Position numbers and translations under genes: made by a program
Virus record (IMG/VR): IMGVR_UViG_3300009433_000015
Location: 1 to 38,060 of that record
DNA from: a virus
DNA: 38,060 nucleotides
Direction: 5' to 3' (one strand)
The notes under the pieces: model-generated
What the model was told of the DNA's origin: nothing
Seen by the model: the letters and a program-made list of their open reading frames with translations, nothing else
Databases searched by the model: none
Shown: positions 1 through 38,060 of the stretch, one piece after another
Position numbering within the stretch: the stretch's first letter is position 1
Layout of the letters: every line of letters starts with the position of its first letter

Positions 1-7
1 GGCATCG

Positions 8-25
8 GTTATTATCAATAATAAC
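8..25. promoter_or_regulatory. 18-bp palindrome (operator-like), copy 1
   Basis: GTTATTATCAATAATAAC: two 8-bp arms around a 2-bp centre. It sits just past the stop codon of the leftmost minus-strand gene, in the position of an upstream control site for the next leftward gene outside the window. It matches four other intergenic copies in bases 5097-8137. Repressor binding is inferred, not shown. Confidence 0.6.
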
Positions 26-34
26 ACAGGGTAA

Positions 35-277
35 TTAATTGTATATCCAAAATGTATGTTCATTAATACGCTTCCCAACACCAACTATAGAACCTGTCGA
101 TCTTTTATCCCAATCACAGAATGAGAGTGCCGACAGTTTTCTTCTTGCCCAATCACGCAAATCAGTTTCTGACATATATACCCCCGAAATGTCAATTTCA
201 AGAGTAAATATATCTAAACTTGTAATTTCGAACGTAGAGTTGTCTGGGTTTATCTTTACGCGATATGTTTCATTCAT
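35..277 (-). CDS. hypothetical protein, 80 aa, probably leaderless
   Basis: I do not recognise this 80-residue protein. It is a mixed alpha/beta-looking, slightly acidic cytosolic polypeptide without signal peptide or membrane segment, ending in an aromatic WIYN. The ATG at 277 has no Shine-Dalgarno sequence. A -35/-10 pair (284-312) places the expected transcription start on the ATG itself, so the mRNA may be leaderless. It forms its own transcription unit, separated from the HTH gene by two hairpins. An 18-bp palindrome follows its stop. Confidence 0.6.
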   Translation of the reverse strand: MNETYRVKINPDNSTFEITSLDIFTLEIDISGVYMSETDLRDWARRKLSALSFCDWDKRSTGSIVGVGKRINEHTFWIYN

Positions 278-283
278 GCGTAA

Positions 284-312
284 AATATAGGTTGACTGAT
301 ACTTAATTACAA
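284..312 (-). promoter_or_regulatory. sigma70-like promoter for the leftmost gene
   Basis: On the minus strand TTGTAA (312-307) and TATATT (289-284) are separated by exactly 17 bp. The expected +1 falls at about base 277, the A of the ATG of the downstream gene. Confidence 0.55.
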
Positions 313-323
313 CCTATAAATAA

Positions 324-366
324 TTTGTGTGATGTTTCTTTTTCTTTTTGCTTTGCATCACACAAA
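324..366 (-). terminator. 11-bp stem hairpin with pyrimidine/purine-tract loop
   Basis: Bases 324-334 pair perfectly with 356-366. The 21-base loop is pure pyrimidine except for two G on the plus strand. On the minus strand the stem is followed by ATTATTT. With the hairpin at 383-415 it probably ends the leftward operon before the promoter at 284-312. Confidence 0.45.
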
Positions 367-382
367 ATAAGTGGAACGATGG

Positions 383-415
383 GGGGTGCAGTTAGAGTGA
401 TGTCTACTGCACCCC
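383..415. terminator. 10-bp GC-rich hairpin, possible terminator
   Basis: Bases 383-392 (GGGGTGCAGT) pair perfectly with 406-415 around a 13-base loop. It lies 8 bp beyond the stop of the HTH gene. The T-rich side (TTATTCTTTT) is on the plus strand and the matching A-rich side precedes the stem for leftward transcripts. It may therefore act on rightward or both directions. Confidence 0.5.
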
Positions 416-423
416 TTATTCTT

Positions 424-879
424 TTATATTATTTTCCTTTCATTTCTAAGAGAGTAGCGTCTATATCGGGCAGGTACTCTCCTCGCACGATGCTTCATTT
501 CTTCTTCGATTACGTCTTCATGTGCGTACCAGTCTATCGAGTCCGTCATTTCATCAAGCAAGTCTCCTAGCTCATAACCAAGAGCCATAGCTATACGTGT
601 CTGTGCTTGAGGTGAAGGTATTGTCCTGCCATTTTCTACGTGCGAGATAGACACTTGTTTTAGATCAACTGCATCAGCTAAAATGCCTTGGGTGTATCCC
701 TTATCCTTACGTACCTTCTGTAACTGCATCCACACTAACTTACCCATTAGATCAGTAGGAATGTTACTTGGACTAAATTTAGGGGTTTCCTTCTCTTTCA
801 CGTTGTTATCGACCTTGATAACATCCCCGAGTTCATCGGGGATACTTATCCTAATAACTATTTCTATATCTCTACTCAT
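424..879 (-). CDS. XRE/Cro-type helix-turn-helix transcriptional regulator
   Basis: A 151-residue DNA-binding protein. Residues about 50-108 form an HTH_3/XRE domain: YTQGILADAVDLKQVSISHVENG is the helix-turn-helix core, with the recognition helix near residues 74-84, followed by the family's typical alanine-leucine final helix. The 45-residue N-terminal extension and the basic C-terminus (RRVPARYRRYSLR) are not part of the domain. It is the last gene of the leftward operon and overlaps the preceding gene by ATGA. The SD is GGGAGA. It is the best local candidate to bind the 18-bp palindromes, but that link is inference. The gene carries a weaker palindrome (805-822). Confidence 0.85.
   Translation of the reverse strand: MSRDIEIVIRISIPDELGDVIKVDNNVKEKETPKFSPSNIPTDLMGKLVWMQLQKVRKDKGYTQGILADAVDLKQVSISHVENGRTIPSPQAQTRIAMALGYELGDLLDEMTDSIDWYAHEDVIEEEMKHRARRVPARYRRYSLRNERKII
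805..822. promoter_or_regulatory. weak 18-bp palindrome inside the HTH gene
   Basis: GTTATCGACCTTGATAAC has 6-bp arms in the same 18-bp frame as the strong operator-like sites. Here it encodes part of a V-I-K-V-D-N stretch, so chance is possible. Confidence 0.25.
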
Positions 880-1781
880 ACTTGTCTCCCTTCTTCTGGC
901 ACAACATAGTAACAGTTACTTGCGGCCTTGAAGCCAACACCATCAATGTACTGTCCATTCTCCAAGAACGACAAAGATGAGATCTTACGTTTCTCACTTT
1001 CGTCCAGATCATCAGCATTGATCCAATGGATATGTTTGTGATCTGCCTGATACGCCTTGTGATCGAACCAATAGTCATCTGCATTGATTGGAAACCTAGC
1101 CGCCTGTTGCTCACCAAAGTACTCACGTATGTAGACAAACTTGTGCATCTTTGGACGCTTCTTAGTCTCGTTCAACTCCGACAAAGCGGTATGTATCTCC
1201 TCAATCATGACACGTACGTTGGGGTACAGAAACTCGTACCCACTGGTTAGCAAGTGACCCAACTCCTTGAACGTGTTACCTCGTTCTCGAATGTCATTAG
1301 TCATCGCATTTAGTTTGCCGTTGTATTCGTTGTCAGCTTGATAACCTACGTCACGCCAATCTCTCTTGAACGCATCGAAACTTATAGCGATATGCTCCAC
1401 AGGTGACCACGGGCGCAAATGCTTTTGAGCATTACGTACAGCCTTGTCCATGTGTAATGCAGATGCCACATGATAGTTAGATTGACCCGAACTGTACTTT
1501 TTGTTTTCGATGTTCTTAGAAACAACGTTGTACCTGTCTCCACCTGTGCCTGAGTGTGTCATATCCGAATACCCAACATAGCCAAGCGTGAAGTTATCAT
1601 TCTCACGATAGACCCACGCACTGTTTCTGTCACGAAAACACGTCTTACACTTCAGTGCTTTCTCCACAGTCTTACGAAAGCTAGTGGTCTCGAAACTTTG
1701 ATTTAGTTCACCATCACCATGAGTTTCGTAACTAAAATCCAAGTCACAGATCGGTGTGTATATTGCTTTAATTATTCCCAT
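876..1781 (-). CDS. conserved-looking hypothetical protein, 301 aa
   Basis: Function not recognised. It is a soluble 301-residue protein with one C-x2-C pair near residues 44-47 (KCKTCF). It is rich in aromatic and charged residues, including a segment with HKAYQADHKHIHWINADDLD, and has no transmembrane helix. The start has the strong SD cassette AAGGAATGAACA directly before ATG. The 3' end overlaps the HTH gene (ATGA), so the two are co-translated. It is the second-largest uncharacterised protein of the leftward operon and a likely early-function gene. Confidence 0.75.
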   Translation of the reverse strand: MGIIKAIYTPICDLDFSYETHGDGELNQSFETTSFRKTVEKALKCKTCFRDRNSAWVYRENDNFTLGYVGYSDMTHSGTGGDRYNVVSKNIENKKYSSGQSNYHVASALHMDKAVRNAQKHLRPWSPVEHIAISFDAFKRDWRDVGYQADNEYNGKLNAMTNDIRERGNTFKELGHLLTSGYEFLYPNVRVMIEEIHTALSELNETKKRPKMHKFVYIREYFGEQQAARFPINADDYWFDHKAYQADHKHIHWINADDLDESEKRKISSLSFLENGQYIDGVGFKAASNCYYVVPEEGRQV

Positions 1782-1784
1782 TGT

Positions 1785-2039
1785 TCATTCCTTTACAAGT
1801 CTTAATGCATCAGGTGCGTAGTGATATTTCTTTAGCAAGCTGTTGTGGTATACGTCACATACTTCCCAAGTACTTTCCAAAGTCCAGTCGTGACCATTAT
1901 CTGTTTGCATCCAGTGAAACGTCTCTGCCTGTTCTTTGGTTGGTTTATCAGCAATCTTGTAGGCTTCCTCTTCGTTATCGGCTTCGATAACAGCTAGGTA
2001 ACCCACGTCCATAGTGGCTGTTACTACATATCTTGGCAT
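1785..2039 (-). CDS. hypothetical protein, 84 aa
   Basis: A small acidic protein (starts MPRYVVTATMDVGYLAVIEA) with an EADNEEEAY segment and a tryptophan-rich centre. No family is recognised. An ATG in the same frame exists at 2057, but I choose 2039 because AAGGAATGAACAA lies directly upstream. The same translation-initiation cassette precedes the genes starting at 1781 and 8089. It ends 3 bp before the next gene. Confidence 0.7.
   Translation of the reverse strand: MPRYVVTATMDVGYLAVIEADNEEEAYKIADKPTKEQAETFHWMQTDNGHDWTLESTWEVCDVYHNSLLKKYHYAPDALRLVKE
1974..1991. promoter_or_regulatory. weak 18-bp palindrome inside a gene
   Basis: GTTATCGGCTTCGATAAC has 7-bp arms and the same total length as the intergenic operator-like sites. 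It encodes V-I-E-A-D-N here. It could be a decoy or internal operator, or chance. Confidence 0.25.
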
Positions 2040-2050
2040 TTGTTCATTCC

Positions 2051-2257
2051 TTACCAAGGTCTAAGTTTAGGCCGTACGATATGTGATGCGACCTCGCTTA
2101 CATCACAATGACCTTCAGTTGCATTAATTTGATCGTAGAGCGCACCGCTATCTAGTAGTACGCTCCAACAGGCGTCCTCAGTTGGAAACCAAACACTGAA
2201 CTGCATTTGGTGTTCCATCACTGAGTAGCCAATCGTTAATAGAGTAAAGTATTCCAT
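2051..2257 (-). CDS. hypothetical protein, 68 aa
   Basis: A 68-residue protein starting MEYFTLLTIGYSVMEHQMQF. No family is recognised. It is hydrophobic at the N-terminus but has no clear membrane helix. Its ATG overlaps the upstream stop (ATGA), which indicates translational coupling in the leftward operon. Confidence 0.6.
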   Translation of the reverse strand: MEYFTLLTIGYSVMEHQMQFSVWFPTEDACWSVLLDSGALYDQINATEGHCDVSEVASHIVRPKLRPW

Positions 2258-2412
2258 CAGAAGTTTGGTTCTCCATTCTCATCTATCTTCGCTATAGAGG
2301 CAGATTGCTCTGCCTCTGGTTCTTTCATCAACACATCTTTCTGCTTTTTCACCACACCTATCTGTGACAAGACGTGTTCCAGTGTGATTGGTATGGGTGC
2401 AGGAGCAGTCAC
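2257..2412 (-). CDS. small hypothetical protein, 51 aa, GTG start
   Basis: I start this frame at the GTG at 2412, which overlaps the stop of the VWA gene (GTGA) and has GGAG about 9 bp upstream. A longer ATG reading from 2505 would overlap the VWA gene by 97 bp. The product (TAPAPIPITLEHVLSQIGVV at its N-terminus) is Pro-rich at first, then helical and acidic with KKQKDVLMKEPEAEQ. Function is unknown. Its position directly after the VWA protein suggests a linked role. Confidence 0.55.
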   Translation of the reverse strand: MTAPAPIPITLEHVLSQIGVVKKQKDVLMKEPEAEQSASIAKIDENGEPNF

Positions 2413-3683
2413 CGTAAGTCTCCACTCTTTACATGGACGTGTTTGCCTACGGGCGGTACGCAAGACGGATTGTTCACGATGACCCACAATACTGGATGAT
2501 CCCAATCACCGAACCCATTCCACATTTCACCATCGGTAACAACGATAGACGCGGTAGGATTGACGTGATGTTCACGTAGGAACGGTGGCACACAGCGAAC
2601 ATCAGTACCGCCACCGCCACAAGGTTTTGTAGTATCCTCTACCTTGTCCAGTTCGTCCCTCTCATAGCGTTCGTGTCCAGACACCTTTGTATCCCAATAG
2701 ATAACGTGCAGTTCCTCCGGTGTAACGTCCATTGCGGCTTTGGCTGTTGCTCCAACCACAACCTTCAGTTCGTTAGCGCCAATAGAACCAGACATGTCGT
2801 TGGCACACACCAAGCTTTCTACTGTCTCACTGACCGTAGAGGGCATGATCATATCGTACTGCAAGTACCTACGATTAGGTTTGTTGTACGTACCGAAGTC
2901 TTTGCCCGAACAATAAGTCGTAACGAACTCACGTATCTGCTCACGGAAGTCAATCGGTGGCTTGAGCAATTCCTCAAGATGTCTTGTGCCACCAGTTCCC
3001 GCTTTTCCTGCAACGATATCGCCCTGACGTATAGCTTCATCAATCTCCTTAGCGTTCTCTTTGGCTTCCTCCACAGACATGTCCTTGGCTTTCTCAAAGT
3101 CATGCTTGTCTTGGAACCCTTGTGGTACACCACCCCCTTTGTTATTACCGTTAATAACATCGGACGGTAGCCCTGTCTTAGGATTAGTAGGCGTACGTGG
3201 CGGTTTACCTTTCTGCTTGTCATCATGCAGATCCCAGAATATCCGAGCGGTATCCCATGTGTCATCGTACTTAGGATCATACAGTGCGCCATCGATCCAG
3301 TCGATTAGATCACCATACTTAGACGTGTCACTGTACTCATGCCAGATCAGATAGTTGATATAGTAGTCCATAGACATGTTTGCCAACTCAGGGTCTATCT
3401 TCCAGAGGTGCGCCCACGTAATAAGGTGCTTCATCATCTTGTGATAGTTCTCATGTATGAGGACAAAGCGTAGTTGTGCATCGCCCAATGGATCACAGTA
3501 GCCACGACCATACCATTCGTTACGACCATCAGTGCAAGCGGTCATCATAGGATCAGCGTCATCAATCTTACGATCACCGATAATAAGTATACCTGCTAGT
3601 ATAGCCGCGTCCTTCATCAGACGCATTGTGTTCTTAGCTAGACGTTGCTCTAGCGTAAGATTAGTACTTTCTAATACAAACAT
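2409..3683 (-). CDS. DUF2201-like zinc metallopeptidase / VWA-like protein
   Basis: A 424-residue two-domain protein. Residues about 1-150 carry HENYH (77-81), a zinc-binding HExxH motif, followed by NMSMDYYIN (102-110), where D106 fits the third ligand of the putative metallopeptidase (DUF2201 N-terminal) family. Residues about 288-410 form a VWA-like fold with a complete MIDAS set: D296-x-S298-x-S300, T360 and D384 (VVTDGE). A charged linker joins them. The family typically pairs with MoxR-type AAA+ ATPases, and one is encoded just upstream. It is likely a cytosolic metal-dependent effector acting on a protein substrate. The substrate is unknown, and protease activity is predicted from motifs only. 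SD AGGAGA. Confidence 0.8.
   Translation of the reverse strand: MFVLESTNLTLEQRLAKNTMRLMKDAAILAGILIIGDRKIDDADPMMTACTDGRNEWYGRGYCDPLGDAQLRFVLIHENYHKMMKHLITWAHLWKIDPELANMSMDYYINYLIWHEYSDTSKYGDLIDWIDGALYDPKYDDTWDTARIFWDLHDDKQKGKPPRTPTNPKTGLPSDVINGNNKGGGVPQGFQDKHDFEKAKDMSVEEAKENAKEIDEAIRQGDIVAGKAGTGGTRHLEELLKPPIDFREQIREFVTTYCSGKDFGTYNKPNRRYLQYDMIMPSTVSETVESLVCANDMSGSIGANELKVVVGATAKAAMDVTPEELHVIYWDTKVSGHERYERDELDKVEDTTKPCGGGGTDVRCVPPFLREHHVNPTASIVVTDGEMWNGFGDWDHPVLWVIVNNPSCVPPVGKHVHVKSGDLR
3141..3158. promoter_or_regulatory. 18-bp palindrome inside the VWA gene
   Basis: GTTATTACCGTTAATAAC has 7-bp arms and the same length and edges as the intergenic copies. It encodes V-I-N-G-N-N in the linker of the metallopeptidase/VWA protein. 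Confidence 0.35.
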
Positions 3684-3695
3684 AGATTATTCTCC

Positions 3696-3821
3696 TTACT
3701 TTTGTACTCGTATATATTCACGAGTTATTGTGTGTTTAAAATACAAAGCTTCTTTGTCTTCGTGCATGAACATGTATAGGTCTTTCATAACTTCGAAAGC
3801 CTCTTCAAACTTCTGTCTCAT
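3696..3821 (-). CDS. microprotein, 41 aa
   Basis: A short open frame with a perfect SD (AAGGAGGT, 3 bp before the ATG). It encodes MRQKFEEAFEVMKDLYMFMH followed by a charged C-terminal half ending RVQK. It is probably an amphipathic helix and not a membrane protein. It fills the gap between the 28-aa membrane peptide and the VWA gene, and its stop overlaps the SD region of the latter. Below usual gene-calling length, but the SD and exact packing support it. Confidence 0.65.
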   Translation of the reverse strand: MRQKFEEAFEVMKDLYMFMHEDKEALYFKHTITREYIRVQK

Positions 3822-3843
3822 AGTACCTCCTTGGATTTAAATA

Positions 3844-3857
3844 CGGATTTTAATCCG
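3844..3857. other. 14-bp palindrome
   Basis: CGGATT-TT-AATCCG lies between the 28-aa and 41-aa frames. It could form a small RNA hairpin ahead of the strong SD, but the 2-base loop makes a DNA-level role equally possible. Confidence 0.3.
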
Positions 3858-3944
3858 CTAGAATATTTGGAAGTGGACACCGAGTATCCACCCCATCACC
3901 ATTAAGACTGCAAGCAGTCCGATTAATAGATCTTCACGTGTCAT
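3858..3944 (-). CDS. single-pass membrane microprotein, 28 aa
   Basis: The ATG overlaps the stop of the ATPase gene (TAATG). The peptide reads MTREDLLIGLLAVLMVMGWI then LGVHFQIF. A short charged N-terminus leads into one hydrophobic helix of about 20 residues. It is too short for routine gene finding. The coupled start and coherent transmembrane segment suggest it is translated and could anchor or gate the adjacent AAA+/VWA machinery at the membrane. Holin-like or toxin-like activity is an alternative. Confidence 0.5.
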   Translation of the reverse strand: MTREDLLIGLLAVLMVMGWILGVHFQIF

Positions 3945-5068
3945 TACACACCTGCCGATTTCTTATCAGTTGCGCGTAGATAGTTGTTTGCCATTGTGAA
4001 GTCAGTGAACTTCTTGTTCGTGACCACCGCCTGTTGACGCTTCTTGTCAAACTTGTCTGCGTACACACCATTAACGAACATACCATGCGCTTCGGCAGGT
4101 AGGCGATCCATGTAGTCCATCCACGCATCCATCCATGAACGATCAATGTTCGATAGAGTACGATACATCAACAAACATACAGCGGCCGCACTGGTAGGAA
4201 CTTTGGCAGTCTTTGGATTGTCCTTGATCTCATCCAACGAGACAAGTTGATCCGATAGAGAGAACTGAGCCTTCAAGTCCGTAGCCGCACGTTCGCCAAT
4301 ACAACCGATCAAGTTCGCTACCGTAACGTCAGGCCCGAGTTGATCACGTACCTTCAGAATGTGAGACGCGTTCTCAAGTGATCGTGGTGTGACAAACGCC
4401 CGTCTTTGTACCTTCGGATGATAGATGTACTCATTGTCATCAGGGTTCTCGTAATCAGTGAACGAGTGAAAGAGTTCGGGGTGTTCCTTCGCAAACAAAA
4501 TGATCTGTGGATCAATGTCATTATTGATAGCCCACTCCATCCACTGTATGTTCTCCCACTTCTTGACGGTAATAATACAGAAACGGTTCCGTGCATGAGG
4601 TGGTAGTAGATCACCAACGCCTTCTGCTCCGAGGTTAGTTGTACCGTACACGATACTCTCTGGATGTAATTCATAACCACCCATCTTGCGCTCGTACATC
4701 AGACAAAGTAATGCGTTCTGCACAGACTTGTTTGCCTTGCCAAACTCATCGACCATGATGATCACTGGACCGTCAATGTGTAAGCCAAGTTCTTCGTTCG
4801 CAACGAACCGAACAAACTGACCATCCCTATCCAACTCCACGAACTTCGGTAGCATGAGATCGCCCACGTCTTTGGTAGTGGCATCGCAATAGAATGTACG
4901 ATGCTTCTGGTGTTTCTCCCCGAGCGTTTTGAGTGTGGCTGATTTGCCGTTGCCAATGTCACCCTCAAGGATGAAGGTTAGTTTGTTACCCAACAACGAT
5001 ATAGAGTTAACGCAGTTGTCGAGATCTTGTGCATACATGTATGATGCAGTGTTATTAAAGTTTACCAT
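3944..5068 (-). CDS. MoxR/CbbQ-type AAA+ ATPase
   Basis: A 374-residue ATPase with one AAA+ module. Walker A GDIGNGKS is at 36-43, Walker B VIIMVDE at 102-108, sensor 1 GTTN at 142-145, arginine-finger candidates ARNR at 159-162, and a sensor-2-like TPRS at 227-230. The helix-2-insert style and small size fit the MoxR branch, whose members remodel partners through a VWA protein. The C-terminal 120 residues are family-specific. It is encoded between the DUF3150-like gene and the metallopeptidase/VWA gene. An 18-bp palindrome lies 29 bp upstream of its ATG. SD AGGAGA. Confidence 0.88.
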   Translation of the reverse strand: MVNFNNTASYMYAQDLDNCVNSISLLGNKLTFILEGDIGNGKSATLKTLGEKHQKHRTFYCDATTKDVGDLMLPKFVELDRDGQFVRFVANEELGLHIDGPVIIMVDEFGKANKSVQNALLCLMYERKMGGYELHPESIVYGTTNLGAEGVGDLLPPHARNRFCIITVKKWENIQWMEWAINNDIDPQIILFAKEHPELFHSFTDYENPDDNEYIYHPKVQRRAFVTPRSLENASHILKVRDQLGPDVTVANLIGCIGERAATDLKAQFSLSDQLVSLDEIKDNPKTAKVPTSAAAVCLLMYRTLSNIDRSWMDAWMDYMDRLPAEAHGMFVNGVYADKFDKKRQQAVVTNKKFTDFTMANNYLRATDKKSAGV

Positions 5069-5096
5069 TAGATGGTTCTCCTATGTTTTATGGTTT

Positions 5097-5114
5097 GTTA
5101 TTATTGATAATAAC
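5097..5114. promoter_or_regulatory. 18-bp palindrome (operator-like), copy 2
   Basis: GTTATTATTGATAATAAC, a perfect-arm copy in the 51-bp gap between the DUF3150-like gene and the AAA+ ATPase, 29 bp before the ATPase ATG. The spacing equals that of the copy before the gene starting at 8089. Confidence 0.65.
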
Positions 5115-5119
5115 CCCGA

Positions 5120-6055
5120 CTATATGTCGAGGTTGGGGATTGAAGCGAGGACATCATCGACCACGCTTTTAGTTTCGTCACGCTCGTAACCTTCTGCGCG
5201 TAACCCTTCATTGGTTTTATCTTTGAAGATATGTTCCAATTTGTTTGCGGCATTGACCATCTTGGCATCATTGGTGATGTTCAACGTGCGTAGCTGTGTT
5301 ACCAGTTCTTGAGCCGCAGGAACAAGTGTGTCCTTGAACGTCTGTAGCTTACCGTCCTCCTTGTAGCCCAATGCTCTAGATACACGCTCCAAACATTTGT
5401 GCGTACGTTTCCACATATCGCTGTTACTCTTCAACGCGTTTTCTTGTACCGCGCTGTGCATGTCAGACTTCATTTGCTCAAGAGCCTGTTTAGGTAGATC
5501 GCAACGTATATCCGCAGGGTCAGGTGTACCCCATGTTTTGAGACTGAAGCGATACTTAGACCGAAACGTATCCCAGTCGTAATACAGAGAGGGGTCGTGC
5601 ATGTCAGCGAAGATACGCTCCATTTCTCGCATTGCATCTGGATATGTCTGTTTAAGATCATTATCAAGGATATCGTTCATCTGATCCTGATAACCTGTCA
5701 TGGTTTCAATGTAGTCTAGATAACCTAGTGTCGGTACGATACGTAATCCACTGTCAGACCAAGTAACTGTCAGTCTTTCATGCTCACGTCTCACAAAGCC
5801 AATGAAGCTTTTTAACTTCTTGTACTCTTCCCAACCTTCGTAAAGGTTCTTGTGTACAGCCGCTGGCTTGATTGGCCTACCGCTAACGTCATGCAAAGTA
5901 AGCTTGAAAAGTTCTGCAATTTTCTGCGTAGCTTCTCTGTCCTCTCGCGTGATCGGTGGTTGACTGATATTCAACTCTACTACACATGTTGATGTTGCGA
6001 GGGATTGGTAGTCATCTACATTAATCCCAGACAAGTTTGTATCTACCATATTCAT
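5120..6055 (-). CDS. DUF3150-like protein of the MoxR/VWA module
   Basis: A 311-residue, mostly helical soluble protein. Its layout resembles DUF3150-type proteins, from memory of that family: an N-terminal V-E-L-N-I-S strand followed by a charged helix, a TVTW-D-SGLRIVP segment near residues 95-108, a tyrosine-rich helix, and a late F-S-x6-PDPADIRCDL segment near residues 170-190. Such genes commonly neighbour MoxR ATPases and VWA proteins, as here, so it is a candidate third subunit or substrate adaptor. The family call needs a profile search. SD AGGAGAG. It overlaps the upstream 60-aa gene (ATGA). Confidence 0.6.
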   Translation of the reverse strand: MNMVDTNLSGINVDDYQSLATSTCVVELNISQPPITREDREATQKIAELFKLTLHDVSGRPIKPAAVHKNLYEGWEEYKKLKSFIGFVRREHERLTVTWSDSGLRIVPTLGYLDYIETMTGYQDQMNDILDNDLKQTYPDAMREMERIFADMHDPSLYYDWDTFRSKYRFSLKTWGTPDPADIRCDLPKQALEQMKSDMHSAVQENALKSNSDMWKRTHKCLERVSRALGYKEDGKLQTFKDTLVPAAQELVTQLRTLNITNDAKMVNAANKLEHIFKDKTNEGLRAEGYERDETKSVVDDVLASIPNLDI

Positions 6056-6234
6056 GATTGCTCTCCTTCACCTTGGTAGTTGTTTAGAAAGATGCGGTCA
6101 GCCTCCAAGCTAATCACATCAGCGATATGCCTCCAGTTATTATCAGTAATAACATCAGGCACAGGTTGCTCCCTGTTAGGAAGTTCGAGCGTGATCTCAC
6201 GCATAAACTCTCGTATTACTTCTTCGTCAGTCAT
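6052..6234 (-). CDS. hypothetical protein, 60 aa
   Basis: A short acidic protein beginning MTDEEVIREFMREITLELP. It is predicted helical, and no family is recognised. It has ATGA-type overlaps with both neighbours, marking it as part of a translationally coupled string. A one-mismatch copy of the 18-bp palindrome (6136-6153) lies inside it. Confidence 0.6.
   Translation of the reverse strand: MTDEEVIREFMREITLELPNREQPVPDVITDNNWRHIADVISLEADRIFLNNYQGEGEQS
6136..6153. promoter_or_regulatory. 18-bp palindrome with one mismatch, inside a gene
   Basis: GTTATTATCAGTAATAAC differs from the consensus at one arm position. It encodes V-I-T-D-N-N. Confidence 0.4.
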
Positions 6235-6458
6235 TGTAGGTATCCATCCTCCCCTGCACTTTCGATGCTTCGTCTGATGTCATCGATAACCGCCCATGCT
6301 TCACACACAACACAGATTTCAGCGTCTTTTACGTCTTTGCGTATTGAACTATCTGGATCGTAACTATCATGGTCGCAACGATGACCATACCACATGGTGG
6401 TAAACTGGGTCAGCCGCTTCAACGACTTCTTCATTTTTTTGTAGTCCATAGGTCTCAT
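6231..6458 (-). CDS. hypothetical protein with possible metal-binding Cys/His, 75 aa
   Basis: A basic N-terminus (MRPMDYKKMKKSLKRL) is followed by HRCDH near residues 26-30 and CVVC near residues 49-52, which could chelate zinc. No family is named. It has a strong SD (AGGAGG). It overlaps the following gene and lies downstream of the palindrome at 6531-6548. Confidence 0.6.
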   Translation of the reverse strand: MRPMDYKKMKKSLKRLTQFTTMWYGHRCDHDSYDPDSSIRKDVKDAEICVVCEAWAVIDDIRRSIESAGEDGYLQ

Positions 6459-6530
6459 AGATATATCCTCCTACGATGGCGTCTGATCACAAGGATCTTA
6501 GCTGTGGTTTTTTCCATTGGTTTGTTCCCT

Positions 6531-6548
6531 GTTATTATCGATAATAAC
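6531..6548. promoter_or_regulatory. 18-bp palindrome (operator-like), copy 3
   Basis: GTTATTATCGATAATAAC, perfect arms. It abuts the stop codon of the zinc-ribbon gene and precedes the 75-aa gene by 73 bp. Confidence 0.65.
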
Positions 6549-6745
6549 TATCGACATTTTTGGTTGAGGTGTAGCAAGTCAGACTTGCGAGATATCACAG
6601 TGTAGTTACCTTTATGTAATGGTACGACACAGTGGACGACTTGACGTGCGGCGTCTTCACCACATGGCTTGCATATAGGATAGCCTAAGAGATGTCTGCG
6701 TACGTCATAGTGTGCGCCGCAATCAATGCAAATTGCTTTCTTCAT
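6548..6745 (-). CDS. small zinc-ribbon protein, 65 aa
   Basis: Two cysteine pairs, C6-x2-C9 and C25-x2-C28, in a compact N-terminal half give a zinc-ribbon or knuckle (MKKAICIDCGAHYDVRRHLL). The C-terminal half is basic and short. Nucleic-acid or polymerase binding is plausible, but the partner is unknown. It is the first gene after the leftward promoter at 6789-6817. SD AAGGAACAAACAA before ATG. Confidence 0.7.
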   Translation of the reverse strand: MKKAICIDCGAHYDVRRHLLGYPICKPCGEDAARQVVHCVVPLHKGNYTVISRKSDLLHLNQKCR

Positions 6746-6788
6746 TTGTTTGTTCCTTTTGTTTTGTCTGATTTCTAGTTAGATGAAG

Positions 6789-6817
6789 AATATAGCATAT
6801 AACATCCTAAATGTCAA
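6789..6817 (-). promoter_or_regulatory. strong sigma70-type promoter for the leftward operon
   Basis: Minus-strand TTGACA (6817-6812), a spacer of exactly 17 bp, and TATATT (6794-6789) with an extended TGC just upstream. Expected start near 6782, giving a leader of about 37 nt to the zinc-ribbon gene at 6745. Confidence 0.8.
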
Positions 6818-6875
6818 ATGATGTACAAACGTGTTCTGGTCAATCAATGTACGTCTATACGCCGAAATGTGTATT

Positions 6876-7149
6876 GTAACCATGTAACCTGTATTGTAAC
6901 CACTGAGGTTGGCATAAGTCATTGATAAGATTACAATGTTACTTTGTAACCGTTTTTTAGGGGATAGGTGGGGGGTAATTTCAGAGATCTAAATTGAGGC
7001 GTAATCGCCTGATCACGGACGAAAGAGGCTTCATGGTACTCTATATATTTAAAATAGGTAACAAAGTAACAATATAATAATAACATACACTTACAAGTTA
7101 CACGGTGGTTACATTAGGGGGGTTTTTGGTTACATTAGCGGTTACATTA
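6876..7149. repeat. opposed iteron array GTAACC ... GGTTAC
   Basis: GTAACC occurs at 6876, 6884, 6896 and 6946. GTATTGTAACCA is repeated at 6871 and 6891. The inverted form GGTTACATTA occurs at 7107, 7128 and 7140. The two sets flank an AT-rich stretch. This arrangement suits a protein-binding array such as an origin or cooperative operator. Confidence 0.55.
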
Positions 7150-7150
7150 T

Positions 7151-7175
7151 GCGTACTGCTAGAACGATAACTGGC
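7151..7175 (+). repeat. 25-bp direct repeat, copy 1
   Basis: Starts GCGTACTGCTAGAACG and ends ATAACTGGC. Identical over 25 bases to 7322-7346. Confidence 0.8.
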
Positions 7176-7184
7176 CTCATACAT

Positions 7185-7202
7185 GTTATTATCAATAATA
7201 AC
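7185..7202. promoter_or_regulatory. 18-bp palindrome (operator-like), copy 4
   Basis: GTTATTATCAATAATAAC, identical to the copy at 8-25, lying 10 bp after the first 25-bp repeat in the control region. Confidence 0.65.
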
Positions 7203-7239
7203 ACGGGCCTGAAGAGCTGGGCCTTTACAACACTACACA

Positions 7240-7251
7240 CAGACATGTCTG
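7240..7251. repeat. CAGACATGTCTG palindrome, copy 1
   Basis: A perfect 12-bp palindrome that recurs at 8210-8221. A partial copy (ACATGTCTGA) occurs at 7381-7390. All lie in non-coding DNA flanking the gene at 7448-8089. Confidence 0.5.
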
Positions 7252-7321
7252 GCTAAGATAGTAAACTGGTTATAACCGGCCCTACATTCTGAATAACTGA
7301 ATAACTGGAGATCTACTTCTC

Positions 7322-7346
7322 GCGTACTGCTAGAACGATAACTGGC
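7322..7346 (+). repeat. 25-bp direct repeat, copy 2
   Basis: Exact match to 7151-7175. The distance between copies is 171 bp. Flanking bases differ on both sides, so the repeat unit is bounded at 25 bp. Confidence 0.8.
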
Positions 7347-7410
7347 TTCCCGGGCGGGCGCGATCAAAGGCCATATGCAAACATGTCTGAGGTCGTCAGA
7401 AAAAAAGGCA

Positions 7411-7440
7411 CAAAAAAAGTGGGGAACCCGAAGGTTCCCC
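7411..7440 (-). terminator. rho-independent terminator with UUCG tetraloop
   Basis: On the minus strand GGGGAACC-TTCG-GGTTCCCC is followed by ACTTTTTTT. It is an 8-bp perfect stem with the hyperstable UUCG loop, 7 bp after the stop of the gene at 7448-8089. Confidence 0.92.
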
Positions 7441-7447
7441 GAAGGTA

Positions 7448-8089
7448 TTACTTTAGTGTTACATTGATACCGTAATCTTGAAGCCCGATAATCTGGCGTT
7501 GGATTTCCGATATATGCTTGGCGCTCTTTTGACCTTTGAATTTATCATTTTCCAAAGCTTTAAGAATACGCTTCACACCACCGTTTATTTCACTAACGAT
7601 AGTTACTTCTTTTTTCTTGCGTTCTTTATCACAGATCAAGTGTACTCGATTAGTGAATTGAGTAGATAACCAAGATATCCATTTTCTCTTTTCTTTGGTC
7701 TGCTCTAATTTGACCAGTTTACCTTTTTTCTTATCAGTAAACCAAATAGTAAATGTTGCCTTGTCTTTACTCTCGGCTAAACCATGAGTAAATTCTAGGA
7801 TCTCGGTATATTGTGGACTAGCCAACATACCGCAATAGGCACGTGCAAACATGTTCACGTCAAAATGCGTATTGCTCATTGGGTTATTGCCCGGGCTATT
7901 CCAGATCTCATTCACCCAATTAGGAACACCATCAAAAAACGTAGCGAACACATCATGTAGCGATTTCTTATTCTCTTTTAAATCGTCCCTTTTCTTATCC
8001 AATGATAATTGATCGCGGATAATAGTTAATCCCTTATCAACTTGTGTTTTCGTTGGTGTTGCAGTTTCAAGTTTTGTAAATTGTGTCAT
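7448..8089 (-). CDS. hypothetical early protein, 213 aa
   Basis: A lysine-rich, soluble 213-residue protein of unknown function. A helical N-terminal region (Q-L-S-L-D-K-K-R-D-D-L-K) precedes a central aromatic part. The C-terminal part alternates strands and basic stretches (KKKEVTIVSEINGGVKRILK), which suggests nucleic-acid or protein contact. It is a stand-alone unit with its own promoter (8176-8203), an 18-bp palindrome 30 bp before the ATG and a strong terminator. That monocistronic, autoregulation-like wiring makes it a candidate regulator. SD AAGGAAATGAACA. Confidence 0.75.
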   Translation of the reverse strand: MTQFTKLETATPTKTQVDKGLTIIRDQLSLDKKRDDLKENKKSLHDVFATFFDGVPNWVNEIWNSPGNNPMSNTHFDVNMFARAYCGMLASPQYTEILEFTHGLAESKDKATFTIWFTDKKKGKLVKLEQTKEKRKWISWLSTQFTNRVHLICDKERKKKEVTIVSEINGGVKRILKALENDKFKGQKSAKHISEIQRQIIGLQDYGINVTLK

Positions 8090-8119
8090 TGTTCATTTCC
8101 TTGTAATGACTAGTGACTT

Positions 8120-8137
8120 GTTATTATCGATAATAAC
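8120..8137. promoter_or_regulatory. 18-bp palindrome (operator-like), copy 5
   Basis: GTTATTATCGATAATAAC, perfect arms, 30 bp upstream of the ATG at 8089 and downstream of the predicted transcription start. A bound protein would act as a roadblock. Confidence 0.65.
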
Positions 8138-8175
8138 AGCGAAGGGTAACAAGTCTTAACCCTTTGCCTAATACC

Positions 8176-8203
8176 ATTATACAAGAATACCCAAACGAAC
8201 CAA
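8176..8203 (-). promoter_or_regulatory. promoter for the 213-aa gene
   Basis: Minus-strand TATAAT (8181-8176) with TTGGTT (8203-8198) 16 bp upstream. The leader of about 80 nt contains the 18-bp palindrome. Confidence 0.6.
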
Positions 8204-8209
8204 TAGCCT

Positions 8210-8221
8210 CAGACATGTCTG
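8210..8221. repeat. CAGACATGTCTG palindrome, copy 2
   Basis: Second perfect copy of the palindrome at 7240-7251. It lies just upstream of the leftward promoter at 8176-8203, between the divergent transcription units. Confidence 0.5.
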
Positions 8222-8299
8222 ACTACGATTATATATGATAAAAACTGGCATCCCACCTACCCCCCACCCCCTAGATACGCGACACGCGCACGACTAATG

Positions 8300-8305
8300 T
8301 ATAAT
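8300..8305 (+). promoter_or_regulatory. TATAAT -10 box ahead of the packaging/head operon
   Basis: A perfect TATAAT in the divergent intergenic region 8090-8389. No good -35 is seen 16-18 bp upstream, so a phage-encoded or host activator may be needed for late expression. The flanking DNA has a C-rich run (8256-8271). Confidence 0.4.
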
Positions 8306-8389
8306 TTGATTTCACTCAAATATTTTTCAAAATTACCGAAAACACGCGACCCCCTTTATTTTATCCCTCATATGTACTAATGTACGCCT

Positions 8390-8977
8390 ATGAGTATTCA
8401 TATCGAACCTGAAGGTGGTATACCGATACCCCCACCCATCAAGGGTAAGGACTTAGTAGAGCGCACGTCAGCCGCTTCTAAAACTATAGAGCTTCTATCG
8501 GAGCATGGATTAGACGTGTCTGTATCCAGTGAAGACAAAGATGTCTCCGCAAAGTTGGCAATGGCTTACGCCGCTGATCCAGTTAAGACATCCAAGAAGG
8601 CCACCCCCACCCGTACCTCCACCCTCACCCCCGCCACACTACTACTTACAGATAAGATTCTAAAAGATTTTGGTCATTCTGTAGTTCAAAGCGCGGCTCA
8701 AGTACGATATTTAGTAACAAACAAGCTCGTAGAAGAGACAGAGAACGAAGATGCGAAGGTCAGACTCCGTGCTTTGGAGCTGTTGGGTAAGATCGCAGAT
8801 GTAGGTTTGTTCGCAGAGCGCACTGAGGTGACAATCACACACCAGTCTACAGATGATTTAAAAGACAAACTAAGGTCCAAACTAGCAAGACTTGTGGAGC
8901 CTGTAGAGGATGCAGTGGTTGTAGACGCAGATGCCATAGACTTAGACAAAGAGTTTGGTCTGAAAGATGACGAGTAA
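8390..8977 (+). CDS. probable terminase small subunit
   Basis: A 195-residue protein directly upstream of, and overlapping by 11 bp, the large terminase gene. The first 75 residues are Pro/Ser-rich. Residues 80-180 are helical (RLRALELLGKIADVGLFAER, then DDLKDKLRSKLARLV), the usual style of DNA-recognition and oligomerisation parts of small terminases. The C-terminus is acidic. No Shine-Dalgarno is seen before the ATG, which is the first start after an in-frame stop. The call rests mostly on position and style. Confidence 0.65.
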   Translation: MSIHIEPEGGIPIPPPIKGKDLVERTSAASKTIELLSEHGLDVSVSSEDKDVSAKLAMAYAADPVKTSKKATPTRTSTLTPATLLLTDKILKDFGHSVVQSAAQVRYLVTNKLVEETENEDAKVRLRALELLGKIADVGLFAERTEVTITHQSTDDLKDKLRSKLARLVEPVEDAVVVDADAIDLDKEFGLKDDE

Positions 8978-10520
8978 TTTAGCAGAAATTGCAACAGACG
9001 TAGACTTCTCTCCAGAGGAGATACAACATATGCTGGACAATCTGGATCAGTTCGCACCCGAAGAACTTAAAGAGATAGATCGGATAGTCGAGGAGTTGTC
9101 TGCGCGGAAGTCGAACACGGCTTCTAAGGACGATCTAATAGAATTTTGTAAACGTATGCAGCCAGACTATAAGGTTGGCAGACATCACCGCATCCTAGCG
9201 AATGAACTTATGGCACTGGAGGATGGGTCAAAAGACAGGGTATGTGTTAACATCCCACCCCGCCACGGTAAGTCGCAGCTTGTGAGTATCTTTTATCCCG
9301 CATGGTTCTTGGGGCGTAACCCAAACAAGAAGGTTATGATGGTCTCTCACACAACAGATCTTGCTGTAGACTTTGGACGTAAGGTTCGTAACCTGATAGC
9401 GACAGACGGGTATAGGGAGATCTTTCCAGATGTCTCCTTGGCAGTCGACAGCAAATCGGCTGGGAGGTGGAATACAAATTTCGGAGGTGAATATTTTGCG
9501 TGTGGTATCGGATCTGCTCTTGCTGGTCGGGGTGCTGATCTTCTGCTTGTTGATGATCCTCACTCTGAGCAGGATGTTATTAACGGAAACTTCTCAGTGT
9601 TTGACAAAGCCTACGAATGGTTCACATTTGGAGCGCGTACTCGACTAATGCCGGGTGGCAGAGTGGCGATTGTACAGACACGTTGGCACATGGATGACCT
9701 CACGGGGCGTGTAACCAACGATATGGTGAAAAATGAGCTGTCTGATCAGTACGAAATAGTGGAGTTTCCCGCACTTTTGGACTCTGATGACGGTACAGTC
9801 AAACCTTTGTGGCCTGAGTTCTTTGATTTAGCAGCCTTGGAGCGTACAAAAGCGTCAATGCCCGCGTTCCAGTGGAACTCACAGTATCAACAGCAACCTA
9901 CAGCCGAAGAAGCGTCTATAATTAAGCGAGAATGGTGGGGGATTTGGCCTCACGATGAGCCACCGCAGGTAGAATACATAATTATGTCGTTAGATGCGGC
10001 AGCGGAGAAGCATAATCGAGCAGATTATACCGCTTTGACTACTTGGGGCGTGTTTTTTAACGAAGAAGAGGGCGCACACCACTTGATTTTGCTAGATTCT
10101 ATCAAAAAACGGTTAGAATTTCCTGAATTGAAGCAGTTATCGATGGATGAGTACCACAAATGGGAGCCAGACGCGTTTATTGTGGAGAAAAAGTCCTCTG
10201 GAGTGGCGATTTACCAAGAAATGAGGCGTATGGGCATACCTGTACAAGAGTACACCCCCCACAGGGGTACTGGAGATAAGATGGCACGGCTCAATTCTGT
10301 AGCTGATATCATTGCATCGGGTATGGCATGGGTTCCATCCACCCGTTGGGCGGAAGAATTAGTAGAAGAAGTAGCGGGATTCCCGTTTATGTCGAATGAT
10401 GACCTTGTGGACAGCACCGTTATGGCGTTATTGCGGTTTCGTCAGGGTGGGTTTATACGCCTACCAACAGATGAGTGGGATGATGAGCCGCAATATCATT
10501 ATAGACGTGAGTATTATTAG
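8967..10520 (+). CDS. terL: terminase large subunit
   Basis: A 517-residue DNA-packaging motor with an ATPase and a nuclease. The N-terminal ATPase has a Walker A-like IPPRHGKS (96-103) and Walker B LLLVDDP with a following acidic residue (192-201). The RNase-H-like nuclease has D343 (IIMSLDAA), E407 (FIVEKKSSG) and D478/D479/D482 (NDDLVDS). Length and motif order are normal for the family. It acts at the portal vertex to cut and pump DNA into proheads. It overlaps the small subunit gene. Confidence 0.95.
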   Translation: MTSNLAEIATDVDFSPEEIQHMLDNLDQFAPEELKEIDRIVEELSARKSNTASKDDLIEFCKRMQPDYKVGRHHRILANELMALEDGSKDRVCVNIPPRHGKSQLVSIFYPAWFLGRNPNKKVMMVSHTTDLAVDFGRKVRNLIATDGYREIFPDVSLAVDSKSAGRWNTNFGGEYFACGIGSALAGRGADLLLVDDPHSEQDVINGNFSVFDKAYEWFTFGARTRLMPGGRVAIVQTRWHMDDLTGRVTNDMVKNELSDQYEIVEFPALLDSDDGTVKPLWPEFFDLAALERTKASMPAFQWNSQYQQQPTAEEASIIKREWWGIWPHDEPPQVEYIIMSLDAAAEKHNRADYTALTTWGVFFNEEEGAHHLILLDSIKKRLEFPELKQLSMDEYHKWEPDAFIVEKKSSGVAIYQEMRRMGIPVQEYTPHRGTGDKMARLNSVADIIASGMAWVPSTRWAEELVEEVAGFPFMSNDDLVDSTVMALLRFRQGGFIRLPTDEWDDEPQYHYRREYY

Positions 10521-10535
10521 TAGTATAGTACGCGC

Positions 10536-10552
10536 ATGGGGGTTTTTCCCAT
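10536..10552 (+). other. small hairpin after the terminase gene
   Basis: ATGGG (10536-10540) pairs with CCCAT (10548-10552) around a GGTTTTT loop. It lies 16 bp after the terminase stop. It has no T-run and may combine with the next hairpin as a processing or attenuation structure. Confidence 0.3.
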
Positions 10553-10559
10553 CCCCTAC

Positions 10560-10597
10560 GTGGACGCTGTCCCTCCCACCCGCTGGGTGGCGTCCAC
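10560..10597 (+). terminator. strong bulged hairpin between terL and portal genes
   Basis: GTGGACG (10560-10566) pairs with CGTCCAC (10591-10597), continuing through CCACCC (10576-10581) and GGGTGG (10585-10590) around a GCT loop, with a 9-base bulge. The 13-bp composite stem is followed only by ACTTTAC. It is therefore more likely a partial terminator or RNA-processing site than a full stop. Confidence 0.4.
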
Positions 10598-10664
10598 ACT
10601 TTACTGGACGAGTGGCAGTATGATCTGCTATAGTTTGTATAACTTTGCATTGTGAGGACATAAA

Positions 10665-13073
10665 ATGGCAGTCGAGAAACAGATGACTCCCTTTGAAATA
10701 GAAGGCCAAGAAGACTCTGAAGCACTTGAGATTGAGATTGTTAATCCAGAGGCTGTTTCCATAGAGACAGAAGACGGTGGGATGGTCATAGACTTCGAAG
10801 GGGGTATTACCGACAGCCTAGTGGGGCCGGGGCATGACGCTAACCTCGCTGAGTTTATAGATGATGACGAGTTAAAGATTATGGCGTCTGACTTACTATC
10901 AGACTTTCAGGCAGACCGTGAGTCTCGTTCTGATTGGGCTAGAGCATACGTCAAGGGTCTTGACCTATTAGGGATGAAGATAGAGGACCGTCAACAGCCG
11001 TGGGCAGGAGCATCTGGTGTGTTTCACCCACTACTCACAGAGGCTGTGGTAAGGTTTCAGGCACAGGCTATGGGTGAGATATTCCCCGCCTCTGGTCCTG
11101 TACGTACGAAGATTGTAGGTAAACAAGACCCAGCCAAGACTGATCAGGCAAGTCGCGTACAAAGCGAGATGAATTACCTGTTAACTGAAGAGATGTCTGA
11201 GTACAGGGATGAAACAGAGCAAATGCTGTTCAAGCTCCCTATCGCGGGTTCCGCGTTTAAAAAAGTGTATTATGATCCATTGATGGAGCGCCCATGCGCT
11301 ATGTTTGTACCCTCAGAAGATTTTGTAGCATCTTATGGAGCGTCAGACCTCAAGACATGCCCAAGATATACGCATGTGATGAAAAAGACAGCGAATGAAG
11401 TATTACAGCTACAGGTAAATGGGTTTTATAAAGAGGGTGAGTTACCTGAACCTACCCCAGACTACTCCGACATACAGGAGAAGTACGATGAGTTAGATGG
11501 TGAAGAAGCGGTTATCGAGGATGATGATCGCCACACCATTCTGGAGATGCATGTTGACATGAATATGCCAGAAGAGTTTGAAGACCCTGATGGTATTGCA
11601 CGTCCCTACGTGGTTACTGTAGACAAGTCCTCCTCCACAATATTAGCGATAAGAAGGAATTGGTACGAAGAAGATGAGAAGAAAAGAAAACGTATGCATT
11701 TCGTTCATTATCGATACCTACCGGGTCTTGGCTTCTACGGCACAGGGCTTATTCACCTCATGGGTGGATTGGCTAAGTCTGCAACTTCGATACTCCGTCA
11801 GCTTATTGACGCGGGTACGTTATCTAATCTACCTGCGGGTCTTAAAGCTCGCGGCCTCCGTATTAAGGGTGATGATACACCACTTATGCCGGGTGAATTT
11901 AGGGATGTGGACGTACCGGGTGGCGCTATACGCGATTCAATTACGTTTATCCCTTATAAAGAGCCATCGAGCGTACTCTACTCTCTACTCGGAAATATTG
12001 TAGACGAAGGACGTAGAATAGGTTCTGTAGCCGACATGCAGGTCGGAGACATGAATCCTAACGCCCCTGTAGGCACAACACTCGCTCTAATGGAAAGATC
12101 CATGAAAGTTCTTTCTGGTGTACAGGCGAGGCTACACGCGTCTCTCAAGAACGAGCTTAGAATACTAGCTAAGATTATACATGATTATATGCCCTCAGAG
12201 TATTCCTACGACATAGAAGGTGGCTTTGATCGCAAAAGTGATTTTGACAAAAGGGTAGACGTTATACCTGTAAGTGACCCCAACGCTGCAACCATGTCTC
12301 AACGTGTGATGCAGTATCAGGCGGCGATCCAGCTTGCCCAGCAGTCCCCCCAGATTTATGATATGGGCAAGCTGCATCGTCAAATGTTAGAAGTATTAGG
12401 GGTGCAGAACGCAGAGGAGATTGTCAAACTACCTGAAGATATTAAACCTACAGACCCTGTTACAGAAAACATGGCTATACTTAAACAAGAGCCGATCCAA
12501 GCATTTAAGTATCAAGACCACGAAGCACATATCGCTGTGCATATGGCAGCGGCTCAAGATCCTAAGATTATGCAGATTATAGGGCAGTCTCCGTTTGCAT
12601 CAGCCATACAACAGGCTATGGCTGCACACATAACAGAACACGTAGCATTCCAATACAGACGTGAGATAGAGAAGAAACTTGGCGTAGATATGCCAGACGA
12701 AGATCAAACATTGCCAGAAGACGTAGAGTTAGAGTTATCTAGGTTGGCTAAAGACGCTGCGGAGAAGGTACTGCAAAAAGACAAAGCAGAAGCCGCACAA
12801 CAACAAGCACAACAACAGCAGCAAGATCCAGTGGTACAGATGCAACAGCGTGAGTTGGCTATAAAAGAGCAAGAATCTCAGCACAACAGGCAGATGGACC
12901 TCGCCAAGTTAGAACTGGAAGCAGCTAAGTTACAAACTACACAGAAGATAGAAGGCGCTAGAATTGGAACTAAGATAGCTACAGAGCTAGACAAAGAGCA
13001 GCGTAAAGATAAGCGCGAGGGAACAAAGATAGGATTAGATATAGCGAAGGAGCTAGATAAGGGTGGAAGTTAG
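10665..13073 (+). CDS. portal protein
   Basis: An 802-residue head-tail connector. Its position directly after terL, its size, and a core with PWAGASGVFHPLLTEAVVRF and MQVGDMNPNAPVGTTLALME identify the large portal type seen in P22/podovirus-like marine phages. The first 75 residues are acidic. Residues about 690-800 form a Gln-rich coiled coil (AQQQAQQQQQD) with two copies of a G-x2-IG-x2-IA-x-ELDK motif, like the helical barrel or crown of long portals. It would form the dodecameric DNA gate. SD GAGGA. Confidence 0.9.
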   Translation: MAVEKQMTPFEIEGQEDSEALEIEIVNPEAVSIETEDGGMVIDFEGGITDSLVGPGHDANLAEFIDDDELKIMASDLLSDFQADRESRSDWARAYVKGLDLLGMKIEDRQQPWAGASGVFHPLLTEAVVRFQAQAMGEIFPASGPVRTKIVGKQDPAKTDQASRVQSEMNYLLTEEMSEYRDETEQMLFKLPIAGSAFKKVYYDPLMERPCAMFVPSEDFVASYGASDLKTCPRYTHVMKKTANEVLQLQVNGFYKEGELPEPTPDYSDIQEKYDELDGEEAVIEDDDRHTILEMHVDMNMPEEFEDPDGIARPYVVTVDKSSSTILAIRRNWYEEDEKKRKRMHFVHYRYLPGLGFYGTGLIHLMGGLAKSATSILRQLIDAGTLSNLPAGLKARGLRIKGDDTPLMPGEFRDVDVPGGAIRDSITFIPYKEPSSVLYSLLGNIVDEGRRIGSVADMQVGDMNPNAPVGTTLALMERSMKVLSGVQARLHASLKNELRILAKIIHDYMPSEYSYDIEGGFDRKSDFDKRVDVIPVSDPNAATMSQRVMQYQAAIQLAQQSPQIYDMGKLHRQMLEVLGVQNAEEIVKLPEDIKPTDPVTENMAILKQEPIQAFKYQDHEAHIAVHMAAAQDPKIMQIIGQSPFASAIQQAMAAHITEHVAFQYRREIEKKLGVDMPDEDQTLPEDVELELSRLAKDAAEKVLQKDKAEAAQQQAQQQQQDPVVQMQQRELAIKEQESQHNRQMDLAKLELEAAKLQTTQKIEGARIGTKIATELDKEQRKDKREGTKIGLDIAKELDKGGS

Positions 13074-13251
13074 TGTATTTGATGCTTTGGAAAGGCGTCT
13101 AAATGAACACAAAGCTGAGATAACAGAGTTTGTATCAGGTGGCGGTGTGAAAAGTATGGAAGATTACAACAGGCTCATAGGGAAACTTGAAGGTATAGAT
13201 ATTGCATTAAATAATGTAAAAGAGCTTGAGAAAAGATTTATTGAAGCATAA
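13063..13251 (+). CDS. small coiled-coil protein, 62 aa, GTG start
   Basis: Starts at GTG (13063), overlapping the portal gene end by 11 bp, with GGAG upstream. The whole chain is helical (DALERRLNEHKAEITEFVSG then IALNNVKELEKRFIEA), consistent with a dimeric coiled coil. Similar short helical genes often follow portal genes in marine phages. A connector or chaperone-like role is possible but unproven. Confidence 0.65.
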   Translation: MEVSVFDALERRLNEHKAEITEFVSGGGVKSMEDYNRLIGKLEGIDIALNNVKELEKRFIEA

Positions 13252-13324
13252 GGTGCTTCGTAATATTCGCGGATAGGCCGCGCAAGGTAACGGTGAACCT
13301 GCAAATCACTGCAACGGGTGTAAA
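13243..13324 (+). ncRNA. candidate structured leader before the co-chaperonin gene
   Basis: Three elements lie in a row. A hairpin over the previous stop codon pairs GAAGCA (13243-13248) with TGCTTC (13254-13259). A second hairpin pairs CGCGG (13268-13272) with CCGCG (13278-13282). A bulged stem pairs GCA/GGT (13282-13288) with ACCTGC (13297-13302), and its loop GTGA (13293-13296) can pair with TCAC (13306-13309) to give an H-type pseudoknot. No strong SD precedes the ATG at 13325. I matched it to no known riboswitch. Confidence 0.4.
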
Positions 13325-13705
13325 ATGATTGCGACAGTCAAAGTCGATAACACGAAGGTAGCAGATGACCTTCACGCAAAACTACCAGAACCTACGGGAT
13401 ATAGGCTTCTGATAGCACTTCCAGAGATTGATGAGAAGACAGAGGGCGGAGTATTCATGCCTGATGGCCTTCGTAAAGACGAGTCTACGGCGTCTATTAT
13501 TGGTTTTGTTATAAAATCAGGATCAGATGCGTATTCTGATAAGGACCGCTTTCCTAATGGACCTTGGTGTAAAGAGGGAGATTTTGTAATCTTTCGTTCT
13601 TATTCAGGCACTAGGTTTAAAGTTCAGGGTAAAGAGTTCCGTCTTATAAATGATGACACTGTAGAAGGTGTTGTTGACGATCCAAGGGGGTATACAAGAG
13701 CATGA
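13325..13705 (+). CDS. GroES-like (cpn10) co-chaperonin
   Basis: A 126-residue cpn10 fold. Residues 20-45 read like the family start (PEPTGYRLLIALPEIDEKTE then GGVFMPDG, replacing the host KPLGDRVLV...GGI.LP form). The middle has SIIGFVIKSGSDAY, and the later GDFVIFRSYSGTRFKVQGKEF matches the GDxVLFxxxxGTxxxxxGxEY segment. The middle segment, which in GroES holds the GroEL-binding mobile loop, is altered, and a hydrophobic triplet is not obvious. It sits between portal and scaffold, so it probably adapts host GroEL for capsid-protein folding. Confidence 0.85.
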   Translation: MIATVKVDNTKVADDLHAKLPEPTGYRLLIALPEIDEKTEGGVFMPDGLRKDESTASIIGFVIKSGSDAYSDKDRFPNGPWCKEGDFVIFRSYSGTRFKVQGKEFRLINDDTVEGVVDDPRGYTRA

Positions 13706-14640
13706 GTACGAACACTGCAGAAAACTTAGAGAATGAAGTAGAAGAAACTACTGAAATCGAGGTTGAGATCGAAGAGGCTCCTGTAGAACAGAAACAGGAA
13801 GTCGAAACAAAAGTTGAAGAGAAAGTGGAAGCGCCTGAACCGGAGGCTGAAGCAGAGAACTCTGACACTGAGATAGATAAGTATAGTGCGGGCGTTCAGA
13901 AACGTATTGATCAGTTAACGAAAAAATATCGTGACGAAGAGAAGGCTAGGGAAGAAGCACTACAGCTCCGAGAAGAAGCTGTTAAGTATGCCCAACAGGT
14001 CAAAGACGAAAATGAAAAACTTCGTAAGTCTCTAGAAGATAATGAAACTGTATTGATCGATCAGGCTAAAGGTAGGGTTGAAGCTCAGATTGCACAGGCT
14101 AACGTTAACTACAAAACAGCGTATGAAGCAGGTGATCCTGATAAGTTGTTAGAGGCGCAGTCAGAACTTACAAGGTTACAGAACGAACAATATCGCGTAA
14201 GTAACTATGTACCTCCAAAACGAAGCGAGCCTGTTCCAACGGAAGCACCGAAGCAAGAGGCACAGCCAGAACCCACAAAGCCCCCACAACGCGCTTTAGA
14301 CTGGGCGGATAAGAATACTTGGTTCATGGAAGATAAGCGAATGACAGGCTTCGCGTACGGTGTACATGAAGAACTTGTCACAAAAGGTGTTGAACCAAAC
14401 AGCGAACAGTACTACAATGAGATAGACGCTGCCATGAAGGAAGCGTTTCCGAATAAGTTTGAGGTTGTTGCAGAGGAGTCTGCGCCACCCCAGCCTCAAG
14501 CGGGTAACGTGGTTGCCCCGCCGTCTCGTACGTCTAAAAAACCACGAAAGGTGAAGTTAACTCCAACCGCAGCCGCACTCGCCAAACGGCTCGGTCTAAC
14601 AGCAGAACAGTATGCGGCGCAATTAATGAAGGATAGTTGA
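13702..14640 (+). CDS. capsid scaffolding protein
   Basis: A 312-residue protein placed between co-chaperonin and coat genes. Residues about 5-58 are strongly acidic (EVEETTEIEVEIEEAPVEQ). Residues 60-160 are charged coiled coil (KYRDEEKAREEALQLREEA). Residues 170-200 are Pro-rich, and the last 35 are basic then helical (SKKPRKVKLTPTAAALAKRL), as expected for the coat-binding end of internal scaffolds. It would guide prohead assembly and leave before packaging. ATGA overlap with the co-chaperonin gene. Confidence 0.85.
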   Translation: MSTNTAENLENEVEETTEIEVEIEEAPVEQKQEVETKVEEKVEAPEPEAEAENSDTEIDKYSAGVQKRIDQLTKKYRDEEKAREEALQLREEAVKYAQQVKDENEKLRKSLEDNETVLIDQAKGRVEAQIAQANVNYKTAYEAGDPDKLLEAQSELTRLQNEQYRVSNYVPPKRSEPVPTEAPKQEAQPEPTKPPQRALDWADKNTWFMEDKRMTGFAYGVHEELVTKGVEPNSEQYYNEIDAAMKEAFPNKFEVVAEESAPPQPQAGNVVAPPSRTSKKPRKVKLTPTAAALAKRLGLTAEQYAAQLMKDS

Positions 14641-14641
14641 T

Positions 14642-15085
14642 ATGACTGATAGAACTCCACGCACTACCGAAACTAGAGAGAAGACAGAGCGTAGAAAAGG
14701 ATGGTCAAGACCATCTGCGTTACCGACCCCCGAACCAAAGGATGGATTACACTTCCGTTGGATTCGCACAGCAACTTTGGGGAACAGTGACAATACTAAT
14801 GTCTCTACTCGATTCCGTGAGGGCTATACGCCAGTCAAAGCATCAGATTATCGTGATTTAAACATTGTGTCTGACATCGATTCTCGATTCAAGGACAACA
14901 TTGAGGTAGGTGGTCTGTTATTATGCAGTATACCTGCTGAAATTGCTGAAGAACGTATTCAAGTTCAACTTGAACAGGCTCAACACGCACAGGATGCGGT
15001 AGATCGTAATTTTATGAGAGAAAACGATCCTCGTATGCCAGTGTTGAATCCCGAACGTTCCACGCGAACTTCATTCGGGAAGTGA
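14642..15085 (+). CDS. putative head-associated protein, 147 aa
   Basis: A basic, disordered N-terminal 35 residues rich in Thr/Arg/Lys/Glu precede a globular part (GLHFRWIRTATLGNSDNTNV, then a GGLLLCSIPAEIAEERI segment). No named family. It starts one base after the scaffold stop and lies before the decoration and capsid genes. A minor head protein is likely by context only. Confidence 0.6.
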   Translation: MTDRTPRTTETREKTERRKGWSRPSALPTPEPKDGLHFRWIRTATLGNSDNTNVSTRFREGYTPVKASDYRDLNIVSDIDSRFKDNIEVGGLLLCSIPAEIAEERIQVQLEQAQHAQDAVDRNFMRENDPRMPVLNPERSTRTSFGK

Positions 15086-15134
15086 CCTTTTTAGGGAGCT
15101 TTCTTAATATTAATTTGGTTAGGAGGAAGAGCAA

Positions 15135-15737
15135 ATGGCTACTACAGCAGCTCCCCAAGGCCTGAAGCCCGTAAAACGTGCTGATGGCATGCCCTATGCA
15201 GGGGCAACTACTGAATACCTGATCGATCCCGCTGGCGAGGCGACCAATATCTTTAACGGTCAAGTTGTCATAATTGGGACGGATGGGTATATTGCGATTA
15301 GCACCGCTTCAGGCGCTGACGCAACAACCAACAACTTAGGCGGCAGTGGCATTGGTGCTATTGGTGTTTTCGTTGGTTGTGAGTATACAAATGATCAAGG
15401 TCAAACTGTACACTCAAATCATTATCCAGCAGGTAAGCTAAATGCAAAAGCTTACGTTGTGGATGACCCAAATGTATTATTTCAAGCACAAGCAGACGCG
15501 GTTATGGCTCAATCTGATTTAGGCATGTGTACTACATTCGCAGCAGTGCAGTCCTCTTCTACAGGTAGCACTGTGACTGGAAACTCTAATACGGCAATGG
15601 ATGCAGATGCATCTTCAGCTACAAAAGCTTTCAAAGTTGTAGGCTTCGTATCACCGCCAACTGATGGGTTCCCGGATATTTTAGTAAAATTTGCCCCTAG
15701 TTATCATTCGATGACTGTGGACAAAGGTCAAGCATAG
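15135..15737 (+). CDS. putative capsid decoration/stabilisation protein
   Basis: A 200-residue, Gly/Ala/Thr-rich beta protein without membrane segments, preceding the major capsid gene by 11 bp and with a strong SD (AGGAGG). Phages with HK97-fold coats often encode their head-decoration protein directly upstream of the coat. The high small-residue content and absence of catalytic motifs fit a structural role. The exact function is inferred from order. Confidence 0.55.
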   Translation: MATTAAPQGLKPVKRADGMPYAGATTEYLIDPAGEATNIFNGQVVIIGTDGYIAISTASGADATTNNLGGSGIGAIGVFVGCEYTNDQGQTVHSNHYPAGKLNAKAYVVDDPNVLFQAQADAVMAQSDLGMCTTFAAVQSSSTGSTVTGNSNTAMDADASSATKAFKVVGFVSPPTDGFPDILVKFAPSYHSMTVDKGQA

Positions 15738-15748
15738 GAGACTGACTA

Positions 15749-16654
15749 ATGGCTATTTCACGCGCACAGCTCCTTAAAGAGCTACTTCCCGGCCTAAACG
15801 CATTGTACGGCTTGGAATACGACAAATACGAAAACGAACACTCAGAAATTTATGAGACAGAAAATTCAGACAGAAGTTTTGAAGAAGAAGTCAAATTAAG
15901 TGGTTTTGGGGCGGCTCCTGTGAAAGCAGAAGGTGCATCGATTTCGTATGATAACGCACAAGAGCATTACACTGCTCGATACAACCATGAGACCGTTGCA
16001 ATGGGTTTCTCTATCACTGAAGAAGCGATGGAAGACAACTTGTACGACTCATTGTCTGCTCGATATACAAAAGCACTAGCTCGCGCTATGGCTTATACCA
16101 AGCAGACTAAGGCTGCAGCTTTGTTGAACACAGGTTTTACAAGCTTCAACTCAGGTGATGGCGTTACAATGTTTAGCACTGCACACCCATCTGTTGGTGG
16201 TAGTACAAACGCTAACAAGCTCGCAGTTAATGCAGACTTGAACGAAACCTCACTAGAGCAGTCAGTTATTGATATTGCGGCGTTCACAGACGAACGTGGC
16301 CTATTGATCGCGGCTCGCCCTCGTAAGCTAATCGTTCCACCTGCGTTGATGTTCGTGGCAACAAGACTGCTACAGACAGAGCTTCGCACTGGTACAGCGG
16401 ATAACGATACAAACGCATTGCGCTCAAATGGATCAATCCCTGAAGGCTACCGTGTGAATCATTACCTAACGGATACAGACGCGTTCTTTATCACCACAGA
16501 CATTCCAAACGGAATGAAGCACTTCGTGCGTACTCCAATGGCTACGGCTATGGACGGTGATTTTGATACAGGTAACGTTCGCTACAAAGCTCGTGAGCGT
16601 TATTCTTTTGGTGTATCTGATCCACTAGGAATGTTCGGTTCACCGGGCGCATAA
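15749..16654 (+). CDS. major capsid protein
   Basis: A 301-residue coat protein. The N-terminus is helical (AISRAQLLKELLPGLNALYG). A long segment with FEEEVKLSGFGAAPVKAEGA and the Y-x-H-E-T-V-A-M-G-F-S-I-T-E-E region fits the E-loop/spine part of HK97-fold coats. The later RPRKLIVPPALMFVATRLLQ matches the P-domain sequence common in marine phage major capsid proteins. The lack of a protease gene suggests no proteolytic maturation. A terminator 34 bp downstream fits its high expression. Confidence 0.85.
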   Translation: MAISRAQLLKELLPGLNALYGLEYDKYENEHSEIYETENSDRSFEEEVKLSGFGAAPVKAEGASISYDNAQEHYTARYNHETVAMGFSITEEAMEDNLYDSLSARYTKALARAMAYTKQTKAAALLNTGFTSFNSGDGVTMFSTAHPSVGGSTNANKLAVNADLNETSLEQSVIDIAAFTDERGLLIAARPRKLIVPPALMFVATRLLQTELRTGTADNDTNALRSNGSIPEGYRVNHYLTDTDAFFITTDIPNGMKHFVRTPMATAMDGDFDTGNVRYKARERYSFGVSDPLGMFGSPGA

Positions 16655-16687
16655 CTTTTGATATAGGAGAATTACCTCTCCCGAACT

Positions 16688-16716
16688 GGGGCAGCGCAAG
16701 TTGCCCCTTTCTTTTT
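16688..16716 (+). terminator. rho-independent terminator after the capsid gene
   Basis: GGGGCA (16688-16693) pairs with TGCCCC (16702-16707) around an 8-base loop, followed by TTTCTTTTT. It should end or attenuate the head operon after the coat gene. Confidence 0.9.
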
Positions 16717-16741
16717 GTAAAATCTATGTTATGGTATTTGC

Positions 16742-16822
16742 AGGGGCAACATTAGCCTTGCAGACAGGACACTCCCCTACCTGACGTTGCACAGACTGCT
16801 AGGCGAAACCTTGTGCAAGGGG
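16742..16822 (+). ncRNA. candidate structured leader with pseudoknot and RBS hairpin
   Basis: AGGG (16742-16745) pairs with CCCT (16775-16778) and encloses a GCAA/TTGC hairpin (16746-16761). CAGG inside the loop (16765-16768) can pair with CCTG outside (16780-16783), forming a pseudoknot. A second hairpin TTGCAC/GTGCAA (16787-16818), with an inner AGG/CCT, touches the SD AAGGGG (16817-16822) of the gene starting at 16831. This suggests translational control. Confidence 0.4.
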
Positions 16823-16830
16823 TATTTATT

Positions 16831-17055
16831 ATGGCATCAACCACATTTTCAGGTCCAGTTACAGCCACTGATGGCTTTGCAGGTCTTATCACACTAACAA
16901 ATTATACAGTTGCAGCCGCACCTTCCGCTGCTACAGCAGGTACAGGCACTATAGCGTTTATCTCAAACGGCGCTGCAGGAGCTGCTATCTTGGCTTTCTC
17001 TGACGGAACAAACTGGAAGCGTTCCGATACAGGCGCAACCATTTCTGCTTCATAG
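16831..17055 (+). CDS. small structural-type protein, 74 aa
   Basis: I choose the ATG at 16831 because AAGGGG precedes it by 8 bp. A GTG at 16813 lies inside the leader hairpin. The product is Ala/Thr/Gly-rich beta-type (TTFSGPVTATDGFAGLITLT, then a D-G-T-N-W-K-R-S-D-T-G segment). No lipoprotein or signal peptide is seen. It resembles small virion proteins around marine phage coat genes, and no function is assigned. Confidence 0.65.
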   Translation: MASTTFSGPVTATDGFAGLITLTNYTVAAAPSAATAGTGTIAFISNGAAGAAILAFSDGTNWKRSDTGATISAS

Positions 17056-17065
17056 GGGGTAAATC

Positions 17066-17278
17066 ATGAGTAGATTCGCACCACCAAGCGCGGAAGAACT
17101 AGCGGCTCGTGGGTTAGATCCAGATGGAAACCCACTAAAAGTTTGGAAAAACACCGAAAAAGTTCGCGCAAGAAACGATGATGGAACGCTAAAGGCAGAC
17201 GATCCGAACACTCCTGAGAACGAGGCGTGGGAAGAAGCACCTGTCAAAAAGCGTGGTCGTCCTAAGAAAGAAGGGTAA
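17066..17278 (+). CDS. small protein with C-terminal AT-hook-like motif, 70 aa
   Basis: The N-terminal part reads RFAPPSAEELAARGLDPDGN, then a charged region. The last residues KKRGRPKKEG contain the RGRP core of an AT-hook, which binds the minor groove of AT-rich DNA. It may be a packaged or DNA-associated protein. The motif is visible, but DNA binding is inferred. Confidence 0.65.
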   Translation: MSRFAPPSAEELAARGLDPDGNPLKVWKNTEKVRARNDDGTLKADDPNTPENEAWEEAPVKKRGRPKKEG

Positions 17279-17281
17279 GCT

Positions 17282-17551
17282 ATGTCTAGTGATGTAAAGG
17301 CAAAGCGTGTCACAGGAACAGGCTCACTCGCAGTTGGCCCTGCTCGCATACGGCAGATACATGTTTTATCAGGATCGGGTACACCTCGATTAACTATCTC
17401 AGACGGTAACGGTGGAGCTACAGTTCTAGATTTAGATCTAAAAGCCTCTGATGTTCATGCCGTTAATATTCCAGATGATGGGATTAGAGTTAGTGATATT
17501 CATGTAGCTACCGCTACGGCACTAACGGCTATAACAGTATTCTTCAATTAA
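17282..17551 (+). CDS. small beta-rich hypothetical protein, 89 aa
   Basis: An 89-residue protein with alternating short strands (RIRQIHVLSGSGTPRLTISD) and no charged patches. No family is named. Its position among small virion genes after the capsid suggests a minor head or connector protein. It starts 3 bp after the preceding stop. Confidence 0.6.
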   Translation: MSSDVKAKRVTGTGSLAVGPARIRQIHVLSGSGTPRLTISDGNGGATVLDLDLKASDVHAVNIPDDGIRVSDIHVATATALTAITVFFN

Positions 17552-17555
17552 TGTT

Positions 17556-17846
17556 ATGGCTGCTCGCAAAGGAACTATGAAGGGTCACTCCATCAAGGGG
17601 GGGCAAAAACGCCCCACCAAAAAAGGTGCAGGTATGACCGCTAAAGGTGTAGCTAAGTATCGTAGGGATAACCCCGGTTCTAAGCTTAAAACCGCTGTGA
17701 CTGGCACAGTTAAAAAAGGTAGCAAGGCTGCAAAGAGGCGTAAGTCTTATTGCGCCAGATCTGCAGGTCAGATGAAGCAGTTTCCAAAAGCAGCAAAAGA
17801 TCCAAACAGCCGTCTAAGACAGGCCAGAAAAAGATGGAAGTGTTAA
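17556..17846 (+). CDS. very basic Lys/Gly-rich protein, 96 aa
   Basis: About a third Lys/Arg. The N-terminal half is disordered (KGHSIKGGQKRPTKKGAGMT). The C-terminal half has a KSYCARSAGQMK segment and ends RQARKRWKC, so two cysteines are available. Proteins of this style recur beside head genes in marine phages. It is probably bound to DNA or RNA within the particle or host, but that is inference. Confidence 0.65.
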   Translation: MAARKGTMKGHSIKGGQKRPTKKGAGMTAKGVAKYRRDNPGSKLKTAVTGTVKKGSKAAKRRKSYCARSAGQMKQFPKAAKDPNSRLRQARKRWKC

Positions 17847-18004
17847 TGAAAGCGCAAGACGTATTAACGATTATGGAAAAACATGAAAAAGAGTCTGATA
17901 GACGTTTTGAGCGTATTGAAAAACAGCTTGAACGTCTTGATATGCGGTTGTGGGGCATTGCCGTCTTAATCATTGCTGCGGCTGTAGCAGGAAGGTTTTT
18001 ATAA
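17846..18004 (+). CDS. XhlA/holin-like membrane protein, 52 aa
   Basis: I choose the ATG at 17846, overlapping the upstream stop (TAATG) with GGAAG as SD. Residues about 7-33 are a charged coiled coil (EKHEKESDRRFERIEKQLER) and 34-51 a single transmembrane helix (LWGIAVLIIAAAVAGRFL). This is the layout of XhlA-type haemolysin/holin-associated proteins. A lysis role is suggested by topology, but its position among head genes is unusual. Confidence 0.65.
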   Translation: MKAQDVLTIMEKHEKESDRRFERIEKQLERLDMRLWGIAVLIIAAAVAGRFL

Positions 18005-18186
18005 TGGCTAAAGCAACCCCAACGAACTCTGCTTTATGGTCTAGAGCAAAATCAGCGGCTAGAAAAAAATTCAAGGTATATCCTAGCGCATATGCAAATG
18101 CTTGGGCTTCTAAATGGTACAAGTCTAAAGGTGGAGGTTGGAAAGGCGGCAACAATAAGGTAGCTAAACGTGGCAAAAAAACCTAG
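18004..18186 (+). CDS. small basic YPSAYAN-type protein, 60 aa
   Basis: Starts at the ATG overlapping the previous stop (TAATG). It contains LWSRAKSAARKKFKVYPSAY followed by ANAWASKWYKSKGGGW. I recognise the Lys-x2-Tyr-Pro-Ser-Ala-Tyr-Ala-Asn segment as a recurrent, uncharacterised domain of marine phages and some large viruses, but cannot give a reliable family number. Basic and aromatic, so nucleic-acid binding is plausible. Confidence 0.7.
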   Translation: MAKATPTNSALWSRAKSAARKKFKVYPSAYANAWASKWYKSKGGGWKGGNNKVAKRGKKT

Positions 18187-18406
18187 TAAAAAAAGTGGTC
18201 TTGGTAAATGGTTTGCCGAAGATTGGCGAGATGTAAAGACAGGTAAGAAATGTGGTCGAAGTGGAAAGAAAGACAAACGGCGTTCCTACCCTGCGTGTCG
18301 GCCTAAAGCTGTAGCCTCTAAAATAACTAAATCAGAGGCCAAAAAGAAGACTGGACCCAAAAGAGTTAAGTGGTCAACCACTGCTAGTGGTAGAAAAAGG
18401 AAATAG
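18170..18406 (+). CDS. small basic protein, 78 aa, GTG start
   Basis: GTG at 18170 overlaps the previous gene by 17 bp. It contains GLGKWFAEDWRDVKTGKKCG then RRSYPACRPKAVASKITKSE. The W-F-x2-D-W-x-D-V segment with a C-G-R and Y-P-x-C pair is a recurrent uncharacterised domain often found beside the YPSAYAN-type protein. The two cysteines could bind metal. The C-terminus is Lys/Arg-rich. Probable nucleic-acid-binding virion or early protein. Confidence 0.65.
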   Translation: MAKKPSKKSGLGKWFAEDWRDVKTGKKCGRSGKKDKRRSYPACRPKAVASKITKSEAKKKTGPKRVKWSTTASGRKRK

Positions 18407-18409
18407 CAA

Positions 18410-19087
18410 ATGGCAGTCGTTACACCAGATTTACCTGACATATTTGAAGAAGCTTATGAACGTGCAGGTCTAGAGCTAAACACAGGTTACGATCTTCGAA
18501 CAGCGAGGCGTAGCCTTAATATTATGTTGCTTGAATGGCAGAATAGAGGTCTCAATCTTTTTACGGTTGATTCAGGTGTTTTAAATTTAAGCTCAGGTAC
18601 AGCAACCTACTCTATGCCCATAGACACTATAGATGTAATCGAGCATCAAATAAGGACTGGAACAGGAACAAATCAAGTTGATGCAGCATTGCAACGCATA
18701 TCTGTGTCTACTTACGCAGCTCAATCTAATAAAAATACACAGGGTAAGCCTAGTCAAATATTTGTTCAAAGACTGGCTACAGAAACAAAAGTAACACTTT
18801 GGCCCGTTCCTGACACAGATTATATTTTGGCTTTTCATCGATTAAAGGGAATAGATGGCTTGGCAACGGGCGTTGGCACAACAGCGGCTATACCGCCTAG
18901 GTTTGTTCCGTGTCTTGTTGCAGGTCTTGCGTATCAAATAGCTATGAAAAAACCAGAAGCAATAGCCAGAGTTGTTCCTTTAAAGCAAGAATATGAATAT
19001 CAGTTCGAGCTTGCGGCAGGTGAAGATGCTGAAACAGCATCAATCAAATTTGTGCCGTACAATACATTTATGTTAGGTGGTGGATGA
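18410..19087 (+). CDS. tail adaptor / head-completion protein (gp4/SU10-type)
   Basis: A 225-residue protein with an N-terminal helical bundle (DIFEEAYERAGLELNTGYDL, then RTARRSLNIMLLEWQNRG) and a beta-rich C-terminal part. This is the usual form of portal-docking adaptors related to P22 gp4, T7 gp11 and the SU10 adaptor. It should sit under the portal and seal the filled head. SD AAGGAAA. It overlaps the next gene (ATGA). A second protein of similar type is encoded at 20468-21127. Confidence 0.75.
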   Translation: MAVVTPDLPDIFEEAYERAGLELNTGYDLRTARRSLNIMLLEWQNRGLNLFTVDSGVLNLSSGTATYSMPIDTIDVIEHQIRTGTGTNQVDAALQRISVSTYAAQSNKNTQGKPSQIFVQRLATETKVTLWPVPDTDYILAFHRLKGIDGLATGVGTTAAIPPRFVPCLVAGLAYQIAMKKPEAIARVVPLKQEYEYQFELAAGEDAETASIKFVPYNTFMLGGG

Positions 19088-19938
19088 CAACTGCTAGAAG
19101 TAAATATGCTTTCGGCTTCTGTGACAGGACAGGCTTCAGATATCCACTGAACGAGCTTGTTGATGAGTTCAGGAATGGTGTGAAGACAGGTTTACGTGTG
19201 GGTAGAGACGTGGCTGATGATGACCATCCACAAAATTTTCTTGGCAGGGTTAGAATATTTGATCCTCAAAGTCTTGCACACGCTAGGCCAGATAGGTCTT
19301 TAGAAGAAAGCAGACAGTTGTTTGGGTTTTCTCCTGTATGGAACCCTGCTCAATTTATGACAGGAGCTGTTGGTAGAGTTGCCATAAGTTTCAATGAGGG
19401 CGTGGTGAATGTTACAGGTTCTTCAGCCTCATCTTCTGTTGGATCTGTTGTAGCTAATACATATACCGCAAACTTAAATGCTCCAAATGCTGCTGCGGGT
19501 GGAGTTGGTACAGTTACCATAATAGGCGCAGAAATAACCGCGTTTCCAAATGGTGTTTCTGCTGTAGGAACTACAGGCGTAGCTACTATATCTACCAATG
19601 TAGCACAATCTTTCGCGGTTACTGTAGCTACAGGGTATAGTGGTGGCAATAAATACTTTATAGATGGTATAGAAGCGCCTACAGGAAATCTTAGCGAAGG
19701 AAGTACCTACATATTTGATCAATCTAACGCAAGCAACAGCGGTCATCCATTAAGACTCTCAACAACACCAAACGGAACTCATTCGGGTGGCGTAGAGTAC
19801 ACAACAGGCGTTACAACTGTGGGAACCCCCGGAAACGCAGGTGCTTATACTCAGATCGTGGTAGCTTCAGGCGCACCAACATTATACTACTATTGCACTA
19901 ACCACAGTGGTATGGGAGGCCAAGCGAATACACCTTAA
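19084..19938 (+). CDS. virion protein with C-terminal cupredoxin-like domain
   Basis: A 284-residue protein. Residues 1-95 contain FCDRTGFRYPLNELVDEF and look like a phage-specific docking segment. Residues about 97-175 carry short repeats of the VGTVTI type. Residues about 180-284 form a cupredoxin-like beta sandwich with the complete ligand order: H221 (SGHPL), C271, H274 and M277 (YYYCTNHSGMGG). Type-1 copper sites use His, Cys, His and Met, but in plastocyanin the last loop is longer, so copper binding is a prediction. It overlaps the adaptor gene (ATGA). Confidence 0.7.
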   Translation: MTTARSKYAFGFCDRTGFRYPLNELVDEFRNGVKTGLRVGRDVADDDHPQNFLGRVRIFDPQSLAHARPDRSLEESRQLFGFSPVWNPAQFMTGAVGRVAISFNEGVVNVTGSSASSSVGSVVANTYTANLNAPNAAAGGVGTVTIIGAEITAFPNGVSAVGTTGVATISTNVAQSFAVTVATGYSGGNKYFIDGIEAPTGNLSEGSTYIFDQSNASNSGHPLRLSTTPNGTHSGGVEYTTGVTTVGTPGNAGAYTQIVVASGAPTLYYYCTNHSGMGGQANTP

Positions 19939-19989
19939 CGGTAGATTTGGAAATTTAAACATGATAACATTGTCAAAAGGAGATTAGAT

Positions 19990-20235
19990 ATGCCTCAAGG
20001 AATGGGTACATACGGTTCAAAAGTAGGTAGACCACCTAAGAAAAAAGCTCACGGTGGTAGCCTCAAAGCTGCCCCTGCAGGAAACGCAGGACTAGGTAAA
20101 TTACCAACAGAAGTTCGTAATAACATGGGTTACATGGCCTACGGCGGGAAAGTTAAAAAAATGGGAACGGGTGGTAGTACATGTAAGGGTATGGGCGCAG
20201 CAGTTCGTGGCGGCAACTTTGGTAAGAATGGGTAG
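19990..20235 (+). CDS. small Gly/Lys-rich protein with GMG-RGGNF motif, 81 aa
   Basis: The N-terminus has VGRPPKKKAHGG, similar to half an AT-hook. A middle segment GNAGLGKLPTEVRNNMGYMA is followed by YGGKVKKMGTGG and the C-terminal STCKGMGAAVRGGNF. The last motif recurs in the next gene and, from memory, in many marine phage small proteins. Function unknown. It is disordered and positively charged. SD AAGGAG. Confidence 0.65.
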   Translation: MPQGMGTYGSKVGRPPKKKAHGGSLKAAPAGNAGLGKLPTEVRNNMGYMAYGGKVKKMGTGGSTCKGMGAAVRGGNFGKNG

Positions 20236-20240
20236 TCATT

Positions 20241-20462
20241 ATGGGTAAAATGAAAGAAAAAGACTCAGAACTACAGAACTTACGTGAAGAGTTTTTTGAC
20301 GGCCCTGCGTCAGATTCTATGAGTTTTGATCAGTTTTTGCTAAATAAAGGTAAGGGTGACTTACTTAGATTATCAGGTCGCAACCCAATTAAAAAGAGTA
20401 TGGGTGGCTCAATGTGTCGTGGTATGGGTAAAGCTCGTGGTGGGAACTATACAGTAAGGTAG
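20241..20462 (+). CDS. small protein sharing the GGSxC-GMG-RGGN motif, 73 aa
   Basis: The N-terminal part is acidic and helical (MKEKDSELQNLREEFFDGPA, then SMSFDQFLLNKGKGDLL). The last 24 residues (KKSMGGSMCRGMGKARGGNY) are nearly the same motif as in the preceding gene, fused to an unrelated N-terminus. This suggests a transferable C-terminal tag. Confidence 0.65.
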   Translation: MGKMKEKDSELQNLREEFFDGPASDSMSFDQFLLNKGKGDLLRLSGRNPIKKSMGGSMCRGMGKARGGNYTVR

Positions 20463-20467
20463 ACTAG

Positions 20468-21127
20468 ATGAACTATACAGAGTTAACACAGGCTATACAG
20501 GACTACACAGAGAACACAGAGACTTCTTTTGTGGCTAATATTCCTACGTTTGTCCGACAGGCAGAAGAAAAGATACTTCGTCAGGTTCTTATTCCAGAGC
20601 TTCGAAAGGCTTCTACTGGTAGCACTGTCGCTAACTCTCAGTATCTCGCTAGACCAACAGATATGATCGCAGTTTACTCCATAGCAATCACAGATGGCAG
20701 TGGTAATTATAGCTATCTTCTAAATAAAAATGTTACTTACATGAAGGAAGCTTATCCTGCAGGAGATACTGGTTTACCTAAGTATTATGGTCAGTTTGTG
20801 GGAGGAACCACTACTTCACCGGGGTTTTTTATATTAGCGCCAACGCCAGATGCTGCATATTTAGCTCAAATAAACTACTATTACGATCCACCATCTATTG
20901 TGTCTGCGGGTACAACATGGTTGGGTGACAATGCCGAAACAGCTTTGCTTTACGGCTCATTACTAGAAGCATATTCGTTTATGAAGGGCGATACAGATCT
21001 TATGAACGAGTACAGAAAACAACATCAACTCGCTATGCAAGCCTTTACTAAAGTGGGTGGCTTACTGCAACAAGACGGTTATAGAGATGGCGAAGAGGGA
21101 TACAGCAAAGACGAGAACAATGTTTAA
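20468..21127 (+). CDS. second tail adaptor-like protein (SU10-type)
   Basis: A 219-residue protein with FVRQAEEKILRQVLIPELRK near residues 27-46, a beta-rich middle ending in YYYDPPSIVS, and a C-terminal helical part WLGDNAETALLYGSLLEAYS and LMNEYRKQHQLAMQAF. That order is typical of the phage adaptor family found in SU10-like and marine podoviruses. It would bind the portal or nozzle. With the protein at 18410-19087 it forms a two-adaptor set, so one may be the nozzle-side component. Confidence 0.8.
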   Translation: MNYTELTQAIQDYTENTETSFVANIPTFVRQAEEKILRQVLIPELRKASTGSTVANSQYLARPTDMIAVYSIAITDGSGNYSYLLNKNVTYMKEAYPAGDTGLPKYYGQFVGGTTTSPGFFILAPTPDAAYLAQINYYYDPPSIVSAGTTWLGDNAETALLYGSLLEAYSFMKGDTDLMNEYRKQHQLAMQAFTKVGGLLQQDGYRDGEEGYSKDENNV

Positions 21128-21413
21128 ATTTAATGTAGATATACCGAAAGAACCAGTAGTTAACATACAGACTACAGAGAATAGAGGGTTTACACCTGAT
21201 GAAGTATCGGAGCGTTGTGTGGAGAAACTTATAAGTGTTTCTGACAGTACACATCCTGCCATCCGAGATCAGGCACAAGCCTTCAAAAAGCACATGGAAA
21301 AAGTGGTTGCGTTTTATATGCGAGAAGCTATTCGCAGTGACCGCACAACCGTGTATAATGCCTTGAAAGATGCAGGGCATCCTAAACTTGCCGAGCTTAT
21401 AAGGAGATTATGA
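21120..21413 (+). CDS. small hypothetical protein, 97 aa
   Basis: I start at the ATG at 21120, overlapping the adaptor gene by 8 bp. An in-frame start 63 bp upstream would overlap it by 71 bp. The N-terminus FKFNVDIPKEPVV is followed by helices ending TTVYNALKDAGHPKLAELIR. This C-terminal helix pair recurs in small proteins beside marine phage adaptor genes. Function unknown. Confidence 0.65.
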   Translation: MFKFNVDIPKEPVVNIQTTENRGFTPDEVSERCVEKLISVSDSTHPAIRDQAQAFKKHMEKVVAFYMREAIRSDRTTVYNALKDAGHPKLAELIRRL

Positions 21414-21414
21414 T

Positions 21415-21861
21415 ATGGCGTTTTCTGGCAACTTTATGTGTACATCCTTCAAGCAAGAACTTCTTGAGGGAGCGCATAACTTTAAAAACTCAGGGGGTGA
21501 TACATTCAAGTTAGCAATGTATACAAACAGCGCCTCTTTTAATGCAGCTACAACTGCCTACACTACTTCTAACGAGGTAAGTGGGTCTGGGTATTCTGCA
21601 GGTGGTGGCACTCTAACAAGAGTAGATCCATCAGTAAGTGGCACAACAGCTTTGACTGACTTTAGTGATCTTACATTTACAAATGCAACTGTGACTGCTC
21701 GCGGTGCTTTAATCTACAATACCACAACAGGTAGTGGATCAGGCACAACGGACACAGTGGTCGTATTAGACTTCGGTTCTGACAAGACCTCTACAGCAGG
21801 TGACTTTACTATTCAGTTCCCTGCAGCGGATGCTTCTAACGCTATCATTCGCATAGCTTAA
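21415..21861 (+). CDS. putative virion structural protein, 148 aa
   Basis: A beta-rich protein, starting FSGNFMCTSFKQELLEGAHN and DTFKLAMYTNSASF. It is low in charge and high in Thr/Ser/Gly, with no membrane segment. Proteins beginning this way are frequent in marine phage tail modules. A tail or collar component is likely from context. SD AAGGAG; spacing one base from the preceding gene. Confidence 0.6.
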   Translation: MAFSGNFMCTSFKQELLEGAHNFKNSGGDTFKLAMYTNSASFNAATTAYTTSNEVSGSGYSAGGGTLTRVDPSVSGTTALTDFSDLTFTNATVTARGALIYNTTTGSGSGTTDTVVVLDFGSDKTSTAGDFTIQFPAADASNAIIRIA

Positions 21862-21873
21862 TGGAGCCTTACT

Positions 21874-22587
21874 GTGGTAAAATTTGCAGATCGAGTTAAG
21901 GTAAGCGTCAGCACAACTGGATCCGGTACTGTGACCCTTGGTTCTGCTGAGTCAGGTTTTCAGACTTTTGCTTCTGGCGGTATCTCTAATGGGGATACCG
22001 TCAGGTACGTTATAGAGGACGGAACTGCCTTTGAGATAGGACAAGGTGTATACACACATTCGGGTACTACCCTAACAAGGGTACTATCATCTAGTTCAAC
22101 AGGATCTTTACTAAACCTATCAGGTAGCGCGGTTCTGTTTATCAGCCCTAGCGCTGAAGACTTAACTCTCTCTGGTGCTGCTCACAACTTTGCTAGTTTT
22201 ACAGCAACTGCAAATCAGACAACCTTTACAGTAAATTACACAGTTGGAAACATCCTCGTGTTCATGAACGGGGCAAAGCTAAACAGTGCAGACTTTACAG
22301 CCACAAACGGAAGTTCAGTCGTTCTTGCTTCTGGCGCAACTGTAGGTGACATTGTTGAGGTTGTGGAGTATGATGGGGCATCAGCTAACTACTCGACAAC
22401 ATCTTTTACAGCAACAGCAAACCAGACTGCGTTCTCTGGAACTTATAACATAAACAAGTCTGCAGTGTATCTAAACGGTATACTTCTACTGCCAACAACG
22501 GATTATTCGATAAGCGCATCAGCGGTGACCTTGGCATCAGGTGCTTCGGTGGGCGACATCTTGCAAGTTCAACAATATGCTATTTAG
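21874..22587 (+). CDS. tail fibre/appendage protein with tandem beta domains
   Basis: A 237-residue protein starting at GTG (GGAG 8 bp upstream; an ATG at 21861 is out of frame and closes quickly). Residues 1-100 form a fibre-type domain ([20 protein letters not shown], then a D-G[10 protein letters not shown] segment). Two copies of a roughly 65-residue beta unit follow (about 108-170 and 175-237), each with [10 protein letters not shown], a VxxNGxxL turn and ASGAxVGDIxxVxxY. Similar duplicated units are common in phage fibres. Confidence 0.75.
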
Positions 22588-22596
22588 GAATTTGAC

Positions 22597-23814
22597 ATGA
22601 CTATAAACAGAAATTTAGCAAAGTTTGCTCCAAGTATTAACACTTCAGGAAAAGCAGCAGTTGCAACAATAACGGTCACGGTTGCGTCTGTCGGGGGTAG
22701 CAACAAATACCATATTGATGGAACAGATAGGCAAACCATATCTCTTTCAAAAGGTATTACATATCGCTTTGACAATAGTAATAGCACAAACAGTGGACAT
22801 CCATTTGTCTTCTCAACAACTTCAGATGGCACACATAATAGCGGTTCAGCATTTACCACAGGAATTACGACAGTTGGAACCGCAGGTTCTGCAGGTGCTT
22901 ATGTAGAGGTCACACTAGAACAGGATGCAGCAGCTACCCTTTATTACTATTGCTCTAATCATAGTGGCATGGGTGGGACAGTAAAAACCGCATATGGTAA
23001 TGCGAGTGTAGTCGAAGATACTAGCCCTCAATTAGGCGGTAGTCTTGATGTAAACGGTAATGCAATCGTATCGGTATCAAACGCCAACATTTCAATTACG
23101 CCGAACGGCTCTGGTAAAGTTATTCTTGATGGGCTTTCTCACCCAACAGCGGATGGTAGCGCAGGACATGTCTTAAAGACAGATGGCTCTGGTAACCTAG
23201 CGTTTGCGTCTGTCGGATCACTTTCTGGTTCAGGAATTACAGATGTAGTAGATGATACCTCTCCACAACTGGGTGGTAACTTAGATGTCAACGGTAATGA
23301 TATTGTCTCAACATCTAATGCCAACATAGACATTATCCCTCACGGCACTGGCGATGTTAACTTAGGTGCTGATACAGTGATGGTTGGCGACAATAACGCT
23401 AATGCAACGATTACTACGCAAGGTACTGGAGATTTAACTCTAAATACTAACTCAGGGACAAACTCTGGAACGGTAACTATCGCTGATGGCGCAAATGCAA
23501 ACATATCAATTACACCTAATGGATCTGGTAAGGTTGTTTTAGATGGCATCAGTCACCCCACGGCAGACGGCACTAACGGACAGGCTCTTGTAACTAATGG
23601 TAGCGGTGTTCTTAGTTTCTCAACAATATCAGGGGGTAGTGGCGGTGGAGCTACAGGTGGCGGTAGTGACGAAGTTTTCTATGAGAACGATCAGGCTGTG
23701 ACAACTAACTATTCAATAAGCGCAAGTCACAATGCTATGAGCGCAGGGCCAATAACAGTAAATAACGGTATAACAGTAACAGTTCCTTCAGGAGTTAGGT
23801 GGGTTGTTCTTTAG
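22597..23814 (+). CDS. fibre protein: cupredoxin-like domain plus GG(N/S)LDVNG repeats
   Basis: A 405-residue protein. Residues about 22-130 are a cupredoxin-like domain with the ligand set H68, C119, H122, M125 (YYYCSNHSGMGG), a close relative of the domain at 19084-19938. Residues about 135-340 are a repetitive stalk with TSPQLGG(S/N)LDVNGN, NANI(S/D)I and PNGSGKV units, typical of trimeric beta-helical fibre shafts. The last 60 residues are Gly/Ser-rich, then a hydrophobic beta end. It probably forms a fibre whose base carries the cupredoxin module. Confidence 0.75.
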   Translation: MTINRNLAKFAPSINTSGKAAVATITVTVASVGGSNKYHIDGTDRQTISLSKGITYRFDNSNSTNSGHPFVFSTTSDGTHNSGSAFTTGITTVGTAGSAGAYVEVTLEQDAAATLYYYCSNHSGMGGTVKTAYGNASVVEDTSPQLGGSLDVNGNAIVSVSNANISITPNGSGKVILDGLSHPTADGSAGHVLKTDGSGNLAFASVGSLSGSGITDVVDDTSPQLGGNLDVNGNDIVSTSNANIDIIPHGTGDVNLGADTVMVGDNNANATITTQGTGDLTLNTNSGTNSGTVTIADGANANISITPNGSGKVVLDGISHPTADGTNGQALVTNGSGVLSFSTISGGSGGGATGGGSDEVFYENDQAVTTNYSISASHNAMSAGPITVNNGITVTVPSGVRWVVL

Positions 23815-23834
23815 CCATAGATTAGGATGAGAAA

Positions 23835-24971
23835 ATGCCAGAATTAAAAGTAGACGCGATTGTTAATTTAGCAGGATCAGGTAAACCAAACTTGCCTGTT
23901 GCTCCAACTGTAGGAAGCAACGCAGCCATAAGCACACTAAACACACACTCGTATACATCTTCTGGTACGGAGCCAAGCACCCCCAAAAATGGAGCCTTGT
24001 GGTGGGACAGCGCTAACGACAAAGTTATGGTTTATATAGACAGTGAGTTTAAAGAGATAAGCCTAAATGCTGATGCCGGTGGCGCGATTTGGTATGGCGC
24101 GAGAGCGTTGTTCTTCTCAGGTTACACGACTGCAGCGTCTGCAAATGTAAATACCATACAATATGTTGCCCCTGCTACGGCAGGAAACGCTGCAGATTTT
24201 GGTGATGTTACGGTTGCTAGAACAGATGGAGCTGCATGTTCCAATGGAACTAGGGCTATCTTTGGTGGCGGTTACGCTTCTGCTCTTTCAAATGTTATAG
24301 ATTACGTTACCACAGCGACAACAGGCAATGCTCAAGACTTCGGCGATATGTTAGAGACTGGTAGTGGTCACGCAGCTCTTTCTGATGGAACGAAAGGTGT
24401 ATTCGCAGGTGGTTACATGAGTACTAGTTCAAATGCTGTAGTAAATACTATTCAGTTTGTGACCATTGATACTGCAGGAAATATGGCAGATTTTGGTGAT
24501 TTATTAGCAACTCAAAGACGTATGGCAGGAACTTCTGATGCTACTCGCGGCCTTTTTGCAGGGGGTGAAGGGCCATCAAATGTTATTCAATACATTACAG
24601 TAGCCAATGCAGGTAACGCTACAGACTTTGGTGATTTGACAGTAGCCACGCAGAAGCAATCAGGAGCAAGTGACGCTACTAGATCTTTGTTTATGGGCGG
24701 TGAAACATCTGGTAGGACTAATACTATTGTGTATGTAACAACAGCAAACGCAGGAAACGCTACAGATTTTGGGGATCTAACAGAAGCAACTGAGAGCGGC
24801 TCTTCTACTAATGACGATATTTATGCTGTTAGAGGTGGTGGAGGCACAAGTGGTGGTCGAACTAACGTAATAGATCGTGTTACAATACAAACCGCAGGAA
24901 ACGCATCAGACTTTGGAGACCTTCTCGCAGGAAACCAAGGACTTCGTGCTTCATCAGGAGCAGCATCATGA
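23835..24971 (+). CDS. six-repeat propeller-type tail fibre, paralogue 1 (type A N-terminus)
   Basis: A 378-residue fibre. Residues 1-75 are an attachment module with a GALWWDSANDKVMVYI signature. Residues about 85-370 contain six kelch-like units of about 48 residues. Each has a Thr-Asn-x-I-x-Y-V-T strand, a GNA-x-DFGD segment and then a S-D-x-TRG-x-FxGG turn. Six units suggest a six-bladed beta-propeller for glycan or protein contact. It ends SSGAAS. It overlaps the next paralogue by ATGA, with the SD inside the conserved end. Confidence 0.8.
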   Translation: MPELKVDAIVNLAGSGKPNLPVAPTVGSNAAISTLNTHSYTSSGTEPSTPKNGALWWDSANDKVMVYIDSEFKEISLNADAGGAIWYGARALFFSGYTTAASANVNTIQYVAPATAGNAADFGDVTVARTDGAACSNGTRAIFGGGYASALSNVIDYVTTATTGNAQDFGDMLETGSGHAALSDGTKGVFAGGYMSTSSNAVVNTIQFVTIDTAGNMADFGDLLATQRRMAGTSDATRGLFAGGEGPSNVIQYITVANAGNATDFGDLTVATQKQSGASDATRSLFMGGETSGRTNTIVYVTTANAGNATDFGDLTEATESGSSTNDDIYAVRGGGGTSGGRTNVIDRVTIQTAGNASDFGDLLAGNQGLRASSGAAS

Positions 24972-26113
24972 GTGAAATAGATAGAATAACAAAGATTACA
25001 GACAGAGCAGGTTCTGGCGCTCCTAATTTTACTTTTGGTGTAAACTTCGCAGGAGCTGACAGTGGCATAAATCCTCACACGCACACAGAAAGCGCAAGTG
25101 AACCCGGAAGCCCTAATAACGGAGACACTTGGTGGGACAGCGACAACGACATCTATAAAGTCTACATGGACAATGCATGGAAAGACTGGTTGGGAACGAC
25201 TGCTGCTGCATTTACTTGGGGTGGTGACAGGCACGTTTATCACATTGGCTACGACTCAAGCTACAGTAACAAAATAGAGTATCAAAGCATTACAACTGCA
25301 GGAAATGCCGCAGATTTTGGTGATACGCTTGGTTCAACGTTCAGCGGTGCAGCATGTGGAAATGGTAGTAGAGGTGTATTTTCCGCAGGGTGGGGGGCAG
25401 GAAGTAACTCTGAGACTAATGTCATGGAATACATTACTACATCTACCACTGGCAATGCCACAGATTTTGGTGATCTGACAGCAGTAAAAAAACAAGTGAT
25501 GGCAACTTCAGATGGTACAAGAGGGCTTATCGCGGGGGGCGTAGGTGCAAGCAGTGCTAATCTTGATGTTATAGAGTACATAACTATAGCTAATACAGGT
25601 AACGCTACAGACTTTGGTGACCTATCTTCTGCAACTATAAAATGGGGTTCTGCTTTTAATGACGCAACTCGCAGTGTTATTAATGATGGAGCTTCTGATG
25701 CAGCTACAGCAATTATGGAGTATGTAACGACTCAGACCGCAGGGAACGCTACAGACTTTGGAGATCACCTCAACGGAGAGCAACATGGAGCGTGTTCTGA
25801 TGCTACAAGGGGTTTAATATGCGGTGGTGAAACAGCAGCGGCAGGAACTCGAACAAATGTTATAAGTTATGTGACAACTCAAACCGCAGCAAATTCCGCA
25901 GACTTTGGGGACCTAACTATGGCACGATCTAGGTGTGGAGCTGCATCAGACGGAACATATGCTACTATAGTAGGTGGAAGACCGGCGTCTGGAAGTTTAA
26001 ATGGCACTATAGATAAGGTTACAGTTCAAACCGCAGCGAACGCAACTGATTATGGGGACATGGCAACTTCAGATGGTCAATATATAGAGTCTGTTTCAGG
26101 AGCAGCATCATGA
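24968..26113 (+). CDS. six-repeat propeller-type tail fibre, paralogue 2 (type B N-terminus)
   Basis: 381 residues. The N-terminus (DRITKITDRAGSGAPNFTFG) and a PHTHTESASEPGSPNNGDTW segment define type B, shared with paralogue 4. WWDSDNDIYKVYM is the common signature. The body holds six repeats with GNA(A/T)DFGD, then two degenerate forms ANSADFGD and ANATDYGD. Blade loops differ strongly from paralogue 1, as expected for receptor-facing loops. Confidence 0.8.
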   Translation: MSEIDRITKITDRAGSGAPNFTFGVNFAGADSGINPHTHTESASEPGSPNNGDTWWDSDNDIYKVYMDNAWKDWLGTTAAAFTWGGDRHVYHIGYDSSYSNKIEYQSITTAGNAADFGDTLGSTFSGAACGNGSRGVFSAGWGAGSNSETNVMEYITTSTTGNATDFGDLTAVKKQVMATSDGTRGLIAGGVGASSANLDVIEYITIANTGNATDFGDLSSATIKWGSAFNDATRSVINDGASDAATAIMEYVTTQTAGNATDFGDHLNGEQHGACSDATRGLICGGETAAAGTRTNVISYVTTQTAANSADFGDLTMARSRCGAASDGTYATIVGGRPASGSLNGTIDKVTVQTAANATDYGDMATSDGQYIESVSGAAS

Positions 26114-27324
26114 GTACAATAAAAGTAGATACAGTAAAAAACAGAAGCAGCGCCATCAACCTACCTAACAACTTCAAAATAGGCGGCTCCAATATTGTAC
26201 AAGGCTACACTTCGTCTGGTAGCGAACCCGGTAGTCCTTCAACAGGTGACTTCTGGTGGGACAGCAGTAACGACAAACTGTATAGATATATTAGTGGTGA
26301 ATTTAAGGAACTAACTTTAGGCGGGGCTTCTGCTCCTGTTTGGGGTGGATTAAAAGGTTTTACCACAGGTGGCGGCGCTTATACTAATGCTGCAGGTTCT
26401 GGTGACCCACAGGGGCCAAGTAATGGTAACCTGACACAGATAGATTACTGGACAATAAATGATAGCACACAGGCTACTGATTTTGGTGATCTTAATATGA
26501 CTCAACCCAACTACACTTATGGAGCGAGTAATAATACAAGAGGTGTAATTGCTTCTGGTTACCAAGGTAGCGGAACAGCCGCAAATCAAATAGACTACAT
26601 AACCTGTGCCACAGCAGGAAATGCTTCTGATTTTGGAGATCAATCTGTTGAAAGAACTACTAGTATGGGGGCTGTTGGTAATGGAACTCGTGGTATCTTC
26701 GGTGGCGGATATAGTTTTGGAGCCAGTGGTTACGTTAACACCATTGATTATGTAACTATCGCTACTACAGGTAATGCTGTAGACTTTGGGGATCTGTTAG
26801 GAGGGGAAACTGGTAATACAGGCGTATTGAAAAGTGGAGGCTATTCTAATGACGAAACTACTGGGCTGTTCATGGGTGGTCATACACAAAACGTGACCAC
26901 TTATCAAAATAGAATACAAAAAATAACTATGGCGACAGCAGGAAATGCTTCTGATCATGCAAATCTTACTATTGTAAACGCCTATATGGTAAAGGGTGTA
27001 ATATCTGATAACACAACTGGACTAGTTGGGGGTGGTTACAGCTCTAATCATGGTGATATTCAGTCTATTGATAGGTTTACTATTGCCACTGGCGCAAATG
27101 CTACTGATCATGGAGATTTACCTAATGCGGTTGCTGATGGTGGCGCTGCTTCTAACGGAACTCAGGGAGAGTTTTTCGGAAGTAGTCTAGGAGCAGGGAT
27201 TGCCAGTGGCCCCAATCTTGATGGAAGAAGGTATGTAGTTACCATAGCAACCGCAGGTAATGCCTCTCTTATGGGGAATCTTGCTATTAGGTGGTATGGT
27301 ACTGCGGGTTTTTCTGGAGCCTAG
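26110..27324 (+). CDS. six-repeat propeller-type tail fibre, paralogue 3 (type C N-terminus)
   Basis: 404 residues, the longest copy. The type C N-terminus (MSTIKVDTVKNRSSAINLPN) with GDFWWDSSNDKLYRYI is shared with paralogue 5. Its six repeats are more divergent: QATDFGDL, GNASDFGDQ, GNAVDFGDL, then GNASDHANL, ANATDHGDL and GNASLMGNL. The C-terminus ends TAGFSGA without the usual AAS, and its junction with the next gene lacks the conserved 20-bp sequence. Confidence 0.8.
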   Translation: MSTIKVDTVKNRSSAINLPNNFKIGGSNIVQGYTSSGSEPGSPSTGDFWWDSSNDKLYRYISGEFKELTLGGASAPVWGGLKGFTTGGGAYTNAAGSGDPQGPSNGNLTQIDYWTINDSTQATDFGDLNMTQPNYTYGASNNTRGVIASGYQGSGTAANQIDYITCATAGNASDFGDQSVERTTSMGAVGNGTRGIFGGGYSFGASGYVNTIDYVTIATTGNAVDFGDLLGGETGNTGVLKSGGYSNDETTGLFMGGHTQNVTTYQNRIQKITMATAGNASDHANLTIVNAYMVKGVISDNTTGLVGGGYSSNHGDIQSIDRFTIATGANATDHGDLPNAVADGGAASNGTQGEFFGSSLGAGIASGPNLDGRRYVVTIATAGNASLMGNLAIRWYGTAGFSGA

Positions 27325-27325
27325 A

Positions 27326-28492
27326 ATGAGTGACGTAGTCGGCATAGAAAAGATCACAGACAGGGCAGGGACAGGTGCGCCTGACTTTACCAACGGTTTT
27401 AACGTAGCGGGATCTGACAGCGGCATAAGTCCACATGCTCACACAGAAAGTGCAAATGAACCTTCTAGCCCATCTAATGGGGATGCGTGGTGGGACAGCG
27501 ACAATGATATTTACAAAGTATATATGAATAATGAGTGGAAAGATTGGTTGGGTACAACTGCCCCTTCAATAACTTGGTTTGGTGATAGAGCTATAATATG
27601 GAATGCATCATCAGGAGCATCATCAAACTATGGAAACAATATAGAATATTTTGACATTACTACTACAGGAAATGCTTCAGCTTTTGGAAATCAACTGGCA
27701 ACAACTCAAAACGTAGGTACTGGTGGGGATAGGGCGTTTTCTAATGGTTCTAGAATTGTTTGTTGTATATATCGAACGGGTAGTGATGGCCTTGAATATA
27801 TAACATCTTCTACTCTAGGAAATGCTACAGACTTTGGAAATGTGCAAAGTTGGGAATCAGGACATACATCTGTTAGCGATGGAACTAATGGTTATCATGG
27901 CGCAGGTAACGGGACAAATAGTTATGAGAATGAAATACAAAAAACTGTAATTGCCACCCTTGGTAATGCTGTTGATTCTGGATATGATTTTACAAGCAGT
28001 ATGAGAGGTGCAGGAACTTGGGGCAATACTGCTAGAGGTGTCTTTGCGGGAGATTCTATAGCGGGGCCATCAAATCAAATAACGTACATAGCATTCCCTC
28101 TTGGTGCAAACGCTGCAGATTTTGGTGATTTAACTCTTGGTAGGAACTATCCGTCAGGTGGAGGAGATACTACTAGGGCTGTGTTCTCTTCAGGTTGGAA
28201 CTCAAACAACTCTTCAGGTAGCAGAGCTGTAAATACAATAGATTACATTACTATAGGGACTACAGGAAATGCTACTGACTTTGGAGATTTAAATGTAGCA
28301 ACATCTGAAAATGGTTCTGCATCGAATGCGACTCGTGTTTGTATGTGTAATGGTTACTATGATCACTCTGGTGCGGGTAGGACTGATAGAATAGACTATG
28401 TGACCACTCAAACTACAGGAAATGCTACTGACTTTGGAAATATGACAGGGGCAGGATCGCAAGCAGAAGGTTCTTCAGGAGCAGCATCATGA
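27326..28492 (+). CDS. six-repeat propeller-type tail fibre, paralogue 4 (type B N-terminus)
   Basis: I start at the ATG at 27326, one base after the preceding stop. A longer frame start at 27260 would lie within the previous gene. 388 residues with type B N-terminus (IEKITDRAGTGAPDFTNGFN) and WWDSDNDIYKVYM. The repeats include two weak ones (GNASAFGNQ and GNAVDSGYD). Its N-terminus resembles paralogue 2 and its 3' junction resembles paralogues 1 and 2, consistent with B-C pair duplication. Confidence 0.8.
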   Translation: MSDVVGIEKITDRAGTGAPDFTNGFNVAGSDSGISPHAHTESANEPSSPSNGDAWWDSDNDIYKVYMNNEWKDWLGTTAPSITWFGDRAIIWNASSGASSNYGNNIEYFDITTTGNASAFGNQLATTQNVGTGGDRAFSNGSRIVCCIYRTGSDGLEYITSSTLGNATDFGNVQSWESGHTSVSDGTNGYHGAGNGTNSYENEIQKTVIATLGNAVDSGYDFTSSMRGAGTWGNTARGVFAGDSIAGPSNQITYIAFPLGANAADFGDLTLGRNYPSGGGDTTRAVFSSGWNSNNSSGSRAVNTIDYITIGTTGNATDFGDLNVATSENGSASNATRVCMCNGYYDHSGAGRTDRIDYVTTQTTGNATDFGNMTGAGSQAEGSSGAAS

Positions 28493-29631
28493 GTACGATT
28501 AAGGTAGATGAGATATTTGGTGAAACAGACGCATCTGCTATTAATTTCCCCAACAAGTTTAAAGTAGGAGGGTTAAGCGCAGAGCAGGGTTACACCGCTA
28601 GTGGCTCAGAGCCATCTTCTCCTAGCAATGGAGACTACTGGTGGGATACTGGTAACGATAAACTCTATCGATATATAGATGGCGGGTTTAAAGAGCTTGG
28701 TATGGCTGCAGGTGGCGCTTGGTTCGGAGACAGGGGCATAACTGCAGGTGGTAAGACTTCCAACTCAAGTGGTAAAATCAATACGATTGAGTACAAAGAT
28801 ATAACAAGTTCAGGCAATGCAACTGATTTTGGCGATTTATCTGTCCAAAAGGATGGTATTGGTAGTGTTTCAGATGCTAGTAGAATAGTTTACGGTGGTG
28901 GTAACAACAACGCAGGTGATAACCTTAATACTATGGAATACATAACTATATCTACTACTGGGAATGTTACTGATTTTGGTGATTTAACCTCAGAAGGTCA
29001 TGGGCTTAGATATTATGTAGGTGGTTTTTCTGATGCGAGTAGAGGGGTATTTGCATCTTGGTCTTACGGTTCTGATATGGAATATATCAGCATACAGACA
29101 TTAGGTAATGGTACAAACTTTGGCGAGTTAAGCAATAATGTAGGGTATAACGGAATGAATACGGGTTCAGATGGAACTTATGGTATAATGGGGGGTGGTT
29201 TTGCTAGCAGCGGTGTGAACGTAATACACCGTGTGACAATCCAAACTGCAGCAGATTCTGTTGATTTTGGCGATTTGACTGTAGGAAGGGGTGGCTCCGG
29301 TCATTCTACTGCTATTAGTAATGCTGCTCGCGTTTGTTTTGCAGGAGGTATATCTGGTAGCGGTACTACTAGTAATGTAATAGATTACGTTGTAGCTGCA
29401 AATGCAGGGAACGCTACGGATCTTGGGGATCTTGGTGTGGCAATGCGCAATGCTTCTGGAACCAATAATGCCACATTAGGAATTTTATGCGGGGGTAGTA
29501 GTGATAACGGAACAACATTTAGAAACGATATTCAGAAGTTTACAATAGAGACAGCGGGTAATGCTTCTGATTATGGGGATCTTACTGCGGCAAAACAGGT
29601 TTCTAATAGTGCCTCAGGAGCAGCATCTTAA
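28489..29631 (+). CDS. six-repeat propeller-type tail fibre, paralogue 5 (type C N-terminus)
   Basis: 380 residues with type C N-terminus (STIKVDEIFGETDASAINFP), the GDYWWDTGNDKLYRYI signature and six repeats, of which three are variant (GNGTNFGEL, ADSVDFGDL, GNATDLGDL). It ends SASGAAS, encoded by the same end sequence as paralogues 1, 2 and 4, but followed by a stop and a fresh SD rather than an overlapping start. It therefore closes the array. Confidence 0.8.
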   Translation: MSTIKVDEIFGETDASAINFPNKFKVGGLSAEQGYTASGSEPSSPSNGDYWWDTGNDKLYRYIDGGFKELGMAAGGAWFGDRGITAGGKTSNSSGKINTIEYKDITSSGNATDFGDLSVQKDGIGSVSDASRIVYGGGNNNAGDNLNTMEYITISTTGNVTDFGDLTSEGHGLRYYVGGFSDASRGVFASWSYGSDMEYISIQTLGNGTNFGELSNNVGYNGMNTGSDGTYGIMGGGFASSGVNVIHRVTIQTAADSVDFGDLTVGRGGSGHSTAISNAARVCFAGGISGSGTTSNVIDYVVAANAGNATDLGDLGVAMRNASGTNNATLGILCGGSSDNGTTFRNDIQKFTIETAGNASDYGDLTAAKQVSNSASGAAS

Positions 29632-29642
29632 AGGAGAAAAAA

Positions 29643-30488
29643 ATGGGAAAGACTAAAACTAAAAAGAAGACTAACGTAGTAACGAAGCCAATCACGTTTT
29701 CGTTACCTATAGAGGCGTCTGAGAATATCAATCAGGTAGCTGCTGCAAGGGTGGCAGAGAAGTTACCAGAGATAGATCAGGCAACCAGAGCGTTTGATCG
29801 TAATAACTCAGCGACAACTCTGTCTATGATGACACTCACTATGCTTAATGGTCATTCGCCTATGCGTATGCTTCGGCAGATTACTGCAGAGGTAGAGAAA
29901 CGTAAGATGGCACTTGCGGAAGCGCAGGTGAGCCATGCAGAAAAACGTGTAGAACTACTAGAGCTTGAAGAAGCAGATGACATTGTTTCTGAGGCTAAAC
30001 TCAAAGCAGGTAGGCATGGGCTTACAATGATGGAGCATAAGATAAACGGCTCTATCAAAGACATAGCAGTGCTTATTGATAGCTATGAGAACATAAAAGA
30101 GAAGTGGGACATAGACGTCTGGGATGAGGAGCTTTTCGAGAGAGAAGAGAAGCGTCACCATGTCCGTAGGGGCTTTGAGCTTATGTACCGAAACTTGATG
30201 GATGGTGGCAGAGTATCAACCTCGACTATAGAATACATGCAACAGTATGGTGTTCACCCACAGGTGGCTATGACTGAAGTGTCAGGGTATATTCAAGTCA
30301 CCTCACAGAAGATAAAAAACCATATACTACCTCATTCAAATGATCTTGAGGAATTTATGGATCAAATGGCAGATAAGTATTATAAGAATGCAGATAAGAC
30401 TGCTGAAAGAATATTTGGTAAATCAGATTTTCTGAATCCTGAATATATGTTAAGAGTAGAAAAATCGGAGGAAAAAGATGATACTTGA
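29643..30488 (+). CDS. coiled-coil protein, 281 aa
   Basis: Mostly helical and charged. The N-terminus is Lys/Thr-rich (KTKTKKKTNVVTKPITFSLP). Residues about 75-130 are a long coiled coil (EKRKMALAEAQVSHAEKRVE). A C-terminal part has EEFMDQMADKYYKNADKTAE. It is neither membrane-bound nor repetitive. Lying between the fibre array and other tail genes, it could be a chaperone or internal tail protein. No family is recognised. Strong SD (AAAGGAGAAAAA). Confidence 0.6.
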   Translation: MGKTKTKKKTNVVTKPITFSLPIEASENINQVAAARVAEKLPEIDQATRAFDRNNSATTLSMMTLTMLNGHSPMRMLRQITAEVEKRKMALAEAQVSHAEKRVELLELEEADDIVSEAKLKAGRHGLTMMEHKINGSIKDIAVLIDSYENIKEKWDIDVWDEELFEREEKRHHVRRGFELMYRNLMDGGRVSTSTIEYMQQYGVHPQVAMTEVSGYIQVTSQKIKNHILPHSNDLEEFMDQMADKYYKNADKTAERIFGKSDFLNPEYMLRVEKSEEKDDT

Positions 30489-30798
30489 ATACAAAATGCA
30501 TATGACCGCAGGGGGAATGAAAGCCCCTGAGTGGATCGAAGATGGTGGGTACTGGGGTAAATCAGATCACACTGTTATTGGTTGGTCACCAGACGAAGCT
30601 GATAGAGAATACTATATTCCAGATACGGTGACAGAGCTTACAGCAGCAGAGCTAGACACTAGAGTATTGGCGCTTCACAGTGCTAACGCTTTTCAAAAAG
30701 ACGATCCTGATAGCGATGACCCCAGTGCTACAGTAGATATGACCAACACTGAGGTTTCAGCAATGGTTACTGCTTGGATAAGCGCTAGAGACTCATAG
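30478..30798 (+). CDS. hypothetical protein, 106 aa (possible fibre-assembly helper)
   Basis: 106 residues starting MILEYKMHMTAGGMKAPEWI. It overlaps the previous gene by 11 bp. It is acidic, with a DDPDSDDPSATVD stretch. Small acidic genes of this style next to fibres are sometimes assembly chaperones, but nothing in the sequence proves it. No family recognised. Confidence 0.55.
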   Translation: MILEYKMHMTAGGMKAPEWIEDGGYWGKSDHTVIGWSPDEADREYYIPDTVTELTAAELDTRVLALHSANAFQKDDPDSDDPSATVDMTNTEVSAMVTAWISARDS

Positions 30799-30809
30799 GA
30801 AACACCTAG

Positions 30810-31814
30810 ATGTTTGGCTTTTATCCAGTAGCATCGGCTGCAATAGCTGATGATCAGTCAGGGGTAATCGTTCCGGTTACTGTCTCCGTTACTGGGTTAA
30901 GCGCAACAACATCTATAGGAACTTCTACAGTAACAGGCGCTGTAGATACACCACAGACAGGTCTTGGTTCCACAGGTGGAGTTGGAACCCTTACCGTTAC
31001 AGGTGTTGGTAACATCGATGCCACTGGTGTTGAAATAGCCGCATCTACAGGTGCATTAGTAGTAAGCATACCAAAAGCTGTGGACGTATCTGGTCTTCAA
31101 GCATCAGTTAGCTCAAATGGTGTGACTGTAGACGGGGCGGCAGATGTAGTTGAGACTGGCCTTCAAGCATCTACTGGAGTTGGCAGCGCTGCCATAAGCG
31201 GTCTAGCAAATACATCAGTAAGTGGATTGACAGCTACAGGTTCTGTTGGTTCTGCAAATATTTCTATAGATGCTTCAGTCTCAGTAACAGGCGTGACCTC
31301 TAGTACTGCAATTAGTGGAGTTAGCGTTTCTAGTCTTGCTAATGTAGCTATTACAAGTCCATCAGTAAATGGATCTGCAGGGGCTGTAACGACAATAGGT
31401 ACAGCCGATATACCATCAACAGGGCTTGCAGGTTCTAGTTTAGTCGGATCTGTAACAACTGTTTCTGCAGCAAACATATCGGTAACTGGTATACCCGCAA
31501 CTATATCTACAAGTTCAGTTACACCGTACATATCATTTCCGACAACAGCGGAAGGTTCTTCTGGGCTTGTCGGGAGTGTAGCAATATCAGCTAAAGCAGG
31601 AATCTTTGTAACGGGTGTTTCTGCGGGGACTGCTGTTGGTCAAGTAAAAATGTTTACTCAGGTAGATCCATTACAAGAAGTTGATCCAAACCCATATTCA
31701 GCCTTTGTTATAGACGTTCCAGTAGATAATGTGTACACTGACATAAATTTAGCGGTCGATGAATCTGGCCCACCAGTATGGACAGATTTAGATATAGAAA
31801 ATGAAGCAGCTTAG
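30810..31814 (+). CDS. 22-residue repeat virion protein, 334 aa
   Basis: Nearly the whole of residues 20-285 is made of about twelve tandem 22-residue repeats, each with an x-x-V/S-TGL start, then V/I-G-S/T and a second V-S-G/A-x-A-N/D. The low charge and alternating valines predict a stacked beta-solenoid. Residues 285-334 form a different acidic C-terminal cap (NPYSAFVIDVPVDNVYTDIN). A long, stiff fibre or spike shaft is likely. Shorter copies of the same unit occur in the proteins at 19084-19938 and 35795-36349. Confidence 0.7.
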   Translation: MFGFYPVASAAIADDQSGVIVPVTVSVTGLSATTSIGTSTVTGAVDTPQTGLGSTGGVGTLTVTGVGNIDATGVEIAASTGALVVSIPKAVDVSGLQASVSSNGVTVDGAADVVETGLQASTGVGSAAISGLANTSVSGLTATGSVGSANISIDASVSVTGVTSSTAISGVSVSSLANVAITSPSVNGSAGAVTTIGTADIPSTGLAGSSLVGSVTTVSAANISVTGIPATISTSSVTPYISFPTTAEGSSGLVGSVAISAKAGIFVTGVSAGTAVGQVKMFTQVDPLQEVDPNPYSAFVIDVPVDNVYTDINLAVDESGPPVWTDLDIENEAA

Positions 31815-31820
31815 TAAAAT

Positions 31821-31836
31821 AAGTTCAATTGAACTT
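31821..31836. other. 16-bp perfect palindrome before a tail gene
   Basis: AAGTTCAATTGAACTT (31821-31836) followed by TTTTA, 17 bp before the ATG at 31853. It may be a weak terminator or a regulator site. The 4-base loop AATT fits a small hairpin. Confidence 0.35.
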
Positions 31837-31852
31837 TTTATAGGAGAGTAAC

Positions 31853-32590
31853 ATGCCTAGTACATTCACAACGAACACGGGTATAGAGAAGCCCGCACAG
31901 GGTGAGCAGTCTGGTTCTTGGGGTATAACCGTAAATACAAATAGTGATATACTTGATCGCGCACTTAATGGCGTTGTTTCGTTGAGTCTTTCAGGAACAT
32001 CTAGCAATCTTACAACAAGTAATGGCTCGACATCAGACGGGCAAAACAAAGTCCTTCTTTGTAGCGGAACGTTAGCAGCGGCTCATACTATCACCATATT
32101 ACCTGCAGATGCACAAAAAGTTTACTATGTAAAAAATAGCTCAAGTCAAACACTTATATTCTCTCAAGGCTCTGGCGCTTCTACAGCAAGTTTGCCCACG
32201 GGTTCATTTGCAATTATATATGCTGATGGAAGTAATAATGTTGTTAATCTTATAGATGACTCTCAAGCAGGTCAGCTTAAACAAAACGGAACTGCTGTTA
32301 CATCCTCTGCTGCAGAGCTTAATACCTTAGACGGTGTTAGCGCCTCATTAGAAGCCGCAGATTTAAACTTTTTAGATGGAGCAGCGGTAAACACTGTTGT
32401 CTCTTCAAAAGCTGTTATCTACGGAAGTAGTGGTGAAATTCAGGCGGGTTTGGTAGATTTTGGAGCGTGGACTATAGATGAGGCAGGTGATAAATTAGTT
32501 TTTTACTATAATGGATCTCCTAAGTTTAGCATAAACTCTTCTGGCGCAGCAGTCGCTGCAAATGATGTGACAGCATATGGATCGCCGTAA
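31853..32590 (+). CDS. tail fibre/appendage protein, 245 aa
   Basis: The N-terminus (FTTNTGIEKPAQGEQSGSWG) with ITVNTNSDILDRALNGVVSL is the recurring start of a phage tail protein family in marine and enteric phages (G-x2-P-x-x-G-E-Q-SG-SWG). Residues about 60-160 are beta-rich. A later segment (AELNTLDGVSASLEAADLNF) is a Leu-rich turn repeated in fibres. Probably a fibre or spike attachment protein. SD AGGAGAG. Confidence 0.65.
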   Translation: MPSTFTTNTGIEKPAQGEQSGSWGITVNTNSDILDRALNGVVSLSLSGTSSNLTTSNGSTSDGQNKVLLCSGTLAAAHTITILPADAQKVYYVKNSSSQTLIFSQGSGASTASLPTGSFAIIYADGSNNVVNLIDDSQAGQLKQNGTAVTSSAAELNTLDGVSASLEAADLNFLDGAAVNTVVSSKAVIYGSSGEIQAGLVDFGAWTIDEAGDKLVFYYNGSPKFSINSSGAAVAANDVTAYGSP

Positions 32591-33306
32591 TGGGCTTACC
32601 AAACGCAGGAGTTCCGTTAAGTTTAGATGATATTCAAGATGAGTTTGGTGGGTCTAACCCAATAGGTTTGTCTGAATACTTTTCTGCTGCTTCTGGCGTA
32701 CCTGCAGTAAATAACCCTATTTCTGTAAGTGATTTCTATGGCGCAGCAAACGCTGTAAGTTTTACTTACGAAATTATAGGTGGAGGTGGTGGTGGAGGCT
32801 ACGGATTAGAGGATGGCTATGGTTCTACTGCTAGAGCAGGGAGCGGAGGAGATTCTAGTATAACAGCTTCTGGCCTTACAACTATAACTTCATCTGGAGC
32901 GCAGGGTGGGACACATGCTACCATTTCTTGGAATACAGCCGTAGGCAGGGAGGGTGATTCTTCACACTATGGTGCAGGGCCAGTAGGCACTCCCAATGGC
33001 GTTGCAGGAGCGTCAGCCACAGCATCTCACTACGGTGCAGGTGGTGCAGGGGGAGGAGGAGACTCTCCTAGTAAATTCGACAGCTCAGGCGGCGGAGGAG
33101 AGGGTGGAGATGCTTCAAGCCAACAAACGGGTACAGCCACTGTTGTAAGCGGTACGACCCTTACGATAAGTATTGGATCTGGAGGCGCAGGAGGCACTGG
33201 GGGAAACCATGTGGGTGGCAATGGGGCGGGCGGTTTTGTGCAAATTGTGGTTGGCAGTAACGTACATCCTTTTACATCTAATGGAACTTTAACATTAACG
33301 AGTTAA
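32590..33306 (+). CDS. Gly-rich adhesin, candidate receptor-binding protein
   Basis: 238 residues. Residues 1-55 carry an N-terminal docking module (GVPLSLDDIQDEFGG and NPISVSDFYGA) shared with the protein at 36586-37155. Residues about 60-225 are extremely Gly-rich with GGGGGGGYG, AGGAGGGGDS and GSGGAGGTGGNHVGGNGAGG blocks. These resemble the polyglycine-helix adhesins (gp38-like) of phage tail tips. It starts at the stop of the preceding gene. Host-range determinant by inference. Confidence 0.7.
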   Translation: MGLPNAGVPLSLDDIQDEFGGSNPIGLSEYFSAASGVPAVNNPISVSDFYGAANAVSFTYEIIGGGGGGGYGLEDGYGSTARAGSGGDSSITASGLTTITSSGAQGGTHATISWNTAVGREGDSSHYGAGPVGTPNGVAGASATASHYGAGGAGGGGDSPSKFDSSGGGGEGGDASSQQTGTATVVSGTTLTISIGSGGAGGTGGNHVGGNGAGGFVQIVVGSNVHPFTSNGTLTLTS

Positions 33307-33312
33307 GATAAA

Positions 33313-33861
33313 ATGTCTTATATAGGAAAATTATTTGCTCATCTTCATCCGTCTACAAAGGGTTTAGATTCAGAGATATTAAATAAAACAACAGAACTTA
33401 TATATTGCTGTAGAGGCGGTGTTGAGAGTGTAACTTTAGTAACTGACAATATAAAAACATTAAGATCTTTAGTTGGAGATTTGCCTGTAGAAATATACAA
33501 TACAGAAAGATATGCAGTAGATCTAAGTACTATTGGAACAGACAAGCTTAGAATATATTTAAATTCTAGATCTAATGATGAGTCTATACTTGGATATTAT
33601 TTCTCTAGCGATAAAGAAGTAATTCAAAAGAAAAATTATAAAAAGACTAATACTACCGATGCCTTAATAGACAGGTATGAAGCCAATGGGGATGTAATAT
33701 CTGTAGACGAAGTAGAGGTTGTTGGCTCTAGATCAGACTGGGATGGCGATAGCTCACTTGCCGACAGCTTGGAAAAAATTGCTTCAGATAATAATTTTTT
33801 AATATTATACTCTAAAAGAAAAGATAAAGATCAAAGTTACATAAAAGTATCTGTTTATTGA
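33313..33861 (+). CDS. AT-rich hypothetical protein, 182 aa
   Basis: Its codons are visibly more AT-rich than its neighbours (many AAA, ATA, TTA, AAT). The product is Lys/Asn/Asp-rich and soluble (MSYIGKLFAHLHPSTKGLDS, later KRKDKDQSYIKVSVY). No family is recognised. Placed between the adhesin and the hub gene, it may be a recently acquired cargo or chaperone gene. Confidence 0.6.
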   Translation: MSYIGKLFAHLHPSTKGLDSEILNKTTELIYCCRGGVESVTLVTDNIKTLRSLVGDLPVEIYNTERYAVDLSTIGTDKLRIYLNSRSNDESILGYYFSSDKEVIQKKNYKKTNTTDALIDRYEANGDVISVDEVEVVGSRSDWDGDSSLADSLEKIASDNNFLILYSKRKDKDQSYIKVSVY

Positions 33862-33872
33862 GGGTTTATTAG

Positions 33873-35795
33873 ATGGTACTACAAAAAATGCAATTTAGGC
33901 CCGGTATAAACACGGAGCTTCCTGATTATGCCAATGAAAACGGTTGGAATGATGGTGACAAAATACGGTTCAGAGAAGGTTACCCAGAAAAAATAGGTGG
34001 TTGGGCTAAAAAAGGTGATAATCAGTTTATAGGCGCGGCTCGCGCTATGAAACATTGGACTACTTTAGACAGAGACAACCTTATCGGTATCGGCACTTCT
34101 TTAAAGTATTTTATAGAAGATGGTGGTGTATTTTATGACATCACACCTATTAGAGAAACAACAGGTGCAGGTGATGTAACCTTCTCTGCCTCTCAGGGCA
34201 GTAGCGTTATAACTGTAAGCGACACCAATCATGGTGCTAGGGAAGGTGACTTTGTTACTTTTAGCGGAGCTGCTAGTTTAGGCGGTGCTATGACTGCGGC
34301 TGTCCTCAATCAGGAATATCAAATTCAAACTGCCCCAACAACAGGCACATACACGATTAATGCAAGAGCAGCTACTACAGGTATAAATCAATACTACACA
34401 GGCGGAGCTATAGATGACAGTGCTGCTTTAGTGACTGCTACATCAGGTGATACAAATACTGGGGGTAGCTCTACTGTAGGTGCTTACCAGATACAGACTG
34501 GTGTGGACGTTACATTGTTCGGTAATGGTTGGGGTGCAGGTGTTTGGTCTAGAGGTGCTTGGAACTCAAGAGCAACCATTGTGGTTCAGTCAGAAATCCT
34601 ACGTTTATGGCAACACGATACGTTTGGGGAAGATCTTATTTATAATATAAGGAACGGCCCTATATTCTACTGGGATGCATCTGGAGGTGCTTCACAAAGA
34701 GGTATTTTCTTAAAAGATTTAAATGGCGCTCAAGATTCTCCAATCGTAGCTAAACAAGTAATAGTATCAGATGTGGATAGGCACGTTATTGCTTTTGGGT
34801 GCAACCCACTTGGGTCTAACGTACAAGATCCTTTGCTTATTAGGTTCTCAGCACAAGAGAACCCTGCAGATTGGAGACCTTTGACCACTAACACAGCAGG
34901 AGATCTCCGCATAGGTTCTGGTACAGCGATAATTCAAGCTGTTGAAACAAGACAAGAGATACTTGTGTTTACAGACCAAGCCTTGCATTCAATGCAGTTT
35001 ATAGGGCCACCTTATACTTTTGGTATTAACCGAATATCAGAGAACATAACTATTAGAAGTCCTAATGCTGCTGTTGCTATTGGTGACGCTGTATACTGGA
35101 TGGGTAAAGATCAGTTCTATGTTTATAATGGTAACGTCAATCAACTAGATTGCACCGTGAGAGAGAAGATTTTAAGAGATATAAATGATGATCAGTTAGA
35201 AAAGATATTTGTTGGTGTTAATTCTGGATATCAAGAAATATGGTGGTTTTACCCATCTCTAACTAGCAATGATGTGGATAAGTATGTTGTCTACAATTAC
35301 GATGCTAACATTTGGTATTACGGCACGTTAAACAGGACTGCGTGGGTTGATCGAGGGGTAACAGATTATCCTGTAGCTGCAGGTACAGATGGGATATTAT
35401 ATAATCACGAATATGAGGCAGATGATCAAAGCGGAGCAGCGCCTGTTGCTATAGAATCTTTTATACAATCTGCGCCTATAGACTTGGGCGATGGAGAGGT
35501 GTTTAGTTATGTTCGAAGGTTAATTCCAGATGTGACCTTTAGAAACAGCACTAATTCATCACCTCAAGTAGATTTTACTGTAGATGCTTTTAATTACAAT
35601 GGTGGCTTACAAGTAAGCTCTGATACAGCAAACATCGTAAAATCAGCTTCTGTTCCTATAGAGCAATATACAGAAAAAGTGGATCTTAGAGTTAGAGGAA
35701 GATCTATAGCTATAAAAATAAGTTCTGATCAAGTAGGCACAACGTGGAGAACAGGATTAAATAGATTAGATATTCGGCCTGATGGTAAGAGATAA
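33873..35795 (+). CDS. tail hub / DNA-stabilisation protein (P22 gp10-like)
   Basis: 640 residues. The N-terminus FRPGINTELPDYANENGWND followed by DKIRFREGYPEKIGGW is a diagnostic start for the hub proteins that follow portal adaptors in podoviruses and marine phages. The rest is beta-rich, with no transmembrane helix. A propeller-like W/Y pattern and a C-terminal region (RSIAIKISSDQVGTTWRTGL) follow. By comparison with P22 gp10 it would plug the packaged head and attach the fibres or needle. It is the largest tail-module protein. Confidence 0.75.
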   Translation: MVLQKMQFRPGINTELPDYANENGWNDGDKIRFREGYPEKIGGWAKKGDNQFIGAARAMKHWTTLDRDNLIGIGTSLKYFIEDGGVFYDITPIRETTGAGDVTFSASQGSSVITVSDTNHGAREGDFVTFSGAASLGGAMTAAVLNQEYQIQTAPTTGTYTINARAATTGINQYYTGGAIDDSAALVTATSGDTNTGGSSTVGAYQIQTGVDVTLFGNGWGAGVWSRGAWNSRATIVVQSEILRLWQHDTFGEDLIYNIRNGPIFYWDASGGASQRGIFLKDLNGAQDSPIVAKQVIVSDVDRHVIAFGCNPLGSNVQDPLLIRFSAQENPADWRPLTTNTAGDLRIGSGTAIIQAVETRQEILVFTDQALHSMQFIGPPYTFGINRISENITIRSPNAAVAIGDAVYWMGKDQFYVYNGNVNQLDCTVREKILRDINDDQLEKIFVGVNSGYQEIWWFYPSLTSNDVDKYVVYNYDANIWYYGTLNRTAWVDRGVTDYPVAAGTDGILYNHEYEADDQSGAAPVAIESFIQSAPIDLGDGEVFSYVRRLIPDVTFRNSTNSSPQVDFTVDAFNYNGGLQVSSDTANIVKSASVPIEQYTEKVDLRVRGRSIAIKISSDQVGTTWRTGLNRLDIRPDGKR

Positions 35796-36349
35796 TGGCA
35801 GACAACCCACTACCAAGATACTTCTTTGGTGTACCGCCAAAAGACTATGATCCAAACTACATGCGTGAGTTGGTTAGGTCTTTTTCTTTATTTCAGGAAC
35901 AGTTGACAAATCCGGGCAAAGTTACAGCAAACGAATTAAACTTATTACCGGAAGGTGGTGGTATAAGGCAGTTTGCAAACAATGTAGAAGCTTATGCTGC
36001 AGGTCTTAAGCCGGGCGATATGTGGATGCTTTCTACAGGTGAAGTTAGAATTACCATTGATCCTAATGTAACAGTGCCAGTAAATATTGAGTTTTTTAGG
36101 TCTGGTATAGGACAGGTGGGTACTGTAGCTACATTTGATGCTTCTGCAGAAATAGAGCAGCCAGTATTCTTTACAGGACAAGGTCAAGCAGGAAGTGTCA
36201 ATGTTGCCGTTATATACACCATTTCAGGCACAGTGCCGACCTCCACATCTGCTGTGGGATCAGTATCTACAGCATCTGCCTATTCTTTGACTGGAACTGC
36301 TGCGTCTGCTAGTTCTGGCGTGGGTGAGGTAACAGTTAGTATAACATAA
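35795..36349 (+). CDS. tail protein with VG-type repeats, 184 aa
   Basis: Residues 1-55 (LPRYFFGVPPKDYDPNYMRE, SLFQEQLTNPG) form a helical docking part. Residues about 75-90 read LSTGEVRITI. Residues about 105-184 are three to four copies of the 22-residue unit also seen at 30810-31814 (TGQGQAGSVNVAVIYTISGT, SAVGSVSTASAYSLTGT). It follows the hub gene (stop-start overlap), so it may be a base component displaying a short solenoid. Confidence 0.65.
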   Translation: MADNPLPRYFFGVPPKDYDPNYMRELVRSFSLFQEQLTNPGKVTANELNLLPEGGGIRQFANNVEAYAAGLKPGDMWMLSTGEVRITIDPNVTVPVNIEFFRSGIGQVGTVATFDASAEIEQPVFFTGQGQAGSVNVAVIYTISGTVPTSTSAVGSVSTASAYSLTGTAASASSGVGEVTVSIT

Positions 36350-36358
36350 GGAGTTATT

Positions 36359-36586
36359 ATGTCTGACACAGTAATAAATATGCCTGATGGCTCGAAATGG
36401 TCACCTTCTTCGTCTACGGATGTAGTAAAGTGTGCAAATTGTGAAAACGAGGTAGATACACCTGCAGAGATTGCATCATACCCTGATGGCGATTGCCCAG
36501 ATTGTGGAGAGCCTTGGACAGGCAGTGAAGTAAGAAAAACTACAATATCAGTTACAGCACCTGCTAAGATTAGTGGCGCTACCTAA
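36359..36586 (+). CDS. small zinc-ribbon protein, 75 aa
   Basis: Two CxxC pairs, C25-x2-C28 (KCANCEN) and a later CPDC, separated by 17 residues, form a zinc ribbon. A Ser/Thr-rich C-terminal tail (TTISVTAPAKISGAT) follows. It lies inside the tail module and carries no enzymatic motif, so it may be structural or regulatory. Metal binding is inferred from the cysteines. SD AAGGAG. Confidence 0.65.
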   Translation: MSDTVINMPDGSKWSPSSSTDVVKCANCENEVDTPAEIASYPDGDCPDCGEPWTGSEVRKTTISVTAPAKISGAT

Positions 36587-37155
36587 TGACACTACCTTCC
36601 TTTGGGGTTCCGTTAAGCTTAAACCAAATTCACATTGAAGTTGGTGGTACAAGCGGGACTACGGTTTCTTTAAATGAGACTGATATCAGAGGTTTAATAA
36701 GCAAGACTGTAAATACTTCTAACTCTATATCAGACTATTATGGGGCAAGCTCTGTTCCGCCTTATACCAGTCCGATTGTATCTGGTGATGGTTTTTTCTG
36801 GTGGTATTCTATGTCTATTTTTCAGGGTCAGCCAAGTCCACAATTTACTTTTTCTGGTGTTGTTGTGAAGTTAGGGGGCAATATTGTTAAAGGAAGTTTT
36901 ACAGCCTTTGCTAGTAATGGTGGATTAAATCCATCTTCGGGACAATCTTGGCATAATGGAACCAATACTCAAAATAACAATCTTACCTTTTTAGCAAATA
37001 TATCATATACGCACACAGACGGATTTACTTATGTGCCTAACAGTCCTGTTGTTCCGGGAGATACATCAACTTATCCAACAACTAATCTTGGAGGAAGTCT
37101 TCCCGTACAACAAAGTGCTTATGACGCTGTAGGAATTAAACTACAGGGAACGTAA
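36586..37155 (+). CDS. second adhesin-type protein with shared docking module, 189 aa
   Basis: The N-terminal module (FGVPLSLNQIHIEVGGTSGT, later NTSNSISDYYGA) matches that of the Gly-rich adhesin at 32590-33306. The C-terminal 130 residues are aromatic and Gly/Ser/Asn-rich (SGDGFFWWYSMSIFQGQ, later LNPSSGQSWHNGTNTQNNN) without the polyglycine blocks. Two genes sharing a dock but differing in the distal domain suggest alternative receptor-binding tips. Confidence 0.65.
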   Translation: MTLPSFGVPLSLNQIHIEVGGTSGTTVSLNETDIRGLISKTVNTSNSISDYYGASSVPPYTSPIVSGDGFFWWYSMSIFQGQPSPQFTFSGVVVKLGGNIVKGSFTAFASNGGLNPSSGQSWHNGTNTQNNNLTFLANISYTHTDGFTYVPNSPVVPGDTSTYPTTNLGGSLPVQQSAYDAVGIKLQGT

Positions 37156-37161
37156 ATATAG

Positions 37162-37197
37162 ACTTTTTAAGGTATGAAAGTATAATGTATAAAAAGT
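37162..37197. promoter_or_regulatory. inverted repeat enclosing a TATAAT box
   Basis: ACTTTTTA (37162-37169) is complementary to TAAAAAGT (37190-37197), and TATAAT (37181-37186) lies between them. No clear -35 is seen. It is the only intergenic gap of note in the 3' part of the window and lies upstream of the membrane-protein genes. It could be a local promoter or hairpin. Confidence 0.4.
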
Positions 37198-37215
37198 TTT
37201 TGAGAGTATATTGTT

Positions 37216-37611
37216 ATGAGTGATAAATTACCAAAAGTAAGTATTGCTGTAGTCGGGGTTGTTATAGCCCAGATCGGTGGTTTTATTTGGTGGACTGCAC
37301 AGCAAGCAAGTACAATATCTAACCTTGAAGATACAGTAAATGTCTTAACGGTTGAGAATAATGCAACGGATCGAACAAATCTAATCAGGGATGTGGAGCG
37401 TAATACAGACAACTTGCAGGAAATCATTGATATACTAGCAGAGATTTATGAAGAGATCGAAGATGGTGATAATGAGATATGGGAAGAAACAGAAATGATC
37501 TGGGAAGATCTTGGTGGTATGGCTGATCACATGATGCAGATTATTAAACTTCAATCTAGGATAGCTATTTTGGAGAAGACCGTTGAGTTTACACGCAGCG
37601 ATGGAATGTAA
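37216..37611 (+). CDS. membrane-anchored coiled-coil protein, 131 aa
   Basis: The N-terminus is basic, then residues about 9-28 form one membrane helix (SIAVVGVVIAQIGGFIWWTA). Residues 33-128 are a charged coiled coil (SNLEDTVNVLTVENNATDRT, EIIDILAEIYEEIEDGDNEI). This type-II topology resembles i-spanin or holin-associated phage proteins. A lysis role is inferred from topology and location only. No endolysin is visible next to it in the window. Confidence 0.65.
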   Translation: MSDKLPKVSIAVVGVVIAQIGGFIWWTAQQASTISNLEDTVNVLTVENNATDRTNLIRDVERNTDNLQEIIDILAEIYEEIEDGDNEIWEETEMIWEDLGGMADHMMQIIKLQSRIAILEKTVEFTRSDGM

Positions 37612-37613
37612 AT

Positions 37614-38060
37614 ATGGACCCTATTACAATCCTTGCGGGTATCAAAACAGGATTAGCTGCAGGTAAAACCGTAGCTGGACTTAGCAAACAGATTGGGCAA
37701 TTCTTTGACGCAACTGACCAAGCTAAGAAAACGCTACAGAAAAAAGGTGTATCAAGCAAAAGCTCCAATGCTACGGCGCTGGATCGCTGGGCTAAACTCC
37801 GACAGGCTGCGGAAGCTGAAGAAGAACTCAAAGAGTGGATCACCCAAACCTACGGAAGATCAAAGTATTTAGAGCTTTTAAAGATTAGAAGAGAAGTTTT
37901 AGCAGAAAAAAGAGAAGCAGAGGCACAGGCAAGACGTGATGCTATTCAGAGACAAGAACTTATGATTACTATAGTGGGTATAATGGTTCTTCTTATTATG
38001 ACATTTATAGGAGCCACAGGTTATCTTCATTACATGGGTTGGTTAGATGTGAGGGATTAC
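37614..38060 (+). CDS. C-terminal-TM helical protein, partial at window end
   Basis: Open to the end of the window (149 codons, no stop). ATG at 37614 follows the previous stop by 2 bases. An N-terminal hydrophobic stretch (DPITILAGIKTGLAAGKTVA) is followed by charged helices (KLRQAAEAEEELKEWITQTY, LELLKIRREVLAEKREAEAQ) and a clear membrane helix (LMITIVGIMVLLIMTFIGAT) near residues 121-140. Proteins of this layout recur near the tail/lysis boundary of marine phages. Function unknown; holin-like or internal head protein are options. Confidence 0.7.
   Translation, partial: MDPITILAGIKTGLAAGKTVAGLSKQIGQFFDATDQAKKTLQKKGVSSKSSNATALDRWAKLRQAAEAEEELKEWITQTYGRSKYLELLKIRREVLAEKREAEAQARRDAIQRQELMITIVGIMVLLIMTFIGATGYLHYMGWLDVRDY

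Follow-up and report, generated by a model that had tools for sequence, protein, structure and literature searches.

The window, by which we mean the whole 38,060-base stretch of DNA analyzed here, is the entire IMG/VR record IMGVR_UViG_3300009433_000015 and belongs to a tailed phage, whose portal and major head proteins match PHROGs and whose terminase large subunit has its nearest relatives (44–47% identity) in 023Pt_psg01, DSL-LC04, and the Pelagibacter phages HTVC027P and HTVC023P. As the final ORF reaches the contig end, part of the genome may be missing. HTVC023P-type phages are reported to belong to the most abundant phage groups of the ocean (PMC10149686). Their adsorption apparatus is nearly devoid of annotation. 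At 13325–13705, the window also encodes a protein resembling phage GroES-like co-chaperonins, and the annotated GroES of HTVC027P is found at the matching place before the head genes. The features that concern us here are an array of 22-residue repeats, the fibre gene that follows it, and two further genes carrying the same type of unit (table 1).

Table 1. Positions in the window of the array gene, its parts, its downstream neighbor, and the two other carriers of the repeat unit
Feature	Position	Strand	Description
Array gene	30810..31814	+	334 aa; N-terminus MFGFYPVASAAIADD, twelve 22-residue units, Asp/Pro/Trp-containing C-terminal tail
Ten consecutive exact 22-residue units	30876..31535	+	Residues 23–242
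Two weaker terminal units	31536..31655	+	Residues 243 to ~282; one step of ~20 residues
C-terminal tail containing Pro, Tyr, and Trp	31656..31811	+	
Downstream fibre gene	31853..32590	+	N-terminus MPSTFTTNTGIEKPAQGEQSGSWG; phrog_31104
Second carrier	19084..19938	+	phrog_28581-like N-terminal domain, ~4 units (residues 90–178), C-terminal cupredoxin-like domain
Third carrier	35795..36349	+	Conserved N-terminal part (MADNPLPRYFFGVPP...), then ~4 units to the C-terminus (residues 98–184)

A 22-Residue Repeat Array before a Fibre Gene

The 22-residue period that a preliminary description of this DNA had noticed in 30810–31814 proved real. Indeed, the BLOSUM autocorrelation of its product is dominated by lag 22 (0.58), with lag 44 in second place (0.35), against 0.05 for the 99.9th percentile of the highest value reached at any lag by each of 1000 shuffles; a unit HMM finds 12 matches, and if the sequence is laid out in rows of 22, units 1–10 align without any insertion and units 11 and 12 are weaker. 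The units have diverged from one another (mean pairwise identity of 29% at the protein and 44% at the DNA level), which explains why Tandem Repeats Finder reported no repeat. The array is composed at 76% of T, S, G, A, and V, with 4.5% charged residues, 0.5% aromatic residues, and no Cys. Along each unit, hydrophobic residues alternate, the TG and VG turns are near-invariant, and the charges lie almost all at outward-looking positions, the consensus in regular homologues being NVsVTGLeATGsVGSVTVtAdA. An antisense ORF of 122 aa that spans the array (31163–31531, minus strand) most likely arises as a shadow of codon bias in the repeats.

The repeat family is real, widespread, and unnamed in the libraries searched: no family covering the array was found in Pfam, PHROG, or PDB sequences, and neither array alignment retrieved a sequence relative from the PDB. 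Close relatives of the array gene include L002 (92%), L003–L005 and L007 (60–62%), and L006, L011, and L012 (50–53%), and at least 525 related stretches of IMG/VR were reached through the more regular version of the array in L033. Across the 107 array ORFs of the loci covered, a step of exactly 22 residues separates the members of 950 of the 1053 consecutive unit pairs, and complete array genes hold about 5–19 units each. Arrays also occur on contigs labeled Pelagibacteraceae, Rhodobacteraceae, Oceanicoccus, and Euryarchaeota in a genome collection, which may be viral contigs binned with their hosts. Among named phages, HTVC023P (gp68), HTVC027P (gp68), and the lake phage DSL-LC04 (WJZ48131.1) have, like the window, the same type of unit immediately ahead of a tail gene carrying the shared N-terminus; their number of units differs from that of the window, HTVC027P and DSL-LC04 start with a GWG..WG module unlike the window, and all three proteins are annotated as “hypothetical protein,” with no annotation of the repeat. 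The repeat also goes unmentioned in the published passages available on these phage groups, and partial coverage of the literature on 22-residue repeats, phage beta-solenoid repeats, and phage cupredoxins returned nothing on the array family. The C-terminal tail of the window protein probably corresponds to the “PxQxPxWxxIAA” tails seen in its homologues. Two further motifs recur across phages, namely an 11-residue C-terminal repeat, “PxQxPxWxxxx,” in the L033, L072, L082, and L083 genes, and GWGxxxWGxxxWG segments that open, or sit between, arrays (L033:3489–4382, L072:1844–2425, L082:1150–2280, and L083:38930–39895).

From an evolutionary perspective, the expansion that had been suggested for this repeat is visible in the family as changes of array length by whole units. 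A single clean 22-residue gap separates 35795–36349 from its orthologue in L169 (L169–L171 being without exactly one unit), another separates L158 from L161 (496 and 474 aa), and the range of unit numbers per gene given above points the same way. In the L152 array, units reach 97% DNA identity, which implies recent duplication there and in other arrays with near-identical units, but not in the window. Moreover, the number of units is near-constant among the window, L002, L006, L011, and L012, so that length tuning is unsupported for the lineage of the window itself.

The genomic context of the array is remarkably constant. A gene with a GExSGxWG-type fibre N-terminus lies 3′ of all 76 distinct array genes whose neighbor was within reach (median gap of 11 bp), although these genes stem from few search seeds and therefore do not represent 76 independent lineages. 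The same array-then-fibre order is seen in HTVC023P, HTVC027P, DSL-LC04, L008, and L254, and the downstream neighbor matches phrog_31104 in the window, HTVC023P, DSL-LC04, and L008.

The Repeat Unit in Two Further Genes

The preliminary description had further proposed that one repeat module is spread over three genes, a proposal that an absence of statistical similarity among their units would have contradicted; such similarity was found. Using a unit HMM trained only on 30810-type arrays from other genomes, with local shuffles of the same region as a null, the array region of 19084–19938 scored 42.4 bits (p=0.0005; 30.9 for the reversed sequence) and the C-terminal region of 35795–36349 scored 22.7 bits (p=0.0125), the reversed sequence of the latter scoring higher (25.4). 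Whole-protein shuffles had suggested that the two extra genes were equally secure, a view that was dropped once reversing the 35795 sequence was seen not to lower its score, for which reason local shuffles and orthologues were adopted. The case of 35795–36349 is thus weaker on HMM scores and leans on its period and orthologues: its lag-22 signal is strong (best autocorrelation lag, 0.62, p=0.0003), and its orthologues in L164 and L165 reach 32.5 and 30.9 bits (p=0.0005) with the out-of-genome HMM. As for 19084–19938, among the 45 relatives whose linker could be excised by rule, 38 have a linker significant at p<=0.05. The units are spaced by 22–23 residues in the window copy of this gene and mostly by 22–25 in its family, when the steps in 35795–36349 are 24, 22, and 22. 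Unit-to-unit identity is low, and “the same unit” in three genes is therefore to be understood at the level of the profile. Other Ser/Thr/Gly-rich virion ORFs of the window gave HMM scores not clearly above those of their own shuffles, and a weak score in an antisense ORF at 8698–9057 was taken as chance given the many ORFs scanned. Gene order and matches to tail-fibre PHROGs suggest that the three carriers encode virion proteins.

The distribution of the unit could have arisen by transfer between these genes, as the preliminary description envisaged. Recent transfer among the three genes of the window is rejected by our observations, since the DNA of their arrays is no more alike than codon-shuffled sequence; the three arrays are also mutually no closer than they are to the arrays of other genomes. 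The domains fused to the repeat tell of its history as well. In relatives of 19084–19938, the array joins the N-terminal domain (which carries CxxC pairs in L194, L202, and L222) to a C-terminal cupredoxin-like domain, which in the window spans residues ~180–284 of 19084–19938 and recurs at residues ~20–130 of 22597–23814. Both copies display the copper-ligand pattern of cupredoxins, His...Cys-x2-His-x3/4-Met (SGHP...YYCxNHSGMG), and are putative copper-binding domains; PF00127 (plastocyanin/azurin) scores 20.9 bits on 22597–23814, for a cut-off of 21.2 (E 5e-4), and no sequence relative of the domain was found in the PDB. The domain is also met in homologues of the array gene, inside the array within the second unit (L003, L007, and L020) or near the N-terminus before the array (L018 and L023). 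In a tree of these domains, each gene family forms one clade, so the fusions look old and appear to stay in place, and any transfer would be old too. In Roseobacter phage CRP-901, the N-terminus of gp53 marks it as an apparent orthologue of 19084–19938; this protein carries relatives of the unit at shorter spacing, and at its end a GWG motif takes the place of the cupredoxin-like domain.

Predicted Fold and Comparison with Known Shafts

The solenoid put forward in the preliminary description is recovered in the model of a homologue and not in that of the window protein itself, whose AlphaFold 2 model, built on 10 sequences, was discarded as uninformative (pLDDT 38). For the homologue, L092, whose units average 59% identity, AlphaFold 2 used 41 aligned sequences and returned a monomer model (pTM 0.69) in which residues 60–150, or about four units, reach a pLDDT of about 86–92. 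In this model, the protein is a parallel beta-solenoid with one coil per unit and a single run of extended strand every 22 residues. It has been reported that AlphaFold 2 gives confident yet unrealistic beta-solenoids for near-perfect repeats, betrayed by stacked internal charges (PMC11795689); here, hydrophobic residues point inside and charges outward, which argues for a true solenoid without proving it. Among the structures ranked by Foldseek, which this comparison covered, VIA-align superposed the L092 model on right-handed parallel beta-helices, best on that of phi29 gp12 (Z 18.9, with an rmsd of 3.2 A over 253 residues), then on several tailspikes and pectinase-type helices (Z 16–18). 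Plain Foldseek against the PDB gave no match with E below 0.07, and in a viral library the top two matches (E 4e-7 and 7e-4), at 34–42% identity, are both uncharacterised and come from uncultured phages.

These resemblances invite a comparison with shafts that are already known. The beta-helix shafts of phi29 gp12 and of the HK620, Sf6, and Pam1 tailspikes superpose on the L092 model (Z 16–19) with a similar coil size, and right-handed beta-helix tailspikes would share with the array a place in the phage adsorption apparatus, which for the array we infer. The array differs from them, however, in that it has no sequence match to them (no tailspike or lyase family was found for the 30810 product in Pfam or PHROGs), no long loops, and no enzyme domain seen, and in that it consists of regular sequence repeats of variable number in a small protein, the fibre being encoded by a separate gene downstream. 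The viral fibre shafts of triple beta-spiral and collagen-like type are, as the array rod would be, elongated and made of short tandem units whose number sets the length, but their units count ~15 and 3 residues, respectively, instead of 22; the array is without Gly-X-Y, and lag 15 is absent from the top autocorrelation lags of 30810–31814. Short-repeat shafts are already known in phages; with respect to the libraries searched, what is new here is the unit, which is reused in three structural genes, keeps a fixed place ahead of a fibre gene, and is gained or lost as a whole.

Possible Role of the Array

On this basis, we favor with moderate confidence the view that the array serves the tail-fibre apparatus as a beta-solenoid spacer rod and that its unit recurs as a stalk in other virion proteins. 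Each 22-residue unit would form one coil of a parallel beta-solenoid, and the coils would stack into a short rigid rod, roughly 5–6 nm long for twelve units; beta-helices rise by about 0.5 nm per coil unit. In 30810–31814, the rod would sit between a small N-terminal anchor and the aromatic C-terminal tail, and the product may act as an accessory rod, be it a spacer, a collar, or a shaft, partnering the phrog_31104-type fibre of the next gene, its invariable fibre neighbor being the strongest hint that the two work together. In 19084–19938, the units would form a stalk linking the N-terminal domain to a cupredoxin-like tip, in 35795–36349 a stalk-like C-terminal extension, and the gain or loss of whole units would alter reach. 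A role as a spacer setting shaft length, one of the possibilities raised in the preliminary description, fits both the domain architectures and the gene order; the other, that of contacts between matching solenoids, is more conjectural. A broader version of this view, which we put forward as a tentative and rather unlikely one, is that the unit is a widespread, so far unnamed 22-residue beta-solenoid module that would serve several virion proteins of abundant marine phages as an interchangeable length-setting rod (anchor, rod, and tip), such that coil gain or loss tunes how far the various parts of a single particle extend and rods of different proteins possibly stack.

The fact that the best look-alikes of the L092 model include tailspikes and carbohydrate-active beta-helices, together with the location of the array gene inside the fibre module and the variation of its units in number and outward residues, could also suggest that the array itself is a beta-helical adhesin or spike contacting the receptor, with unit number and surface residues altering specificity. 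We consider this improbable, as the coils are short and plain, without long loops, with few charges and almost no sugar-binding aromatics, and as a different domain occupies the tip in the 19084 family. Slightly less probable still is a product decorating the head or neck rather than the base of the tail fibre: in 48 of the 76 cases (identified by N-terminal motif), the array gene lies directly 3′ of a phrog_644-like gene near head/connector genes, and the virion location of the product is itself deduced, but the coupling to the downstream fibre gene is invariant and the array gene of the window lies within the fibre region, ~14 kb from the major capsid gene. The least probable reading, that of a flexible low-complexity Ser/Thr/Gly/Val linker of no defined fold whose period merely records its duplication history, draws on the biased composition, the poor model of the window protein, and the bias of AlphaFold 2 toward solenoids (PMC11795689), but sits poorly with a strict register and hydrophobic alternation that persist at 29% unit identity, when drift in unit length would be expected of a linker under no constraint.

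Whatever its role, a recognizable unit that flags the pre-fibre gene, recurs in structural genes, and shifts by whole units offers a handle for annotating these genomes, and it lets the tuning of fibre geometry by coil number be tested. Other repeated features were noted in the window. Five successive genes at 23835–29631, of ~380–410 aa each, have in common an N-terminal “SGSEPxSPxNGDxWWDxxND” segment and carry repeated “TAGNATDFGDL” blocks; they apparently form a tandemly duplicated family, possibly propeller-like. Finally, the genes at 32590–33306 and 36586–37155 share an N-terminus of the type “LPxxGVPLSLxxIxxExGG,” which is also found in two consecutive genes of L018 and L020.
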